Source: Bacteroidota bacterium (GTDB taxonomy: Bacteria > Bacteroidota > Bacteroidia > Flavobacteriales_E > Vicingaceae). From it: a stretch of 64,000 bases of DNA. The notes below the pieces were generated by a model. It searched no databases. It was not told the origin of the DNA and saw only the letters and a program-made list of their open reading frames with translations. This document shows positions 1-64,000 of this stretch, piece by piece (within the stretch, counting starts at the first letter, position 1; each line of letters begins with the position of its first letter). Location of the stretch: contig JABFGJ010000015.1 in the NCBI GenBank assembly GCA_013112545.1, positions 1 to 64,000 of the forward strand, read 5' to 3'. A program made the position numbers and the translations under genes.

Positions 1-187
1 CTTAACAAGCTTGCGTCTTACTAATACTTCCCCAACGTTACTCGGGGCGTATAAGGGACTTACACCCTTTGGATTAAATTCAATATTTAAAAGAACTTAT
101 TTATATTTACCATTCAAGGCACACACAAAACCTAAAAGTAAGCGGGCTGAAAGTGCTATATTTGAAAACACTACAATTAAAAAAACT
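1..187. other. Left edge, no gene recognised
   Basis: I see no credible gene in this stretch. A 60-codon open frame from position 11 has no recognisable domain and is probably chance. CCCAACGTTACTCGGGGCG near 31-50 vaguely resembles the start of a cassette like those further right, but its partner cannot be identified, so this is a guess. Confidence 0.4.
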
Positions 188-256
188 CCGTAACGGTTGA
201 CAAAGACTCGGGTTCCAAAGCCCGCCAGCTTTTAGCCAAACCGTTGGTAGCAAGCC
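188..256 (+). other. attC-like cassette junction a (degenerate)
   Basis: An imperfect hairpin is built from AACGGTT near 193 and AACCGTT near 240, with CGGGTTC near 209 in the place where sites b and c have GGTTCAG. It ends in GTTGGTAGCAAGCC at 243-256. That 14-mer matches the reverse complement of GGCCAGCTACCAAC at 695-708 in 12 of 14 positions, as expected for the two ends of one cassette. The structure is seen; the recombination role is inferred. Confidence 0.45.
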
Positions 257-694
257 TAAAAGAAGAGAAACCAAAAAACTTTGTTCGGAGAAAAAAACTA
301 AAAAATCAAGTTGAAAAAAATGAAATTAGAGAGAACTGAAATGTTGAAAATAGAATTAACGACAGACTAAAACTGTTGTGTTTTTCAAGGCGAAATCGTG
401 AAAAGTAAGGTTCCAGAAAAAATGAAAATTCTAAGAAAAACAAAACACGAATTTTTCAACTGTTGACTTTGGACTTTAGACAAAAAAGAAACAATGAAAA
501 TTTGCCTTAACTTTATCAACTCGGGTTTCAAAACTTCTTCTTTCGGCTAGACTTTTAGTTTAAGAAATGAAAGAAAAAAAGAATCGTCGTTCAAACATTG
601 AAAAACGAAATAACAAAGTTTGTGGGAAAAAATTAAACCAAGACAAAGAACCATAGAGAAACGAAATACTTTGAGAAACCAATGAAAAAAATAA
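257..694. other. Cassette body without a credible gene
   Basis: This is the interior of a putative 466-base cassette (243-708). It is A-rich on the + strand and every frame is interrupted; the only ATG frames are about 16 codons long. It may be a decayed cassette or encode an untranslated RNA, but I see no promoter or terminator that would support an RNA gene. Confidence 0.4.
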
Positions 695-846
695 GGCCAG
701 CTACCAACACAGGCGAATAGGCAATAGCGGGTTCAGTGTTTCAGTTGAAACCGCAGATTTCAGTAGAAAGCCCTGTCCTTCGGACAGACCATTTCGACGT
801 GAAATCCGCTACTGCCCATCGCCAAACCGTTACCTGCAAGCCTAAA
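695..846 (+). other. attC-like folded cassette junction b
   Basis: The arms at 712-733 and 803-823 are near-perfect reverse complements and enclose a loop of about 70 bases that begins with TTCAGTG and ends with GTGAAAT. Outside the stem lie GGCCAGCTACCAAC (695-708) and GTTACCTGCAAGCC (829-842). The left outer box pairs with the box at 243, and the right outer box pairs with the box at 9067-9080. The layout is like an attC site with long stem, large loop and outer core boxes, but the boxes do not fit the classic RYYYAAC/GTTRRRY consensus. Confidence 0.6.
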
Positions 847-940
847 GAACGAACAGAGCACAAATGACAGACATAATGAAACAGAAAATAAGGACAGAAA
901 AAGTGAACATTCAGACAGCCGACCCAAAAGCCAACGCTTC

Positions 941-1071
941 TGTATTTTTATTTTTTCCCACCGCACATTTTTTAAAAACAATTTTAGCCAGCCGCACAAA
1001 TGGCACATTTGGTTTTGCCCGACACACAAGCCAACGCTTCGCAAAACCAAAAGAGCCATTTTTTGCCAACG
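941..1071. repeat. Left flanking repeat block of the six-gene operon
   Basis: Two AT-rich boxes (941-956 and 967-985) recur inverted at 8968-8983 and 8934-8952. Then comes a hairpin with arms 999-1018 and 1041-1060 (18 of 20 paired; the internal mismatch is ACA against AGA), a loop containing CACAAGCCAACGC, and a trailing TGCCAACG. The same hairpin design, with different but compensating stem bases, lies at 8856-8928 beyond the operon. No promoter of the TAnnTTTG type is obvious between here and the first gene. Confidence 0.7.
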
Positions 1072-1109
1072 CTCGACAGAACCAATTGAATACCATAAAT
1101 AAGATGTAA

Positions 1110-2753
1110 ATGAAACTAATTCAAGACAACCCATATCGAATAGCGGGCATTCTTGCTAACTCTTCTGAAAAAGAACTTCAAAAGCAGAAAAGCAAAATCA
1201 CCAAATACGCCAGTATAGGTAAACAAGTAGATTCTGAATTTGACTTTTCCTTTTTTGGGAAGGTTGACCGTTCTGAAAATTCTATCAATAAAGCATTTTC
1301 AGGAATTGAACAGAATCAGGACAAGGTAGTCCATTCGTTGTTTTGGTTTCTTAAAGCCAATTCTTTTGACGAAACGGCTATCAATTATTTAATTAATGGT
1401 GACAAGGATAAAGCTATTGAAATTTGGGAGAAAGTAACAGAAGGCAAGGAAGTAACTTCAAAAAACTTTTCTTGCTTCAATAATATTGGAACACTCAAAT
1501 TGCTTGGCAACAGTAAAGAAGAATTAAAAGAAGGAATAGAAGCCAAAATCAAATTGATTGCGTCAACAAGTTTTGCTGACTTCGTCCACACAGTGGCAGA
1601 CCAGACTTACACAATTGATAATCTAAAGCAAGCAGAAAAATTTGTTGATGACATTTTGAAGCAGGTCAACGGAAAATATTCTAGTGCAGACACATTAAAT
1701 TTTTTCAGCAATTGCAACGGCACCACTCAAAAGTATTTATCAAAGAAATTTACAGAAGAACCACTTCATAAAATCGAAGCCCAAATTGAAACCAGCAAAA
1801 AGAATCGTAAAGTAAACAAAGGCAAAGCATATGAATTTGGTTTAAAGCTTTTCACAAATACCAAAGATGATTTATCGCTACTTAAATCTTTACTTGGAAC
1901 AAACGATTTAAAATACAAATCACTTGCTGACCAATTGGCAAACGAAATAATGCAATGTGGAATTGATTATTTTAATCAATGTCAAGAGAGCAACTCGAAT
2001 GAAAATTATCTAGAATCCTCTCAAAAGCTAACAAAGTTAGCAGATTCAATTGCTGTTGGAAAATTAGCAAAAGACAGAGCAAAAGACAGTCTTGCAACTC
2101 TTGAAGATATGAAAGACCGAGAGATAAATAAGGCTATTGCAATATTGAGTTCTATTAAAATGGCTTACGAAACGGCTTTAAGTGAAATTGATGCCCAAGT
2201 TGCTAAGATGAGAATGACAATGTCTTACAATCAAACAATCAATTATTCCAAAGTGGATAAAATGAAGGAAGACTGCTTAAATTGGAATAAAGTTGTTGAA
2301 GTTGTTAGTGACGGAATAAGTATAAATGACATTGAAATAATACAGCGTTGCTCAAATCAAAGCAAAGTTTCAGAATATAAAAACCTAGTAGATTTCTTGA
2401 TTGGCAAACTTGGCCCAATTCAAATAAACCAAATAAAACACATTTGCTATTGGAAAGACGTAAGAGCAGCTCAAGCAAAATCTACAGCAAAACAAGTTGG
2501 TAAATCTATCAGCACAGCAACGGATGGATGCTATATCGCAACTATGGCTTATGGAGATTATGAGCATCCTCAAGTATTGAAGCTAAGAAAATTCAGGGAT
2601 GAATTTTTACGCAAATCTTACTTGGGGCGTAAATTTATCAAATTTTACTATAAATATTCCCCTCTTTTAGTTGAAAAGCTAAAGGATAAACCGAAAACAA
2701 ACGACATAATTCGTACACTTCTAGACAAGTTAATCAAGATAATCAGAAAATAA
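1110..2753 (+). CDS. CFI-box-CTERM domain protein, first gene of the Hsp70/kinase-AAA operon
   Basis: This is a 547-residue soluble protein of unknown function. The N-terminus (NPYRIAGILANSSEKEL, from residue 7) and a long helical, lysine-rich body match no enzyme I know. From about residue 474, CYIATMAYG, then LRKFRD, FIKFYYKYSP and a basic end form the CFI-box C-terminal domain, a short Cys-led module found at the end of many unrelated bacterial proteins. The ATG is preceded by a stop in the same stretch (TAAATGAAA), and the gene overlaps the next by one base, which implies translational coupling. I infer a partner or adaptor for the downstream Hsp70 and kinase-AAA, with no direct evidence of function. 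Confidence 0.8.
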   Translation: MKLIQDNPYRIAGILANSSEKELQKQKSKITKYASIGKQVDSEFDFSFFGKVDRSENSINKAFSGIEQNQDKVVHSLFWFLKANSFDETAINYLINGDKDKAIEIWEKVTEGKEVTSKNFSCFNNIGTLKLLGNSKEELKEGIEAKIKLIASTSFADFVHTVADQTYTIDNLKQAEKFVDDILKQVNGKYSSADTLNFFSNCNGTTQKYLSKKFTEEPLHKIEAQIETSKKNRKVNKGKAYEFGLKLFTNTKDDLSLLKSLLGTNDLKYKSLADQLANEIMQCGIDYFNQCQESNSNENYLESSQKLTKLADSIAVGKLAKDRAKDSLATLEDMKDREINKAIAILSSIKMAYETALSEIDAQVAKMRMTMSYNQTINYSKVDKMKEDCLNWNKVVEVVSDGISINDIEIIQRCSNQSKVSEYKNLVDFLIGKLGPIQINQIKHICYWKDVRAAQAKSTAKQVGKSISTATDGCYIATMAYGDYEHPQVLKLRKFRDEFLRKSYLGRKFIKFYYKYSPLLVEKLKDKPKTNDIIRTLLDKLIKIIRK

Positions 2754-3694
2754 TGAAAAGAACAATACTAATAGTTGCCTTGATCGGTACAACAAATCTT
2801 TTTGCTCAAACGCAAAATGATAATCAGCTTGTTAATGAGATAACCGCAATTCAAAAAACAATTGAGAAGCAAAAGCAAGAAATTGACGCATTAACATCAA
2901 AAATCAGCAATCAGCAAACCACAATAAACCAGCAACGAAATTCTATAAACGATATAAGCAGTAAAGCCAGTATGCTTGAAAGCATCACTGACAGTTTAAG
3001 CGGACTAATTGAAACTAATCGTATTAATATTACTTCAATAGCAGATGATTTAGGAACGAAAATACAAGAAACAGGTCAGCAAGCCGAAACCAGAATTTCG
3101 GAACTTGGTGGTGATGTAGAGAAAAACAGACTTTATTGGATTATTGCTTCTTTAGTAACTCTTCTTCTCGGTGCATTGATGTATTTGTTCTTGGGTAAGC
3201 GAATAAAGTCAAGTCAAACTGACGTAGAAACGCAAATTAGGAATACCAAAAAATCATTGGAAGAAGAAAGTTTGAAGCTTGACAACAAACTTATTGAAGT
3301 CCTTGAAACACAAATGAAGGTTCAACAAGAAGAATCAAGAAACCAACCAATTGCGACAAACGAAAAAGCAGACCATTCACTTGCATTAAAAGTAGCTGAT
3401 GAAATCGTAAGAATGCAAAAGAACATTTCAAGGATGGATGCAGACATAAAAGGACTTAAACCTTTGGAGAAAGGAATTGAACGTATTCAAGCAAATTTCG
3501 CAGCCAATGGTTATGAAATGGTCAATTTGCTTAATAGCGAATATGACGAACGAATGAATATTGATGTTATCAACTTTGTTGAAGACGATACCTTGGAATC
3601 AGGCAAAAAACTTATTTCTAAAATTATAAAACCACAAATAAACTTTAACGGTATCTTGATTCAAAGAGCACAGGTTGAAGTTTCTCAAAATTAA
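2753..3694 (+). CDS. Single-pass membrane coiled-coil protein with cytoplasmic tail
   Basis: The 313-residue protein has a signal-peptide-like N-terminus (residues 1-19, ending in LFAQ), a periplasmic coiled coil rich in Q, K and I (about 25-120), one transmembrane helix (128-148), and a charged helical cytoplasmic tail. The last 60 residues end in KPQINFNGILIQRAQVEVS, which vaguely recalls the small beta domain that closes GrpE nucleotide-exchange factors. That likeness is my inference and needs a structure. The gene overlaps its upstream neighbour by one base and ends 11 bases before the Hsp70 gene, so it probably anchors the complex to the inner membrane. Confidence 0.75.
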   Translation: MKRTILIVALIGTTNLFAQTQNDNQLVNEITAIQKTIEKQKQEIDALTSKISNQQTTINQQRNSINDISSKASMLESITDSLSGLIETNRINITSIADDLGTKIQETGQQAETRISELGGDVEKNRLYWIIASLVTLLLGALMYLFLGKRIKSSQTDVETQIRNTKKSLEEESLKLDNKLIEVLETQMKVQQEESRNQPIATNEKADHSLALKVADEIVRMQKNISRMDADIKGLKPLEKGIERIQANFAANGYEMVNLLNSEYDERMNIDVINFVEDDTLESGKKLISKIIKPQINFNGILIQRAQVEVSQN

Positions 3695-3705
3695 ACTTTT
3701 ACAAA

Positions 3706-6231
3706 ATGGCAAGAACAAAAATTGACTACGGCATTGACTTGGGTACTACCAACTCTGCAATTTCACGAATGGAAAACGGTGAAGCAAGAATCATCAAATC
3801 TCTTGATAAACAAAAAGATACAACACCGTCTTGTATAGCCTTTAATCCCAAAGGCACCTTATTCGTTGGTGATAAAGCCTATGATAGTTACAGGTCAAAC
3901 AGTCTTAAAAGCCTATCACATCAAACACCATTAAACGCATACGTTGAGTTTAAGCGTACTATGGGGACTGATAAAAAATATAATAGTACATACGTGAATA
4001 AAGACTTTACTTCCGAAGAATTATCTTCCGAAGTTCTAAAAAGGCTCAAAGAATATGTTCAGGATGAGAATATTAACGCTGCTGTAGTTACTGTGCCTGC
4101 TGCTTTTAAGAATAATCAAATAGATGCGACAAGGCGTGCAGGTAAGTTGGCAGGTTTTGACCACGTTGAAGTTCTTCAAGAACCAGTTGCTGCATCAATG
4201 GCTTACGGTCTTGACAGTAAAAAGAAAGATGGGTTTTGGCTTGTATTTGATTTTGGTGGTGGGACTTTTGATGCTGCATTACTCAAAGTAGAAGACGGAA
4301 TAATGAAAGTAATTGACACCGAAGGTGATAATTACTTAGGTGGTAAAAATTTGGACTATGCAATTGTTGACCAAATAATAATTCCACATATTCAAGAAAG
4401 GTTTAACATTGATGATTTACTTTCAGATGAAGTTAAGAAGGAAGAATATCGTAGTGGTTTGAAGTTTTTTGCAGAAGAAATCAAAAACAACCTTTCTTTC
4501 AATCCATCACACAATATTTATGTTGACCCAGGAGAATGTGGAGTAGATGACGAAGGTGAAGAAATTGAAATCGACCTTACAGTATCTCAAGAGCAATTAA
4601 AAAGTGTTCTTGCTCCAATTTTTCAACAATCAATTGATTGTAGTTTAACACTCTTGAAAAGGAACAATCTTAAAGGTAGTTCTTTAGATTCTCTCATCTT
4701 GGTTGGTGGCCCGACACTATCACCAACTTTAAGAGAAATGTTAGAAAAGCAAATATGCAAGCCTGACACAAGTGTTGACCCAATGACAGTCGTTTCAAAG
4801 GGTGCTGCATTGTATGCTTCTACCGTTGAATTGTCTGAAGAAATCAAGGAACAAACAAGAGACAGAACCAAAATTCAACTTGAAATAGGTCACGAAGCAT
4901 CAACCGTAGAAACAGAAGAATTTGTAACACTCAGAATCCTTGAAGATAAAACTGAAGGAGAGATTCCAGAAAAGGTTTTTGCTGAAATCAAAAGGGGTGA
5001 TAATGCTTGGTCTAGTGGCAAAGTAGAGATAAACACAATAGGTGAAGTAATAGACGTTCAATTGAACGAAGGAAAAACCAATGTTTTTGGAGTTACCCTT
5101 TATGACGACAAAGGAAACCTGCTTGAAAGCGAGCCAAATTCATTTAGCGTTATTCAAGGTTCTAAAATTGGTAGTGCAACTTTACCATATAATATAGGTA
5201 TCGAGATTAAGCAAAAGACCACAGGAAAAATTGTTTTCACTACGGTCAAAGGATTAGAGAAAAACCAATCTTTACCAGCAACGGGAACTTTGAACGGACT
5301 TAAAACCCAAAAGCAAATACGCCCAGGAATGGATTCCGACTTCATCAAGATTCCAGTTTATCAAGGGGAACACGGTTCGGAAGGAACAAGAGCAATTTAT
5401 AATGAACACGTTTATGACATTATTATAAGTGGTACAGATTTACCCGCCCTATTACCTGAAAATTCGGATGTTGATTTGACCATTAACTTGGACAAATCAC
5501 AGCAAATGACTATTCAAGCATACTTCCCTTACTTAGACCATACTTCAGAAATTGAAGTGCCCACAGACACTGTTCAATCTGTTGAAACAAGTTGGTTATC
5601 AAATGAAATAAGAAAAGCAAAAGGTGCAGTTTCAGAACTAAAAAGAGATGGTGACCATTCTGATGATGCTAAGCTAAAAAAAGCAGAATCTGAGTTAGAC
5701 AAAATTGAAAAGTCATTTGAAAACAACAAGAATGATGTTGACGGTAAGCAAGAAGTATTAACCAATCTCCGAAAAACACTAAAAACTATTGACGAACTTA
5801 ACGAGACAACAGAGTGGCCAAAATTGGAAGCCGAATTAAAAGAAGAATATTACAGGCTCGAAAAAGCCAATAAAGAACTCGGTAATGAAAAGACAACGCA
5901 AGTTGTCAACCAAATCAAAAATCAATTGGAAGAAGTTATCAAGCTTAAAGATGTGAAGCTTGGTAATGTGCTTCTTGATGAAATAAACAGCTTTTTCATT
6001 CAATTGACATTCATTTATCAATTGATTGGTTTTATCCGTCAACATAATCAAAACTTTGGCTCATATAGATGGAGAGATGCAAATAAAGCAAGAACACTTT
6101 TAAATCAAGGATTGCAAAAAATAGGTGAAAGTCCTGATGTTGATGAATTGCATCCAATAGTCATTTCATTAATTGATTTATTGCCAGTAGAAGATAGACC
6201 AAGTGGTGATGATTCGGTCTTAGTCGGATAA
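3706..6231 (+). CDS. Hsp70 family protein (DnaK-like) with extended C-terminus
   Basis: The N-terminal half is a clear Hsp70/actin-fold ATPase: IDLGTTNSAISRM near residue 10 (phosphate 1), VTVPAAFKNNQIDATRRAG near 130, FDFGGGTFDAALLK near 180 (phosphate 2) and LVGGPTLSP near 335 (adenosine motif). At 841 residues it is some 200 longer than DnaK. The C-terminus carries beta-rich segments (about 390-625) and then a long charged helical region instead of a standard lid, with no EEVD-like end. No J-protein gene is in the operon, whereas the housekeeping grpE-dnaJ pair lies at 43,460-45,178. It is probably an ATP-driven client- or partner-remodelling factor of this module and not the general DnaK. 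Confidence 0.9.
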   Translation: MARTKIDYGIDLGTTNSAISRMENGEARIIKSLDKQKDTTPSCIAFNPKGTLFVGDKAYDSYRSNSLKSLSHQTPLNAYVEFKRTMGTDKKYNSTYVNKDFTSEELSSEVLKRLKEYVQDENINAAVVTVPAAFKNNQIDATRRAGKLAGFDHVEVLQEPVAASMAYGLDSKKKDGFWLVFDFGGGTFDAALLKVEDGIMKVIDTEGDNYLGGKNLDYAIVDQIIIPHIQERFNIDDLLSDEVKKEEYRSGLKFFAEEIKNNLSFNPSHNIYVDPGECGVDDEGEEIEIDLTVSQEQLKSVLAPIFQQSIDCSLTLLKRNNLKGSSLDSLILVGGPTLSPTLREMLEKQICKPDTSVDPMTVVSKGAALYASTVELSEEIKEQTRDRTKIQLEIGHEASTVETEEFVTLRILEDKTEGEIPEKVFAEIKRGDNAWSSGKVEINTIGEVIDVQLNEGKTNVFGVTLYDDKGNLLESEPNSFSVIQGSKIGSATLPYNIGIEIKQKTTGKIVFTTVKGLEKNQSLPATGTLNGLKTQKQIRPGMDSDFIKIPVYQGEHGSEGTRAIYNEHVYDIIISGTDLPALLPENSDVDLTINLDKSQQMTIQAYFPYLDHTSEIEVPTDTVQSVETSWLSNEIRKAKGAVSELKRDGDHSDDAKLKKAESELDKIEKSFENNKNDVDGKQEVLTNLRKTLKTIDELNETTEWPKLEAELKEEYYRLEKANKELGNEKTTQVVNQIKNQLEEVIKLKDVKLGNVLLDEINSFFIQLTFIYQLIGFIRQHNQNFGSYRWRDANKARTLLNQGLQKIGESPDVDELHPIVISLIDLLPVEDRPSGDDSVLVG

Positions 6232-6235
6232 AATT

Positions 6236-8020
6236 ATGAATAATCAAAATCACATATTAACCAAAGGTCAAGTCATTGATGACAAGTACACCGTAACTTT
6301 CTTTTTGAAAAAAGGGAGTTATGCAGAGTCATATCGAGTAAAAGACAAAGAAAAGACGACAAAGCTTTTGAAAATTTTTTCTTATTCGAAATTGCATAGA
6401 ACACAGTTTGACCAAAGTGGAGATGTGCTTGAAATTGAGATTCTGAAAAAGTTAAAGCACCCGAATATTGTCAAACTCATTGACAGCGGTAATCTTTTGT
6501 TAGAAAATCAAAAATACGCTTATGCCATTTTAGACTTTATAAGTGGTGAAACCCTTGCAGATAAAATGAAAAGGGAACAAACCTTTAATCCTTATGAAGC
6601 GAAAGACATCATTCTTGGGGTGCTTAACGGACTTAATTATTTACATAATCAACAAAACCCAATTATCCATAACGACATTACCAATTTGAATGTGATGTTG
6701 GATTTGTCGGGACAGGTATCCGTTCCCAAAATAATTGATTTTGGCTATGCAAGATTTTTGAGTCAGTCACATAAAGATTTTCAAAAAGAAGGTTTAAATC
6801 CTTTCTATTCAGCCAACGAAACATTTAACAAAGTCTTTTCGGTTCAAAGTGACATTTTCTCAGTAGGTGCCTTGTATTATCATCTATTGGTTGGCCTCCC
6901 ACCTTGGTTTGTGGAGTTGTCCAAATTCAAATCGGAATCAGTGAAATTGGAAGATGCAATTTTGAAAGAGCGAGAAAAGCCTTTACAGGTTGTTAGTTCA
7001 GATTCCAAGATTGAAGCCAATACTTTTAACATAATTGCAAAAGCGTTACAACCTGATGCAGAGAATAGATTCAAGAACTTGAAAGAATTTATTCAGGCTG
7101 TTAATGGTGAAATTGTAGTTGACAATCCTGTGCTTGAAAAATCGGCACAATCAACCCAAACTTTGAAGTCAGTTAAAAAAGGCGAAGGGTTCAAATCAAT
7201 TGCAGGAATGCAAGAACTTAAAGACACTATAAAATTAGATGTTATTGACGCTTTGAACGAAAAAGAGAAGTATGCTGAATATGGGCTTACAATACCAAAC
7301 GGAATGCTTTTATATGGCCCCCCAGGTTGCGGGAAAACATTCTTTGCAGAAAAAATGGCAGAAGAAATTGGATTCAATTTCTATCAAATTAAGCCTTCTG
7401 ACATTCAGAGTAAATGGGTGAATGCATCACAAGAGAATATCAAAAATCTATTTGACGAAGCTAGAAAAAACGCACCAAGTATAATTTTCATTGACGAATT
7501 AGATGCTTTAGTTCCAAACCGTGACAATTCGAGTGTCAACCATATGAACACTAGTGCTGTGAACGAATTTTTAGCACAAATGAATAACAGCGGAGATGAC
7601 GGAGTATTTATAATTGGAGCGACAAATCGACCAAATTCAATAGACCCAGCAATTTTACGAGCAGGAAGATTAGACAAGCACGTTTATTTGCCACCACCAG
7701 ACTTTGAAGCAAGGGAATTGATGTTCAAGCTCTATTTAGAGAAAAGACCCACCGAAATAGGTTTAGACTATGCTGACCTAGCAAAAGCAACTGAAAACTA
7801 CGTTTCAAGCGACATCAAATTTTTGTGTGATGAAGCTTCAAGAATAGCATTACGTTCCAAATCAAGAATCACCAAAGAAATTCTGATAGAAACAATAAAA
7901 ACGAACAAACCTTCAATCACTCTTTCAGAACTTAACAGTTACATAGAAATCAGAGCAAAAATGGAAGGTCAACAATCCAATACTAACGAACGACCAAGAA
8001 TTGGTTTTAAAAACAATTAA
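6236..8020 (+). CDS. Ser/Thr protein kinase fused to AAA+ ATPase
   Basis: This is one 594-residue protein with two catalytic domains. Residues 15-290 are a Hanks-type kinase: glycine loop KKGSYAES (25-32), ATP lysine in LLKIF (K46), catalytic loop HNDITNLN (145-152; Asp147 and Asn152 kept, but HND not HRD and Thr where the usual Lys stands), DFG at 168-170 and SDIFSVG at 205. Residues 320-560 are a classical AAA+ module of the FtsH/proteasome type: Walker A GPPGCGKT (361-368), Walker B IIFIDE (416-421), sensor GATN (461) and arginine fingers in ILRAGRLD (473-480). There is no protease domain. The gene starts four bases after the Hsp70 stop. I infer that phosphorylation and remodelling are coupled; the substrates are unknown. 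Confidence 0.92.
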   Translation: MNNQNHILTKGQVIDDKYTVTFFLKKGSYAESYRVKDKEKTTKLLKIFSYSKLHRTQFDQSGDVLEIEILKKLKHPNIVKLIDSGNLLLENQKYAYAILDFISGETLADKMKREQTFNPYEAKDIILGVLNGLNYLHNQQNPIIHNDITNLNVMLDLSGQVSVPKIIDFGYARFLSQSHKDFQKEGLNPFYSANETFNKVFSVQSDIFSVGALYYHLLVGLPPWFVELSKFKSESVKLEDAILKEREKPLQVVSSDSKIEANTFNIIAKALQPDAENRFKNLKEFIQAVNGEIVVDNPVLEKSAQSTQTLKSVKKGEGFKSIAGMQELKDTIKLDVIDALNEKEKYAEYGLTIPNGMLLYGPPGCGKTFFAEKMAEEIGFNFYQIKPSDIQSKWVNASQENIKNLFDEARKNAPSIIFIDELDALVPNRDNSSVNHMNTSAVNEFLAQMNNSGDDGVFIIGATNRPNSIDPAILRAGRLDKHVYLPPPDFEARELMFKLYLEKRPTEIGLDYADLAKATENYVSSDIKFLCDEASRIALRSKSRITKEILIETIKTNKPSITLSELNSYIEIRAKMEGQQSNTNERPRIGFKNN

Positions 8021-8023
8021 AAA

Positions 8024-8563
8024 ATGGAACAGATAAGATTTAACAAACTTCTTTTAAAGACCGCATTTTCTTGTATGGCTTGTGATGGAGACATTGACAA
8101 AAGAGAAGTCATCTTGATTAAAACAATGCATCAACAAAAGAAAATTTTTGGTGAAATAGATATTAACCAAGAACTTGACAATTTGCTTTTGGAAATCAAC
8201 CGTGATGGTCACAAATTCCTGCGAAGTTATTTCGATGAATTAACTTCAACAGAACTATCAGAGCAAGATGAATTAAAACTTATTGAAGTTGCAATTGATA
8301 CTATCAAAGCAGATGATAAGGTTGAATATAGTGAAGTAAAATTCTTTAAAGTCATAAGGAGCAAACTGAAAATAGAAAATGAACCAATTATAGCGATACA
8401 TCCTGATTTTGAATATTATTTAGAGCAGGATATAATAAGCGAATCTTATTTGGCAAGACTACAAGACGACTTTTTTGATACCCAGACTTTGCCTGAATTT
8501 GAGTTAATCAGTTCGATTGATGATGACACTTTAAAAAATCTTACAGAAAACAAAGATGAATAA
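8024..8563 (+). CDS. TerB-like (tellurite-resistance B family) protein
   Basis: The protein has 179 residues and is acidic and all-helical. Two similar halves carry the TerB-type acidic signature: FSCMACDGDIDKREV near residue 15 and IDTIKADDKVEYSEVKFF near 88. TerB-fold proteins bind metal through acidic clusters and occur in stress and phage-response gene sets with ATPases, kinases and chaperones. The gene begins three bases after the kinase-AAA stop and overlaps the next gene by eight bases, so it is part of one transcript. I am fairly sure of the fold and not of the function. Confidence 0.75.
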   Translation: MEQIRFNKLLLKTAFSCMACDGDIDKREVILIKTMHQQKKIFGEIDINQELDNLLLEINRDGHKFLRSYFDELTSTELSEQDELKLIEVAIDTIKADDKVEYSEVKFFKVIRSKLKIENEPIIAIHPDFEYYLEQDIISESYLARLQDDFFDTQTLPEFELISSIDDDTLKNLTENKDE

Positions 8564-8855
8564 CGCAATCAAGATAGTTTTAGCGATTCTGTTATTTCTC
8601 TGTTTAGCTGATATGCCTTACGGATTTTATCAGTTTGTAAGGTTTGCAGGACTAATTGGCTTTGCCGTTTTAGCATACCAAGCAAACCAACAAGGCAGAC
8701 AGACAGAAATGATTATTTACGGTGGACTTGCTTTGTTATTCCAACCGTTTTTCAAAATAGCACTTGGCAGACAAATGTGGAACATAGTTGACGTAGTTGT
8801 AGGAATAGGACTTTTAATATCAATATTTATGAAACCAAAGGAAAGCCAACCCTAA
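8556..8855 (+). CDS. Small membrane protein, DUF6804-like
   Basis: The protein has 99 residues and about four hydrophobic helices (residues 5-18, 25-43, 53-70 and 75-92). The segment MPYGFYQFVRFAG at 20-32 is typical of the DUF6804 family of small membrane proteins, as far as I recognise it. The start overlaps the TerB-like gene by eight bases, so it closes the operon. With the coiled-coil protein it is the second membrane component of the module. The function is unknown. Confidence 0.7.
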   Translation: MNNAIKIVLAILLFLCLADMPYGFYQFVRFAGLIGFAVLAYQANQQGRQTEMIIYGGLALLFQPFFKIALGRQMWNIVDVVVGIGLLISIFMKPKESQP

Positions 8856-8983
8856 AAGCAAGCACATTTGCAATTCGCACAAGCCAACGCACAGACCAAA
8901 AATTGCAAAAGAGCTTGCTTTGCCAACGTAGACAAAATTGTTTTTAAAAAATTTCCCAACGCTTCAAAAAAAATAAAAATACA
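8856..8983. repeat. Right flanking repeat block of the six-gene operon
   Basis: It begins one base after the operon's last gene. A hairpin with arms 8856-8875 and 8901-8920 (18 of 20 paired, with the same ACA/AGA internal mismatch as the left copy), a loop with CACAAGCCAACGC and a trailing TGCCAACG repeat the left block in the same orientation. Inverted copies of the left AT-rich boxes follow at 8934-8952 (19 of 19) and 8968-8983 (16 of 16). Confidence 0.7.
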
Positions 8984-9066
8984 CCAACACACAGCCCGAC
9001 AAAGACAGCAGACAATGACACAAAAACTCAACACTGATAAAACATACAACGACACGGAAGAAAGAA

Positions 9067-9206
9067 GGCCAGCAGGTAACAGCACCTATAAGAAATTGGC
9101 GGTTCAGTGGTTAAATGAAGTTCAGTTTTTCAATCAAAGTTTTGTGCAGTTTGACAGTTTTGTGCTTCGAAATCGCCAACTTCTTATAGCTGCAAAACGT
9201 CAAACT
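9067..9206 (+). other. attC-like folded cassette junction c, left part
   Basis: The outer box GGCCAGCAGGTAAC (9067-9080) pairs with GTTACCTGCAAGCC at 829-842 (12 of 14) and so closes the 8.25-kb cassette. The stem arms 9082-9104 and 9171-9193 pair in about 20 of 23 positions. As in site b, the loop begins TTCAGTGG and ends TTCGAAATC. The site is interrupted after 9206 by the insertion sequence and resumes at 10,893. Confidence 0.6.
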
Positions 9207-10892
9207 GTCTAAAAACCTCTCTACTTTTTCAACATTAAATTTTTGATAAACCTTTTAGTTCTTTCAGCTTTAAAAGAGAGGTTTAAGTACCTTTAGGTAT
9301 GAAATTCATCAAAGGAAAAGACCGCAATCAAACTGAGTTCTTTTGTTTAGATCAAACCATTGAGCAAGACAATGAAGTTCGTTTAATTGATTTGTTTGTC
9401 GGGAGTTTAACTCTTAACGACTATGGGTTTAAAACAGAGTTTATAGAAAATGGTAGGCCTGCATATCATCCATCTGATTTGCTGCGATTGTTCATTTACG
9501 GTTATTTGAATCGCATACGTTCATCACGGCATTTGGAAAGGGAATGTAAACGAAACTTGGAAGTTATGTGGCTGATGTGTGGACTTATTCCCGATCATAA
9601 CACAATTGCTAATTTTAGAAAGAACAATTCCAAGTCCATTCGCAAAGTGTTTCGTGCAACGGTTCAATTGGCCAAACATTTTGATTTAATTGGTGGTAAA
9701 CTTATTGCCGGTGACAGTACTAAAATGCGAGCCCAAAATTCAAAGAAAAACAATTTTAACGAGAGAAAAATTGAACGACATCTCGCTTATATTGATGCAA
9801 AGGTAGAAGAGTATTCAGCTATTTTAGCAGCAGAAGATGGCGATAATTATAAAAAACAAGAAGCTCAAAACAAGATACAAAAACATCTCCATCAGCGAGC
9901 TAAATATGAGCAATTGCAAGAGGAGTTGAATCAGAGCGGAGAAGTACAAATTTCCACCTCTGATCCCGATAGCCGACAGCTCATTACACGAAATACAATT
10001 ACAGAGGTAGCATACAACATTCAAACCACTGTGGATGCCAAACACAATATTCCTATTGATTTTAAAGTCACTAATGAAAATGATTCTAAAGCTATGGGGC
10101 GTATGGTTCGCAGAGCTAAAACAATTTTAAAGAAATCAGATTTTACAGCACTTTATGATAAAGGGTATCACACAGGAACAGAGTTTGACTATGCGCACAA
10201 ACAGGGCGTAGAAGTTATTGTAGCATTTCCGGGAGTTGCTTCGCATGCTCCCGATATGACTTTTGATGTAGAGCATTTCACATACGACAAAACACTTGAT
10301 GAATATACTTGCCCTGCCGGAGAAAAACTTACTAGCAATGGTAGTTGGTATAATAAAAAAAGTGGCAAGACGATAAATCGTGTTAAACACTACAAAACAA
10401 AGGCTTGTAAAAGCTGTGATTTTTTTGAACGCTGCACAAAAAACAAAGCAGGAAGACTTATTGAGCGTTCTGAACACATGGATTTAATAGAAGCTAATAA
10501 GAAAAGATTAAACGAGCAAATGGAGCTTTACAGAAAAAGGCAAGCTATTGTAGAGCATCCTTATGGTGTGATTAAACGACAGTGGGATTTCTATTACATC
10601 ATGACTAAAAAAACAATGAAGCATGCTGTAGCAGATGTAGGAATGATCTTTACGGCCTACAACCTCAGAAGGATTTTTAACCTTGTAAGTCAAAATGAGC
10701 TAAAAGCCCACTTCAAGCATATTGGGCGTTGTTTTTATACCTTTAAAAGGCAATTTGCAGTAATTGACGCTCTTTTAAGTTCCAAAACTGGTAATTACAG
10801 ACTGATTTTACAAATAAGCTAAATTGCTTAAAAAGTGCTATTTTTAACCAAAACTAAAGTTTTACTAAAAATTTAGAAAGGGTTTTTAGACG
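9207..10892 (+). mobile_element. IS1182-family insertion sequence
   Basis: It is a 1686-base element with terminal inverted repeats: GTCTAAAAACC with further pyrimidine-rich matches at the left end, and the reverse complement at 10,881-10,891 on the right. It is flanked by a four-base direct duplication AACT (9203-9206 and 10,893-10,896). It holds one transposase gene. Removing it and one AACT restores a continuous junction in which AACGTCA and TGACGTT face each other, so the target was itself palindromic. Confidence 0.85.
9299..10822 (+). CDS. IS1182-family transposase
   Basis: The protein has 507 residues, full length for the family. The N-terminal domain (YHPSDLLRLFIYGYLNRIRSSR at about 56-77, broken here only for description, and the PDHNTIANFRK region near 98) is typical of IS1182/IS1380-like DDE transposases. 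The acidic residues are D139 in IAGDSTKMRA, an Asp in ALYDKGYHTG and a Glu in VEHPYGVIKRQWDF. A CxxC...CxxC segment (TCPAGEK ... CKSCDFFERC) is also present, as usual in the family. The frame is open and the element's ends are intact, so it may still be active. Confidence 0.93.
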   Translation: MKFIKGKDRNQTEFFCLDQTIEQDNEVRLIDLFVGSLTLNDYGFKTEFIENGRPAYHPSDLLRLFIYGYLNRIRSSRHLERECKRNLEVMWLMCGLIPDHNTIANFRKNNSKSIRKVFRATVQLAKHFDLIGGKLIAGDSTKMRAQNSKKNNFNERKIERHLAYIDAKVEEYSAILAAEDGDNYKKQEAQNKIQKHLHQRAKYEQLQEELNQSGEVQISTSDPDSRQLITRNTITEVAYNIQTTVDAKHNIPIDFKVTNENDSKAMGRMVRRAKTILKKSDFTALYDKGYHTGTEFDYAHKQGVEVIVAFPGVASHAPDMTFDVEHFTYDKTLDEYTCPAGEKLTSNGSWYNKKSGKTINRVKHYKTKACKSCDFFERCTKNKAGRLIERSEHMDLIEANKKRLNEQMELYRKRQAIVEHPYGVIKRQWDFYYIMTKKTMKHAVADVGMIFTAYNLRRIFNLVSQNELKAHFKHIGRCFYTFKRQFAVIDALLSSKTGNYRLILQIS

Positions 10893-10911
10893 AACTGACG
10901 TTAGCAAGCAT
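10893..10911 (+). other. attC-like cassette junction c, right part
   Basis: This is the continuation of site c beyond the insertion sequence: AACT duplication, GACG, then GTTAGCAAGC (10,900-10,909), which corresponds to GTTACCTGCAAGC and GTTGGTAGCAAGC at the other junctions. It marks the start of the next cassette. A partner CTTGCTAA lies at 11,361-11,368. Confidence 0.5.
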
Positions 10912-10919
10912 TAAGACTA

Positions 10920-11354
10920 ATGAAAAAAATAATCTCAATTTTTACTTTAATAATTCTCTGTTCTATAAGCTATGGACAAGACCAAAAGGAAGAGTTCACT
11001 ATTGTTGAGAATATGCCAATCTTCAAAGGCTGCGAGAAAAAGAAAACTCAATCAAAAAGAGACCAATGTACAAATGTTGAGCTTTATAAGTTCATTGTAA
11101 AAAATGTTCGCTACCCAAAGGATTTATTTGGACAAGGTCTAAGCGGAACGACATATGTAACTTTTAGGGTTGACACAACAGGGAAGGTTATAGATGAAAG
11201 AATAGAAGGAAAATTTCCGGGAGAATCTGGATATAAATTTGATGAAGAAGCTTTAAAAGTTGTAAGACAGATACCTACAATGACGCCAGGAATGACAAAA
11301 GGAGAGCCACAAGCAGTTCAATACACAATTCCTGTAAGGTTTAGTGAAAAATAA
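10920..11354 (+). CDS. Secreted TonB C-terminal domain protein
   Basis: The protein has 144 residues. It has a signal peptide (about 1-19, ending SYGQ), then a TonB C-terminal-like domain: FKGC, YKFIVKNVRYPKDL, GTTYVTFRVDTTGKVIDERI and a final PVRFSEK. The usual membrane anchor and proline-rich spacer of TonB are missing, so it is a stand-alone periplasmic TonB-like domain, common in Bacteroidota and of unclear role. Its ATG lies 10 bases after the cassette start box, and the gene fills the small cassette 10,900-11,370. The energy-transducer function is therefore not certain. Confidence 0.8.
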   Translation: MKKIISIFTLIILCSISYGQDQKEEFTIVENMPIFKGCEKKKTQSKRDQCTNVELYKFIVKNVRYPKDLFGQGLSGTTYVTFRVDTTGKVIDERIEGKFPGESGYKFDEEALKVVRQIPTMTPGMTKGEPQAVQYTIPVRFSEK

Positions 11355-11360
11355 AAACGA

Positions 11361-11447
11361 CTTGCTAATCGAGTAGATGGCTCCGCCCCTAAATAGGGAC
11401 GGAGTTCGCCTCTCACACCATCCCGCCTTTTGCGTGACGGTTCGCAA
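11361..11447 (-). mobile_element. Possible 3' end remnant of a group II (IIC-like) intron in a cassette junction
   Basis: Read on the - strand, GAACCGTC...GATGGTGTGAGAGG (11,411-11,444) folds like an intron domain V. A second hairpin with CTCCG/CGGAG arms then ends in CTACTCGAT at 11,369, in the manner of a domain VI and 3' splice site. The exon side reads TAGCAAG, the reverse of the cassette-end box CTTGCTAA. IIC-attC introns are known to insert in attC sites against the direction of the cassette gene, which fits the orientation here. No maturase frame remains. The call rests on short motifs only. Confidence 0.42.
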
Positions 11448-11714
11448 CCCACCTTGTCAATCGCACTTTACAGCAATTGAAACTATTTTATACTTTCTGA
11501 AAAGGCTACAGTTTTCTTGAGAGCCAACCATCATAGCTAAAAGCGAGATTGGTTAATCAAGTCTATGCTTCAATCTTTGACAAAATACAAACTCTGCACC
11601 AATTTCTCCAAGTGGACTTCCCCAACATCATTAAATTAGATTTTTAATCAAACCAATCTGGCTAACAAAAAAGTAATTTACAATTGATTCTCAATTATTT
11701 GCTTAATCTAGGCC

Positions 11715-11747
11715 AGACCTCCAAGGTTTTGAAAACCTTGGAGGTCT
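11715..11747. repeat. REP-like perfect palindrome
   Basis: Two 16-base arms around a single G (AGACCTCCAAGGTTTT and its reverse complement) form a perfect hairpin. Palindromes of this kind recur between genes in many Bacteroidota. It lies in a stretch (11,448-11,807) with no gene that I can support, and could act as a bidirectional terminator. No RAYT transposase is in the window. Confidence 0.6.
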
Positions 11748-11807
11748 TCTCCTGTGAATCTAAATGACAGATAAGCTTATGTGAAAAATAACTAATTTGG
11801 GCTATGT

Positions 11808-11838
11808 TTAAACGCGGATTAAGCTACCGTTGGTATGC
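11808..11838 (+). other. Cassette junction half-site e
   Basis: GCGGATTAAGCTACC followed by GTTGGTATGC (11,829-11,838) resembles the right half of site b (ATCCGCTAC...CCGTTACC). It stands 30 bases before the start of the next gene, as expected for a cassette start. A left half and a well-matching cassette end (weakly GCATTCACAC at 12,524-12,533) are not clear, so the element is decayed or the reading is wrong. Confidence 0.3.
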
Positions 11839-11868
11839 TTATGTTTGGTTGTTGTAACACTTCTAATT

Positions 11869-12501
11869 ATGAGAAACATAATTAACATAATCAACATAGA
11901 AAGACAATCTCTATTGAAGGGATTAGCAATTTCATTTCTCCTCACCTTACCTTTTACTTTTCTTCCGACGATAATTAAACATGGGCTTTCAATTAGAGCT
12001 ATTGTAGAGAGATTTAATGACTCAATTCTATACTCCTTTGGGTTCAGTCTAATTGTTGTCATTGCTGCGATTATTCACAACTACAATGGTCTTGTTGACA
12101 GAAAATGGTATTTTGATAAACCTGCTTTCAAAGATTTAGAATTCTACGGCAGAATTGACGGAGTGAACAGTGTAGTTCATGATCTGGAAACTGTGCTACT
12201 TGGAAAAATTGATAACTACTTCTTTAGACTAAATTTGGTTGGCATAGATAAAGCAAATCCATATTTAGAAATTGTGCCGCTAATCGACTTAATTGAAAAA
12301 GAAAAAGAAATAGATGAATTGAAATTGGAATATAATTTTCAAAAAAATTTTTTCTTTGGTATGAGAATAAAGTTAAGCGAGATTGACCTTGCAGACTCAA
12401 AGGCAGTTCGAATTATATTAACTAAATTGGCTAAGAAATTCAATGAGCTGAATTTTGAAAGCTTAGAACTGGATGAAAATGAATTAGAAAATGGTTTATA
12501 A
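11869..12501 (+). CDS. Membrane protein of unknown function, last accessory cassette
   Basis: The protein has 210 residues from the ATG at 11,869; a TTG in the same frame at 11,830 lies inside the cassette start box and is less likely. Two transmembrane helices (about residues 19-37 and 50-68) are followed by a cytoplasmic domain with a charged end. I recognise no family. The gene lies alone between a cassette half-site and the gltA terminator, on the opposite strand to gltA. It has no visible partner. Confidence 0.6.
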   Translation: MRNIINIINIERQSLLKGLAISFLLTLPFTFLPTIIKHGLSIRAIVERFNDSILYSFGFSLIVVIAAIIHNYNGLVDRKWYFDKPAFKDLEFYGRIDGVNSVVHDLETVLLGKIDNYFFRLNLVGIDKANPYLEIVPLIDLIEKEKEIDELKLEYNFQKNFFFGMRIKLSEIDLADSKAVRIILTKLAKKFNELNFESLELDENELENGL

Positions 12502-12548
12502 ACTGTACTATTTTTTGGTGAGCATTCACACAGCCATTCTAAGAAAAC

Positions 12549-12574
12549 AAAAAAGGCAGCTTTTCAGCTGCCTT
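12549..12574 (-). terminator. Terminator of gltA
   Basis: The stem GGCAGC (12,555-12,560) and GCTGCC (12,567-12,572), extended by AA/TT, is followed on the - strand by a run of T. It lies 22 bases beyond the gltA stop and would also block read-through from the + strand cassette gene. Confidence 0.75.
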
Positions 12575-12595
12575 CATAAATCAAATTAATTTATT

Positions 12596-13882
12596 CTATC
12601 GCTTATCTAGAGCTACAAATGGTCTTAAATTCATACCGGTATAAACCTGTCTTGGTCTTCCTATCGGTTCTTTATTTTCTCTCATTTCTTTCCATTGTGC
12701 AATCCAGCCTGGTAATCTACCAATTGTAAACATTACTGTAAACATAGAGGTTGGTATTCCAATGGCACGATATATTATACCAGAGTAGAAATCTACGTTT
12801 GGATACAATTTGCGCTCTATGAAATAAGGATCGTTCAATGCAATTTCTTCTAAACCTTTTGCAATTTCTAAAATTGGGTCGTTTACTCCCAACTGAGCCA
12901 ATACATCATCAGCAGCTTTTTTAATTATGGTTGCTCTTGGGTCAAAATTCTTATACACTCGATGTCCAAAGCCCATTAAACGGAAAGGATCATTTTTATC
13001 TTTCGCTTTAGCCATGTATTTTTTTACATCACCACCGTCTTTTTTAATGTTTTGCAACATCTCAATTACTGCTTGGTTTGCACCACCATGCAAAGGGCCC
13101 CAAAGTGCTCCAATACCTGCTGCTACAGAAGCATACAAACTTGAATGAGATGAACCTACTATTCTTACTGTAGATGTAGAACAGTTTTGTTCGTGATCGG
13201 CATGAAGAATTAATAATTTATCTAATGCGTTTGCAACAACTGGGTCAACTTCATAATCTGCAGAAGGTACAGCAAACATCATTTTCAAGAAATTAGAACA
13301 ATAATCTAATCGATTGTCTGGATAATTTGCAGGATGACCTATTTCATTTTTATAAGCCCAAGCAGCCATAGTTGGCAATTTGGCTAACAAGCGTTTGATA
13401 CTTAAATCTACTTCAGCTACAGAACGATTAGGATCTAAAGATTCAGGATAAAAAGCAGTTAAAGATGAAACCAATGAAGATAAAACACCCATAGGATGAG
13501 AATTAGAAGGAAATCCTTCTAAAATATTTTTAATGTCCTCATGAATTAGGGTATGTTGAGTAATATCTTTTCTGAAAGAATTAAGAGTTTCTGCATTTGG
13601 TAACTCACCATAAATTAACAAATGTGAAACTTCTAAAAAAGTTGATTTCTCAGCGAGTTCCTCAATCGAATATCCCCTATACCTTAAAATCCCCTTTTCG
13701 CCATCTAAAAACGTAATTGCACTTTTAGTTGAGCCCGTGTTTTTATATCCAGGATCAATCGTTATTAAACCAGATTGCCCTCGTAAGGCACTAATATCAA
13801 TAGCTTTCTCGTTTTCTGTACCTTCAATTATAGGTAATTCATAAACTTTGTCTCCGATTTTTAATTGCGCTGTTTCTTCCAT
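12596..13882 (-). CDS. gltA: Citrate synthase
   Basis: The enzyme condenses acetyl-CoA and oxaloacetate to citrate, the entry step of the TCA cycle in the cytoplasm. It is a 428-residue type II (hexameric, Gram-negative type) enzyme with an N-terminal beta domain. Catalytic regions visible are CSTSTVRIVGSSH, PLHGGANQAVIEML (active-site His) and MGFGHRVYKNFDPRA (His and Arg ligands). The gene stands 137 bases after eno and has its own consensus promoter, so it is not strictly dependent on the upstream genes. Confidence 0.97.
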   Translation of the reverse strand: MEETAQLKIGDKVYELPIIEGTENEKAIDISALRGQSGLITIDPGYKNTGSTKSAITFLDGEKGILRYRGYSIEELAEKSTFLEVSHLLIYGELPNAETLNSFRKDITQHTLIHEDIKNILEGFPSNSHPMGVLSSLVSSLTAFYPESLDPNRSVAEVDLSIKRLLAKLPTMAAWAYKNEIGHPANYPDNRLDYCSNFLKMMFAVPSADYEVDPVVANALDKLLILHADHEQNCSTSTVRIVGSSHSSLYASVAAGIGALWGPLHGGANQAVIEMLQNIKKDGGDVKKYMAKAKDKNDPFRLMGFGHRVYKNFDPRATIIKKAADDVLAQLGVNDPILEIAKGLEEIALNDPYFIERKLYPNVDFYSGIIYRAIGIPTSMFTVMFTIGRLPGWIAQWKEMRENKEPIGRPRQVYTGMNLRPFVALDKR

Positions 13883-13946
13883 TTCTTCTTCTTCTTTTTA
13901 AGGTGATATACTCAAATTGGATTTTTTCATCCATTTTGTCGAATTG

Positions 13947-13977
13947 CAAAAGTAATCAAGTAGCAATCACTTTCAAA
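13947..13977 (-). promoter_or_regulatory. Bacteroidota consensus promoter of gltA
   Basis: On the - strand, TTTG (13,977-13,974), a spacer of exactly 19 bases, and TACTTTTG (13,954-13,947) give a perfect match to the TTTG-N19-TAnnTTTG promoter of the Bacteroidota primary sigma factor. The ATG lies about 65 bases downstream. Confidence 0.75.
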
Positions 13978-14019
13978 ATTCTTATGTTAAAAGAAAATTA
14001 AATATATTTCCTTTTGTAT

Positions 14020-15309
<1,290 letters not shown>

Positions 15310-16419
15310 TTATTTTTTATGTTGTGCAATAATTTCAATAAAGTTGTCGAACAAATACCTCGAATCATGAGGGCCTGGAGAAGACTCTGGATGATATTGT
15401 ACAGAAAAGATTGGTTTTGTTTTATGCTTAATTCCCGCAACTGTGTCATCATTTAAATGAACATGAGAAATCTCAACTTGTTCAGATTTTTCAGCAGATT
15501 CTCGGTCAACAACAAAACCGTGATTTTGAGAAGTCACTTCTCCTTTACCAGTCAATAAATTTATAACCGGATGATTGATACCTCGATGTCCATTGTGCAT
15601 TTTAATGGTTTTAAGACCATAAGCCAAGGAAAGCAATTGATGTCCTAAACAGATGCCAAAAATGGGTTTTCCGGTTTCTATTAAATCCTTAACAATTTGA
15701 ATAGAGTCTAACATTACTGAAGGATCTCCTGGGCCATTACTCAACATAATACCATCGGGAGACCAAGCCATAATCTCATCTTTAGTAGCGCCCATCGGGA
15801 AAACTTTCAGATAAGCATCTCTTTCATTTAAACATCTCAAGATGTTCTTTTTTGTGCCATAATCGATTACAGCAATTTTAAAGGCAGCATTTTCATCGCC
15901 CAAAAAGTAAGGCTCTTTTATAGAAACTTTAGAAGAAAGCTCTAAGCCTTGCATAGATGGAACTTTTGATAATTGTGCTTTCAATTTATCAATATCAAAT
16001 TCTTCAGAAGAAATGATAACATTCATGGCGCCTTTATCTCGAATTAATTTCACCAATGACCTAGTATCAACATCGGTTAATGCTACTATTTTATTTTGTT
16101 CGAAGTAATTTTGTAAAGAGCCATTAGCCATTGGTCTGGAATAACCTTCCGAAAACTTTTTACAAATTAAACCAGATATTTTCACGCTATCAGATTCTAC
16201 TTCTGTGTCAACAACTCCATAATTTCCTATATGAGCAGTAGCACAAACCATTACTTGCCCATAATAAGAGGGATCCGTAAAAATTTCTTGATAACCCGTC
16301 ATACCTGTATTGAAACAGATTTCACCGGTGCTTGTTCCTATTATTCCTGCTGAGTATCCATGAAAAACTGAGCCATCTTCAAGTACAGCAATAGCCTTCG
16401 TTTTTGATTTATATTTCAT
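15310..16419 (-). CDS. carA: Carbamoyl-phosphate synthase small (glutaminase) subunit
   Basis: CarA hydrolyses glutamine and channels ammonia to CarB for pyrimidine and arginine synthesis. The protein has 369 residues. The N-terminal CarA domain (LEDGSVFHGYSAG, FNTGMTGYQEI) is followed by a class I glutamine amidotransferase with nucleophile Cys in FGICLGHQLL and His/Glu in VQYHPESSPGPHDS. carB is not in the window. A terminator lies just upstream, so carA-eno probably form a unit separate from the ribosomal genes. Confidence 0.97.
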   Translation of the reverse strand: MKYKSKTKAIAVLEDGSVFHGYSAGIIGTSTGEICFNTGMTGYQEIFTDPSYYGQVMVCATAHIGNYGVVDTEVESDSVKISGLICKKFSEGYSRPMANGSLQNYFEQNKIVALTDVDTRSLVKLIRDKGAMNVIISSEEFDIDKLKAQLSKVPSMQGLELSSKVSIKEPYFLGDENAAFKIAVIDYGTKKNILRCLNERDAYLKVFPMGATKDEIMAWSPDGIMLSNGPGDPSVMLDSIQIVKDLIETGKPIFGICLGHQLLSLAYGLKTIKMHNGHRGINHPVINLLTGKGEVTSQNHGFVVDRESAEKSEQVEISHVHLNDDTVAGIKHKTKPIFSVQYHPESSPGPHDSRYLFDNFIEIIAQHKK

Positions 16420-16435
16420 ACCTTAAATTTTGCAC

Positions 16436-16470
16436 AAAAAAAAAGATAAAACATGATGTTTTACCTTTTT
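16436..16470 (-). terminator. Terminator after rplQ
   Basis: The stem GATAAAACAT with ATGTTTTACC (16,445-16,465), flanked by A and T runs, gives a T-rich tail on the - strand. It separates the long ribosomal operon from carA. Some read-through is possible. Confidence 0.6.
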
Positions 16471-16503
16471 TTATTTAAAAATTATACACTTTCTATCAAC
16501 GAA

Positions 16504-17037
16504 TTAGTCCTTTTTATCAGCTGGAGCCTCATCCGTGTTTTCAGCTTTTGGCTCTTCTGTTTTTGGGGTTTCTGCTTTCGTTTCAACTTCAGTAGTTTCA
16601 GCTTTAGTAGCACTTGCTCCACCGCTTCTTCTTCTTCTTGTTTTCTTTTTCTCTACTTTGGCTTCAGAAACATAGATTTCATTAAAATCTACTAATTCCA
16701 TCATACACATTTCAGCATTATCTCCAAGTCTATTTCCTGTTTTAATAATACGTGTATATCCACCTGGTCGATCAGCTACTTTAGGAGCAATTTCTCTAAA
16801 TAATTCAGATACAATGTGCTTGCTATTTAAGTAACTAAATACTACCCTTCTTGAATGTGTAGAATCGTTTTTCGATTTTGTAATCAAAGGTTCTACAAAG
16901 CCTCTTAATGCTTTAGCTTTTGCAAGAGTTGTATTTATTCTCTTGTGCTCAATTAGTGAACATGCCATGTTAGAAAGCATCGCTTTTCTATGTGACTTCG
17001 TTCTACCTAAATGGTTAAATTTCTTTCCGTGTCTCAT
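16504..17037 (-). CDS. rplQ: 50S ribosomal protein L17
   Basis: L17 sits near the peptide exit side of the large subunit. Residues 1-120 are the conserved domain ([20 protein letters not shown]). The remaining 55 or so residues are a low-complexity tail, first basic (KKKTRRRR), then acidic with repeated E, T, A, K and P. Such a tail makes it 177 residues against about 120-130 in E. coli and is common in Bacteroidota. It is the last gene of the alpha cluster, five bases after rpoA. Confidence 0.97.
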
Positions 17038-17042
17038 TTCCC

Positions 17043-18035
17043 TTAGTCCTTATCAAGTTTGTATTTAGAAACATTCATTCCAAACGTTAAGTTTTTGTTT
17101 TCAACTAATTCGTCTAGTTCAGTTAATGATTTTTTACCAAAATTTCTAAATTTCAATAAATCATTTTTGTTGAATTGTACAAGTTCACCCAATGTTTCAA
17201 CATCTGCAGCTTTCAAGCAATTTAATGCTCTTACAGATAAATCCATATCGATTAACTTGGTTTTTAACAATTGACGCATGTGTAATGAATCTTCATCAAA
17301 TTCTTCAACTGCTGATTTAACTTCAGTCTCAAGAGCTATTTTCTCATCAGAAAATAACATAAAGTGCTGAATTAAAATTTTAGCAGCTTCTTTCAATGCT
17401 TCTTTTGGATGAACAGAACCGTCAGATTCTATGTTCATAATTAACTTTTCGTAGTCAGTTTTTTGCTCTACCCTATAGTTTTCAATGCTATAATTTACAT
17501 TTTTAATAGGAGTATAAATTGCATCAATAGGAATAAATCCAATAGGAGCATCTTCTTGTCTGTTTTCATCAGAAGGAACATAACCTCTACCTTTGTTTAT
17601 GGTTAATTCCATTTGTATTTTCACTGAAGTCTCCATGCTGCAGATTACCAAATCAGGGTTTAAAACCTGAAATGCAGAAGTGAATTTTCCAATGTCTCCA
17701 GCAGTCAATGTATCTTGTCCTGAAACTGATATTGTTACTTTTTCTGAATCTGAACCTTCAATTTGTTGTTTAAAACGTACTTGCTTTAAATTTAGGATGA
17801 TTGAAGTTACATCTTCAACAACACCGTTGATTGAAGAAAATTCATGATCTACACCTTCTATGCGGATACCAGTAATTGCAAAACCTTCTAAAGAAGAAAG
17901 TAAAATTCTACGAATTGCATTTCCGATTGTAATTCCGTAACCAGGCTCTAATGGTCTAAATTCAAACTGACCATTAAAGTCATTTGATTCTATCATTATA
18001 ACCTTGTCAGGTCTTTGAAAATCTAATATTGCCAT
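17043..18035 (-). CDS. rpoA: RNA polymerase alpha subunit
   Basis: The 330-residue alpha subunit nucleates RNA polymerase assembly. The N-terminal dimerisation domain carries the [20 protein letters not shown] region near residue 33. A short linker precedes the C-terminal domain with [16 protein letters not shown] and the helix-hairpin [14 protein letters not shown] that contacts UP elements and activators. It lies between rpsD and rplQ as in most bacteria. Confidence 0.98.
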
Positions 18036-18058
18036 AATTAATTCTTTTTTACCAGTTA

Positions 18059-18664
18059 TTATTTAGAGTACAATTCGACGATTAATTGCTCTTTAATGTT
18101 TTCAGGTATTTGAGTTCTTTCAGGAGCATTAACAAATTTACCTTTCATCGTTTGTGAATCCCATTCTAACCAATCGTAATTCTCTTTTCTATTTGCTAAT
18201 GTTTCGTTGATAATCTCTAAAGATTTTGAACGTTCTCTAACTTCAACAACATCACCAGCTTTCATGTGGTAAGATGGTATGTTCACAACAGAACCATTCA
18301 CTTTAAAATGTTTATGTCCAACCATTTGTCTAGCTGCTCTTCTTGATGGAGCCATTCCCAAACGATACACTACATTATCTAACCTTGATTCGCAAAGTTT
18401 TAACAAGTTTTCACCTGTAATACCTTTGGTTCTTGAAGCTTCATGAAACAAATTCGCAAATTGCTTTTCTAAAATACCATAAGTGTATTTTGCTTTTTGC
18501 TTTTCCATCAATTGGATAGAATACTCTGATTGTTTACCTCTTCTTTTATTGGGTCCATGTTGACCTGGAGGGTAATTTTTCTTTTCTAAAGCTCTATCAG
18601 GTCCAAAGATTGGTTCTCTAAACTTTCTTGCAATCTTGGATTTGGGTCCTCTATATCTAGCCAT
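18059..18664 (-). CDS. rpsD: 30S ribosomal protein S4
   Basis: The 201-residue primary assembly protein of the small subunit binds the 16S 5' domain. It begins [15 protein letters not shown], has the basic [20 protein letters not shown] region, and carries an S4 RNA-binding domain ([20 protein letters not shown]). The zinc-binding cysteines of some S4 versions are missing. In other bacteria S4 can repress its own operon; no operator could be recognised here. Confidence 0.98.
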
Positions 18665-18689
18665 TTCTTATTCTTTAACGCTTATTATT

Positions 18690-19076
18690 TTAAACTCTTC
18701 TTCTTTTTGGAGGTCTGCAACCGTTGTGTGGTACAGGAGTAATATCTACAATCTCAGTTACCTCAACTCCATTGTTGTGGATAGTTCTGATTGCTGATTC
18801 ACGTCCAGCTCCTGGTCCTTTTACATAAACCTTTACTCTTCTAAGGCCTAAATCATAAGCCTCTTTAGTACATTCAGCAGCTGCCATTTGAGCTGCATAT
18901 GGGGTGTTCTTTTTAGAACCTTTAAAGCCCATTTTACCAGAAGAAGCCCATGAAATTACTTGACCAGTTTTGTTGGTCAATGAAATAATGATGTTATTGA
19001 ATGAGGCATGTATATGCGCTTCTCCAATGGATTCAACTTTTACGTTCTTCTTCTTCTTTTGTGTAGATTTTGCCAT
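18690..19076 (-). CDS. rpsK: 30S ribosomal protein S11
   Basis: This 128-residue platform protein lines the mRNA exit path. It has a lysine-rich N-terminus, then [27 protein letters not shown] and a C-terminal [18 protein letters not shown] that matches S11 throughout. It is placed between rpsM and rpsD in the alpha cluster. Confidence 0.98.
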
Positions 19077-19098
19077 CTTAGAACTCTTTTTTTACTAA

Positions 19099-19476
19099 TT
19101 ATTTAGTAGCTTTTTTCTTATTTGCAACAGTTTTCTTTTTACCTTTTCTGGTTCTTGCATTATTTTTAGTCTTTTGACCTCTAAGTGGTAATCCACTACG
19201 ATGTCTAACACCTCTATAACAACCAATGTCCATTAAACGTTTAATGTTTAATTGTACTTCAGATCGCAATGCACCTTCAACTCGATATTCGTCATTTAAA
19301 ATTGTTCGAATTTTAGACAACTCATCATCATTCCAGTCTTGTACCTTTTTATCAAAGTCAACTTCTGCTTTTGATAAAATATTTTGAGCGGATCTTCTAC
19401 CTATTCCATAGATATAAGTTAATCCTATCTCTCCTCTTTTGTTTTTTGGTAAATCAATACCTGCTATTCTAGCCAT
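19099..19476 (-). CDS. rpsM: 30S ribosomal protein S13
   Basis: The 125-residue head protein contacts the P-site tRNA and bridges to the large subunit. Characteristic are [20 protein letters not shown], the [12 protein letters not shown] helix-hairpin-helix, and the C-terminal [20 protein letters not shown] followed by a lysine tail. It is the first gene of the alpha cluster, 15 bases after rpmJ. Confidence 0.98.
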
Positions 19477-19491
19477 AAATATTTGTATTTA

Positions 19492-19608
19492 TTAACCTTG
19501 TCTTTGCTTAAACTTTGGGTTTTTTTTATTAATCACATACAAACGTCCTTTTCTTCGAACGATTTTACAGTCTGCACTTCTTTTCTTAATAGATGCTCTA
19601 ATTTTCAT
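19492..19608 (-). CDS. rpmJ: 50S ribosomal protein L36
   Basis: The gene was found by translating the gap between infA and rpsM: 38 residues beginning [20 protein letters not shown] and ending in NPKFKQRQG, a full-length L36. Only one of the zinc-ligand cysteines remains, so this is the zinc-independent form usual in Bacteroidota. The ATG is 16 bases after infA and the stop 15 bases before rpsM. Confidence 0.96.
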
Positions 19609-19624
19609 TTCTATTGTATTTTAC

Positions 19625-19843
19625 TTATTTATATCTGTAAGTAATTCTTCCTTTTGATAAATCATAAGGAGACATTTCAACTTTTACTTTATCTCCTGGC
19701 AGCAACTTGATGTAATACATTCTCATTTTCCCTGAAATATGAGCGGTTATAACATGTCCATTTTCCAATTCTACTCTAAACATCGCATTAGATAATGCTT
19801 CTGTTACTGTACCATCTTGCTCTATGGATGCTTGTTTTGCCAT
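19625..19843 (-). CDS. infA: Translation initiation factor IF-1
   Basis: The 72-residue OB-fold protein blocks the ribosomal A site during initiation. It begins [17 protein letters not shown] and has [20 protein letters not shown] and [21 protein letters not shown], matching IF-1 along its whole length. It lies three bases after map. Confidence 0.98.
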
Positions 19844-19846
19844 TTA

Positions 19847-20632
19847 TTATTTATTCTTTTTTTTATTTAATACTTCTTCAACATATTCATGTGTTGATAA
19901 AACTTCAGCTTTGTCTTTTCTTATAACAATATCATGCTCAAAATGAGCAGACACTAGTCCATCAGCAGTAACTATTGTCCAACCGTCTGCATCTTGCTTT
20001 ACATTCTTTTTTCCCAAATTAATCATTGGCTCTATCGCTATAACTAATCCTTCTTTTAACTTCATTCCTGTTCCTCTTCTTCCATAATTCGGAACTTCTG
20101 GTCCTTCGTGAAGGTTTTTACCCAAGCCATGTCCTACTAATTCTCTTACTACTCCATATCCGTTTTCCTCGGCTAATGATTGAATAGCAAAACCGATGTC
20201 TCCAATACGGTTACCAGCTTTTGCAGCTTCTATCCCTTTTTGTAAACAGGCTTTAGTAGTCTCAAGTAGTTGGTGAATTTCTTCACTAACCTCTCCAACT
20301 TCAAATGTATAAGCAACGTCACCATAAAATCCGTTCATTACGACACCGCAATCAACAGAAATAATATCCCCATTTTTTAATGCTTTAGAATTTGGTATTC
20401 CGTGTACAACCTGTGAATTCACAGAGGTACAAAGCGTATTAGGAAAATCGTTATATCCTTTAAATCCAGGGACACCACCATGATCTCGAATAAATTCTTC
20501 CGCAACGCGATCCAATTTTAATGGGTCAACGCCAGGTTCAATTAATTTAGCAACTTCCGCTAAAGTTTTTCCAACAAGTAAAGAACTTTCTCTTATTAAT
20601 TCTATTTCTTCTTCTGTCTTTAAATATATCAT
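19847..20632 (-). CDS. map: Type I methionine aminopeptidase
   Basis: The enzyme removes the starting methionine from new proteins in the cytoplasm. The protein has 261 residues with the pita-bread fold. The metal ligands lie in ISVDCGVVMNGFYGDVAYTF (two Asp), GHGLGKNLHEGPEVPNYG (His), AIEPM (Glu) and SAHFEHDIVI (Glu). It is placed between secY and infA, as in many Bacteroidota, two bases after secY. Confidence 0.97.
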   Translation of the reverse strand: MIYLKTEEEIELIRESSLLVGKTLAEVAKLIEPGVDPLKLDRVAEEFIRDHGGVPGFKGYNDFPNTLCTSVNSQVVHGIPNSKALKNGDIISVDCGVVMNGFYGDVAYTFEVGEVSEEIHQLLETTKACLQKGIEAAKAGNRIGDIGFAIQSLAEENGYGVVRELVGHGLGKNLHEGPEVPNYGRRGTGMKLKEGLVIAIEPMINLGKKNVKQDADGWTIVTADGLVSAHFEHDIVIRKDKAEVLSTHEYVEEVLNKKKNK

Positions 20633-20634
20633 GC

Positions 20635-21975
20635 TTAACCAGCCATATTTATACTAGACCTTCCTTTAATCCTTCCAGTTTTCATTAGACCGTCATAATG
20701 TCTCATCAACAAGTGACTTTCTACTTGTTGTAGCGTGTCTAATACTACTCCTACCATAATCAATAATGATGTTCCACCAAAAAACTGTGCAAATTGTCCG
20801 TTTACTCCAAATTTTGAAGCAAATGCAGGCAATACGGCAACTATGGCTAAGAATATTGATCCTGGTAAAGTAATTCTAGATAAAATTGTATCTAAAAATT
20901 CAGCAGTCTTTTTTCCAGGCTTAACCCCAGGAACAAAACCACCATTCTTTTTCATATCTTCTGCCATCTGATTAGGATTTACAGTTACCGCTGTATAGAA
21001 GTAAGTAAATGCAATAATCATGAGTCCAAAAATTAAATTATACCAAAACCCTGTATAATCGCTTAATGCTGCTGTCAGACCTGTTAATGAATCTGAATTA
21101 GCAAATCCTGCTAAAGTAATAGGAATAAACATAATTGCTTGAGCAAAGATAATAGGCATAACTCCCGCAGCATTTACCTTTAAAGGAATATACTGTCTTA
21201 CTCCACCGTATTGTTTGTTTCCAACAACTCGCTTTGCAAATTGTACTGGAACTCGTCTTGTACCTTGCACCAATAGGATAGTAGCTATTATAACAAGCAG
21301 CAATAGTACTAGTTCAACAAGTAAAATCACTAATCCGCCGCCTTTTATTCTCGAAGCAAATTCTGCCACAAAAGCAAAGGGTAGGTTTGCGATAATACCA
21401 ATCATGATTATGAGAGATATTCCATTTCCAAGTCCTTTCTCAGTTATTCTTTCTCCTAACCACATCACGAACATGGTTCCTGTTATAAGTATGATTACTG
21501 TCGTAATCCACCAAAACAAGGTATCTGGTCTAACCATTACACCGCCTGCAGCTAATTCTGGTACTTGAGAAGCAATGTATCCTGGTGCTTGAAAACCAAC
21601 GATAATGATCGTCAACATTCTAGTAATTTGGTTTATACGTCTTCTACCACTTTCACCTTCTTTTTGAAGTTTCTGAAAGTAAGGTATTGCAATTCCTAAA
21701 AGCTGTACCACAATAGAAGCAGAAATATAAGGCATAATACCCAGTGCAAAGATTGAAGCTCTTGAAAAAGCTCCACCTGCAAATAAATCTAACAATCCTG
21801 CGATACCACCAGTATTACCTGCGTTAGCTGCTTCTAAAGCAGCTGAATTAACTCCAGGTAAAACGATATAAGAACCTAACCTGTATATAAGTAAAAGACC
21901 TAAGGTGTTAATAATTCTAACACGTAAATCTTCTATTGTCCAAATATTCTTTAATGTTTCGAAAAATCGCTTCAT
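20635..21975 (-). CDS. secY: Protein translocase subunit SecY
   Basis: SecY is the channel subunit of the Sec translocon in the inner membrane. It has 446 residues with about ten transmembrane helices. The second-helix/plug region (LDLFAGGAFSRASIFALGIM), GNGISLIIMIGI and the C-terminal SHLLMRHYDGLM loop that contacts the ribosome and SecA are visible. It starts two bases after the rplO stop in the spc cluster. Confidence 0.98.
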   Translation of the reverse strand: MKRFFETLKNIWTIEDLRVRIINTLGLLLIYRLGSYIVLPGVNSAALEAANAGNTGGIAGLLDLFAGGAFSRASIFALGIMPYISASIVVQLLGIAIPYFQKLQKEGESGRRRINQITRMLTIIIVGFQAPGYIASQVPELAAGGVMVRPDTLFWWITTVIILITGTMFVMWLGERITEKGLGNGISLIIMIGIIANLPFAFVAEFASRIKGGGLVILLVELVLLLLVIIATILLVQGTRRVPVQFAKRVVGNKQYGGVRQYIPLKVNAAGVMPIIFAQAIMFIPITLAGFANSDSLTGLTAALSDYTGFWYNLIFGLMIIAFTYFYTAVTVNPNQMAEDMKKNGGFVPGVKPGKKTAEFLDTILSRITLPGSIFLAIVAVLPAFASKFGVNGQFAQFFGGTSLLIMVGVVLDTLQQVESHLLMRHYDGLMKTGRIKGRSSINMAG

Positions 21976-21977
21976 TT

Positions 21978-22430
21978 CTATTCTATAATTTCGGCTGTAC
22001 CACCTTTTGATTCTATCGCTTCTTTAGCACTTTTTGAAAATGCATGAGCTTTAATTTCAACTTTAGAATCTAAGATTCCACGACCTAATATCTTAACCAG
22101 TGAATTTCTGCTTGCTAAACCATTATTAATTAATACATCAATATCAATTAATTCTATATTATTTGAACTAGCAATAGATTGAATTGTATCTAGATTAATT
22201 CCTTTAAATTCTTTTCTATTAATGTTTGTAAAACCAAACTTAGGTACTCTTCTTTGAAGAGGCATTTGACCACCTTCAAATCCTACTTTTTTAGAATATC
22301 CTGATCTTGATTTAGCACCTTTATGTCCTCTTGCTGCAGTTGAACCTTTACCAGAACCTTGGCCTCTACCAATTCTCTTTCCCTTATTTTTTACAGAACC
22401 AGCTGCAGGTGTTAAATTACTTAAATCCAT
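21978..22430 (-). CDS. rplO: 50S ribosomal protein L15
   Basis: The 150-residue late-assembly protein of the large subunit has an N-terminal glycine- and arginine-rich extension (RIGRGQGSGKGSTAARGHKG) and a globular C-terminus with VEIKAHAFSKSAKEAIESKG. Position between rpmD and secY supports the call. Confidence 0.98.
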   Translation of the reverse strand: MDLSNLTPAAGSVKNKGKRIGRGQGSGKGSTAARGHKGAKSRSGYSKKVGFEGGQMPLQRRVPKFGFTNINRKEFKGINLDTIQSIASSNNIELIDIDVLINNGLASRNSLVKILGRGILDSKVEIKAHAFSKSAKEAIESKGGTAEIIE

Positions 22431-22449
22431 TTCTTAACAAATTATTTGA

Positions 22450-22629
22450 TTAAGCCTTTTCGACTTGTACCAAGTGTTTTACCTTATTAATCATTCCCAA
22501 AACTTGTGGTGTATCTTCATGCACTACCGTTTTTTGGTTTCTAGTTAACCCTAAAGCATCCAATGTTAATTTTTGCTTATTTGGTCTTCTAATTCTACTC
22601 TTTACTTGAGTTACTTTTATTTTTGCCAT
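22450..22629 (-). CDS. rpmD: 50S ribosomal protein L30
   Basis: The gene was found by translating the gap between rpsE and rplO. It gives 59 residues starting MAKIKVTQVKSRIRRPNKQK, with LDALGLTRNQKTVVHEDTP and GMINKVKHLVQVE, a full-length bacterial L30. The ATG is 11 bases after rpsE and the stop 19 bases before rplO. Confidence 0.97.
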   Translation of the reverse strand: MAKIKVTQVKSRIRRPNKQKLTLDALGLTRNQKTVVHEDTPQVLGMINKVKHLVQVEKA

Positions 22630-22640
22630 TATCTAGAAGA

Positions 22641-23159
22641 TTATCCGTTAAAAACTACATCTAATTCAACACCTCTGTGTTTTGCAACAGTATAAGCATC
22701 TCGCATACTTTTTAAAGCTTCAATTGTTGCCTTAACAACGTTATGCGGGTTAGACGAGCCTTTTGATTTTGCTAATACATCACTAATGCCAACGCTTTCT
22801 AATACCGCTCTCATTGATCCTCCAGCAATTACACCAGTACCATGAGAGGCAGGCTTTACAAATACACGTGCACCACCATACTTTGCTTCTTGTTCGTGTG
22901 GAACTGTACCATTAATAACAGGAACTTTAATTAAGTTTTTCTTAGCGTCATCAATTCCTTTAGCGATAGCTTCAGTTACTTCATTTGCTTTACCTAATCC
23001 GTGTCCAACAATTCCATTTTCATTTCCTACAACAACGATTGCTGAAAAACTAAAGTGACGACCACCTTTTGTTACCTTGGTAACTCTTTGGATACCAACC
23101 AACTTATCTTTCAATTCAATCTCGCTAGACTTCACTCTTTTTGTGTTTGCGTTAGCCAT
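22641..23159 (-). CDS. rpsE: 30S ribosomal protein S5
   Basis: The 172-residue protein works in decoding accuracy and mRNA unwinding at the entry tunnel. It has the double-stranded-RNA-binding-like domain ([30 protein letters not shown]) and a C-terminal domain with [18 protein letters not shown] and [12 protein letters not shown]. It lies in the spc cluster. Confidence 0.98.
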
Positions 23160-23184
23160 TTTATACTATTTTTCTAAGTCCTAA

Positions 23185-23541
23185 TTAAAATTTCAATCCT
23201 CCTTCACGTGCACCGTCAGCGATAGACTTTACTCTTCCATGATAAAGGTAACCGTTACGGTCAAATGCTACATTATCAATCCCAGCTGCTAAAGCTTTCT
23301 CAGCTAGCAATTTTCCAACAATTGCAGACTTTTCTACTTTTGTTCCTTTTGAAGATACTACTACCTTTTCTAATGATGAAGCAGCTAATAATGTTTTGCC
23401 TGTATTGTCATCAATTAATTGAGCATAAATTTCTTTATTGCTTCTAAAGACTGACATTCTTGGTCTTTCAGCAGTACCTTTTACTACTTTACGGATTCTT
23501 CTTTTAATCCTAAGTCTTCTATCTAATTTAGTTAATGCCAT
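23185..23541 (-). CDS. rplR: 50S ribosomal protein L18
   Basis: The 118-residue protein binds 5S rRNA together with L5. It has a basic N-terminus ([20 protein letters not shown]), [19 protein letters not shown] and the C-terminal [20 protein letters not shown], all typical of L18. It starts six bases after rplF. Confidence 0.98.
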
Positions 23542-23547
23542 AATCTA

Positions 23548-24102
23548 TTATTTTGCAGCTGATTTACCAGCTTTTCTTCTAATGTATTCACCAACAAATC
23601 TTACTCCTTTACCTTTGTATGGTTCAGGTTTACGTAAAGATTTAATTTTTGCAGCCACTTGGCCAATCAATTGCTTGTCGTAAGATTGTAAAGTTATGAT
23701 TGGGTTTTTACCTCTTTCTGTTTCTGTGTGAAGAGTTATCTCTTTTGGTAATTCAAATACGATTGGATGAGAAAAACCTAAAGATAAAGTCAATATTTGA
23801 CCTTGATGCGATGCTCTAAAACCTACACCAACTAATTCTAATTTTTTAGAATAACCATTGCTCACTCCTTCAACCATATTGTTGATTAAAGAACGGTATA
23901 AACCGTGCTTTGCTTTATGGTCTTTTTGTTCAGTGTGTCTTACAACCTTTAATACTCCATCTTCAATTTCAATTGAAAGATTTGGATCAATGGCTTGAGT
24001 TAATTCTCCTTTAGAACCTTTTACTTGAACAACATTTTTATCAGAAACTTTAATTTCTACTCCTGATGGAATGCTGATGGGTGTTAAACCTATTCTTGAC
24101 AT
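23548..24102 (-). CDS. rplF: 50S ribosomal protein L6
   Basis: The 184-residue protein, near the sarcin-ricin loop, has two repeated L6 domains. MSRIGLTPISIPSGVEIKV opens the first, and YDKQLIGQVAAKIKSLRKPE with PYKGKGVRFVGEYIRRKAGK closes the second. It is 22 bases after rpsH. Confidence 0.98.
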   Translation of the reverse strand: MSRIGLTPISIPSGVEIKVSDKNVVQVKGSKGELTQAIDPNLSIEIEDGVLKVVRHTEQKDHKAKHGLYRSLINNMVEGVSNGYSKKLELVGVGFRASHQGQILTLSLGFSHPIVFELPKEITLHTETERGKNPIITLQSYDKQLIGQVAAKIKSLRKPEPYKGKGVRFVGEYIRRKAGKSAAK

Positions 24103-24124
24103 AAATTTAAATCTTAACTAGTTA

Positions 24125-24523
24125 TTAATATACGTAGCACAATACTTCACCACCTACTTTTTCTACTTTCGCTTCTTTATCAGTCATTACTCCCTTTGAA
24201 GTAGAGATAATTGCTACACCTAATCCATTTATTACTCTAGGCAAGTTATCAGACTTAGCATATTTTCTAAGACCTGGTTTACTGACTCGTGTTAAACGCT
24301 TAATTGCTGATACTTTTGAAACCGGATGATATTTTAAAGCGATTTTAATTACGCCTTGTGGGTTTTCACCTTCTACAAACTTGTAATTTAAAATATACCC
24401 TTTTTCAAAAAGGATTTTTGTTATCGCCTTCTTCATATTTGAAGCCGGAATTTCTACAATTCTATGCTTTGCATTTGCTGCATTTCTAACTCTTGTTAGA
24501 AAATCTGAAATTGGATCTGTCAT
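24125..24523 (-). CDS. rpsH: 30S ribosomal protein S8
   Basis: The 132-residue protein binds the central domain of 16S rRNA. It starts [20 protein letters not shown] and ends in [18 protein letters not shown] plus [10 protein letters not shown]8 represses the spc operon in E. coli; I cannot see the corresponding mRNA target here. Confidence 0.98.
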
Positions 24524-24537
24524 TGTTCCTTATTTAT

Positions 24538-24807
24538 TTACCAACTTGCTTTTTTAACTCCAGGAATTAAACCTGAACTTGCCATTTCTCTAAACTTCAC
24601 CCTTGAAAGTCCAAATTGTCTCATATAACCTTTTGGTCTTCCAGTTAGTTTACATCTGTTGTGAAGTCTTACTGGAGAAGAATTTTTAGGTAATTTTTGT
24701 AAACCTTCAAAATCGCCAGCTTCTTTTAAAGCTGCTCTCTTCTCAGCATATTTTGCTACCATTTTCTCACGCTTTCTTTCACGCGCTTTCATTGATTCTT
24801 TAGCCAT
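24538..24807 (-). CDS. rpsN: 30S ribosomal protein S14
   Basis: The 89-residue form without the CxxC zinc knuckle. It starts [20 protein letters not shown] and has [20 protein letters not shown] and [17 protein letters not shown]. It lies two bases after rplE, so the two are translationally coupled. Confidence 0.98.
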
Positions 24808-24809
24808 GC

Positions 24810-25370
24810 TTATTGCTCGTTTTTATTTTTTTGAAAAGGCATTCCAAACTCTTTCAACAGAGCTCTGGCTTCCTCGTTAGTGTCAGCTGATGTAACAAAT
24901 GTAATATCCATTCCACCAATTCTATTTACTTTGTCAATATCAATTTCTGGAAAAATAATTTGTTCTTTTACACCTAATGTATAATTCCCTTTTCCATCAA
25001 ATCCTTTATTGTTAACTCCTTTAAAATCTCTTGTTCTAGGAAGCGACACAGCAATTAAACGATCTAGGAATTCATACATCCTATCTCCTCTAAGTGTTAC
25101 TCTAACTCCAATTGGCATTCCTTTTCTTAACTTAAAGTTCGAAATATCCTTTTTAGAATAAGTTGCTACAGCTTTTTGTCCTGCGATTAAAGTCATTTCT
25201 TCAATTGCCGAATCAATTAACTTTTTGTCAGCTACTGCTGATCCAACTCCTTGGTTAAGACAAATCTTTTTAAGTCTTGGAAGCTGCATTGTGCTTTTAT
25301 AGTTGAAGTTTGACATCAAATTCTTTGTGATGTCTTCATGATACTTCTGTTTTAATCTAGGTGTGTTCAT
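24810..25370 (-). CDS. rplE: 50S ribosomal protein L5
   Basis: The 186-residue protein binds 5S rRNA and contacts P-site tRNA. It has [37 protein letters not shown] and [20 protein letters not shown]. Its start overlaps the rplX stop by one base. Confidence 0.98.
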
Positions 25371-25699
25371 TATTTAATTACCTCCCCTGATTTTTTTGAA
25401 TATCTAACTGATTTATTATCTACTTGTTTTCTTCCAACTCTTGTTGGTTTACCAGATGTAGGATCAACTAACATTACATTACTAATGTGAATTGGAGCGT
25501 CTTGTTTAACAATTCCACCATCTTGATTATTCGCATTAGGCTTAGTGTGCTTGCTATTTTTTCTAATGTCTTCTCCTTCAACATAAACTCTGTTCTGAGA
25601 TGGCATTACTTTAATAACCTTTCCTTCTGCTCCTTTAGAAACTCCAGCAATCACTATTACTGTATCTCCTTTTTTAATATTTAATTTCTTCATTGCCAT
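25370..25699 (-). CDS. rplX: 50S ribosomal protein L24
   Basis: This KOW-domain assembly initiator ([20 protein letters not shown]) has 109 residues and a C-terminus with [13 protein letters not shown]. The start could be two codons later ([10 protein letters not shown]); the first ATG is kept because it lies six bases after the rplN stop. Confidence 0.97.
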
Positions 25700-25705
25700 T
25701 ATTTA

Positions 25706-26074
25706 TTAAAGTACTTCAGGTGCTAATGATACAATTTTCATAAATTGCTTTTCTCTTAATTCCCTTGCAACAGGCCCAAAAATACGTGTTCCTCGCATCT
25801 CTCCCGCTTGATTTAATAATACAACTGCATTGTTATCAAATCTTATGTATGAACCGTCTTGTCTTCTAACTTCCTTCTTAGTTCTAACAATAACTGCTCT
25901 TGAAACAGCACCTTTTTTAATGTTTCCTGAAGGCATTGCAGACTTTACTGAAACTACAATTTGATCTCCAATAGAAGCATATCTCCTTTTTGTTCCACCA
26001 AGTACTCTAATACACAAAACCTCTTTGGCTCCGCTATTATCCGCTACTGATAATCTTGATTCTTGTTGTATCAT
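25706..26074 (-). CDS. rplN: 50S ribosomal protein L14
   Basis: The 122-residue large-subunit protein forms an intersubunit bridge. It starts [20 protein letters not shown] and has [25 protein letters not shown] and [20 protein letters not shown]. It is two bases after rpsQ. Confidence 0.98.
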
Positions 26075-26076
26075 AA

Positions 26077-26337
26077 TTACTTAACTCTTTCTATTACTTC
26101 TACTAATCTCCAATTCTTATTCTTGCTCAATGGTCTTGTTTCCATGATTCTCACGGTATCGCCAATATTGCAATCATTCTTCTCATCATGTGCCATGAAT
26201 TTTGAAGTTTTCTTAATAAACTTACCGTACATCGGATGTTTCACTCTACTTTGAACAGCAATCGTGATACTTTTATCCATCTTGTTGCTTAAAACAACAC
26301 CGATACGCTCTTTTCTTAAGTTTCTATTATTTTCCAT
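26077..26337 (-). CDS. rpsQ: 30S ribosomal protein S17
   Basis: The 86-residue OB-fold protein binds the 5' domain of 16S rRNA. It has [57 protein letters not shown]. It is placed between rpmC and rplN as usual. Confidence 0.98.
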
Positions 26338-26351
26338 CTGGATAATTATTT

Positions 26352-26549
26352 CTAAGCTTCTGCAAGCTCTCTTTTTCTAATTTCTGTATTCAAACGTGCA
26401 ATTGTCTTTCTTACCGTTGCGATTTGCTTAGGGTTTTCTAGTGGAGAAACTGCATGATTCATTTTCAATTTAGCAAACAATTCTGATTGCTCTGCTAAGT
26501 TTTCTGACAAATCGTCGTTGCTTAAATTCTTGATATCTTCCTGTTTCAT
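26352..26549 (-). CDS. rpmC: 50S ribosomal protein L29
   Basis: The 65-residue two-helix protein sits at the exit tunnel and forms part of the docking site for signal-recognition particle and trigger factor. It carries [20 protein letters not shown] and [12 protein letters not shown]. It starts three bases after rplP. Confidence 0.97.
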
Positions 26550-26552
26550 TAG

Positions 26553-26972
26553 TTATGCTTTATAATCTCTTCTAACAATAAATTTAGTCTTTACTGGAAG
26601 TTTTTGAGCTGCCAATCTCATCGCCTCTTGTGCAATGTCTAATGGTACTCCATCCGCTTCAAACAAAATTCTACCTGGTCTAACAACTGCAACAAACAAT
26701 TCCGGAGCTCCTTTACCTTTTCCCATCCTAACTTCAGCTGGTTTTTTGGTAATCGGTTTATCTGGAAATATTCTAATCCAAATTTGACCTTCTCTTTTCA
26801 TGTATCTAGTTACCGCAATCCTTGCAGCCTCTATCTGACGAGCTGTCAACCAAGACTCTTCTAGTGTTTTTATTGCAAAACTTCCGAAAGCAATTTGAGT
26901 TCCACGTTGGGCATTACCCTTCATGCGACCCTTTTGCATTTTTCTAAACTTTGTTCTTTTCGGCTGTAACAT
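26553..26972 (-). CDS. rplP: 50S ribosomal protein L16
   Basis: The 139-residue protein near the A-site tRNA elbow starts [20 protein letters not shown] and has [20 protein letters not shown] and [20 protein letters not shown]. It lies 27 bases after rpsC, the widest gap in this part of the operon. Confidence 0.98.
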
Positions 26973-26999
26973 CTTTCCTAAATTTTCTTCTTAAAAAAA

Positions 27000-27713
27000 T
27001 TAATTTCTTTTCTTCGTTCCTCTGAATCTTCCTCCAGCTGGTTGTTTTGTTGGTTTGTTTGAAACTATGTTCGGAGATAAATCTCTCTTTCCATAAATTT
27101 CACCTTTGCAAATCCAAACTTTCACACCTATTCTACCATAAGTAGTGTGTGCTTCTGCTAATGCATAATCAATATCAGCTCTAAAGGTGTGCAATGGAAT
27201 TCTTCCCTCTTTATAGAATTCAGATCTTGCCATTTCAGCTCCACCTAATCTTCCACTTACCATGATCTTAATTCCTTCAGCTCCCATTCGAATGGTTGAA
27301 GCTACAGACATTTTTGTAGCTCTTCTAAAAGAAATTCTACCCTCTATTTGTCTAGCAACGCTATCCGCAACTAATTGTGCATCGAGTTCTGGTCTTTTTA
27401 TTTCAAATATGTTGATTTGAACATCTTTCTTGGTCAACTTCTTTAACTCTTCTCTTAATTTATCAACCTCACTTCCACCTTTACCGATAATGATACCTGG
27501 TCTTGAAGTATTGATTGTTACAGTAATTAATTTTAGAGTTCTTTCAATAACTATTTTCGAAATACTAGCTTTTGAAAGTCTAGCCATTAGATACTGACGA
27601 ATCTTATCATCTTCGGCTATTTTATCACCGTAGTTTCTTCCACCATACCAATTAGAATCCCATCCTTTGATGATACCTAATCTATTTGCTATTGGATTTG
27701 TCTTTTGTCCCAT
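27000..27713 (-). CDS. rpsC: 30S ribosomal protein S3
   Basis: The 237-residue protein lines the mRNA entry channel. It begins [20 protein letters not shown], has a KH domain with [20 protein letters not shown] and the S3 C-terminal domain with RTTYGRIG-like [12 protein letters not shown] and a basic end. It is 12 bases after rplV. Confidence 0.98.
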
Positions 27714-27725
27714 TATTCAGTATCC

Positions 27726-28139
27726 TTATTTTGTAATGTTTTCAACACTTAATTTATCTACAGCAAGAGTAACATGGTTAGAACGTTTGCGTATTCTATG
27801 ACCTCTTCCTTGTGGAGCTGGACGCAATCTCTTTAACATTCTTGCACTGTCCACTTTTACCTCGCTAACAACTAAATGATTGTCTTCAGGTCTTTCTCCT
27901 TCATTTTTAGATTCCCAATTAGCTATTGCTGAACGCAACAATTTTTCCATTCTCCCAGATGCTTCTTTACTGCTATATTGCAATAGAGAAAGTGCTTTTG
28001 ACACTTCTACTCCACGAATCATATCAGCTACTAATCGCATTTTTCTTGGCGAAGTTGGGCAATTTTGCAAAGTCGCAAAACAATATGTCTTTTTTGCCTC
28101 TTTTGCTGCTTCGGCTGTATTTCTTTTACGTGCTCCCAT
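27726..28139 (-). CDS. rplV: 50S ribosomal protein L22
   Basis: The 137-residue protein's beta hairpin lines the exit tunnel. It has [34 protein letters not shown] and the hairpin region [20 protein letters not shown]. The N-terminus is some 20 residues longer than in E. coli, as often in Bacteroidota. Confidence 0.97.
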
Positions 28140-28149
28140 TATTCAGTTA

Positions 28150-28428
28150 TTATCTTTTGCCTTTATCTTTTTTACCACCATGACCTCTATAAGTTCTGGT
28201 TGGTGCAAACTCTCCAAGTTTGTGTCCTACCATGTTCTCTGTAACATACACAGGTATAAACTTATTTCCATTGTGAACAGCTATTGTCAATCCTACAAAT
28301 TCAGGAGTAATCATTGATGCTCTAGACCAAGTCTTAATTACATTCTTCTTAGCTGATGCTTGAGCTTCTTCGACTCTTTGCGCTAGCTTGTAATGTACAA
28401 ATGGTGGTTTTTTAAGTGAACGACTCAT
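28150..28428 (-). CDS. rpsS: 30S ribosomal protein S19
   Basis: The 92-residue small-subunit head protein starts [20 protein letters not shown] and has [20 protein letters not shown] and [17 protein letters not shown], matching S19 throughout. It is nine bases after rplB. Confidence 0.98.
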
Positions 28429-28437
28429 ATTAATTCT

Positions 28438-29262
28438 TTATTTCTTTCTTCTTTCGATGATGTATTTACTAGATAATTTTTTTGGTGCACGAGTTTTATA
28501 TCCTTTAGCCGGCATACCATTTCTTGATCTTGGATGACCTCCTGATGATCTACCTTCACCACCACCCATTGGGTGATCTACTGGATTCATAACAACACCT
28601 CTCACTCGTGGTCTTCTTCCCAACCATCTAGACTTACCAGCTTTACCTGATCTCTCTAACATGTGGTCAGAATTTGAAACCGTCCCTACTGTTGCTAAAC
28701 ATGTTCCTAAAATTAATCTTACTTCTCCTGAAGGCATTTTAATACCTACATACTTACCTTCTCTTGATACCAATTGAGCATAAGATCCCGCACTTCGCGC
28801 TAATTTTGCTCCTTGGCTTGGTCTTAATTCTAAGTTGTGAATTAATGTACCCATTGGAATTTCAGATAAGTATAAAGTATTGCCTATTTCTGGTTCTACT
28901 CCTTTTCCTGACTTAACTACTTGCCCAACTTCTAATCCTTTTGGAGCAATAATGTATCTCTTCTCTCCATCTGCGTAGTTAATCAAAGCTATTCTAGCTG
29001 AACGATTTGGATCATATTCTATTGAAGCCACAGTTCCTGGAACTTCAAATTTATCTCTTTTAAAATCGATCGCTCTATACTTTCTTTTATGACCACCACC
29101 AATATATCTCATGGTCATTCTACCAGAATTATTTCTTCCTCCTGATTTGCCGATACCTTTCAATAAGGACTTTTCAGGTGTTGAAGTAGTAATCTCTTCG
29201 AATGTAGAAGCAACTTTATGTCTTTGCCCCGGAGTTGATGGTTTTAATTTCTTTACTGCCAT
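28438..29262 (-). CDS. rplB: 50S ribosomal protein L2
   Basis: The 274-residue primary protein helps shape the peptidyl-transferase region. It has [40 protein letters not shown] and the conserved C-terminal [20 protein letters not shown] containing the functionally key His. It lies 11 bases after rplW. Confidence 0.98.
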
Positions 29263-29273
29263 TACCTATTTCT

Positions 29274-29564
29274 TTAAATATTGCTGTAAAAATCAATCGT
29301 ATCTCCATCAATAAGAGTTACAATTGCTTTTTTAAATTGGTTAGTGCGTCCTTCTACCCAGCCTGTTTTTGTGTATCTAGTTTTATGCTTTCCATTATAG
29401 TTCATCGTGTTTACACTATCAACAGAAACGCCATACAATTTCTCAACAGCCTGTTTAATTTGAATCTTATTAGCATTGCTATCTACAACAAAACCATATC
29501 TGTTTGACTTCTCTGTTAGAGCGGTCATTTTTTCTGTAATAACAGGTTTTTTTATTATACTCAT
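29274..29564 (-). CDS. rplW: 50S ribosomal protein L23
   Basis: This 96-residue exit-tunnel protein is the docking point of trigger factor and SRP. It starts MSIIKKPVITEKMTALTEKS and has KIQIKQAVEKLYGVSVDSVN. It is 10 bases after rplD. Confidence 0.97.
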   Translation of the reverse strand: MSIIKKPVITEKMTALTEKSNRYGFVVDSNANKIQIKQAVEKLYGVSVDSVNTMNYNGKHKTRYTKTGWVEGRTNQFKKAIVTLIDGDTIDFYSNI

Positions 29565-29574
29565 GACTAATAAT

Positions 29575-30201
29575 TTAACTTAATATCGCTTCAATTTTCT
29601 CTAAAGCTCCTTCCATTACCAAAATACTTGTCGAATTCATTAAATCGTAAGTATTTATGTCAGAAGCAGATACAACTTTCGCACCCTTCAAATTTCGGGA
29701 TGACAAATATAAGGTATTATTTAAATCTGACACAACCATTAAGGTTTTTTTATCGTTACTATTTAAACTTTTTAATATCTCATTGAATTCCTTTGTTTTA
29801 GGAGTTTCCATTTCGATATCTTCTACCACTTTTAACATTCCGTTTTGTGCTTTATAAGATAAAGCAGAACACCTTGCTAATACTTTTAACTTCTTATTTA
29901 ACTTAAAAGAATAGTTTCTTGGTCTTGGTCCAAAAATAGTTCCACCACCTCTAAAAACAGGTGATTTAATACTACCTGCTCTTGCAGTTCCAGTTCCTTT
30001 CTGTTTTTTAATCTTTCTAGTACTTCCTGCAACTTCAGCTCTTTCTTTCGACTTACTGGTTCCTTGTCTTTTGTTTGCTAAATATTGTTTAACATCAAGG
30101 TAAATTGCATGATCATTTGGTTCAATACCATAAATAGCATCTGAAAGTTTCACTTTCTTTTTACTATCCTTACCGTTTTTATTTAATACGCTTAATTCCA
30201 T
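29575..30201 (-). CDS. rplD: 50S ribosomal protein L4
   Basis: The 208-residue protein has a loop that reaches into the exit tunnel (KIKKQKGTGTARAGSIKSPV, GGGTIFGPRPRNYSFKLNKK). L4 regulates the S10 operon in E. coli; no equivalent leader hairpin is evident because the transcript here starts at rpsL. Confidence 0.98.
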   Translation of the reverse strand: MELSVLNKNGKDSKKKVKLSDAIYGIEPNDHAIYLDVKQYLANKRQGTSKSKERAEVAGSTRKIKKQKGTGTARAGSIKSPVFRGGGTIFGPRPRNYSFKLNKKLKVLARCSALSYKAQNGMLKVVEDIEMETPKTKEFNEILKSLNSNDKKTLMVVSDLNNTLYLSSRNLKGAKVVSASDINTYDLMNSTSILVMEGALEKIEAILS

Positions 30202-30219
30202 TTTCTATCCTCCGGTATT

Positions 30220-30834
30220 TTAATTATTGATAAGAACATAAGATCCTTTAGCGCCAGGTACAGAACCTTTAACTACTAATAAGTTTTTCTCAGGATAAAC
30301 CTTGATTATTTTCAGGTTCAGTATGGTTGACTTAACGTTACCCATTTGACCTGCCATTCTCATTCCTTTAAATACTCTTGAAGGATCAGAACCTGCTCCA
30401 ATTGACCCTGGAGCTCTTAATCTATTGTGTTGACCATGAGTAGCATCGTTAACACCGCTAAATCCGTGTCTTTTTACTACACCTTGAAATCCTTTACCTT
30501 TTGATGTGCCCGTTACGTCAACCCATTGGCCTTCAACAAAGATATCTACTTTCACTTCATCACCGACTTTTTTGTCGTTCAAGCCATCTACTTCAACCAA
30601 TTTTGCTTTGGGTGTTGTATTTGCTTTTTTAAAGTGACCTTTCATAGCTGAAGAAGTATGTTTTTCCTTCTTTTCGCCATAAGCGATCTGAACTGAATCA
30701 TAGCCATCCGTCTCCTTTGTTTTGACTTGTGTAACTACACAAGGACCGGCTTCCAAAACTGTGCATGGAATACTTTTTCCCTCGGCACTGAAAACACTGG
30801 TCATTCCTATTTTTTTTCCTAGTAAACCTGGCAT
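30220..30834 (-). CDS. rplC: 50S ribosomal protein L3
   Basis: The 204-residue assembly initiator starts [20 protein letters not shown] and has [20 protein letters not shown] and [20 protein letters not shown], the loop that approaches the peptidyl-transferase centre. It lies between rpsJ and rplD. Confidence 0.98.
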
Positions 30835-30854
30835 TTTATTTATTTAATTAATTA

Positions 30855-31160
30855 CTATACTTTAATTTCTACATCTACTCCACTTGGCAATTCTAGCTTC
30901 ATTAGAGCATCTACTGTTTTTGAAGTAGAGCTATAAATGTCTAGTAGCCTTTTGTAAGAAGAAAGCTCAAATTGCTCTCTAGCTTTTTTATTTACGTGTG
31001 GTGATTTTAACACAGTATAAATTCTTTTGTGAGTTGGCAATGGAATTGGTCCACTAACAACAGCTCCTGTTGACTTTACTGTTTTTACAATTTTCTCAGC
31101 TGATTTATCAACCAAATTAAAATCGTATGATTTTAGCTTTATGCGAATTTTCTGATTCAT
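30855..31160 (-). CDS. rpsJ: 30S ribosomal protein S10
   Basis: The 101-residue protein is also known as NusE in transcription antitermination. It starts [20 protein letters not shown] and has [20 protein letters not shown] and [15 protein letters not shown]. It directly follows fusA (12 bases); no tuf gene lies between them, as usual in Bacteroidota. Confidence 0.98.
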
Positions 31161-31172
31161 AATTTCTTATTA

Positions 31173-33281
31173 TTAAGCTACTAGCTCTCCTTTTGCTTTC
31201 TTAATTACTTCGTCTGCAATGTTTTTTGGTGCTGCACTAAAGTGTGAGAATTCCATACTTGAAGTTGCTCTACCGGAAGACATGGTTCTCAATGCGGTTA
31301 CATAACCAAACATTTCCGATAATGGCACTTTTGCTTTAATCACTTTTGCGCCAGCTCTATCATCCATACCATCAACTTGGCCTCTTCTTCTATTTAAATC
31401 ACCTACGATATCACCCATATTTGCCTCAGGAGTAACTACTTCTAATTTCATAATTGGCTCCAATAATACTGGGCTAGCTTTTGGTATTGCAGTTCTAAAG
31501 GCAAGCTTAGCAGCCAACTCAAAAGATAACTGATCAGAATCCACTGCGTGGAAAGAACCATCTTTTAAAGTTACTTTCAAACTATCAACAGGGTATCCTG
31601 CCAAAACTCCATTTTTCATGGCGTCTTTAAAACCTTTCTCAATCGAAGGAATGAACTCTTTAGGAACGTTACCACCTTTGATTTCATTAACAAACTCTAA
31701 TCCTGGTTTTTCTTCGTCTTCAACTGGCTCTATCGTTACTACGATATCAGCAAATTTACCACGACCTCCTGATTGTTTCTTATAAACTTCTCGATGATCT
31801 ACAGTACCAGTAATCGCTTCTTTATAAGCAACCTGAGGAGCTCCTTGATTACACTCTACCTTAAATTCTCTTTTTAATCGATCTAAAATAATATCTAAGT
31901 GTAATTCACCCATTCCACTCAATACAGTTTGTCCTGAATCTTCGTCTGTGTGTATAGTTAAGGTTGGATCCTCTTCAGATAGTTTTGCTAAGGCCATACC
32001 CATTTTATCAACATCTGCTTGAGTTTTAGGCTCAATTGCTATTCCAATAACTGGATCTGGAAAATCCATTGATTCTAACACAATTGGTTTTCCATCTTCG
32101 CATAATGTATCCCCAGTTTTAATGTCTTTAAAACCAACTAGGGCTGCAATATCTCCTGCATGCAATGAATCAATTTGATTTTGCTTGTTTGCGTGCATTT
32201 GGAAAATTCTTGAAATTCTTTCTTTCTTGCCAGTTCTAGAATTGAATATATAAGAACCTGCGTTTAACATACCTGAATATGCTCTAACAAAACAAAGACG
32301 ACCAACAAAAGGGTCTGTTGCAATTTTAAATGCTAAACCTGCAAAAGGCTCATCAACAGATGGCTTTCTAAATTCAGGCTTTTCAGTTTCAGGGTTAATA
32401 CCTTCTATCGCTTCTTGATCCATTGGTGAAGGCAATAATTCCATCACATAGTTCAACATGGTTTGAACCCCTTTATTCTTAAATGAAGATCCGCAAACCA
32501 TAGGTACAATTTTCATTGATACTGTAGCTTCTCTTAATGCAGCTAAAATTTCTGCTTCAGAAATAGAATTTGGGTCTTCAAAATATTTCTCCATTAAAGT
32601 ATCGTCGAACTCAGCAATTTGCTCTAATAAATTCTCTCTATACTCAGCAGCTTCTTCAATCAAATCTTCTGGAATTGGAACTTCTTCATAAGTCATTCCA
32701 AAATCATCTTCATTCCAAATAATTCCTCTGTTGTTGATCAAGTCAACCACTCCTCTAAATGTATCTTCAGAACCAATCGGCAATTGAAGTGGAACAGCGG
32801 TGCTACCTAACATTTCTTTTACTTGCTGACAAACTTTCAAGAAATTTGCACCTTGACGATCCATTTTATTTACGAATCCAATTCTAGATACATTGTAGTT
32901 ATTAGCAAGTCTCCAGTTAGTTTCTGACTGTGGCTCAACACCATCAACCGCACTAAATAAGAACACTAAACCATCTAATACTCTCAACGACCTGTTAACC
33001 TCAACAGTAAAGTCAACGTGTCCTGGAGTGTCGATAATATTTACGTGGTAATCGTTACCTCTATATTTCCAATTTACAGTAGTTGCAGCTGAAGTAATAG
33101 TTATACCTCTTTCTGCCTCTTGCTCCATCCAGTCCATGGTAGAAGCACCATCATGTACTTCCCCAATTTTATGATTTACACCACCATAAAATAAAATTCG
33201 CTCAGTTGTTGTTGTTTTACCAGCATCAATGTGAGCAGCAATTCCTATGTTTCTTGTGTATTTTAAATCTCTTTTAGCCAT
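31173..33281 (-). CDS. fusA: Elongation factor G
   Basis: This 702-residue GTPase moves tRNAs and mRNA after peptide transfer. The G motifs are clear: [15 protein letters not shown] (G1), [10 protein letters not shown] (G2), DTPGHVDF (G3) and [10 protein letters not shown] (G4). Domains II to V follow, with the domain IV region containing [11 protein letters not shown] and the C-terminal [20 protein letters not shown]. It lies in the str cluster between rpsG and rpsJ. Confidence 0.98.
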
Positions 33282-33301
33282 TTTATAATGTCTTCCTAAT
33301 A

Positions 33302-33769
33302 TTAAAATCTAAAATGAGAGAAAGCTTTATTTGCTTCCGCCATTCTATGAGTATCTTCTTTTTTCTTGTGAGCAGCACCTTCTTCTTTAGCACCTGCCAT
33401 AACTTCAGCAGCTAATTTTTGAGCCATGGTTTTTTCGTTTCTTTTCTTAGAATACAAAATCAACCACTTCATTCCCATGGACGTCTTACGGTCATCGCGA
33501 ATTGGCTGTGGAATTTGAAAGGTTGCCCCTCCAACTCTTCTACTTCTAACCTCAACAGCAGGAGTAATATTTATTAATGCTTTTTTCCAAGTCTCTAAAC
33601 CACCTTCTTCTACTTTCTCGTCAACGATAGCCATTGCATCATAAAATATTTTATAAGCAATACTTTTCTTTCCGTGCAACATCAAGTTGTTTACAAATCT
33701 TGTTACTTCCGTACTTTGAAATTTCGGATCTGGAAGTAAGGGTCTTTTTTTCGCTCTAGCTTTTCTCAT
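33302..33769 (-). CDS. rpsG: 30S ribosomal protein S7
   Basis: The 155-residue primary protein of the head domain has [38 protein letters not shown], and [19 protein letters not shown], with [15 protein letters not shown] at the end. It is 18 bases after rpsL. Confidence 0.98.
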
Positions 33770-33787
33770 CTTTTTTAATAACTAGGA

Positions 33788-34162
33788 TTATTTTTTAGGT
33801 CTTTTAGCACCATATTTTGATCTTCTTTGAGTTCTGCCAGCTACTCCAGCAGTATCTAAGGCACCTCTTACAATGTGATACCTTACACCTGGTAAATCTT
33901 TTACTCTCCCACCTCTTACAAGTACAATCGAGTGCTCTTGTAGGTTATGACCTTCTCCTGGAATATAGGCATTCACCTCTTTTCCATTTGTCAATCTTAC
34001 CCTTGCAACCTTTCTCATTGCCGAGTTTGGCTTCTTAGGTGTGGTTGTGTAAACTCTTACACATACACCTCTTCTTTGTGGACATGAGTCCAAAGCAGCA
34101 GATTTACTCTTCTTTTCTAATTTAATTCTACCTTTTCTTACAAGTTGTTGTATCGTTGGCAT
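33788..34162 (-). CDS. rpsL: 30S ribosomal protein S12
   Basis: The 124-residue decoding-centre protein has [40 protein letters not shown] and a basic C-terminus. The two lysines at which streptomycin-resistance mutations usually occur (in KKPNSA and RVKDLPG) are both present, so it looks wild type. It is the first gene of the long ribosomal operon, with the promoter about 50 bases upstream. Confidence 0.98.
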
Positions 34163-34211
34163 AAGCTCTTAAATATGTCAATAAAATATTCTCCCAATTT
34201 TTTTGGGGTCG

Positions 34212-34241
34212 CAAATGTACAAGATTTTTTATTTATTTCAA
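34212..34241 (-). promoter_or_regulatory. Promoter of the str-S10-spc-alpha ribosomal operon
   Basis: On the - strand, TTG (34,241-34,239), exactly 19 bases, then TACATTTG (34,219-34,212) match the TTTG-N19-TAnnTTTG consensus. No other match of this quality was noticed before carA in the more than 30 genes downstream. A leader of about 45 bases precedes rpsL. Confidence 0.75.
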
Positions 34242-34572
34242 CTGCTACTTTCTTTTTTTTTACAAGAAAGTTAAAACTGTTCGGAAAGTCGCCCTATATT
34301 TATGATTGCGAGCTTTTCATTTTTTAATTTCAACAGCTTTTTATGTGTTTAAAATTGTTTTTTTTACTCCTAAAATTAATTTGTATTGAAGTTTTAAAAA
34401 ATGAATTGTTTAAATCTTTATAAATTACCTCAATTTTAGGAGAAATCACAATTTTGTATTTCACTTGATTTAAGAGTTGTTTGAATTGGATAGTTCTGCT
34501 TGACCAAATTATGAGCTCATTAGAAATACAAAATACAACAATTTGGCATTTTTCTTATCAATTAATCAACGA
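34242..34572. other. Intergenic region between the ribosomal operon and the next locus
   Basis: It is AT-rich. I see no open frame, hairpin or repeat in it that I can support. It separates the divergent-function core operon from an accessory lipoprotein locus read in the same direction. Confidence 0.5.
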
Positions 34573-35190
34573 TTATTCAATATAAGCCTCAAACCAAGTT
34601 TTTAGATTATAAATCTCATCTTTATCATAGTCAAGATGTTTCAATTTGGAATCTCCTCTTTTCTTTATTAAGGTAACATCTACTTTATTCTTTTTATTAA
34701 GCGCTAATGCTAGGTATGATTTTTTATTTAAGGGATAGTATTCTAAAGAAATAAAGTATCCCCCTTCAGGAATCTTCAAATACGAATTAAGTAATTTAAA
34801 TTTTAATTGGTTCGCCTTTTCATAAAAATCAGAAATTGTTCCGCTAAATTTCAAAATTACATCATCCGGCTTTAACGAGTCTTTGCTTATTGTAAACAAC
34901 TTCACAATAATACTATCTTTAGTTGAAGTGTTTCTCAAAAGCGTGCTTATTGTTAAATTTCTCAAGAATAAATTTGTATCCTTCGTTTCTACCAATGTTA
35001 TTAACTGCATCGAGTTTTCAAGAAGGAAATAGTTTGTTGTAATTCCACTATAATTCCCAATTTTTTTCGTTTTTATTTTATTGTTAGATTCAATTTTTAC
35101 TTCTTTGATTTTTTGAAAAAATATTATTTCCTGAGCTTCCGTATTAGTACAAGACATTAAATATATTGCGAATAAAATCATCCTTACCAT
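34573..35190 (-). CDS. Predicted lipoprotein of unknown function
   Basis: The protein has 205 residues from the ATG at 35,190 (an upstream ATG at 35,220 would add 10 residues before the signal). The start is chosen because MVRMILFAIYLMSC then forms a short lipoprotein signal with lipobox LMSC. The mature part is beta-rich with many short strands and a GGYFISLEYYPL segment. Such a pattern appears in Bacteroidota surface proteins of unknown role. No enzymatic motif is visible. It is followed in the same direction by no other gene before the ribosomal promoter. Confidence 0.55.
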   Translation of the reverse strand: MVRMILFAIYLMSCTNTEAQEIIFFQKIKEVKIESNNKIKTKKIGNYSGITTNYFLLENSMQLITLVETKDTNLFLRNLTISTLLRNTSTKDSIIVKLFTISKDSLKPDDVILKFSGTISDFYEKANQLKFKLLNSYLKIPEGGYFISLEYYPLNKKSYLALALNKKNKVDVTLIKKRGDSKLKHLDYDKDEIYNLKTWFEAYIE

Positions 35191-35250
35191 TTCCCTAAGT
35201 TTTGTATAGTATATAAACAAATCTGTAACATAATTCAGAAAATAGAAAAC

Positions 35251-35631
35251 TTACTTTTCTCGATACAACTCAACTTTATAATCTTCCTTCTCTTTATAAA
35301 TTAGAAAAACATCTTTTTGTTTTATATTTTTCAACACAAATGCCATCGGATCCATAAGTTTTTTTGACTTTATTAAATGGCATTTATCGCAATTTACTAT
35401 TCGAAAAGCAGCTTCTTGCATCCTTTCTAAATCACTAGACTTCTGTCCTATATTTAACTTCATTTCATAATTTTCTAAAGCACTTATAAAAAAATACTGA
35501 TTTGAGTTTTCAATTAAACCAATCTTAAAAAACATCTTTACTTCACCAAAATTATCCTCATAACTCTTTTCTTGAGCCATTGTATAACTTGCAATTAGAA
35601 ATAAAACTATTGTTATAATTCTTCTTTTCAT
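35251..35631 (-). CDS. Secreted protein of unknown function
   Basis: The protein has 126 residues. It has a cleavable signal (about 1-19, ending TMAQ) and a mature region with a CDKCHLIKSKK segment near residue 75. This has the letters CxxCH of a haem c site, but no other cytochrome feature is present, so a haem function is unproven. It is unknown. A strong hairpin lies upstream at 35,646-35,678, separating it from the next gene. Confidence 0.55.
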   Translation of the reverse strand: MKRRIITIVLFLIASYTMAQEKSYEDNFGEVKMFFKIGLIENSNQYFFISALENYEMKLNIGQKSSDLERMQEAAFRIVNCDKCHLIKSKKLMDPMAFVLKNIKQKDVFLIYKEKEDYKVELYREK

Positions 35632-35645
35632 CTTAAATCTATTTT

Positions 35646-35678
35646 AATTGGTTTAGGGTATAAAACCCTAAACCAATT
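35646..35678. terminator. Perfect 14-bp hairpin between two lipoprotein genes
   Basis: The arms AATTGGTTTAGGGT and ACCCTAAACCAATT flank a five-base loop just after the stop of the gene at 35,687. It lacks a long T tail on the - strand, so termination is likely but not certain. Confidence 0.5.
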
Positions 35679-35686
35679 ATTAAAAC

Positions 35687-36097
35687 CTAACAACTTAAAT
35701 TTACTGCAGCCATTCCATAACCTACTGTTACATCAACCCAACAACCTGTAGATAAAAATAAATATATCTCAGCCCAAGCTTCATCCAATTGATCGGGAAT
35801 TACCCATACACTTGCTTCAATATCAAAATCATCCTCATTATATGGAATAGAAATTACTGTATAGCTTCCTGATGATTCCTTTACTTTTACCGAGGTTTCT
35901 GGATCCAAATCTTTTAAGTATGTTTCTAATTCACTTAAGCTTTCAAAAGACATTGGTTCACTCTTATTAACATTGACTTTTTCTTTTTTTACTGCAGTTA
36001 ATTCCGCGTTATTTACAAAGTTAGCATCCTCTTTTTCACATGCAGTAAAGCACAAACTAGCCGTAAATAAAGCTAGCATTATATTTAATTTTTTCAT
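35687..36097 (-). CDS. Predicted lipoprotein of unknown function
   Basis: The protein has 136 residues from the ATG at 36,097. A longer frame from 36,184 is possible but would put 29 residues before the signal. The N-terminus MKKLNIMLALFTASLCFTAC is a lipoprotein signal with lipobox FTAC. The mature part is acidic and ends WVDVTVGYGMAAVNLSC with two late cysteines. I recognise no family. The small size and variable neighbourhood suggest an accessory surface protein. Confidence 0.55.
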   Translation of the reverse strand: MKKLNIMLALFTASLCFTACEKEDANFVNNAELTAVKKEKVNVNKSEPMSFESLSELETYLKDLDPETSVKVKESSGSYTVISIPYNEDDFDIEASVWVIPDQLDEAWAEIYLFLSTGCWVDVTVGYGMAAVNLSC

Positions 36098-36320
36098 TGT
36101 ATTTTGTTTTAAATTCATCTTTTGTTTTTGTTCATATTGAATTATTCTCCTTTTAGAGAACATACTAAAACTTGGAGTTACCAAAAACTTGCTCTTGATT
36201 TAAATAAATAACGAACTACACTTCTATATTTTGTAGAGAGAGAGAGCCTATATCATTGAATATACTAGCCATTTGTTGCTTATAAATCAAGTATAGCAAC
36301 CCTACTCTAGGTAGAAAATG

Positions 36321-36475
36321 GAATGGAAAATATGATTTTGTTCTGTTCAATTGAATTTCGGTTTGAAGCAAATTCGAGTATAAAAATAAAAAAACAAATC
36401 CCACAAAACCAAATACTTGCCAATTATTTTAAAAATCAATATGGAAATGTAAAATGAGCTATTTAGATTGCTTTG
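36321..36475 (+). repeat. Truncated copy of the uvrD upstream region and start
   Basis: About 130 bases here match 38,197-38,385, the stretch before uvrD, including the first codons (TGTAAAATGAGCTATTTAGA against TGTAAAATGAGTTATTTGGA). This copy lacks about 39 bases that include the TATTTTTG promoter box at 38,358. No reading frame continues, so it is a non-functional scar. The stretch 36,185-36,320 holds nothing else that I recognise. Confidence 0.75.
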
Positions 36476-36507
36476 CTAAATCACATCTCGCCTAGACATG
36501 CATTGCT

Positions 36508-38070
36508 TTATTTAAGTTTTAATAATTTTCCTGATGTTGTGTTTCCGTATGAATCCTTAACAATATAAAAATACATCCCGCTTTGCCAATGCCTTGTTGA
36601 TATGTTCATTTTATCATTTGACCAATTGCATTGATAAACACTTCTACCTAAAGCATCTACAATTTCTACTTTATAAGGAACAAAATAATTTAGTTTTAAA
36701 AGATTTATGCTTTCTTTAAATGGATTCGGATAAAAAGCCACATACTTATCTATGTTTTTTCTTTCATTTATATTACTTCTGATGTAGTTACCCAAAGAAT
36801 CTACCCTCAATACATAGATATAACGATCTCCGTTTTGTCTAGCAACACTATCTTCTAATGTGCCTGCCATGGTTATGTTGCCATTTTTATCACTCGTTAA
36901 ATTTTCTAGCTGTATGGTATTCTGGTTATAATATACTTTTTCCCATTTAACATTCAAGTTTTTATCGAATTTTATCAATCTAAAAGCAGTAGGATCTTCA
37001 GTGTTAAATGGGTTACTATATTTAAATTTTTTTAATGATTGAGTTGTCCCAAAGTAATAATAACCACTGATAGAATCATAAACTAAGGAATTACCAATGC
37101 TTTGTTGGTTTGTATCTATTGAGTTTATGCGTTTATAATTTAATTGCTTCAAAGACGTATCGTATAAAAACAAATGAACATCTCCTTTTTTTGTATCTAT
37201 ATTATCATAAAGGGCATAAGCGATTATAAAAGTACTATCAGTTACCCAGCTTACATCAGTAGCATAAGTCACTATAGAACTATCGTTAGGAAATGGTTTT
37301 GAAGGTAAACTTATAATCTGCTTTTGAATCGGCTGAAAATTCGAATCTAACTTATTGATTTGCATGAATGTTAAAAAAAAGTTTGGTGGCCCAAAATAAC
37401 CATCAGAGAACGTGTAATAATGCCCGTTTTTGTCTTTTAAGGCATGGAAGATATTTGATGTATAAATACTATCACGATCATTAAACAATGATTTTTCATA
37501 AATTAAACTGTCTTGATATACCTGAAATAAATGTCCAAAGTCAATTCCATTATTGTAAGCTGATAATGAGCCAAAAAAAGTAAGTGTATCATTTTTAACA
37601 AAAAAATCTTTTATGAAAATAGATGAGTCCTGTTTTGTTACAAAATAATGTTTGTCTAACACATCAAAATTATAATTGGTTTTTAAATGAATTCCATTAA
37701 AATCATAAGGAAAAGATTTCCGAATGCTTCCATATAAGTCAAAACCATTGCCATTGTCTATGGTAATTTGAATATCCAAGTGATTTATGGAATCTATAAA
37801 ATTAGAGTCTAAGCTGCTAGGTACAATTTGTTTCACCATTTGTTGATTGCCCATAACATCTATTTTAAGAAAAAAAGGCTGACTCGTAAAATACAGTGAA
37901 TCATAGGACTGTCCACCATTTTTAATCGTAAAATAGGAGTTTAATTGGTCGTCAATCCAAACATTGTGTATGTAGTTCTTATCAGAATTTATGTGATATG
38001 TTTTTTCAAATGTTTGGGCAGCAAGCTGCCCAAACAAAAGATAGAATAATAATGAGAATTTAATTTTCAT
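36508..38070 (-). CDS. Secreted protein with type A T9SS C-terminal sorting domain
   Basis: The protein has 520 residues from the ATG at 38,070, where MKIKFSLLFYLLFGQLAAQ forms the signal peptide; the longer frame from 38,148 adds 26 charged residues and is less likely. The body looks like a beta-propeller-type repeat protein. The C-terminal 80 residues (YPNPFKESINLL, VEIVDALGRSVYQ, SGMYFYIVKDSYG, GKLLKLK) are the sorting signal removed during secretion by the type IX system. It lies between two copies of the uvrD upstream region. Confidence 0.85.
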   Translation of the reverse strand: MKIKFSLLFYLLFGQLAAQTFEKTYHINSDKNYIHNVWIDDQLNSYFTIKNGGQSYDSLYFTSQPFFLKIDVMGNQQMVKQIVPSSLDSNFIDSINHLDIQITIDNGNGFDLYGSIRKSFPYDFNGIHLKTNYNFDVLDKHYFVTKQDSSIFIKDFFVKNDTLTFFGSLSAYNNGIDFGHLFQVYQDSLIYEKSLFNDRDSIYTSNIFHALKDKNGHYYTFSDGYFGPPNFFLTFMQINKLDSNFQPIQKQIISLPSKPFPNDSSIVTYATDVSWVTDSTFIIAYALYDNIDTKKGDVHLFLYDTSLKQLNYKRINSIDTNQQSIGNSLVYDSISGYYYFGTTQSLKKFKYSNPFNTEDPTAFRLIKFDKNLNVKWEKVYYNQNTIQLENLTSDKNGNITMAGTLEDSVARQNGDRYIYVLRVDSLGNYIRSNINERKNIDKYVAFYPNPFKESINLLKLNYFVPYKVEIVDALGRSVYQCNWSNDKMNISTRHWQSGMYFYIVKDSYGNTTSGKLLKLK

Positions 38071-38369
38071 AGCATACCTTTTTAAAAAATTGGTCTTGGT
38101 CGTTCTGAAGTAGGACAACCTAATGGGTAGTCGCATATCTTTTTGCAAGCTGAAACTGTATATACATTAGCAAAATGATTTGCAGTATGATTTGGGATTG
38201 GATAATATGGTTTTGTTCTGTTCAATTGAACTTAGGTTTGAAGCAAATTCGAGTATAAAAATAAAAAAACAAACTACACAAAACCAAACACTTGCCAATT
38301 ATTTTAAAAATCAATATGGAAATTATTCAAAAGCAGTTATTTTGTATATAGAGATAGTATTTTTGTAAA

Positions 38370-40715
38370 ATGAGTTATTTGGATGAATTAAACCCTTCGC
38401 AAAGAGAAGCTGTTGTAAACACGGAAGGTCCTGTTATGGTAATTGCAGGTGCTGGTTCTGGTAAAACCCGCGTGTTAACTTATAGAATAGCTCATTTAAT
38501 GAGTAAAGGAGTTGATCCATTTCAAATTTTAGCTTTAACGTTTACCAATAAAGCGGCTAAAGAAATGAAGGAAAGAATTGGAAAAATTGTTGGTGCGGGA
38601 GAAGCCAAAAATCTTTGGATGGGTACTTTTCACTCCATTTTTGCTCGAATTTTGAGGTCTGAGGCTGAAAAACTTCATTACCCCTCCAACTTTACCATTT
38701 ACGATTCTGCCGATTCTAAAAGTTTAATCAAGTCTATTATAAAAGACCTCGGTTTAGACGATAAAGTCTATAAACCAGGCTTAGTTTTAAATCGGATTTC
38801 AGCTGCTAAAAACAATTTGCTTTCTGCTACAGCATACACCGCCAACACCACCATAGTAGCAGAAGATAGGCAATCGGCAAAACCCCGTATTGGCGATATA
38901 TATAAGGCTTATGAGTCTCGTTGTTTTAAATCTGCCGCCATGGATTTCGATGATTTGCTATTTAAAACCAATATATTAATGCGTGATTTCCCTGAAGTAT
39001 TGTATAAGTATCAGCATCGATTCAAATACCTTTTGGTTGATGAGTATCAGGACACAAATTTTTCGCAATACTTATTAGTAAAGAAACTCGGTGCTTTAAA
39101 TGAAAATATCTGTGTAGTAGGTGATGATGCTCAAAGTATTTATTCTTTTCGAGGAGCCAACATCCAAAACATTTTAAACTTCCAACAAGATTATAAAGAC
39201 ACCAAAGTATATAAGTTAGAACAAAACTATCGTTCTACGAAGAACATCGTAAATGCAGCGAATCATGTCATTGGTCACAACAAAGATCAGTTGCAAAAAG
39301 AAGTGTGGACTGATAATGGAGTAGGAAATAAGATTAAAGTCAGCAAATCATTAACTGATAATGAGGAAGGCAATCAGGTTGCAAATAGCATTATTGAAAC
39401 CAAACACAACAACCAAGCGTTAAATAGTGATTTTGCGATTTTGTATCGAACCAATGCTCAATCTAGAGCGATGGAAGAAGCGCTTCGAAAAAAAGATATT
39501 CCATATCGAATTTATGGAGGGCTTTCTTTTTACCAACGAAAAGAAATTAAAGACATCTTGGCTTATTGCCGATTGGTTATCAACCCCGATGATGAAGAAG
39601 CCTTAAAACGAGTAATCAATTACCCAACGCGAGGAATTGGCAAAACTTCTTTAGATCACATTTCTTTAATTTCTAATGAACAAAACATTAGTATGTGGAA
39701 GGTTATTTCTTCCAACATTTTGATGAACTTGCCAATAAATGCTGGTGCAAAAAATAAAATTAGAAGTTTCGTTGACATGATTCGAAACTTTCAATTGATG
39801 CAGAGCAAAAAAAACGCCTATGAATTAGCGGAAGAAATTGCAAAGTCTTCAACTATTTTGTCGGATTTGTTTAGTGATAGAACTCCAGAAGGAATTGCGC
39901 GGTATGATAATATACAAGAATTATTGAATGGTATAAAGGATTTTGTTGATCATTCGGAAACAGAAAATGAAGACAAATCGCTTGCTGTTTTTTTGCAAGA
40001 CATTGCCTTATTAACCGATGCTGATAATGACAAAGACAATGATCCCAACAAAGTAACCCTTATGACTATACATGCAGCAAAAGGATTAGAATTTCCCTAT
40101 GTATATATAGTAGGTTTAGAAGAGAACTTATTTCCATCTCAGATGTCTTTATCTTCGAGATCTGATTTAGAAGAAGAAAGACGTTTGTTTTATGTAGCTT
40201 TGACAAGAGCTGAAAAAGAAGTGAACCTATCATTTGCTACAAGCAGATATAGGTGGGGAAACCTGATTTATTGCGAGCCTAGCCGCTTCATAGAAGAGAT
40301 TGATGAACAATTTTTGGACTACACTGAGGCAAAGGAAAAAGCAATTAGTACATTTGACAACGAAAGAAGCTCATATTTCAAGACTAATAATACATCGAAT
40401 TCTAAATATAATAAACGCGTTGGCATGTCTAAAGTAGCAAAAAAGGATACCAAAACCCCTCCTGAAAAAATTATTCCTCCACATAAAAAAATGGTGAGCA
40501 TAGATAATGCAAATAGGCCTGTTGACCCTTCATTTGCTGCAACGGCAAGTAAAATTGAAAAAGGGATGCGAGTAGAACATCTTCGATTTGGAAAAGGAGA
40601 GGTTACCGAAATGGAGGGAAAAGAACCAAATATAAAAGCGACTATACAATTCGACCAAGGTGGTGAAAAGCAGCTTTTGCTGAAATTTGCTAAACTTAGA
40701 ATCTTAAAAAATTAA
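38370..40715 (+). CDS. ATP-dependent DNA helicase UvrD/PcrA
   Basis: This 781-residue superfamily 1A helicase acts in excision and mismatch repair. Visible motifs are AGAGSGKTRVLTYRI (Walker A, near 27), TFTNKAAKEM (Ia), LLVDEYQDTN (II), VVGDDAQSIYSFRGA (III), YRST (IV), TIHAAKGLEF (V) and YVALTRAEKE (VI). A C-terminal Tudor-like RNA-polymerase-binding segment follows (VEHLRFGKGEVTEMEG). It has a TATTTTTG box five bases before the ATG, so the mRNA may be leaderless. Confidence 0.95.
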   Translation: MSYLDELNPSQREAVVNTEGPVMVIAGAGSGKTRVLTYRIAHLMSKGVDPFQILALTFTNKAAKEMKERIGKIVGAGEAKNLWMGTFHSIFARILRSEAEKLHYPSNFTIYDSADSKSLIKSIIKDLGLDDKVYKPGLVLNRISAAKNNLLSATAYTANTTIVAEDRQSAKPRIGDIYKAYESRCFKSAAMDFDDLLFKTNILMRDFPEVLYKYQHRFKYLLVDEYQDTNFSQYLLVKKLGALNENICVVGDDAQSIYSFRGANIQNILNFQQDYKDTKVYKLEQNYRSTKNIVNAANHVIGHNKDQLQKEVWTDNGVGNKIKVSKSLTDNEEGNQVANSIIETKHNNQALNSDFAILYRTNAQSRAMEEALRKKDIPYRIYGGLSFYQRKEIKDILAYCRLVINPDDEEALKRVINYPTRGIGKTSLDHISLISNEQNISMWKVISSNILMNLPINAGAKNKIRSFVDMIRNFQLMQSKKNAYELAEEIAKSSTILSDLFSDRTPEGIARYDNIQELLNGIKDFVDHSETENEDKSLAVFLQDIALLTDADNDKDNDPNKVTLMTIHAAKGLEFPYVYIVGLEENLFPSQMSLSSRSDLEEERRLFYVALTRAEKEVNLSFATSRYRWGNLIYCEPSRFIEEIDEQFLDYTEAKEKAISTFDNERSSYFKTNNTSNSKYNKRVGMSKVAKKDTKTPPEKIIPPHKKMVSIDNANRPVDPSFAATASKIEKGMRVEHLRFGKGEVTEMEGKEPNIKATIQFDQGGEKQLLLKFAKLRILKN

Positions 40716-40748
40716 AAATACCCTAAGAAATATATTTAAAATCACTAA

Positions 40749-41378
40749 ATGAATTACAATACAAGTAGGCCAAAAATGATTATTCCTGAATATGGCCGAC
40801 ACATTCAAAGTTTAATAGACCACGCCGTTAAACTAGAAGATAAAGATAAACGAAATGAAATGGCATTAGCCATCATAGATGTAATGGGGCAATTAAACCC
40901 TCACCTGCGAGATGTACAAGATTTCAAGCATAAGCTATGGGATCATATTTTCATCATGTCGGACTTTAAATTAGAGGTTGATTCACCCTACCCTGTTCCA
41001 ACTCCTGAGCATTTTACTGAAAAGCCCAATAAAATGTCATATCCTCAAAACAATACGCGATTTAAACACTATGGAAAAGGTGTTGAGAATTTAGTAAAGG
41101 CAGCAATTGCTATGGAAGAAGGAGAAGAGAAAGATGAGCTTATAAACTCCATTGCCAATTTAATGAAGAAGCATTACATTACTTGGGGTAGAAGTTCGGT
41201 TAATGATGATCAAATTATTTCTGATTTAATAAAAATAGCCAAAGGAAAATTAAAAGTTCCTACAAGTATAGAATTGATTCCTACAAAAGAAATAGCAACC
41301 AGAAATACAACAACCACCACAGCACAAAAAACAAATAAGAAAAAAAATCGCAAATCAAAGTCTAGAAAAAAATACTAA
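40749..41378 (+). CDS. DUF4290 domain protein
   Basis: The protein has 209 residues. It starts with a conserved helical domain (RPKMIIPEYGRHIQSLIDHA, LNPHLRDVQDFKHKLWDHIF), which is the DUF4290 family confined to Bacteroidota, and ends with a basic tail (KKKNRKSKSRKKY). The function is unknown. It lies between uvrD and murA, 33 bases from the former and 12 from the latter, an arrangement found in other members of the phylum. Confidence 0.85.
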   Translation: MNYNTSRPKMIIPEYGRHIQSLIDHAVKLEDKDKRNEMALAIIDVMGQLNPHLRDVQDFKHKLWDHIFIMSDFKLEVDSPYPVPTPEHFTEKPNKMSYPQNNTRFKHYGKGVENLVKAAIAMEEGEEKDELINSIANLMKKHYITWGRSSVNDDQIISDLIKIAKGKLKVPTSIELIPTKEIATRNTTTTTAQKTNKKKNRKSKSRKKY

Positions 41379-41390
41379 ACGACATTATTA

Positions 41391-42695
41391 ATGGGAACAT
41401 TTGAAATTAACGGAGGTAAACGTTTATCTGGTGAATTAAAACCTCAAGGTGCTAAAAACGAAGCATTGCAAATATTATGTGCAGTTTTATTAAGCCCAGA
41501 AAAAATTACTATCAAGAACCTTCCAGACATTATTGATGTCAACAAACTAATTGACTTATTAAAAGACCTTGGTGTTAAAGTAGAAAAGCTTGATAGTGAA
41601 ACTTATAGTTTTCAAGCCGATGATATTGATATCGAATATTTAAACACGCAAAAATTTAAAGAGAAAGGTTCCAGTTTAAGGGGCTCGGTTATGATTTTAG
41701 GCCCACTTCTTTCTCGATTTGGAAAAGGGTATATTCCTAGACCAGGTGGTGATAAAATTGGAAGAAGAAGATTGGATACTCATTTTATTGGTTTTGAAAA
41801 GTTAGGCGCAAAATTTATCTATAACGAAGATAATAAGTTTTATAAAGTTGAAGCAAGCAACTTACAAGGAACTTACATGCTATTAGACGAAGCATCAGTT
41901 ACAGGTACAGCTAACATTATAATGGCTGCTGTTTTGGCTAAAGGAACTACAACAATCTATTATGCTGCTTGTGAGCCTTACATACAACAACTTTGTAAAA
42001 TGCTAAATAGCATGGGAGCAAATATTACAGGCATTGGTTCTAATTTGCTAACCATAAACGGAGTAGAATACTTAGGAGGTTGTGAGCATAAAATCTTACC
42101 TGACATGATAGAGATAGGTAGTTTTATTGGTCTTGCAGCAATGACAGGGTCAGAAATTACCATCAAGGATGTGTCTTATGAAAACTTGGGAATTATACCT
42201 GATACCTTTAGAAAGCTCGGTATTCAGATAGATTTAATTGGCGATGATTTATATATACCTGCTCAGGACCATTATAGCATAGAAACTTTTATTGATGGTT
42301 CTATCATGACCATTTCAGATGCACCATGGCCTGGATTTACACCTGATTTATTGAGCATTATTTTGGTTGTTGCCACACAAGCAAGGGGCTCTGTTTTGAT
42401 TCATCAAAAAATGTTTGAAAGCCGCTTGTTCTTTGTCGATAAACTAATTGATATGGGAGCCCAAATTATTTTATGTGACCCACACCGAGCAACTGTAATA
42501 GGCCTAGATAAACGAACAAAATTAAAGGGCATTCAAATGACTTCACCTGATATTAGAGCTGGAGTTTCCCTTTTAATTGCCGCACTATCTGCTAGTGGAA
42601 AAAGCACTATTCATAATATTGAACAAATAGATAGAGGGTATCAAAACATTGATGTTAGACTTAATGCACTTGGTGCAGATATCAAACGAACTTAG
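41391..42695 (+). CDS. murA: UDP-N-acetylglucosamine 1-carboxyvinyltransferase
   Basis: MurA makes the first committed step of peptidoglycan synthesis, adding enolpyruvate from PEP to UDP-GlcNAc in the cytoplasm. The protein has 434 residues with the inside-out alpha/beta barrel typical of EPSP-synthase-like enzymes. GAKNEALQIL and RGSVMILGPLL are conserved. In the catalytic loop PRPGGDKIGRRRLDTH, position 121 is Asp where E. coli has Cys115, the residue attacked by fosfomycin, so natural resistance to that drug is expected. The same change is known in mycobacteria and others. Confidence 0.95.
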   Translation: MGTFEINGGKRLSGELKPQGAKNEALQILCAVLLSPEKITIKNLPDIIDVNKLIDLLKDLGVKVEKLDSETYSFQADDIDIEYLNTQKFKEKGSSLRGSVMILGPLLSRFGKGYIPRPGGDKIGRRRLDTHFIGFEKLGAKFIYNEDNKFYKVEASNLQGTYMLLDEASVTGTANIIMAAVLAKGTTTIYYAACEPYIQQLCKMLNSMGANITGIGSNLLTINGVEYLGGCEHKILPDMIEIGSFIGLAAMTGSEITIKDVSYENLGIIPDTFRKLGIQIDLIGDDLYIPAQDHYSIETFIDGSIMTISDAPWPGFTPDLLSIILVVATQARGSVLIHQKMFESRLFFVDKLIDMGAQIILCDPHRATVIGLDKRTKLKGIQMTSPDIRAGVSLLIAALSASGKSTIHNIEQIDRGYQNIDVRLNALGADIKRT

Positions 42696-42735
42696 TTTGG
42701 AACTAATCTTGTTAACTAAGCAATAAAATAAAAAG

Positions 42736-43278
42736 ATGAATAAAGTAATTTGCATATTAATCGTATTAATAGGTTTTAATTTTAACAATAACCTAAACGC
42801 ACAATCCAAAAATGAAGAAGTAACAGTTGGGCTAAGAATAGGAAATAAAGCACCTGAACTAAAGTTTGCAGACCCAAATGGCAAGATGATAGCACTCTCT
42901 GATTTAAAAGGTAAAATGGTGTTAATCGACTTTTGGGCTTCTTGGTGTGGCCCTTGTAGAAAGGAAAACCCCAATATTGTCAAAACTTACCACAAATTTA
43001 AAAATGAAAAATTCAAGAATGGGAATGGATTTACTGTTTATTCTGTTTCATTAGATAAAGCTAAAGGAGCTTGGCAAAACGCAATCATGCAAGATGGCTT
43101 AGCTTGGCCTTATCATGTTAGCGATTTAAAAGCCTGGGCTGCTGAAGGCGCACGTATATATGGAGTAAGATCCATCCCCTCAGCTTTTCTTATCGATGGA
43201 GATGGAATAATAATAGGTAAAGGCAATGCCATCAGAGGTGGTGGACTTGGCGCAACTTTAGATGCCTTTAAGAAATAG
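42736..43278 (+). CDS. TlpA-like thioredoxin-fold protein
   Basis: The protein has 180 residues: a signal peptide (about 1-21), then a TlpA/AhpC-TSA thioredoxin domain with active site WASWCGPCRKENPN near residue 73 and the cis-proline loop SIPSAFLI near 155. It is probably a periplasmic thiol-disulfide reductase. It may act on cytochrome c maturation or other disulfides; which substrate cannot be told from the sequence. It stands alone, 40 bases after murA. Confidence 0.88.
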   Translation: MNKVICILIVLIGFNFNNNLNAQSKNEEVTVGLRIGNKAPELKFADPNGKMIALSDLKGKMVLIDFWASWCGPCRKENPNIVKTYHKFKNEKFKNGNGFTVYSVSLDKAKGAWQNAIMQDGLAWPYHVSDLKAWAAEGARIYGVRSIPSAFLIDGDGIIIGKGNAIRGGGLGATLDAFKK

Positions 43279-43390
43279 AAATTGGCCATATAATCTTTTC
43301 ATGTCTAAGCAACACCAATTGTAGCTTTAACTCAAAAATACAGAATCTTAATTTTCTTAAAAAAGATACTTCTAAGTGTTTTATTTTAGC

Positions 43391-43430
43391 TGTCAATTTG
43401 ACAAAAAAGAACATTGGCAAACCATTTGAA
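43391..43430 (+). promoter_or_regulatory. Palindrome and sigma-54-like promoter before grpE-dnaJ
   Basis: TGTCAATTTGACA (43,391-43,403) is a near-palindrome. It is followed by TGGCAA-N5-TTGAA (43,415-43,430), with the spacing of a sigma-54 promoter (TGGCAC-N5-TTGCA), although the second box lacks the GC. No TAnnTTTG box is visible here. I infer an alternative-sigma or heat-shock type control of the chaperones. Confidence 0.4.
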
Positions 43431-43459
43431 AAGCCGATTTAGAATTAAATTTATCACGC

Positions 43460-44017
43460 ATGAAAGAAGAGAATAATACGATTGATGAGCAGGAAGGGAA
43501 TATTGAAAACTCAACGTTCACCGAAAATGAAACGGATAACAATACCCAAGATCAGGAGCGAGAGCTATCGGACATAGAAAAGAAAGACCTTGAGATTCAA
43601 GCTTTAAACGACAAGTACATTCGACTGTATTCTGAATTTGATAATTTCCGTAGAAGAACTCAGAAAGAAAAGTTAGAACTATATAAAACAGCTGGTGAGG
43701 ATATTTTTAAAAGTTTACTCCCAGTAATGGATGATTTTGAACGTGCCAAAAAGTCCATGGAAGAAACCAAAAACTATGACAGTTTGAAAGAAGGCATTGA
43801 TTTAATCTACAATAAGTTTTTAAATGTGTTTAAATCCAATGGTGTTGAACCGATGAATTCTGAAGGAAAAGAATTTGATAGTGAAATTCACGAAGCAATT
43901 TCGCAAATACCTGCTCCTTCAAAAAAGATGGTTGGCAAAGTGGTTGATGTTATTGAAAAAGGTTACATCTTAAAAGAAAAAGTAATTCGCTATGCTAAAG
44001 TTGTAGTAGGGAAATAA
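43460..44017 (+). CDS. grpE: Nucleotide exchange factor GrpE
   Basis: GrpE exchanges ADP for ATP on DnaK. The protein has 185 residues: an acidic, Asn-rich N-terminus, the long dimerising helix (YIRLYSEFDNFRRRTQKEK), and the beta domain ending in VIEKGYILKEKVIRYAKVVV. It is nine bases before dnaJ, the normal pairing. The matching dnaK is outside this window; the Hsp70 at 3706 is a different protein. Confidence 0.96.
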   Translation: MKEENNTIDEQEGNIENSTFTENETDNNTQDQERELSDIEKKDLEIQALNDKYIRLYSEFDNFRRRTQKEKLELYKTAGEDIFKSLLPVMDDFERAKKSMEETKNYDSLKEGIDLIYNKFLNVFKSNGVEPMNSEGKEFDSEIHEAISQIPAPSKKMVGKVVDVIEKGYILKEKVIRYAKVVVGK

Positions 44018-44026
44018 TAAAACACT

Positions 44027-45178
44027 ATGGCAAAAAGAGATTATTACGAGGTTTTAGGCGTAGATAAGAATGCAAGTACTCAAGAAGTAAAAAAAGCATA
44101 TCGGAAACTTGCAATAAAGTATCACCCTGACAAAAACCCTGACGATAAAGCAGCTGAAGAGAAATTTAAAGAAGCTGCAGAAGCTTATGAAGTTTTAAGT
44201 AACGAAGAAAAGAAAGCTAAATATGACCGTTTTGGTCATGCTGGTATGGGCGGTGGCTCAGGATTTGGCGGTGGCGGTATGAATATGGAAGACATATTCT
44301 CTCAATTTGGAGACATTTTTGGCGGAGGCGGCGGTTTTAGCGGATTCGGTGGATTTGGCGGCGGAGGTCAACGAGGTCGTCGTGTGAATCGAGGAAGTAA
44401 TATACGTGTAAAAGTAAAATTGACTTTAAAAGACATCGTCAATGGTGTTGAAAAGAAAATTAAAGTCAAAAAATACATTTCTTGTAAAACATGTACTGGT
44501 TCTGGTGCAGAAGGAGGCAGTGGTTTTAATACTTGTGATCAATGTAATGGAAGTGGTCAAGTTACTCGAATCACGAATACGTTTTTAGGACAAATGCAAA
44601 CCGCTTCTACTTGTCCAAAATGTGGTGGAGACGGAAAAATAATCACCAATAAGTGTAACACTTGCCATGGCGATGGAATTGTAAAAGACGATGAAACCAT
44701 TGACCTAAAGATTCCAGCTGGTGTGGAAGATGGCATGCAACTTTCAGTAACAGGTAGAGGAAATATGGGCGCCAGAAATGGTGTTGCAGGAGATTTAATT
44801 GTGTTGATTGAAGAAGAAGAGCATCCTGAATTAAAAAGAGATGGCAACAACATCCTTTATGATTTATACATTCCATTTCCAGATGCAATTTTAGGTTCTG
44901 AAGTAACAGTGCCAACCGTTAATGGAAAAGCAAAAATAAAAATTGAAGCTGGCACACAAGGTGGAAAAGTACTTCGACTTAGAAACAAAGGTATTCCTGA
45001 TGTTAATGGGTATAGAACTGGCGATCAGTTGGTCAATATAAATGTGTGGACTCCTCAAAATTTGAGTAAAGAAGACAAAAAAATTATTGAAAAACTACGT
45101 GGTTCAAAAGCTTACGAACCACAACCAACTGCAGATGATAAAGGTTTTTTTGAACGAATGAAAGATTATTTTAGGTAA
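44027..45178 (+). CDS. dnaJ: Chaperone DnaJ
   Basis: The protein has 383 residues and the full type I layout. It has a J domain (1-70) with the HPD motif in YHPDKNP, and a Gly/Phe region (about 72-115). Four CxxCxGxG zinc motifs follow ([32 protein letters not shown]), then two client-binding beta domains. It stimulates the DnaK ATPase. It is co-transcribed with grpE. Confidence 0.98.
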
Positions 45179-45204
45179 TTTGACCCACTAAAACCTAATT
45201 TATT

Positions 45205-46788
45205 TTGTTTCAATTCAAATTATATAAAAAAGCTATCCGATTGGGTAGCTTTTTGTTTGTGGTATTATGTCTTAATATTAATACAAGCGCTCAAGACTCC
45301 ATTGCTCACAACCTCAAAATCTTAGAAGACTTTAACACTGATTCTAGGTCAATACCACATAGCTATTTGGGGAAAAATTCAAAGGGGAATTATTTTTTAT
45401 TTTCTGAAGGAAAATATGCACAAGGCAGCACTTATTTTATAAAGACAAACCATGATTTTACGGAAATATTAGGCAAAATAAAACTTACTGATTATATAGA
45501 GGGGAATGAAACAGAACAATTAGGGTATTTTTTTTCTAGAGAGAAAGTATATAATTTTAGCTGTACCGAGAATCGAACTGTCAGAAAGTTTTATTATCAA
45601 GAGCTTAATTTAGATTCGTTTTCAGTTAATAAAAAAATTTTATTGGATAGTATTCACTCCGAAAAGTATAATATTAAAAAATCATTTAGTGCATTTATTA
45701 ACAATAGCGACACCTCAACTTTAGGGTTAATTTATGATTATCACACAAGATCAGAAGATACAACTAAGTTTTGTATAATCTCCTTCGATCAAGACCTAGT
45801 AAAAGTTAATCATCATGTATATTCCATTCCAAAAAAGCAAAGAAATTTTATAATATACTCTGCACTAATTCATGGAAAAAACGAAACATATTTAATTACT
45901 GCAGATGAAAGTAAGTTAAACTTAAATTATAAGTCAATTCCGTTTGACATAGATTATCATATACTAAAGCTCAAAGATGGGTTAATAGATACTATTGCCA
46001 AAATAGACAACCAAGACAAATGGATTAGGCAATTTAAATTTGAATACTATAAAGAGAAGCTGATTCTAACAGGAATCTATTCAAATCATGGAAAATTTGA
46101 TCTACACGGTACTTTTCAATTCCAATATAATTTAAAGGAGGATAAGTTAACTACTTTAAAGTTTAAGCCTGTAAATCCAGAGCTTTTTAGATTTCATCAA
46201 ACCTCTAAATTGAATAGGCCATTAAGGTATATGTATTCAAAAAACAAAGTTATAAAGTATCAAGAATTGCCATTATATTTTTTAAATGACGTTTATGATT
46301 TTGAAGATGGCTCTAGATTACTTGCTGCTGAACAGCGCTTGCTTATTAATTCAAATGTCGATGTCTATGTTTATGGAAATATATTTTTAACTATGCTAGA
46401 TTCTTCTGGAAATGTATTATGGGAAGATATTATTTTAAAGAATAATACTAAGAATTTCACCCCAGTCTATTCAGGTTACACATCAATTCAAGATTCAAAT
46501 AAAATTTGGTTTGTATATAATGACAACATTAACAACTTAAGAAATATACCATTAAGAAAAAGGTACAATGCATTTACCCCAGCTTTAAACAGTGCTATAA
46601 TTCTAACTGAAGTCAACTCTAAAGGACTAATCAAACAAGAAGTAATTTATAAAAATTTAAAACTTCGTAATAAGTTATTAAGGCCAAACCCTTCTTTTGA
46701 GATTGGTAAAAATAAATTATTATTATTTAGTCAAAACAAAGCAAACTTGAAGTCTCAGAAATTTTTCATTTTAGATTTAAACAAATAG
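45205..46788 (+). CDS. Secreted protein of unknown function
   Basis: The protein has 527 residues. The only start before the signal peptide is TTG at 45,205; residues 13-29 form the hydrophobic core, ending NTSAQ. The body is rich in Tyr, Asn and Lys and looks like a repetitive beta protein (a propeller is possible). It resembles the style of the T9SS cargo at 36,508, but the C-terminus (KFFILDLNK) has no recognisable sorting domain. The function is unknown. Confidence 0.65.
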   Translation: MFQFKLYKKAIRLGSFLFVVLCLNINTSAQDSIAHNLKILEDFNTDSRSIPHSYLGKNSKGNYFLFSEGKYAQGSTYFIKTNHDFTEILGKIKLTDYIEGNETEQLGYFFSREKVYNFSCTENRTVRKFYYQELNLDSFSVNKKILLDSIHSEKYNIKKSFSAFINNSDTSTLGLIYDYHTRSEDTTKFCIISFDQDLVKVNHHVYSIPKKQRNFIIYSALIHGKNETYLITADESKLNLNYKSIPFDIDYHILKLKDGLIDTIAKIDNQDKWIRQFKFEYYKEKLILTGIYSNHGKFDLHGTFQFQYNLKEDKLTTLKFKPVNPELFRFHQTSKLNRPLRYMYSKNKVIKYQELPLYFLNDVYDFEDGSRLLAAEQRLLINSNVDVYVYGNIFLTMLDSSGNVLWEDIILKNNTKNFTPVYSGYTSIQDSNKIWFVYNDNINNLRNIPLRKRYNAFTPALNSAIILTEVNSKGLIKQEVIYKNLKLRNKLLRPNPSFEIGKNKLLLFSQNKANLKSQKFFILDLNK

Positions 46789-46833
46789 TTATACTGTTTA
46801 ATAACATCTCGCTTAGTTTCTAAACACAAGAAA

Positions 46834-49800
46834 TCAATTAAACACTTGCTCTAATTTCTTGTCCTCTAAATAATATAAATAACCTTCAATTTGTTTTTCG
46901 CTCATTGCTGTAATTAAGTTCATGTAGTTTTGGACTTGCTTTTTGTGTGCTTCTTTTTCTTCTCCTGTTTTGTATTCTAAAACCATTATTTTATCCGAAT
47001 TAAATACCACTCGATCTGGACGCCATACTTTACCGTTCTTCTCAATTAAAGTAGCTTCGTTTAATGTTTGTTTATTATTGGAAAAAAACGGCGCACAATC
47101 TTCCGAAAGTAGTATGGAGTTAATTTCTTCAGTTAATATTTTCTTCTGTTCTTTTGTCAATTGCCCATTTAAAAAATATTGATTTACAACTTCATCTATA
47201 TCTTCTGCCTTATCTATTTTCGACATAATTTCATGAAATAAGTTTCCAAATCTTTGAGCGTTTAATTCATCTTCATTTAATTCATGTTTAGAGTTTTGAC
47301 CTAATTTTAATTTATTATCCCAAGCTTCTGAATGGTAATGAAGGTCAAAGTCTATTGCAGTTTCCATTTTCACTGCCGTTGTTTTTTTACTTGCCAGACC
47401 AATTGAATATCCTTCGTCATTTATAGTAGCGTTTATTGGCCTTCCAATTTCAAGTAAGCGTGCTAGATTGTAATTCTCAAGTTCATCTAGACTCTTTTGC
47501 GCTGATGGTTTTTTAGTCCGAATATATAAGCGATCAGTTGGCCTAGTAAAAGCCACATAAGTGTCATTTACTAAATCCATAAATTTCTTTTCATACTCTA
47601 TTTCAAACTCCTTAGTATATGTTGAATTAAACATATCTGAGCCATACTCAACTAAGGTGTTACTTGCTAATTCAGGGTATTCACGCTGCTTAACCCATAA
47701 TAAATCAACATGTTTGCCTTCACTAATAGATTGCTCGGCAAATGGATATATTACAATTGGGAATTCTAATCCTTTTGATTTATGTATGGTTAGAACTTGT
47801 ACAGCATCCATTCCTTCAGGTGCTTCTATCGACAACTTATCGCCTTTGATTTCCCACCATCTCAAGAAGTCCATCAAGCTTTTAGATTCCGATTGACTAA
47901 AGTTTAAAACCGCTTCCATAAAAAATTGCAAGTAGATGTCAAATCCTTCGTTCAATTTAAAAATTCGAATCAGCGATTCAAAACATTCATAGCTCGTTTT
48001 AGCCCTATGTTCAGTTACATCAACCTGATAACCTAGTTGTTTTAGATTATTTTCGAATGATTCATTATTCAAAATCATCTTTTGAAAACGTTCATCTAAT
48101 TCACCATGAATGCGCTTTGTTTTAACCAAAAACTCAATACAATTTTTTTGATAATTCTTATTATCTGGCTCATTTATCCATAAAGCCATATCAATCAAAA
48201 ATAAAATGTGCGGCATTGTTATTAGCCTTAAACTTTCAGAAGATAAGATAGGTATATCATTGACTTTTAAAAATTCAGAAATTTCTATGGCATGATTTCT
48301 TGTTCGACATAAAATTGCAATGTCTTCATGCGAATAACCATCTTTTATGCAATCTTGTATGTCTGAAAATACCTGTTTCATATAATTAAACTTTTTATCT
48401 TCATGTTTAAAAAATTTTACATCAACAAAACCTGTATTATCATTTTCATCGTACTCCTGTCGATGGCCGTCAAAAATGTTTAAAACACGAGCAGGCATCA
48501 AGGTTTTTAAGTTTTCAAACAATTCATTATTAAATGCTACTATTTTAGCTTTTGAGCGATAGTTCTTAATCAGATTGTCAGGATTGTATTGACTTTTTAA
48601 GCTCAATAAACGATTTATTACAATTGGATTATCAGAAAATTGCTCTGGAACATAATCTGGCATCTCTGAAAACTGTTCTACCTCTCCCCCTCTGAATCGG
48701 TAAATTGCTTGTTTAGCGTCACCTACTATCATGTTAAATTCACCTCTTGCAAGAGATTCTTCGATAAGGGGCATCAGATTCATAAACTGCAAAATAGAAG
48801 TATCTTGAAATTCATCAATCATGATATGATCGTATTTCTCACCCAATTTTTCATACACAAAGGGCATTGGCTCGTTTAAAACTACTTCGCTAATTTTTTT
48901 ATTAAAATCAGAAATCGGAACTATTCGTTGTTCTTTTTTAAGTGTAGAAAGTCTTGATTCAATTGCTTTTAGCAAAGCTACTAACCTCAAGTTCTTAGAA
49001 ATTAATTTTTTCGAAAGGTAAATTGCCAAACCAGCTTTAATTTCTTCTTGAGCTAGATTATAATAATCTATTAACTGAGATTTAATATTATCAATAGCCA
49101 ACTTATCCGTTGAATTAACTTTTCCTGAAAACCATTTATCTTCTTCTATCGTTTCTAAAACTCGTTGGGTAGGTTTAAACGATTTATAATCAAATGAGAC
49201 AAGCTTTTTATAATAACTAGGCAAACCACCTCCATTCTTATTTCCATATCTAAAACTTTCGCTATTAATGCTATTGGACTTAATTAGATTTAGAGCAGCT
49301 TCTCCAATTCCACTAATCTTTTGTTCATATACTTTGTTCTCTTTCCAAATGGTTTGTTGAATTTCTTTAATTTTTTCGATTTTCAATTCACTCATTTGAG
49401 CTAATCTTAATGCGCCATCTTCGGCCAATAACTTTTTAGCTACTTCAAAAATATCTTCTATCGGGTTCCAAGAATCTCCTTCTTCAACTTTTGTTAGGGA
49501 GTGATTAATTACTAAATCTGATATTTGTGGGTCTTGACCAACTACAGAGATCATCAAACCAATCACTTGTCTTAAAATGGTGTCTTCATCTAAATCAACT
49601 TTAAAATTGACCGACAAGTCTAAATCTTTAGCAAAGGTGCGTAATAAGCGATGTGAAAATTTATCAATGGTGCTAACATTAAAATCTGCATAATTATGCA
49701 AAATCGTTAAATGTGCTTTTTGACATCTAACTTGAAGTTCTTCCTCTTTTATTTCAAGTTCTTTTTTCAAGTCTTCTTTCAAGTAATAGGATGTTCCCTC

Positions 49801-50007
49801 TTCTGCAATGTTGCCCCCTATTTCTTTTAATGCTTTTAAAATACGTTCTTTCATCTCTGTGGCAGCCTTGTTTGTGAAAGTGATTGCCAATATTTTAGTA
49901 AAAGCATAGGGGTTAGAGTCTTTTAAACTTAATAGCAGAAATTCTTTCACTAAAGTGTAGGTTTTTCCAGAACCAGCAGATGATTTATATACTTTAAAGT
50001 TTTTCAT
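46834..50007 (-). CDS. UvrD-type helicase with C-terminal RecB-like nuclease (AddA-like)
   Basis: The protein has 1057 residues. The SF1 helicase motifs are KSSAGSGKTYTLVKEF (Walker A at residue 8), AITFTNKAATEMKERIL (Ia), MIDEFQDTS (II), VGDAKQAIYRFRGG (III), TIHKSKGLEFPIVI (V) and YVAFTRPTDR (VI). The last 100 residues hold a PD-(D/E)xK nuclease: RPDRVVF, then LEYKTGEE and a Q-containing KKQVQNYMN. It probably processes double-strand breaks, as AddA/RecB does. No AddB-like partner is adjacent. It overlaps the miaA stop by 14 bases. Confidence 0.9.
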   Translation of the reverse strand: MKNFKVYKSSAGSGKTYTLVKEFLLLSLKDSNPYAFTKILAITFTNKAATEMKERILKALKEIGGNIAEEGTSYYLKEDLKKELEIKEEELQVRCQKAHLTILHNYADFNVSTIDKFSHRLLRTFAKDLDLSVNFKVDLDEDTILRQVIGLMISVVGQDPQISDLVINHSLTKVEEGDSWNPIEDIFEVAKKLLAEDGALRLAQMSELKIEKIKEIQQTIWKENKVYEQKISGIGEAALNLIKSNSINSESFRYGNKNGGGLPSYYKKLVSFDYKSFKPTQRVLETIEEDKWFSGKVNSTDKLAIDNIKSQLIDYYNLAQEEIKAGLAIYLSKKLISKNLRLVALLKAIESRLSTLKKEQRIVPISDFNKKISEVVLNEPMPFVYEKLGEKYDHIMIDEFQDTSILQFMNLMPLIEESLARGEFNMIVGDAKQAIYRFRGGEVEQFSEMPDYVPEQFSDNPIVINRLLSLKSQYNPDNLIKNYRSKAKIVAFNNELFENLKTLMPARVLNIFDGHRQEYDENDNTGFVDVKFFKHEDKKFNYMKQVFSDIQDCIKDGYSHEDIAILCRTRNHAIEISEFLKVNDIPILSSESLRLITMPHILFLIDMALWINEPDNKNYQKNCIEFLVKTKRIHGELDERFQKMILNNESFENNLKQLGYQVDVTEHRAKTSYECFESLIRIFKLNEGFDIYLQFFMEAVLNFSQSESKSLMDFLRWWEIKGDKLSIEAPEGMDAVQVLTIHKSKGLEFPIVIYPFAEQSISEGKHVDLLWVKQREYPELASNTLVEYGSDMFNSTYTKEFEIEYEKKFMDLVNDTYVAFTRPTDRLYIRTKKPSAQKSLDELENYNLARLLEIGRPINATINDEGYSIGLASKKTTAVKMETAIDFDLHYHSEAWDNKLKLGQNSKHELNEDELNAQRFGNLFHEIMSKIDKAEDIDEVVNQYFLNGQLTKEQKKILTEEINSILLSEDCAPFFSNNKQTLNEATLIEKNGKVWRPDRVVFNSDKIMVLEYKTGEEKEAHKKQVQNYMNLITAMSEKQIEGYLYYLEDKKLEQVFN

Positions 50008-50917
50008 TCAATTTTTGTTTTATGATATTTAGTTTCTTTTCCAATGGAATTTCTGCTTCTATCCAATTGATTACATAGCCCATTTTTTCCATTCTTCTAT
50101 ACCAAGTCATTTGCTTTTTAGCAAATCGTCTGATTGCTTGCAATAAATCATCATACATTTGAGTGTAGCTAATTTCTTTATTCAAATAAAGCGCAATAAA
50201 TTTATATTCTAAACCATAATACGTTAGTTTTTCAATGCTAATACCATCTGCTATTAGTTGGGCAACCTCATCTATCATTCCTTCATTTAACCTTGAATCT
50301 AAGCGCAATTTAATTTGATGCCTTAAAATTGACCGATCTATTTGGATTCCAAAAATGACATATTGTTTAATTGGATTTAACTCTTTTTGGCTTACTTGCT
50401 TGTATTTCTCAATTTCTATCGCTCGTATTGTTCGTTCTCGGTCGTTTAAATCTGTTTGGTTGTGCACATTTGATTTCATTTTTTTTAGCATATCATTCAA
50501 TTCCAATTGATTCAATGCATATAATTCTTCTCTTAATTTTTTGTTATGGGGAACTTTAAGCATTAGTTCTGGCTGAAGAGCTGCCTGTAAATACATTCCG
50601 GTTCCACCGCAAAGTATTGGTATTTTATCATTTTTAATAAGGGTATCATATGCGGCCAAAAAATCTTGTTGAAATTCAAAAACATCATACTCATCTCCCG
50701 GGTCTTTAATGTCGATTAAATGATGTTGAATAACTTGGTCATCTATAGTAAAGTCTGCCAAGTCCTTCCCGGTTCCAATGTCCATTTTACGATAAACTTG
50801 TCGGCTATCAGCACTAATTATTTCTCCATTCAATTCCTTAGCTAAATGAACAGCGAGTTTGGTTTTACCAACCGCAGTAGGTCCGAGAATGACAACAAGT
50901 TTATTTAATAATTCCAA
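49994..50917 (-). CDS. miaA: tRNA dimethylallyltransferase
   Basis: MiaA adds a dimethylallyl group to N6 of A37 in tRNAs that read UNN codons. The protein has 307 residues. Visible are LGPTAVGKTKLAVHLAKEL (P-loop, near 11), ISADSRQVYRKMDIGTGK, FQQDFLAAYD and GGTGMYLQAAL, and the C-terminal RRFAKKQMTWYRR. The start is 13 bases from the divergently read gene at 50,931. Confidence 0.97.
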   Translation of the reverse strand: MELLNKLVVILGPTAVGKTKLAVHLAKELNGEIISADSRQVYRKMDIGTGKDLADFTIDDQVIQHHLIDIKDPGDEYDVFEFQQDFLAAYDTLIKNDKIPILCGGTGMYLQAALQPELMLKVPHNKKLREELYALNQLELNDMLKKMKSNVHNQTDLNDRERTIRAIEIEKYKQVSQKELNPIKQYVIFGIQIDRSILRHQIKLRLDSRLNEGMIDEVAQLIADGISIEKLTYYGLEYKFIALYLNKEISYTQMYDDLLQAIRRFAKKQMTWYRRMEKMGYVINWIEAEIPLEKKLNIIKQKLNEKL

Positions 50918-50930
50918 GGCAACTTAAATT

Positions 50931-51380
50931 ATGCAATTTCGTCTAAATTATGTACTACTATTTAAACATTTTCAATTATTTGAATCTTATCTTTGTAAGG
51001 TGATATCAAAGTTAAATACATTAGGAGCTATATTCTTGCTTATTGTCGTTTTATATGGCACTACGCATAAGACATGGATTCGTATCTCTTATGAAATAAA
51101 TAAGTTAGAAATCATCGATAAATTTTGTATCAATAAAGAAGTTACTACTTATAGCTGCGACGGTAAGTGTCACCTAAAAACACAATTAGAAAAAGCAGAT
51201 GAACCTGCAAGCAACAAACCAAGAGTCATAAGCGAGGAAAATATATTACTTTTCAATTTTACGTTTAAAGAACTTGAAATTTTAAGCCCAGCTTCAAAAC
51301 ATATTTCCTTTAACATTATAAGAAATAATTACTCTTATATTTTCGCTCAAGCCGTATTAGACCCTCCTAAGTTTAGTTGA
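50931..51380 (+). CDS. Small membrane protein with CxGKC motif
   Basis: The protein has up to 149 residues. A TATCTTTG promoter box at 50,987-50,994 lies inside the frame, so the true start may be GTG at 51,000 (126 residues), directly before the membrane helix (LGAIFLLIVVLYG). After the helix come KFCINKEVTTYSCDGKCHLK, whose Cys-Gly-Lys-Cys pattern marks a family of small Bacteroidota proteins often near metal-uptake genes, and a Ser-rich end. I infer a metal-related role from the neighbours. The function is otherwise unknown. Confidence 0.65.
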   Translation: MQFRLNYVLLFKHFQLFESYLCKVISKLNTLGAIFLLIVVLYGTTHKTWIRISYEINKLEIIDKFCINKEVTTYSCDGKCHLKTQLEKADEPASNKPRVISEENILLFNFTFKELEILSPASKHISFNIIRNNYSYIFAQAVLDPPKFS

Positions 51381-51414
51381 ATCAATTTTTTAATTATTCA
51401 ATAAACTTATAACT

Positions 51415-52401
51415 ATGAAAAAAATAGTATTCCTTTTAATGGGAATAATGTTGACTTCAATGGAGATAAAAGCATGTGACCTATGTTCTATTTACATGAA
51501 CTTAGAGCCTAATGACCTTAATAATTCTTTTGGATTCAACTATCGATACAGAACATTTTCTGCATCTAGAATTGATTATTCGGTGCTAACAACTAAAGAT
51601 AAACATGCGATTGGCAACACGGTACTTTCTAATGCAGTAAGTCAAGAAGAAAGATTTAATGCTTATGATGTTTGGCTTAATTACTTCTTAAGTAATACAT
51701 GGCAATTAAATGCAAGCATTAGCTTTTCAGACAATTACTATCTTGAAAATGATAGCATTATACATTCAATCGCTGGGCCTGGCGATCTAACTTTAGTATT
51801 TAAGCACATGGTTTACAATACTAAAGTAACAGATTCGTCCAACTGGGCTTTTCGGTTACTCGCTGGTATAGGTGGAAAACTACCAACAGGTAAATACAAC
51901 CAGCCCTATGTGGTAAGTCCAGCATCTAATCAAAAAGGGAACATAGTATATGGCGTACCCTATAGCGAATTAGACCCTCATTTACAAAGTGGCACTGGAA
52001 GTTACGATTTAATTATGCTAACAGAAGCACAATTAAAATTTAAAACATACGGCCTATCAAGTAATGTAAGCTATCGTATTAATTCTGAAAATAGCAATCA
52101 ATTTAGGTTTGCTAATCGATTAAATCTCAATTCATATTTCTTCAAAATAATCCAATTTGGTGAGCAAAAAATTGCGCCAAATATTGGTTATGGTTTTGAA
52201 TATAGTGAAAGAGATACCTTTAAAGGAGAAGAATATTTAAATTCAGGAGGATTTGCATCCTTCTTTACTTCAGGTATTAAATATTACTTGAAGAAATCGG
52301 GTATTGGTATAACTTATTTTATGCCCTTAACTCAAAACTTAAACGACAAGCAATTGCAAAATGACAAACGCATTACTTGTGATTTAACATTTTATTTTTA
52401 A
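51415..52401 (+). CDS. Outer-membrane beta-barrel protein, transporter-like
   Basis: The protein has 328 residues. A signal peptide (about 1-20) is followed at once by ACDLCSIYMNLEPNDLNNSF with two nearby cysteines (CDLC). The rest is a series of amphipathic strands ending in an aromatic residue (CDLTFYF), as in outer-membrane barrels. It lies 34 bases after the CxGKC protein and 22 before the MbnP-like gene, so the four genes are probably co-transcribed. Substrate unknown; copper is a guess from the neighbours. Confidence 0.7.
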   Translation: MKKIVFLLMGIMLTSMEIKACDLCSIYMNLEPNDLNNSFGFNYRYRTFSASRIDYSVLTTKDKHAIGNTVLSNAVSQEERFNAYDVWLNYFLSNTWQLNASISFSDNYYLENDSIIHSIAGPGDLTLVFKHMVYNTKVTDSSNWAFRLLAGIGGKLPTGKYNQPYVVSPASNQKGNIVYGVPYSELDPHLQSGTGSYDLIMLTEAQLKFKTYGLSSNVSYRINSENSNQFRFANRLNLNSYFFKIIQFGEQKIAPNIGYGFEYSERDTFKGEEYLNSGGFASFFTSGIKYYLKKSGIGITYFMPLTQNLNDKQLQNDKRITCDLTFYF

Positions 52402-52423
52402 CTAACTTTATAAATAATATATC

Positions 52424-53236
52424 ATGAAAAATAAATTCAAAACAGCGCTAATAGCTTTAATAGCTCTTCCGCTACTATCTCTATTTTTAGTGTCTTGCGA
52501 AGACGATGAACCTAAAATAGAAACAAAAATTGTAAAAGAGTTGGTTGACCCAACCAGATATACCATCAGCATTGATATGAAGCAAAAGGTCAATGGTAAT
52601 GACTTGGTGTTGAATACTGCCAATAAACCTTATACTACAAAAAATGGTGAAGCATTTAATGTAACTAAGCTTCGATACTTAATCTCAGATATCACCTTTA
52701 ATAAGGCTGATGGTTCTAGTTTTACCATTAACGAATACCATTTAGTTGACATTTCAAACTCAACAACTTTGCAATTCAATCCTACAACTAAAGTTCCAGC
52801 AGGCGAATACACTTCCATTTCATTTAATTTTGGATTTGATCGAGAGGATAACATAACAAATGGTTATTCTGACCTAACAACAGTGCTTTGGAATTGGCCC
52901 ATGCCTTTAGGTGGAGGATATCACTTCATGCAACTAGAAGGAAAATTTGACTCTCTAGGTACTGAAAAAGGATTTGCTACCCACATGGGAACAGCAAGAA
53001 ACATAACTCCAACAGATACCACATTTGAAGATAATCATTTTGTTGCAAAACCTATTGCATCAGCTATTACAATTGATGGTGAAGAAAGCTTTTCTATCAT
53101 TATGAATGTGGAACAATGGTACGAGAATCCATATACTTGGGATTTAAATAAATATGGGCTAATGATTATGCCAAAGTATGATGCACAAAGAAAATTAAAC
53201 TTAAATGGCCCTTCAGTATTCACAGTTGAAATATAG
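52424..53236 (+). CDS. MbnP-like lipoprotein
   Basis: The protein has 270 residues with a lipoprotein signal (LLSLFLVSC). The body matches the MbnP family, periplasmic or surface proteins paired with the MbnH di-haem enzyme. Visible are NVTKLRYLISDITFNKADGS, PAGEYTSISFNFGFD, LWNWPMPLGGGYHFMQLEGK and FATHMGTARN. In methanotroph relatives MbnH oxidises a tryptophan in MbnP to kynurenine, making a copper site; Trp residues are present here but which one would react is not known. It is followed after five bases by the peroxidase gene. Confidence 0.83.
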   Translation: MKNKFKTALIALIALPLLSLFLVSCEDDEPKIETKIVKELVDPTRYTISIDMKQKVNGNDLVLNTANKPYTTKNGEAFNVTKLRYLISDITFNKADGSSFTINEYHLVDISNSTTLQFNPTTKVPAGEYTSISFNFGFDREDNITNGYSDLTTVLWNWPMPLGGGYHFMQLEGKFDSLGTEKGFATHMGTARNITPTDTTFEDNHFVAKPIASAITIDGEESFSIIMNVEQWYENPYTWDLNKYGLMIMPKYDAQRKLNLNGPSVFTVEI

Positions 53237-53241
53237 AAATC

Positions 53242-54297
53242 ATGGTAAAATCTATATTAAAACTTTCATTTATTATCCTTTTTCTTGCTGCATGCAAGAA
53301 AGAGGATAATTCTGATATTATTAATGAACAGAAAACGGATAAGCCTATCACCCAGACACCTTACGCCTTAAATCTGCCGCCACATTTTGTATATATCGAT
53401 CGACCACAAATACCAATTGATAATCCTTTGACTGTGGAAGGTATTGCCTTGGGAAAGAAACTATATTATGAAAAAAAGCTATCAAAAGGAGGCGCATTTG
53501 ATGGTTTAGCTTGTGCCTCTTGTCATCTACAATCACAAAGCTTTTCATCTAATGGAGGTAACAATACTCAGGTAATTCCACACTTTAATCTTGCTTGGCC
53601 AAATCAATTTTTATGGAATGGCAAAATAAAAGGAACTCTTGAGGATGTTATGCTATTTGAAGTTGATGACTTTTTTCAAGCTAATTTATTGGACATAAAA
53701 AGCGATCCTGAGTATCAGAATATGTATAAATCAGCTTTTGGCAACGAAGCGATAGATAGTAAACATACAGCTTATGCACTGGCTCAATTTTTAAGGACAT
53801 TAGTAAGTGGTGATAGCAAGGCTGATAATGAAATCAAGAAGAGGAATGGAATTGCATACACTGGTCAGGCATTAAATGCACAAGAAAAGAGAGGTTATGA
53901 ATTATTTATAAGCGAAGGAAAAGGTGATTGTATGCACTGCCACGGAATTTTTCCTAATCCACTTTGGACAGATTTTGAATATAGAAACAATGGCTTAGAC
54001 GCCAATCCAGATTCTGGTTTGGCTCAAACTACCAGAAGAGCTTCTGATGTTGGAAAGTTTAAAACTCCTTCTTTAAGAAACCTTGTTTTTACAAGCCCTT
54101 ATATGCATGATGGTCGCTTTCAAACACTTGAAGAAGTTATCGATTTCTATACCTCTGGAGTACGAGTTTCGCCAACTATAGATCCAACTTTGCTAAAAAA
54201 TAGAAATTTAACTCCCACTGAAAAACTTGATTTAATTGCATTTTTAAAAGCCATTACAGATAGTACTTTTGTGACTAACCCAGCTTTCAGCGAATAA
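53242..54297 (+). CDS. MbnH-like di-haem cytochrome c peroxidase family protein
   Basis: This is a 351-residue lipoprotein (lipobox FLAAC, residue 18) with two haem c motifs, CASCH (91-95) and CMHCH (230-234), and the conserved HDGRF with Met288 before it, a likely axial ligand. The N-terminal domain lacks the GVDGTPGLRNAM segment found in the paralogue at 54,688. It is five bases after the MbnP-like gene, the usual pairing of MbnH. It probably acts on MbnP; a peroxidase role is the alternative. Confidence 0.85.
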   Translation: MVKSILKLSFIILFLAACKKEDNSDIINEQKTDKPITQTPYALNLPPHFVYIDRPQIPIDNPLTVEGIALGKKLYYEKKLSKGGAFDGLACASCHLQSQSFSSNGGNNTQVIPHFNLAWPNQFLWNGKIKGTLEDVMLFEVDDFFQANLLDIKSDPEYQNMYKSAFGNEAIDSKHTAYALAQFLRTLVSGDSKADNEIKKRNGIAYTGQALNAQEKRGYELFISEGKGDCMHCHGIFPNPLWTDFEYRNNGLDANPDSGLAQTTRRASDVGKFKTPSLRNLVFTSPYMHDGRFQTLEEVIDFYTSGVRVSPTIDPTLLKNRNLTPTEKLDLIAFLKAITDSTFVTNPAFSE

Positions 54298-54305
54298 AAA
54301 CTAAG

Positions 54306-54341
54306 AATGTACTTCAGGATTTGTCTTGAAGTACATTTTTT
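54306..54341 (+). terminator. Terminator after the mbnP-mbnH pair
   Basis: The arms AATGTACTTCA (54,306-54,316) and TGAAGTACATT (54,327-54,337) are followed by a run of T. It closes the first unit and shows that the next peroxidase is transcribed separately. Confidence 0.8.
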
Positions 54342-54477
54342 AAACTTGAGCAAAGTTTTAAGAATTCAACTTAACTTTTCGAGTTAAGAAAACATATCAG
54401 CTTAACTGCAATTTAATTTCCACAAATTCAAGTACAATAACTGGATGACTTATAACCAATTTTCAAGATAACGTTCT

Positions 54478-54683
54478 ATTTTTAACTAACTTTATATCAC
54501 TTTTATAATATGAATTTTAATATCGCATTTATCTCTTTTCATTATTTTCTGTTTTACATATTTGGGAAATTCTATAAACTGATAAAAATCGATACAAATA
54601 ATTCAAAAGAATTGGTTGAACTTATAACATATAACCTGAATCAAATAGTAATTGAGCCTACTTTATTCACGTTAGAAATATAA
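54478..54683 (+). pseudogene. Collapsed second mbnP copy (57-codon remnant)
   Basis: The stretch TATTTTTAACTAACTTTATA and the ATG after it resemble the region just before the MbnP-like gene (52,389 onwards). The short frame (54,510-54,683) starts like it (MNFNIAFISF against MKNKFKTALIAL) and ends FTLEI against FTVEI, with the next gene starting five bases on in both cases. Most of the 270 residues between are gone, so I take it as an internal deletion of a duplicated gene. It could still be translated as a 57-residue peptide. Confidence 0.6.
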
Positions 54684-54687
54684 ACTC

Positions 54688-55797
54688 ATGATAAAAACAG
54701 CATTAAAATTTTCATTTATTATCATTTTTCTTTCATGTTGTAAGAAGGATGACAATTCAGACATCATAAACAATCAGAAGCAAGATGACCCGATTACACA
54801 AACACCTTATGTTTTAAGTTTACCCCAGCATTTTGTTTACATCGACCCGCCTCAAATACCAGTTGACAATCCATTGACTGTTGAGGGCATTGCCTTAGGT
54901 AAAAAGTTGTTTTTTGAAAAAAAGCTTTCTAAAAACAATGTTTTATCCTGTGCCTCATGTCACAAACCAGAAGACGCTTTTAATGATAAAGGACTTGCTT
55001 TGAGTATTGGGGTAGATGGCACACCAGGGTTAAGAAACGCTATGCCGCTATTTAACTTGGCTTTTAATAAAACTTTCCCAGATCATGGTTCCTTTAACTG
55101 GCATGGAGCCAAATTAACTATTGAACAACAAGCATTTGGACCAGTTACAGACAAGCTAGAAATGGTAGAAACATGGCCAAATGTTGTTTCTAAACTTCAG
55201 AATGACCCTGCTTACCCCCCTTTGTTTGAAAAAGCATTTAACACTCCCATTGTTGATTCTAATTTGGTTGTTAAAGCTATTGCACAGTTTGAAAGAACGT
55301 TAATAAGTGGAAACAGCAAAGCTGATAATGAAATCAAGAAAAGAAATGGCATTGCTTACACTGGTCAGGCCTTAAATGCCCAAGAAAAAAGAGGTTATGA
55401 GTTATTTATTGGTGAAGGAAAAGGTGATTGTATGCATTGTCATGGAATTTTCCCAAATCCGCTATGGACCGATTTTGAATTTAGAAATAATGGCTTAGAT
55501 GCAAACCCAGACTCAGGTTTGGCACAAGTCACCAAAAGAGCATCTGATGTCGGTAAATTTAAAACTCCTTCTTTGCGTAATTTAGTTTTTACTGACCCTT
55601 ATATGCACGATGGTAGGTTTCAAACCTTAGAAGAGGTTGTAGATTTTTATGCATCAGGCATACAATCTTCTCCAACTATAGACCCAACTATGTTAAAAAA
55701 CAGAAATTTAACTCCTGCTGAAAAAGTTGATTTAATTGCATTTCTAAAAGCCATCACGGATAGTACTTTTGTAACAAATCCAGCATTTAGGGAATAA
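54688..55797 (+). CDS. Di-haem cytochrome c peroxidase family lipoprotein (paralogue)
   Basis: The protein has 369 residues. It has a lipoprotein signal (IIIFLSCC), haem motifs CASCH at residues 88-92 and CMHCH near 248, and a full N-terminal domain with GVDGTPGLRNAMPLFNLAF and FNWHGAKLTIEQQAFGP. The C-terminal half is almost identical to that of the gene at 53,242, whereas the N-terminal halves differ. It looks like a normal bacterial cytochrome c peroxidase (H2O2 to water) in layout. It follows the collapsed mbnP copy, so the pair arose by tandem duplication. Confidence 0.87.
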   Translation: MIKTALKFSFIIIFLSCCKKDDNSDIINNQKQDDPITQTPYVLSLPQHFVYIDPPQIPVDNPLTVEGIALGKKLFFEKKLSKNNVLSCASCHKPEDAFNDKGLALSIGVDGTPGLRNAMPLFNLAFNKTFPDHGSFNWHGAKLTIEQQAFGPVTDKLEMVETWPNVVSKLQNDPAYPPLFEKAFNTPIVDSNLVVKAIAQFERTLISGNSKADNEIKKRNGIAYTGQALNAQEKRGYELFIGEGKGDCMHCHGIFPNPLWTDFEFRNNGLDANPDSGLAQVTKRASDVGKFKTPSLRNLVFTDPYMHDGRFQTLEEVVDFYASGIQSSPTIDPTMLKNRNLTPAEKVDLIAFLKAITDSTFVTNPAFRE

Positions 55798-55830
55798 ACT
55801 TGTATTTCAAAAATTATTCTGGTTATGGTT

Positions 55831-57351
55831 CTAAACTCTTTCTAAGTTTTTTTGATCTGAAGTTAGCTCCTCATGTAAAGGAAGGATTTCGCCACCAACA
55901 GTTCTCCGGTAACATTTGAGTTTGTCTTTAAAAATGGATGACTTATATACCGATTTCCCAATTAACATTCTCACACACTCTTGAATACCTTCCACAATAG
56001 AAGGATGCGGATGTATCATGTGTGCTATTTCATCAATCCCTTTATCCATATAAATAAGTAAAGCCATTGCTTGAATTGCACTTGATGCATGTTCTCCAAC
56101 TGCTCTCATCCCAAGAACTTTCATCTCATCGTCATCAGAAACAATAATTTTAAAAAAGCCATTGGTTTTGCGCATTGCAATTGCTCTGGCTATAGTGGAA
56201 TAATCAACTTTAGAAACCCTAATTGGAATTTTCATTTCTGCAGCGATTTGTTCATTTATCCCCACTGCAGCAACTTCTGGGTTTAAAAACATTATAGTCG
56301 ATATGTTTTCATATCGAATGGGTTTGACTGGAAAGTCAGCAAAAATTCGAACAACTGCATGTCTTGCCTCACGTTCACCAACATTTACTAATGCTAAATG
56401 CCCCGAAACATCGCCAACTGAATATATATTTGGGATATTGGTACGAGTATCTTCATCAATAATATGAACCCCATTTGTGTTCATTTTCACCCCCGCATTT
56501 TCTAGGTTTAACTGTTCTACATTGGACACCCTTCCAATAGAAAGCATTGCTTTTTCTACTTGCAACACTTCTCTAGTTCCATCGCTATTTTCTATTTCAT
56601 ATTCAACAATATCGCCTAATTGCTCCATACGAATCAATTGGCTTCCCTTGTGAATTACTACTCCATTTTCTTCTAAATTAGTTGCAACAACATCAGCAAC
56701 ATCTTGATCTTCAAATGGTAAAATTCGATCTGCTTTATCAATTAAATAGACTTTAGTTTGCCCGAAATTAGAAAACATGGTTGCAAATTCACAACCAATG
56801 ATACCAGCTCCTAAAATCACTAAGCTCTTTGGAAATTTATCGAGATGCAAAATCCCATCTGAGGTTAAAATTGTTTTTTCATCAACTTTAATATTGGGTA
56901 GTGTTCTTGGCCGGCTTCCTGATGCAATGATTGTATTTTCGGCATATACAATAAAGCTTGAGCCATCATCTTTAGTGACTTTTACTTCATGAGCACTGAC
57001 AAAACTCGCAGTGCCTTTTTCATAATTAATCAACCCAGTCTCAGCATGTATAATTCTCAAGTGACAAGAAAGTTGGAATTTACGTTCAAAGAGTGCCTCA
57101 TTGATTATTTCTTTCACTTTCGAAAAGGAAATATCCATACGCTTATCTTGCCCGATTTCCTCTTTAACAGTCTTGATTCGTGTTGAAAGTTCCCACATGG
57201 TTTTTGACGCTAAAGCACCGTCGTAAATACCATAACCTCCTAATTTAGCCTTTTCAACAAGCAATACACGTTTACCAAAATCTATTGCGCGCATAGCTGC
57301 TGCATAACCTGCAGGCCCACCACCAATAACACATAAATCGTATTTGTCCAT
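55831..57351 (-). CDS. Lipoamide-dehydrogenase-like flavoprotein without redox cysteines
   Basis: The protein has 506 residues with the full pyridine-nucleotide-disulfide oxidoreductase fold: FAD motif CVIGGGPAGYAAAM (8-21), NAD motif LGAGIIGCEFATMF near 190, IYSVGDVSG near 310, and the C-terminal dimer domain with HPHPSIVEGIQE. Where active members read GGTCLNVGCIPSK this one reads GGYGIYDGALASK, so both redox cysteines are absent. It therefore cannot do disulfide chemistry and may act more like soluble transhydrogenase SthA, which keeps only part of this motif. The substrate is unknown. Confidence 0.8.
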   Translation of the reverse strand: MDKYDLCVIGGGPAGYAAAMRAIDFGKRVLLVEKAKLGGYGIYDGALASKTMWELSTRIKTVKEEIGQDKRMDISFSKVKEIINEALFERKFQLSCHLRIIHAETGLINYEKGTASFVSAHEVKVTKDDGSSFIVYAENTIIASGSRPRTLPNIKVDEKTILTSDGILHLDKFPKSLVILGAGIIGCEFATMFSNFGQTKVYLIDKADRILPFEDQDVADVVATNLEENGVVIHKGSQLIRMEQLGDIVEYEIENSDGTREVLQVEKAMLSIGRVSNVEQLNLENAGVKMNTNGVHIIDEDTRTNIPNIYSVGDVSGHLALVNVGEREARHAVVRIFADFPVKPIRYENISTIMFLNPEVAAVGINEQIAAEMKIPIRVSKVDYSTIARAIAMRKTNGFFKIIVSDDDEMKVLGMRAVGEHASSAIQAMALLIYMDKGIDEIAHMIHPHPSIVEGIQECVRMLIGKSVYKSSIFKDKLKCYRRTVGGEILPLHEELTSDQKNLERV

Positions 57352-57451
57352 AAATTAAGTATGATACTGAAAATTCAACTTTTATTTTCAAAAAACCAAA
57401 TGGTTCTATCTAAGTTTCAATTTGAAATAAAATTATCATGTTGAACGATAG

Positions 57452-57484
57452 CAAAAAAAATCCTCAATTTTCATTGAGGATTTT
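57452..57484 (-). terminator. Terminator of the FKBP operon
   Basis: AATCCTCAAT (57,459-57,468) and ATTGAGGATT (57,473-57,482) form a stem; on the - strand it is followed by eight T. It lies 10 bases beyond the stop of the last FKBP gene. Confidence 0.85.
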
Positions 57485-57493
57485 CAAAGATTT

Positions 57494-58420
57494 TTAATCT
57501 AAAACTTCAACCAATTCTACTTCAAAAATTAAAGTATTAAAAGGTTTAATTACACCACCTGGTCTAGGATTTGCTCCATAACCAATTGACGAAGGGATAA
57601 TTAAAGTTGCTTTGCCACCTTCCGATAACATGGCAATTCCTTCATCCCAGCCTCTAATCACTTGCCCTTGGCCTAAACCAAACTCAAACGGTGCATAAGT
57701 TCTTCCTTCATTATACAATCCTTGCGCTTTAGCTACTTCTTCAACACTTGTATCAAAGTAAGTTCCATCCAATAATCTACCTTCATAATTTACTTTAACA
57801 TTTTTTCCAGCTACTGCTTTTTTTCCGGTTCCTTTCTTTTTAGAAATAAAAATTAAACCTGATTCTGTTGGTTGCTCAGTTATGTTATTCTCTGCTAAAT
57901 AATTTTGTAAAGCCTCCATCTCTTTTGACGCTTGAGCAGCATTTTGTTGCTGTTGTTGAGCCATCAATTCTGCTTCAGATATCGCTTCTAAAATCTTTAC
58001 TTCAAAATACAACATGCTTGTAGAGTCCACAAAATAAGGACTTTCGGGAGCACCAGCTGATTTAATGTAAAACGTATCTGCATTTACAATAATAGAAGCA
58101 CTATCTCCTACATGCATTCCAAGAAAAGCACCAAACATATCTCCCTCAAACTTTCCTGTGTCGGCTCTTAATTTTACAGGCATTCCAGTTTCTCGAGTAT
58201 CTAACAAAACAGAATCTTGATCGATATTATAAATCATAGACATTGAGACTATATCACCAACTTGAACCATTTTGCCAGTGTCATTCTTCACATGGTATTT
58301 GATAAACAATCCAGTTTCTACCTCATCATATCCAGGATACTTACTTGTTATTGCTTTATTACATGCAAATAAAACACTAAGAATTGTTACTAATCCCAAT
58401 CCAAAAATTACTCTTTTCAT
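57494..58420 (-). CDS. FKBP-type peptidyl-prolyl isomerase lipoprotein (two domains)
   Basis: The protein has 308 residues. The lipoprotein signal ends LSVLFAC. A degenerate FKBP-like domain (about 30-140) precedes a Gln-rich linker (QQQQQ) and a full FKBP domain (about 195-308) with VNYEGRLLDGTYFDTS, FGLGQGQVIRGWDEGIAML and IPSSIGYGAN. It probably folds or checks periplasmic proteins at proline bonds. It overlaps the next upstream gene by one base. Confidence 0.92.
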   Translation of the reverse strand: MKRVIFGLGLVTILSVLFACNKAITSKYPGYDEVETGLFIKYHVKNDTGKMVQVGDIVSMSMIYNIDQDSVLLDTRETGMPVKLRADTGKFEGDMFGAFLGMHVGDSASIIVNADTFYIKSAGAPESPYFVDSTSMLYFEVKILEAISEAELMAQQQQQNAAQASKEMEALQNYLAENNITEQPTESGLIFISKKKGTGKKAVAGKNVKVNYEGRLLDGTYFDTSVEEVAKAQGLYNEGRTYAPFEFGLGQGQVIRGWDEGIAMLSEGGKATLIIPSSIGYGANPRPGGVIKPFNTLIFEVELVEVLD

Positions 58421-59259
58421 TATTTTTTTGTTACTTTAATTATGTTAATTTCAAATATTACTGTGGTAAATGGAGGAACAATGCCTGCAATAGAACCTTC
58501 CTCTCCAAAAGCACGGCGCGAAGTTAATATAATTTTCACGCTTTCACCTTCTTTCATTCCAATTAATCCATAATGAATTCCATCTATTAATTGATAGTCC
58601 TTTCCATAGATAAAACTAGGTGCTCTCCCTTTTAAGTAAGTATTATCAAACACATAGCCATCAAGGAATCTTCCAATATAATTTATGGTTAATTCATCAC
58701 CATAAGCAATAGGAATTCCATCAGTTTTATGTGTTATTTTTCGATAAACACCTCTGATATTTTCAAAATCAGTGAAATTAACTTTCAATAATTTATTTAG
58801 AGCGGCTTGTTCATCTAGTTCTCTCTTCGATAGTAACTTAAACTCAGCATCCTTTGCTTTTTGCTCATCACTAAAAATTTCATTCAACTTTATGTTTAAA
58901 ATGGCATTACCAGAATCCGATTTTAGCAATTGATAAAACTTAAAATATTCATTTAACAATGCTCTTTTAACCTTAAAACTAATGCTATCCCCTGCCTGCA
59001 TATACATAAAAATGGAATCAACTTTAGAATTGCCTATTTTGAAAAAATAAGGATAGTCGGGTACATAATGTATGGTATCCATATTTTCATTTGTTATTAA
59101 TATGGATGCGCTTATCACGTCATTTTGTCTTGGAAACTCCCCTTCTCCTAATTGGTGATAGCGAACTTGTACATCACCTAAAATAATTTTTTCATTTTCT
59201 TTTTTAGTACTGCATGAATAAAATAAAAGCACAAAAAAAATGAAGCTGATTTTTTTCAT
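58420..59259 (-). CDS. FKBP-type peptidyl-prolyl isomerase lipoprotein
   Basis: The protein has 279 residues. A lipoprotein signal (FFVLLFYSC) is followed by an N-terminal domain of unclear type and a C-terminal FKBP domain with LTINYIGRFLDGYVFDNTYL, GIHYGLIGMKEGESVKIILT and FGEEGSIAGIVPPFTTVIFE. Several catalytic aromatic residues are replaced, so it could be a chaperone with weak isomerase activity. It overlaps both neighbours by one to four bases in a tight FKBP operon. Confidence 0.88.
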   Translation of the reverse strand: MKKISFIFFVLLFYSCSTKKENEKIILGDVQVRYHQLGEGEFPRQNDVISASILITNENMDTIHYVPDYPYFFKIGNSKVDSIFMYMQAGDSISFKVKRALLNEYFKFYQLLKSDSGNAILNIKLNEIFSDEQKAKDAEFKLLSKRELDEQAALNKLLKVNFTDFENIRGVYRKITHKTDGIPIAYGDELTINYIGRFLDGYVFDNTYLKGRAPSFIYGKDYQLIDGIHYGLIGMKEGESVKIILTSRRAFGEEGSIAGIVPPFTTVIFEINIIKVTKK

Positions 59260-59789
59260 TTTTTACCAACGATGTTTAAGTAATACACTAAAGTAGTTTG
59301 GCTTGGAATTGCAGCTTGATCTCCAGTAATACCGAAAGCTAAATGAGCCGGAAGTATTATAATTGCTCGTTCACCAACTTTCATTTTTTTAATTGCTTCA
59401 TGCAAACCTGTTTCAACATCATCATAATCTACCGCAAATTCTTGTGCTAATTCCGGGCGAGTTTCATAAAGCAATTCCCCTTCAATGGATTTTAGCTGAT
59501 AGCGAATAACGGCAATATCTCCAGTTTTAAATGTATCTCCATTGCTAGAGTCTAGTATAACATAGTGTAATCCAGTTCCAGTTTTCTGAAAATCCAAATG
59601 ACTGCTATCGATATAGTTTTGAATTTTTTCTTTTTCTTTTTTCAAAAAAAATTGATGCGAATAAATATTAATTTCTTCGTATTCCTGTTTGGATTCAAAA
59701 GGCAAAGCTTTCTTTTTTGGCTCAGCTTCGCATGAAACGAAAACAGCAAAAAATCCGAAAAGCAAAATATAACTAAATCTTACTTTCAT
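59256..59789 (-). CDS. FKBP-type lipoprotein, GldI-like
   Basis: The protein has 177 residues. It has a lipoprotein signal (FGFFAVFVSC) and one FKBP domain (about 80-177) with GDIAVIRYQLKSIEGELLYE, GLHEAIKKMKVGERAIIILP and HLAFGITGDQAAIPSQTTLV. The size and the position directly after a DHH phosphoesterase gene resemble gldI, a gliding-motility and T9SS accessory gene. I cannot prove orthology from sequence alone. It overlaps the nrnA stop by 17 bases. Confidence 0.82.
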   Translation of the reverse strand: MKVRFSYILLFGFFAVFVSCEAEPKKKALPFESKQEYEEINIYSHQFFLKKEKEKIQNYIDSSHLDFQKTGTGLHYVILDSSNGDTFKTGDIAVIRYQLKSIEGELLYETRPELAQEFAVDYDDVETGLHEAIKKMKVGERAIIILPAHLAFGITGDQAAIPSQTTLVYYLNIVGKK

Positions 59790-60801
59790 CTAGCTTTTGT
59801 TTGTAATCAGGTAGAATTGATTCGAGCTGCTTTAAGGTTTCTTGCATGCTTAGTGTGCTCATCCCACCTGAAGCATTTTCATGACCGCCGCCATTAAAAT
59901 GGTTTCTTGCTAATTCATTTACTGAAAAATTACCTTTAGAACGGAAAGACATTTTAACAATTCCATCTTTTTGTGTTAACAATACAGACATTTTGACCCA
60001 CGAAATGCTCAATGGAAAATTAACAATTCCTTCAGTATCTCCCTTTTGAAATTGAAATGAATTTAGCTCTTTTTCACTTAAATCAATGATTGCAGTATGG
60101 TATTCAGGGTATAATTTAAGTTTGTCTTTTAATGCAAATCCCAACAATTTAATTCTGTCTTGTGAATAATTATCATAAATTTTCTGATAAATGGCATTTA
60201 CATCTATGCCAGTTTCTAATAAATCAGCAACAACTCGATGGGTGTGGGGCGAAGTGCTTGAAAACCGAAAAGACCCAGTATCAGTTAATATTCCCGCATA
60301 AAGACATTGAGCTATTTGAGCATCTAATGCTGTTTTGCCTTTTGTTTTGATGATAAAATCAAAAATCAATTGGGCAGTGGAGCTAGCAGAAGTATCTGAA
60401 ATTTGAAAATGGGCAAAATTATCTGGTTGTTGATGATGATCAATATTAATTACGTAGGCATCCTTAGATCTTCTGTCGAAAGCAAATTCCATATTGCCCA
60501 TGCGAGAAGGAGTATTAAAATCTAAGCAGAAAATAATATCGGCAGCTCGAATGGCATCAAAAGATTCATCTTTTTGTTTTTCGTAATTAATCGCAGTTTC
60601 AAATTCTGGTATCCAATGAATAAATGGCGGCACAGGGTCTGGTGTAATTACCTGAACATGATGATTAAACTTTTTCAGAAAATGATAAAGCCCAAAAGAT
60701 GAACCAACAGAATCGCCGTCTGGTGAACGATGAGATAAGATGATAACTCGTTTAGAACTCGTGAAAAGTTCTTGGTTTAATTTTTCCCAGTTGTTTTGCA
60801 T
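59773..60801 (-). CDS. nrnA: DHH-family phosphoesterase, NrnA-like (oligoribonuclease/pAp phosphatase)
   Basis: The protein has 342 residues. It has a DHH domain with SHRSPDGDSVGSSFGL (metal Asp residues), FCLDFNTPSRMG and IDHHQQPDNF, then a DHHA1 domain ending GGGHENASGGM. Members degrade short RNAs to nucleotides and dephosphorylate pAp. A TATCTTTG box (60,806-60,813, - strand) lies only five bases before the ATG, so a leaderless transcript is likely for the nrnA-FKBP operon. Confidence 0.92.
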   Translation of the reverse strand: MQNNWEKLNQELFTSSKRVIILSHRSPDGDSVGSSFGLYHFLKKFNHHVQVITPDPVPPFIHWIPEFETAINYEKQKDESFDAIRAADIIFCLDFNTPSRMGNMEFAFDRRSKDAYVINIDHHQQPDNFAHFQISDTSASSTAQLIFDFIIKTKGKTALDAQIAQCLYAGILTDTGSFRFSSTSPHTHRVVADLLETGIDVNAIYQKIYDNYSQDRIKLLGFALKDKLKLYPEYHTAIIDLSEKELNSFQFQKGDTEGIVNFPLSISWVKMSVLLTQKDGIVKMSFRSKGNFSVNELARNHFNGGGHENASGGMSTLSMQETLKQLESILPDYKQKLDESKI

Positions 60802-60805
60802 GGCT

Positions 60806-60898
60806 CAAAGATATACATTGTGTGTTCAATCAAAAATTCTAAAGAAGGACATTTTTACATTTTTAACACCATCTTAAGAGTTCAATATCCTATTTTTG
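60806..60898. promoter_or_regulatory. Divergent promoter region of nrnA and uppP
   Basis: A TATCTTTG box for nrnA on the - strand (60,806-60,813) and a TATTTTTG box for uppP on the + strand (60,891-60,898). Neither has an exact TTTG at 19 bases, though TTTTTG occurs 17 bases before the first. The -7 boxes are seen; activity is inferred. Confidence 0.5.
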
Positions 60899-60919
60899 AC
60901 GCTTTATTTAATCAAGATT

Positions 60920-61729
60920 ATGAATCTTATACAAACTATTATAATTGCAATCATTGAAGGCTTGACCGAATTTTTGCCAGTTTCTTCTACAGGTCACATG
61001 ATTATAGCCTCCTCATTTATGCGAATTGCAGAAGATGACTTCACGAAGTTATTTACCATCGTTATCCAGTTGGGCGCAATTCTGTCTGTTGTCGTTTTGT
61101 ATTGGAAACGTTTTTTTCAAAGCTTAGATTTTTACTTTAAATTATTTGTGGCCTTTATTCCAGCTGTAGTTCTGGGTTTACTCTTAAATGATGTAATCGA
61201 TGAATTGTTAGAAAGTCCAGTAACGGTTGCTATTTCACTTATTATCGGAGGTTTCATACTGTTAAAGGTTGACGACTGGTTCAAGGCCAATGAACTAATA
61301 GATGAGCAAAACCCAAAAGCACATACTGAGATATCTTATTCAACAGCTTTTAAAATAGGCTTATTTCAATGCCTAGCAATGATTCCAGGGACATCTAGAA
61401 GCGGAGCAAGCATAGTTGGAGGGATGACTCAAAAAATAAATCGCAAAACAGCAGCCGAATTTTCTTTCTTTTTAGCTGTTCCTACCATGTTAGGAGCAAC
61501 AGTAAAAAAGGGATATGACTATTACAAAGCCGGATTTGAGCTAAGTGGCGACCAAATCAATTATTTAATACTCGGAAATGTAATTGCGTTTATAGTTGCT
61601 TTAATCGCCATTCGGTCTTTTATCGATTATCTAAGTAAAAAAGGATTTAAGGTTTTTGGCTATTATCGTATTGTGTTGGGTTTTGCACTTTTAATCATCC
61701 ATTTCTTTATTTATCAATTGTCGGTTTAA
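60920..61729 (+). CDS. uppP: Undecaprenyl-diphosphate phosphatase
   Basis: The enzyme (also BacA) removes a phosphate from undecaprenyl diphosphate so that the carrier lipid can be used again in cell-wall synthesis. The protein has 269 residues from the ATG at 60,920; the TTG at 60,896 overlaps the promoter box. It is all membrane helices, with the active-site motifs [15 protein letters not shown] (near 15) and [10 protein letters not shown] (near 160). Its last 46 bases recur at 63,432-63,478. Confidence 0.96.
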
Positions 61730-61772
61730 CAATGGTTTTAAAACCATTAACCGCATCAATCTGTGCGATCTG

Positions 61773-61798
61773 CTGAAGAAATTTTTCTTCAGTTTTTT
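61773..61798 (+). terminator. Terminator of uppP
   Basis: CTGAAGAAA and TTTCTTCAG form a stem with a very short loop, followed by six T. It lies 44 bases after the uppP stop. A second small palindrome (AATGGTTTTAAAACCATT) lies just before it. Confidence 0.8.
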
Positions 61799-61809
61799 CA
61801 TGCTTAATC

Positions 61810-63269
61810 CTATTGCTTCAACACTTTTTTATTTATACTATTCCCATTTTCTAAACTGATTTTCAATAAATACAAGCCTGTTTCTGTTGGTAGTTCTAAC
61901 TGTCTCAGGTTTCCCTTAATTTGTTTTAATACCCTGCCTTGCATATCATAAATACTTATCCGCTTTATTTCTTCTTCACTTTCTATGTTTAATATACCAG
62001 TACTTGGGTTTGGATATACATCTATTGTCTTTTTACTAAATTCTAGATTTTTTATACCCACACTACAATTACTTAAAATACAGCCATTGCTATCCACCCG
62101 AATTACCCAAGCATCTTGGCGATAAGTAGAAGATGGTGGCAAGCCAATTACTTCGCCAACGGCCATAAATCCTTTGTCGGGCATTTGAACTACATCCCAC
62201 AAATAATTTTGATTATCAACTCCATTGCTATCATTTTCGTAGGTAGCTACAAACAAGCTATCACCACGTTGATTGGTGTGCACCATTAGGCCTTTGAGGT
62301 TATACCTAAACCAATTCTACCTACGGCAATTAGACTGCTATCTGGTAGTTCTTTCACCATCATAAGCCCAGTATTTGAGCCTGTAGGACCATATTTTTTG
62401 ACCCACATTAAATTACCCGCAGGGTCTAATTTAAATAAGGCAGGATGGCTATACGCGGAGCTACCTTTTGTAACAGAAATACTTGCACTAAAAACGTAAT
62501 TACCATCCATGGTTTGGATGGCATGCGCAGATACGTCATCATAAGGCGTATCATGCCAATAAGACCATTGTACAAGACCTAAAGAATCTACCTTATAGAT
62601 TATTGGGTCTGTATTTCTATTCGATGCAACTCGATCATCTCTAAGGATACCACCCATAATAAGACCCCCATCTGTAGTCTGAAAAACAGAAGAAAAACGC
62701 TCCAATTTATTAACATCACCATAAAATTTCTGCCAAAGGAAATTACCATTTGAGTCAGTTCGTACCAACCAGGGGTCTGATAGTTGACCATTTCTTTGGT
62801 TACTCTCTCCAACAGCAACAAATCCACCATCTTTGCATTGTCGTGCTTGCCGAAAGGTATCAAAAAAGCCATTTGCGCCATGCCTTTTAGTCCACACTGT
62901 ATCTCCCTGCGCATTAAACTTCACCAAATAACCATAATCAACGCCATCGTCAATTCCGCCACCCATGATATAACCACCATCGCGTGTGGGGTTGGTTGAG
63001 TTTGCCCAGCCAACTGCAATTTGGGCTGTTGGATTGAAAAGAAAATTAGAACTTATCGGAATTCCAGAACTTGTTAATTCTAATACATATACACCTATAC
63101 GGTTGTTATTAGAATCTAAAGACCCACAAAACAAAACGTAATTTGTATCTTTTATTTCAATATCCCAAGCTACTTGACTAACATTTTTCCAATCATAACT
63201 ATTATTAAAGTTTTGTGTTGTGCCAGAGTGGCACAACACAAAACATAATATAAATGCAGATAATTTCAT
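61810..63269 (-). pseudogene. T9SS-secreted propeller-like protein, frameshifted
   Basis: Two frames make up one gene. The first (63,269-62,286, 327 residues) has a signal peptide, then repeats of the type DGGFVAVGESN, DPWLVRTDSNGNFLWQKFYG and TDGGLIMGGI, and stops after GLGITSKA. The second (62,286-61,810, 158 residues) continues the repeat (NQRGDSLFVATY, DKGFMAVGEVIG) and ends in a type A sorting domain (DVYPNPSTGILNIES, KISLENGNSINKKVLKQ). The stop and the second ATG overlap in GCCTAATGG; one added T would restore the frame. It is either a pseudogene, a phase-variable gene or a sequencing error. Confidence 0.8.
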
Positions 63270-63431
63270 TTAATGCTGTACAGTAATTTTCTCACTTGCT
63301 ATTTCCTTCCCATTTTCAATTATTCGAAGTAAATAAATTCCATTTTTCAATTCACTTACAGAAAGTCTCTGAGTATTAACTTCTACATTTAAAATTAGCA
63401 ATTTTATTTGGCTCCCTTTCATATCAAACAC
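63270..63431 (-). pseudogene. C-terminal fragment of another T9SS cargo gene
   Basis: On the - strand this stretch codes for VQVFDMKGSQIKLLI, a middle segment with NTQRLSVSELKNGIYLLRII and an end ENGKEIASEKITVQH, then a stop. It is the last 55 or so residues of a type A sorting domain without the rest of the gene. The stop abuts the ATG of the next gene. It is cut off by a copy of the uppP tail. Confidence 0.8.
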
Positions 63432-63478
63432 TTGCACTTGTAATTATCCATTTCTTTATTTATCAATTGTCGGTTTAA
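63432..63478 (+). repeat. Duplicate of the 3' end of uppP
   Basis: This stretch repeats 61,683-61,729 with only a few changes (TTGCACTT, then CATTTCTTTATTTATCAATT and GTCGGTTTAA). With the original copy it brackets the T9SS genes, so they were inserted or rearranged into the uppP tail. No frame is kept here. The stretch 63,479-63,612 is AT-rich and holds no gene that I recognise. Confidence 0.85.
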
Positions 63479-63612
63479 AGTTTAATTATCATGGGAGTAT
63501 TTTAACTTTATAAGAACTCATATCAAGTTGCTTTAAAAAATTAATACAACTACTCTACATGCAACTACTGATTGATAGTCTGTATTCTATAATTTTTTCT
63601 TTACTTTGAATT

Positions 63613-64000
63613 ATGAAGAAAATACTATTCATAGTCTTTGCTTTTTTCCTATGCACGAGTGCTGTCAATTCGCAAGATGCACTGTTAGACAAGTTGCGTC
63701 CTGAATACATGAAAGCCTTGCATGATATTGATTTGGCACCTGCTGTTTACTTAAAATTTGAGGCGATTGAAAACCCTAGCGCAAAAATACTTGCCTACAA
63801 AGGTGCATTAGAAGCAATAATGACTCGAACTACTTGGAATGTGTTTAAAAAAATTGGCTATTTAAACAAAAGCCAACTATCTTTTAACAAGGCTGTAGAA
63901 CTTGAACCCAATAATGTAGAAGTTCGCTTTATGCGCCTTTCAGTAGAACATGAAATTCCTAGTTATTTGGGATATAGTACTCACATGGAAGAAGACAAAG
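63613..64000 (+). CDS. Secreted protein of unknown function, cut by the window end
   Basis: The first 129 residues are visible. The signal peptide is about 1-20 (MKKILFIVFAFFLCTSAVNS, ending before QDA). The mature part is helical, with SFNKAVELEPNNVEVRFMRL near residue 95, which is typical of a tetratricopeptide repeat. The rest lies beyond the window, so the function cannot be named. The ATG follows a TTTG-rich stretch but no clear -7 box. Confidence 0.65.
   Translation, partial: MKKILFIVFAFFLCTSAVNSQDALLDKLRPEYMKALHDIDLAPAVYLKFEAIENPSAKILAYKGALEAIMTRTTWNVFKKIGYLNKSQLSFNKAVELEPNNVEVRFMRLSVEHEIPSYLGYSTHMEEDK

What the first reader, a model, noticed from the sequence alone, without database searches (positions are those of the whole stretch)
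1110..8855. Six-gene Hsp70 / kinase-AAA+ / TerB / CFI-box operon, a candidate undescribed stress or defence system
Seen: six + strand genes with overlaps or gaps of at most 11 bases. They encode a CFI-box protein, a one-pass membrane coiled-coil protein, an 841-residue Hsp70, a Ser/Thr-kinase fused to an AAA+ ATPase, a TerB-like protein and a small membrane protein. Known: TerB, AAA+ ATPases, Hanks kinases and Hsp70-like proteins each occur in phage- and stress-response loci. Inference: a membrane-anchored machine in which the kinase-AAA fusion senses and remodels or phosphorylates targets together with a dedicated Hsp70. It sits in a mobile cassette-like region and not in a core locus, and the general grpE-dnaJ pair lies elsewhere.
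Basis: partly seen in the sequence, partly recalled or inferred. Interest (0 to 1): 0.87.

Follow-up and report, generated by a model that had tools for sequence, protein, structure and literature searches.

The report
Mobile membrane-tethered Hsp70–AAA+ chaperone operon
Six neighbouring bacterial genes encode a private protein-remodelling machine (an Hsp70 with its own membrane-anchored exchange factor, a J-like helper and an AAA+ motor) that travels on mobile DNA and often sits beside known anti-phage systems, which makes it a good candidate for an undescribed kind of immunity or stress protection.

Summary
In detail: six co-directional, nearly touching genes (1110-8855) with the stated domains. 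They form a real unit. CFI, membrane, Hsp70, kinase-AAA+ and TerB genes occur in the same order in eleven loci (ten besides the window; TerB absent in one), with proteins only 19-80% identical and congruent divergence.

The "membrane coiled-coil protein" is a membrane-anchored GrpE-like nucleotide-exchange factor: Foldseek's top 12 hits are all GrpE chains, and profile comparison gives 72-95% probability. The CFI-box protein starts with a degenerate J-like domain lacking HPD (weaker evidence). So the operon is a dedicated Hsp70 machine coupled to an AAA+ unfoldase.

In two search-recovered loci a ClpB-like ATPase fills the AAA+ slot. AAA+ motifs are invariant; the kinase catalytic Asp survives in only 3 of 14 system proteins, so kinase activity is not the common function.

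Relatives lie on plasmids and Tn7-like transposons and beside BREX, Zorya, Gabija, Thoeris-like, DarTG and restriction systems. Here the operon is cargo of one integron-like cassette. Defence is the likeliest role; mobile stress tolerance is the main rival. No phage or stress assay has been done. I found no published description. New variant of a known kind.

The parts
1110..2753 (+). J-like co-chaperone candidate: degenerate J-like domain (about residues 1-80, no HPD), TPR-like/helical middle, C-terminal CFI-box (membrane-anchor slot)
   Evidence: CFI_box_CTERM 2.3e-23; hhalign to J domains 71% with 21 members, 26 columns only, reversed control 0.1%; AF2 helices 8-12, 20-35, 56-65, 69-76; CFI-box replaced by a C-terminal hydrophobic segment in most orthologues
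2753..3694 (+). membrane-anchored GrpE-like nucleotide-exchange factor: N-terminal signal-like segment, coiled coil, TM about 127-149, cytoplasmic coiled coil, GrpE-like head 205-313
   Evidence: AF2 pLDDT 81, two helices plus six strands; Foldseek top 12 all GrpE, E 7e-6, prob 1.00; hhalign 72/94/95%, reversed 0.1-0.8%
3706..6231 (+). Hsp70 with intact nucleotide-binding domain, about 115-residue insertion between NBD and SBD-beta, SBD-beta-like region, lid and conserved C-terminal domain
   Evidence: PF00012 5e-67; alignment with own DnaK
6236..8020 (+). (pseudo)kinase fused to classical AAA+ ATPase
   Evidence: Pkinase 1e-36, AAA 2e-40; motif table over 24 homologues
8024..8563 (+). TerB-like protein
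   Evidence: PF05099 in 9 of 9 family members, best 1.1e-6
8556..8855 (+). small membrane protein DUF6804, optional accessory
   Evidence: PF20619 1.3e-36; strong homologue in 3 other system loci, weaker in L170
243..708 (+). neighbouring integron-like cassette with complementary ends GTTGGTAGC...GCTACCAAC
   Evidence: inverted-repeat arms 243-257/694-708
690..845 (-). attC-like hairpin at the left border of the operon cassette
   Evidence: bottom strand folds with z -4.9, top strand -4.1
829..9198 (+). 8.4-kb integron-like cassette carrying the whole operon: starts GTTACCTGC (829), complementary end GCAGGTAAC (9072-9080), then the interrupted right site
   Evidence: sequence; start motif occurs 3 times in 3.27 Mb, all in this array, same strand
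9199..10899 (+). insertion sequence (DDE transposase 9299-10822) inserted at the cut point of the right attC-like site
   Evidence: PF05598/PF13751; terminal inverted repeats

Best explanation
The operon encodes a self-contained, membrane-tethered Hsp70-AAA+ remodelling machine carried on mobile DNA, most likely for anti-invader defence. Proposed working: the J-like, TPR-like protein, held at the membrane by its CFI-box or a C-terminal hydrophobic segment, captures a client and hands it to the dedicated Hsp70. The GrpE-like head of the membrane-spanning coiled-coil protein drives nucleotide exchange on that Hsp70, so the cycle is coupled to the envelope, perhaps to what its periplasmic coiled coil feels during injection. 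Hsp70 passes the client to the ring-forming AAA+ ATPase, which threads and unfolds it. The kinase domain, degenerate in most relatives, mainly serves as docking or regulatory part. TerB and DUF6804 tune membrane association. Shown by computation: components, GrpE-like fold, membrane topology signals, intact Hsp70/AAA+ motifs, conserved order, mobility, defence neighbours. Inferred: client hand-over, membrane sensing, and that the clients are phage or plasmid protein complexes.
For: Order CFI-GrpE-Hsp70-kinase/AAA-TerB kept in ten loci besides the window (L033, L034, L035, L036, L044, L113, L114, L115, L170, L252; L115 lacks TerB); distance matrices of the five families agree, Mantel r 0.65-0.94, p<=0.0025. 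GrpE-like head: Foldseek and hhalign with reversed controls. Two viral-collection contigs carry a 128-129-aa soluble head in the same slot, showing that the head is the kept part. J-like N terminus at 27, 55 then 71% as divergent members are added. AAA+ Walker A/B present in all 24 aligned homologues and Arg fingers in nearly all. In L307 and L308 a ClpB-like two-ring ATPase (AAA_2, AAA_lid_9, ClpB_D2-small) fills the AAA+ slot, pointing to unfoldase/disaggregase work with Hsp70. Rare: full-length kinase-AAA+ in 5 of 296 genomes, GrpE-like gene in 6 of 395. Neighbours: BREX on a Haliscomenobacter plasmid, Zorya and Gabija (Polaromonas plasmid), Gabija (L036), type I RM plus ThsB (L114), type IIG RM (L113), DarTG (L311); Tn7-like transposons on Shewanella and Aeromonas plasmids.
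Against: No phage, plasmid or stress assay exists. Neighbour enrichment was not measured against a genome-wide background, and I chose which neighbours to test. Some loci (L035, L044) have no recognisable defence genes beside them. No obvious toxic effector, nuclease or abortive-infection gene is in the operon. The J-like domain lacks HPD and aligns over only 26 columns; Foldseek on the whole model did not return J domains. The AF2 models rest on 9-10 sequences.
Confidence: 0.55

Rival explanations
1. [quoted passage not shown]
For: All recognised core parts are proteostasis parts; ClpB-like ATPase in the AAA+ slot of L307/L308; tLST is a known mobile proteostasis island (PMC8290217, found); the Aeromonas plasmid copy lies near mercury-resistance genes.
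Against: Repeated placement next to named defence systems (BREX, Zorya, Gabija, Thoeris-like, DarTG, RM) rather than stress genes; low patchy frequency.
Confidence: 0.3
2. One reading: the kinase senses and phosphorylates targets, with Hsp70 and AAA+ as executors.
For: The window kinase keeps K46, D147 and D168; the separate kinases of L307, L310 and L312 have HRDIKPxN and DFG; many defence kinases exist (PADLOC kinase hits).
Against: Catalytic Asp kept in only 3 of 14 system proteins; Glu, Gly, Ser or Asn elsewhere, and the domain is absent or unrecognisable in L173 and in the Shewanella ATPase tested.
Confidence: 0.1
3. A housekeeping or envelope-biogenesis operon of the lineage, not a mobile accessory system.
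For: L035 and L044 copies sit among ordinary chromosomal genes; membrane anchoring would fit envelope protein quality control.
Against: Present in about 1-2% of sampled Bacteroidota genomes; on plasmids, Tn7-like elements and in an integron-like cassette.
Confidence: 0.05

Closest known systems
DnaK-DnaJ-GrpE plus ClpB bichaperone disaggregase
   Same: Hsp70, GrpE-like exchange factor, J-like protein and AAA+ ring; in L307/L308 the AAA+ is ClpB-like
   Different: GrpE-like protein is membrane-spanning; J-like domain lacks HPD; Hsp70 has an insertion between NBD and SBD; AAA+ is classical (CDC48/FtsH-like) and fused to a kinase domain; mobile and rare, beside the host's own dnaK, grpE and dnaJ
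GAP1-N2 GTPase-centred conflict systems with HSP70, GrpE and DnaJ-FNIII (eLife 2020, PMC7159879)
   Same: Hsp70 + GrpE + DnaJ-like set inside predicted conflict operons; second Hsp70 lacking the peptide-binding part, as in L033
   Different: No GTPase, tubulin or FNIII protein here; AAA+ and (pseudo)kinase instead; GrpE-like protein membrane-anchored
CoCoNuT type III (Hsp70-like CnuD, often with TerY-P) (PMC11090510)
   Same: Hsp70-like part in a defence operon, kinase gene in many
   Different: No McrBC GTPase, HEPN nuclease, vWA or phosphatase; Hsp70 catalytic motifs intact here
tLST / locus of heat resistance (PMC8290217)
   Same: Mobile proteostasis cargo with AAA+ disaggregase
   Different: No ClpG, Hsp20 or FtsH gene in the window operon; here Hsp70-centred and near defence genes
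ietAS ATPase (IetA) and PD-T4-6 / MAD6 kinases
   Same: Best PADLOC matches of the AAA+ and kinase halves
   Different: Partial, single-domain matches; none of their partner genes present

Membership tests
GrpE nucleotide-exchange factors | GrpE fold: long helix, helical bundle, beta-wing | tested here: met
   Foldseek top 12 all GrpE chains, E 7e-6; the second-look aligner ranks GrpE Z 7.6-8.9 among BAG and unrelated helical chains, so it does not single GrpE out; hhalign 95%, reversed 0.8%
GrpE nucleotide-exchange factors | Passes the PF01025 sequence model | tested here: not met
   No PF01025 hit at E<=1 in the tables shown for members scanned: a divergent relative, not filed as a canonical GrpE
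GrpE nucleotide-exchange factors | Accelerates ADP release from its Hsp70 | not testable with these tools
   needs biochemistry
J-domain proteins | J fold (helices I-IV) | tested here: inconclusive
   Helix pattern fits; hhalign 71% over helices I-II only; Foldseek on whole model silent
J-domain proteins | HPD motif | tested here: not met
   No HPD in the N-terminal domain of any listed member: called J-like only
Hsp70 | Complete NBD with phosphate and adenosine motifs; SBD-beta | tested here: met
   alignment to own DnaK shows DLGTTNS, GGTFD, VGGPT and SBD-beta-like region
Classical AAA+ ATPases | Walker A, Walker B, sensor 1, Arg fingers | tested here: met
   Walker motifs in all 24, Arg fingers in nearly all
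Active Hanks-type kinase | VAIK Lys, HRD Asp, DFG Asp conserved in the family | tested here: not met
   HRD Asp in 3 of 14 system proteins (window, L033, L115)
TerB | PF05099 match | tested here: met
   9 of 9 family members match, best 1.1e-6; window protein alone below cut-off
GAP1-N2 conflict systems (PMC7159879) | GAP1-N2 GTPase-centred operon | tested here: not met
   No GTPase among the six genes
Any PADLOC-listed defence system | Full component set | tested here: not met
   Only single-domain matches of the kinase and AAA+ halves; other genes nothing convincing
tLST / locus of heat resistance | ClpG, Hsp20, FtsH and other island genes | tested here: not met
   None among the six operon genes
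Integron gene cassette | attC-like site with complementary cassette ends, folded bottom strand | tested here: met
Integron gene cassette | IntI integrase in the genome | tested here: inconclusive
   Only sub-cut-off tyrosine recombinases; contig ends inside the array

The most novel reading that the evidence does not exclude
A mobile immune chaperone machine in which Hsp70 nucleotide exchange is gated across the membrane: a GrpE-like head on a membrane-spanning coiled coil senses envelope events such as phage injection and switches on Hsp70-AAA+ disassembly of invader protein complexes at the inner membrane.
Probability: 0.3. Interest if true: 0.92.

Novelty: new variant of a known kind. Interest (0 to 1): 0.76.

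Why it matters
Most known anti-phage systems kill with nucleases, NAD depletion or membrane damage. A dedicated, horizontally moving Hsp70-AAA+ machine with its own exchange factor would be immunity, or transferable stress protection, by protein remodelling. A membrane-spanning GrpE-like protein would be a new way to control an Hsp70, and the recurring operon gives a clean experimental handle. It also gives CFI-box domains a first functional hint: they occupy the slot that a C-terminal hydrophobic anchor fills in orthologues.

Tried and rejected
Sequence-only searches for the GrpE-like head and J-like domain failed: Pfam and PDB sequence searches gave only coiled-coil noise. The VIA second look on the CFI model returned TPR-like and helical-repeat chains, not J domains; on the GrpE-like protein it ranks BAG and unrelated helical bundles with GrpE, so the claim rests on Foldseek plus profile comparison. 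Searching with the kinase-AAA+ alone is uninformative below full length because FtsH-type ATPases match in all 296 genomes. Hsp70 C-part profile A5 found nothing in eight non-Bacteroidota genomes; the wider profile A6 worked. No phage record matched the Hsp70 C-part. L050/L311 was first read as an Hsp70, but only its C-terminal part matches. No IntI over cut-off. No paper held CFI-box or described this operon; the library is open-access only, so absence is weak.
Full report
Observation. The six ORFs, coordinates and short junctions are exact. Domain calls hold: CFI-box (2.3e-23), Hsp70, Ser/Thr kinase plus AAA, DUF6804. TerB is weak for the window protein alone but supported by all nine family members. 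The window starts at the end of contig C15 of a 3.27-Mb genome in 24 contigs. The general dnaK is elsewhere, and grpE-dnaJ lies 35 kb downstream.

It is a conserved unit. Of 296 Bacteroidota genomes, five (own genome included) carry a full-length kinase-AAA+; the GrpE-like gene was found in six of 395. A scan of GTDB contigs added Bacteroidota loci. In ten loci besides the window the order CFI, coiled-coil, Hsp70, kinase-AAA+, TerB is kept (L033, L034, L035, L036, L044, L113, L114, L115, L170, L252), with a lipoprotein, DUF6804 or other small gene inserted in some; TerB is absent in L115. G215 (L116) has the genes rearranged, with its GrpE-like gene on another contig. Identities range from 19% (CFI minimum) to 80% (Hsp70 maximum), and the five distance matrices agree (Mantel r 0.65-0.94, p<=0.0025), as expected of a module inherited together.

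The coiled-coil protein is GrpE-like. Its alignment shows a conserved head, GYExVxxLGKxYxEGMxV...KIIKPQVNYNGKMIQxAQIEVS, after a signal-like N terminus, a coiled coil and one TM segment. AlphaFold2 (9 sequences, pLDDT 81) gives long helices, two shorter helices and a six-strand domain, the GrpE plan. Foldseek's first twelve PDB hits are all GrpE chains (E 7e-6 to 3e-3, probability 1.00). The VIA second look gives GrpE Z 7.6-8.9, tied with BAG and unrelated helical chains, so it adds little. Profile comparison to genomic GrpE gave 72%, then 94% and 95% as divergent members were added, against 0.1-0.8% for reversed controls. In two viral-collection contigs the slot holds only a 128-129-aa soluble head. 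No scanned member was seen to reach the Pfam GrpE model, so I call it GrpE-like.

The CFI-box protein begins NPYRIxGLxANxSxKE, resembling helices I-II of a J domain. hhalign rose from 27 to 55 to 71% (reversed at most 0.5%) but aligns only 23-26 columns. The model has four helices in J-like order. HPD is missing. The middle is TPR-like. Its C terminus is interchangeable: CFI-box in the window, L113 and L252; a hydrophobic C-terminal segment in L034, L114, L035, L044, L115, L116 and L033; a charged coiled-coil-like tail in L036 and L170. This suggests that the CFI-box is a membrane-association element (inference).

Hsp70 and AAA+. The Hsp70 keeps NBD motifs and an SBD-beta-like region, with about 115 residues inserted at the linker. 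The AAA+ half keeps Walker A and B in all 24 homologues and Arg fingers in nearly all. The kinase half keeps the HRD Asp in only three of the 14 system proteins. In genomes reached through Acidobacteriota and Planctomycetota searches a separate kinase gene with intact HRD/DFG precedes the operon in L307 and L310 and follows Hsp70 in L312, and in L307 and L308 the AAA+ slot holds a ClpB-like two-ring ATPase. The fusion in Bacteroidota is therefore probably secondary, and the shared activity is Hsp70 plus an AAA+ unfoldase.

Mobility and neighbours. The same Hsp70 with a short GrpE-like head gene (about 115-130 aa) lies on proteobacterial plasmids: inside Tn7-like transposons in Shewanella xiamenensis and Aeromonas caviae, between Zorya and Gabija in Polaromonas, and in Vibrio, Aminobacter and Pseudomonas. 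The short heads of Shewanella/Aeromonas, Polaromonas and Vibrio match the family profile; those of Aminobacter and Pseudomonas are assigned by position and by eye only. In Aeromonas the Hsp70 gene is split into two annotated pieces. In Haliscomenobacter hydrossis plasmid pHALHY02 the five-gene set abuts BREX. Other neighbours: Gabija and a DUF1016 nuclease (L036), type I RM and ThsB (L114), type IIG RM (L113), a PDC-S60 NACHT protein (L115), DarTG (L311) and PDC-S09 (L033). I did not measure a background rate, and I chose the neighbours tested.

Cassette. The operon is bounded by GTTACCTGC (829) and its complement GCAGGTAAC (9072-9080). The neighbouring cassette has a different complementary pair. 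The start motif occurs three times in the genome, all on one strand in this array, and the intervening hairpin folds best on the bottom strand (z -4.9). An 8-kb, six-gene cassette is unusually large (own knowledge). An IS interrupts the right site at the cut point. No integron integrase passed the cut-off.

Known relatives. The eLife 2020 survey (PMC7159879) describes GTPase-centred conflict operons with HSP70, GrpE and DnaJ; CoCoNuTs use Hsp70-like CnuD (PMC11090510); bNACHT25 needs host DnaJ for phage sensing (PMC12169576). As far as I read them, none has this composition or a membrane-spanning GrpE. tLST (PMC8290217) is the nearest mobile proteostasis island. Verdict: a new variant of the chaperone-based accessory systems. 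The machine-level claim is well supported; its role as defence is likely but unproven.

Noticed in passing
window 1-11660: Integron-like array at the contig end: at least three attC-like sites with cassette-specific complementary ends; third cassette carries a TonB_C protein.
   Followed up: partly
window 9199-10899: An IS with DDE_Tnp_1_6 transposase sits at the attC-like recombination point (AAAAC|IS|GTTAGC), as attC-targeting IS elements do.
   Followed up: partly
L037-L046, L049: Stand-alone kinase-AAA+ homologues in Bacteroidales (Prevotella, Alistipes, Muribaculaceae) without Hsp70 partners, often beside a 125-138-aa conserved gene: possibly a separate chromosomal function.
   Followed up: partly
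L033 8463-9983: A second Hsp70 gene without the SBD/C-terminal part inside the operon, with a degenerate phosphate motif (CEGTFD).
   Followed up: no
L252 732-7709: SIR2 protein, hypothetical protein and two WD40 proteins upstream of the system on the Haliscomenobacter plasmid.
   Followed up: partly
L035 8246-9717: Two unannotated genes (206 aa without Pfam match, and a 284-aa membrane protein) inserted between Hsp70 and kinase-AAA+.
   Followed up: no
L300 12935-20250: Cargo after the AAA+ gene in the Tn7-like element: peptidoglycan-binding-domain protein, RDD protein and several unknowns; possibly extra system components in Proteobacteria.
   Followed up: no
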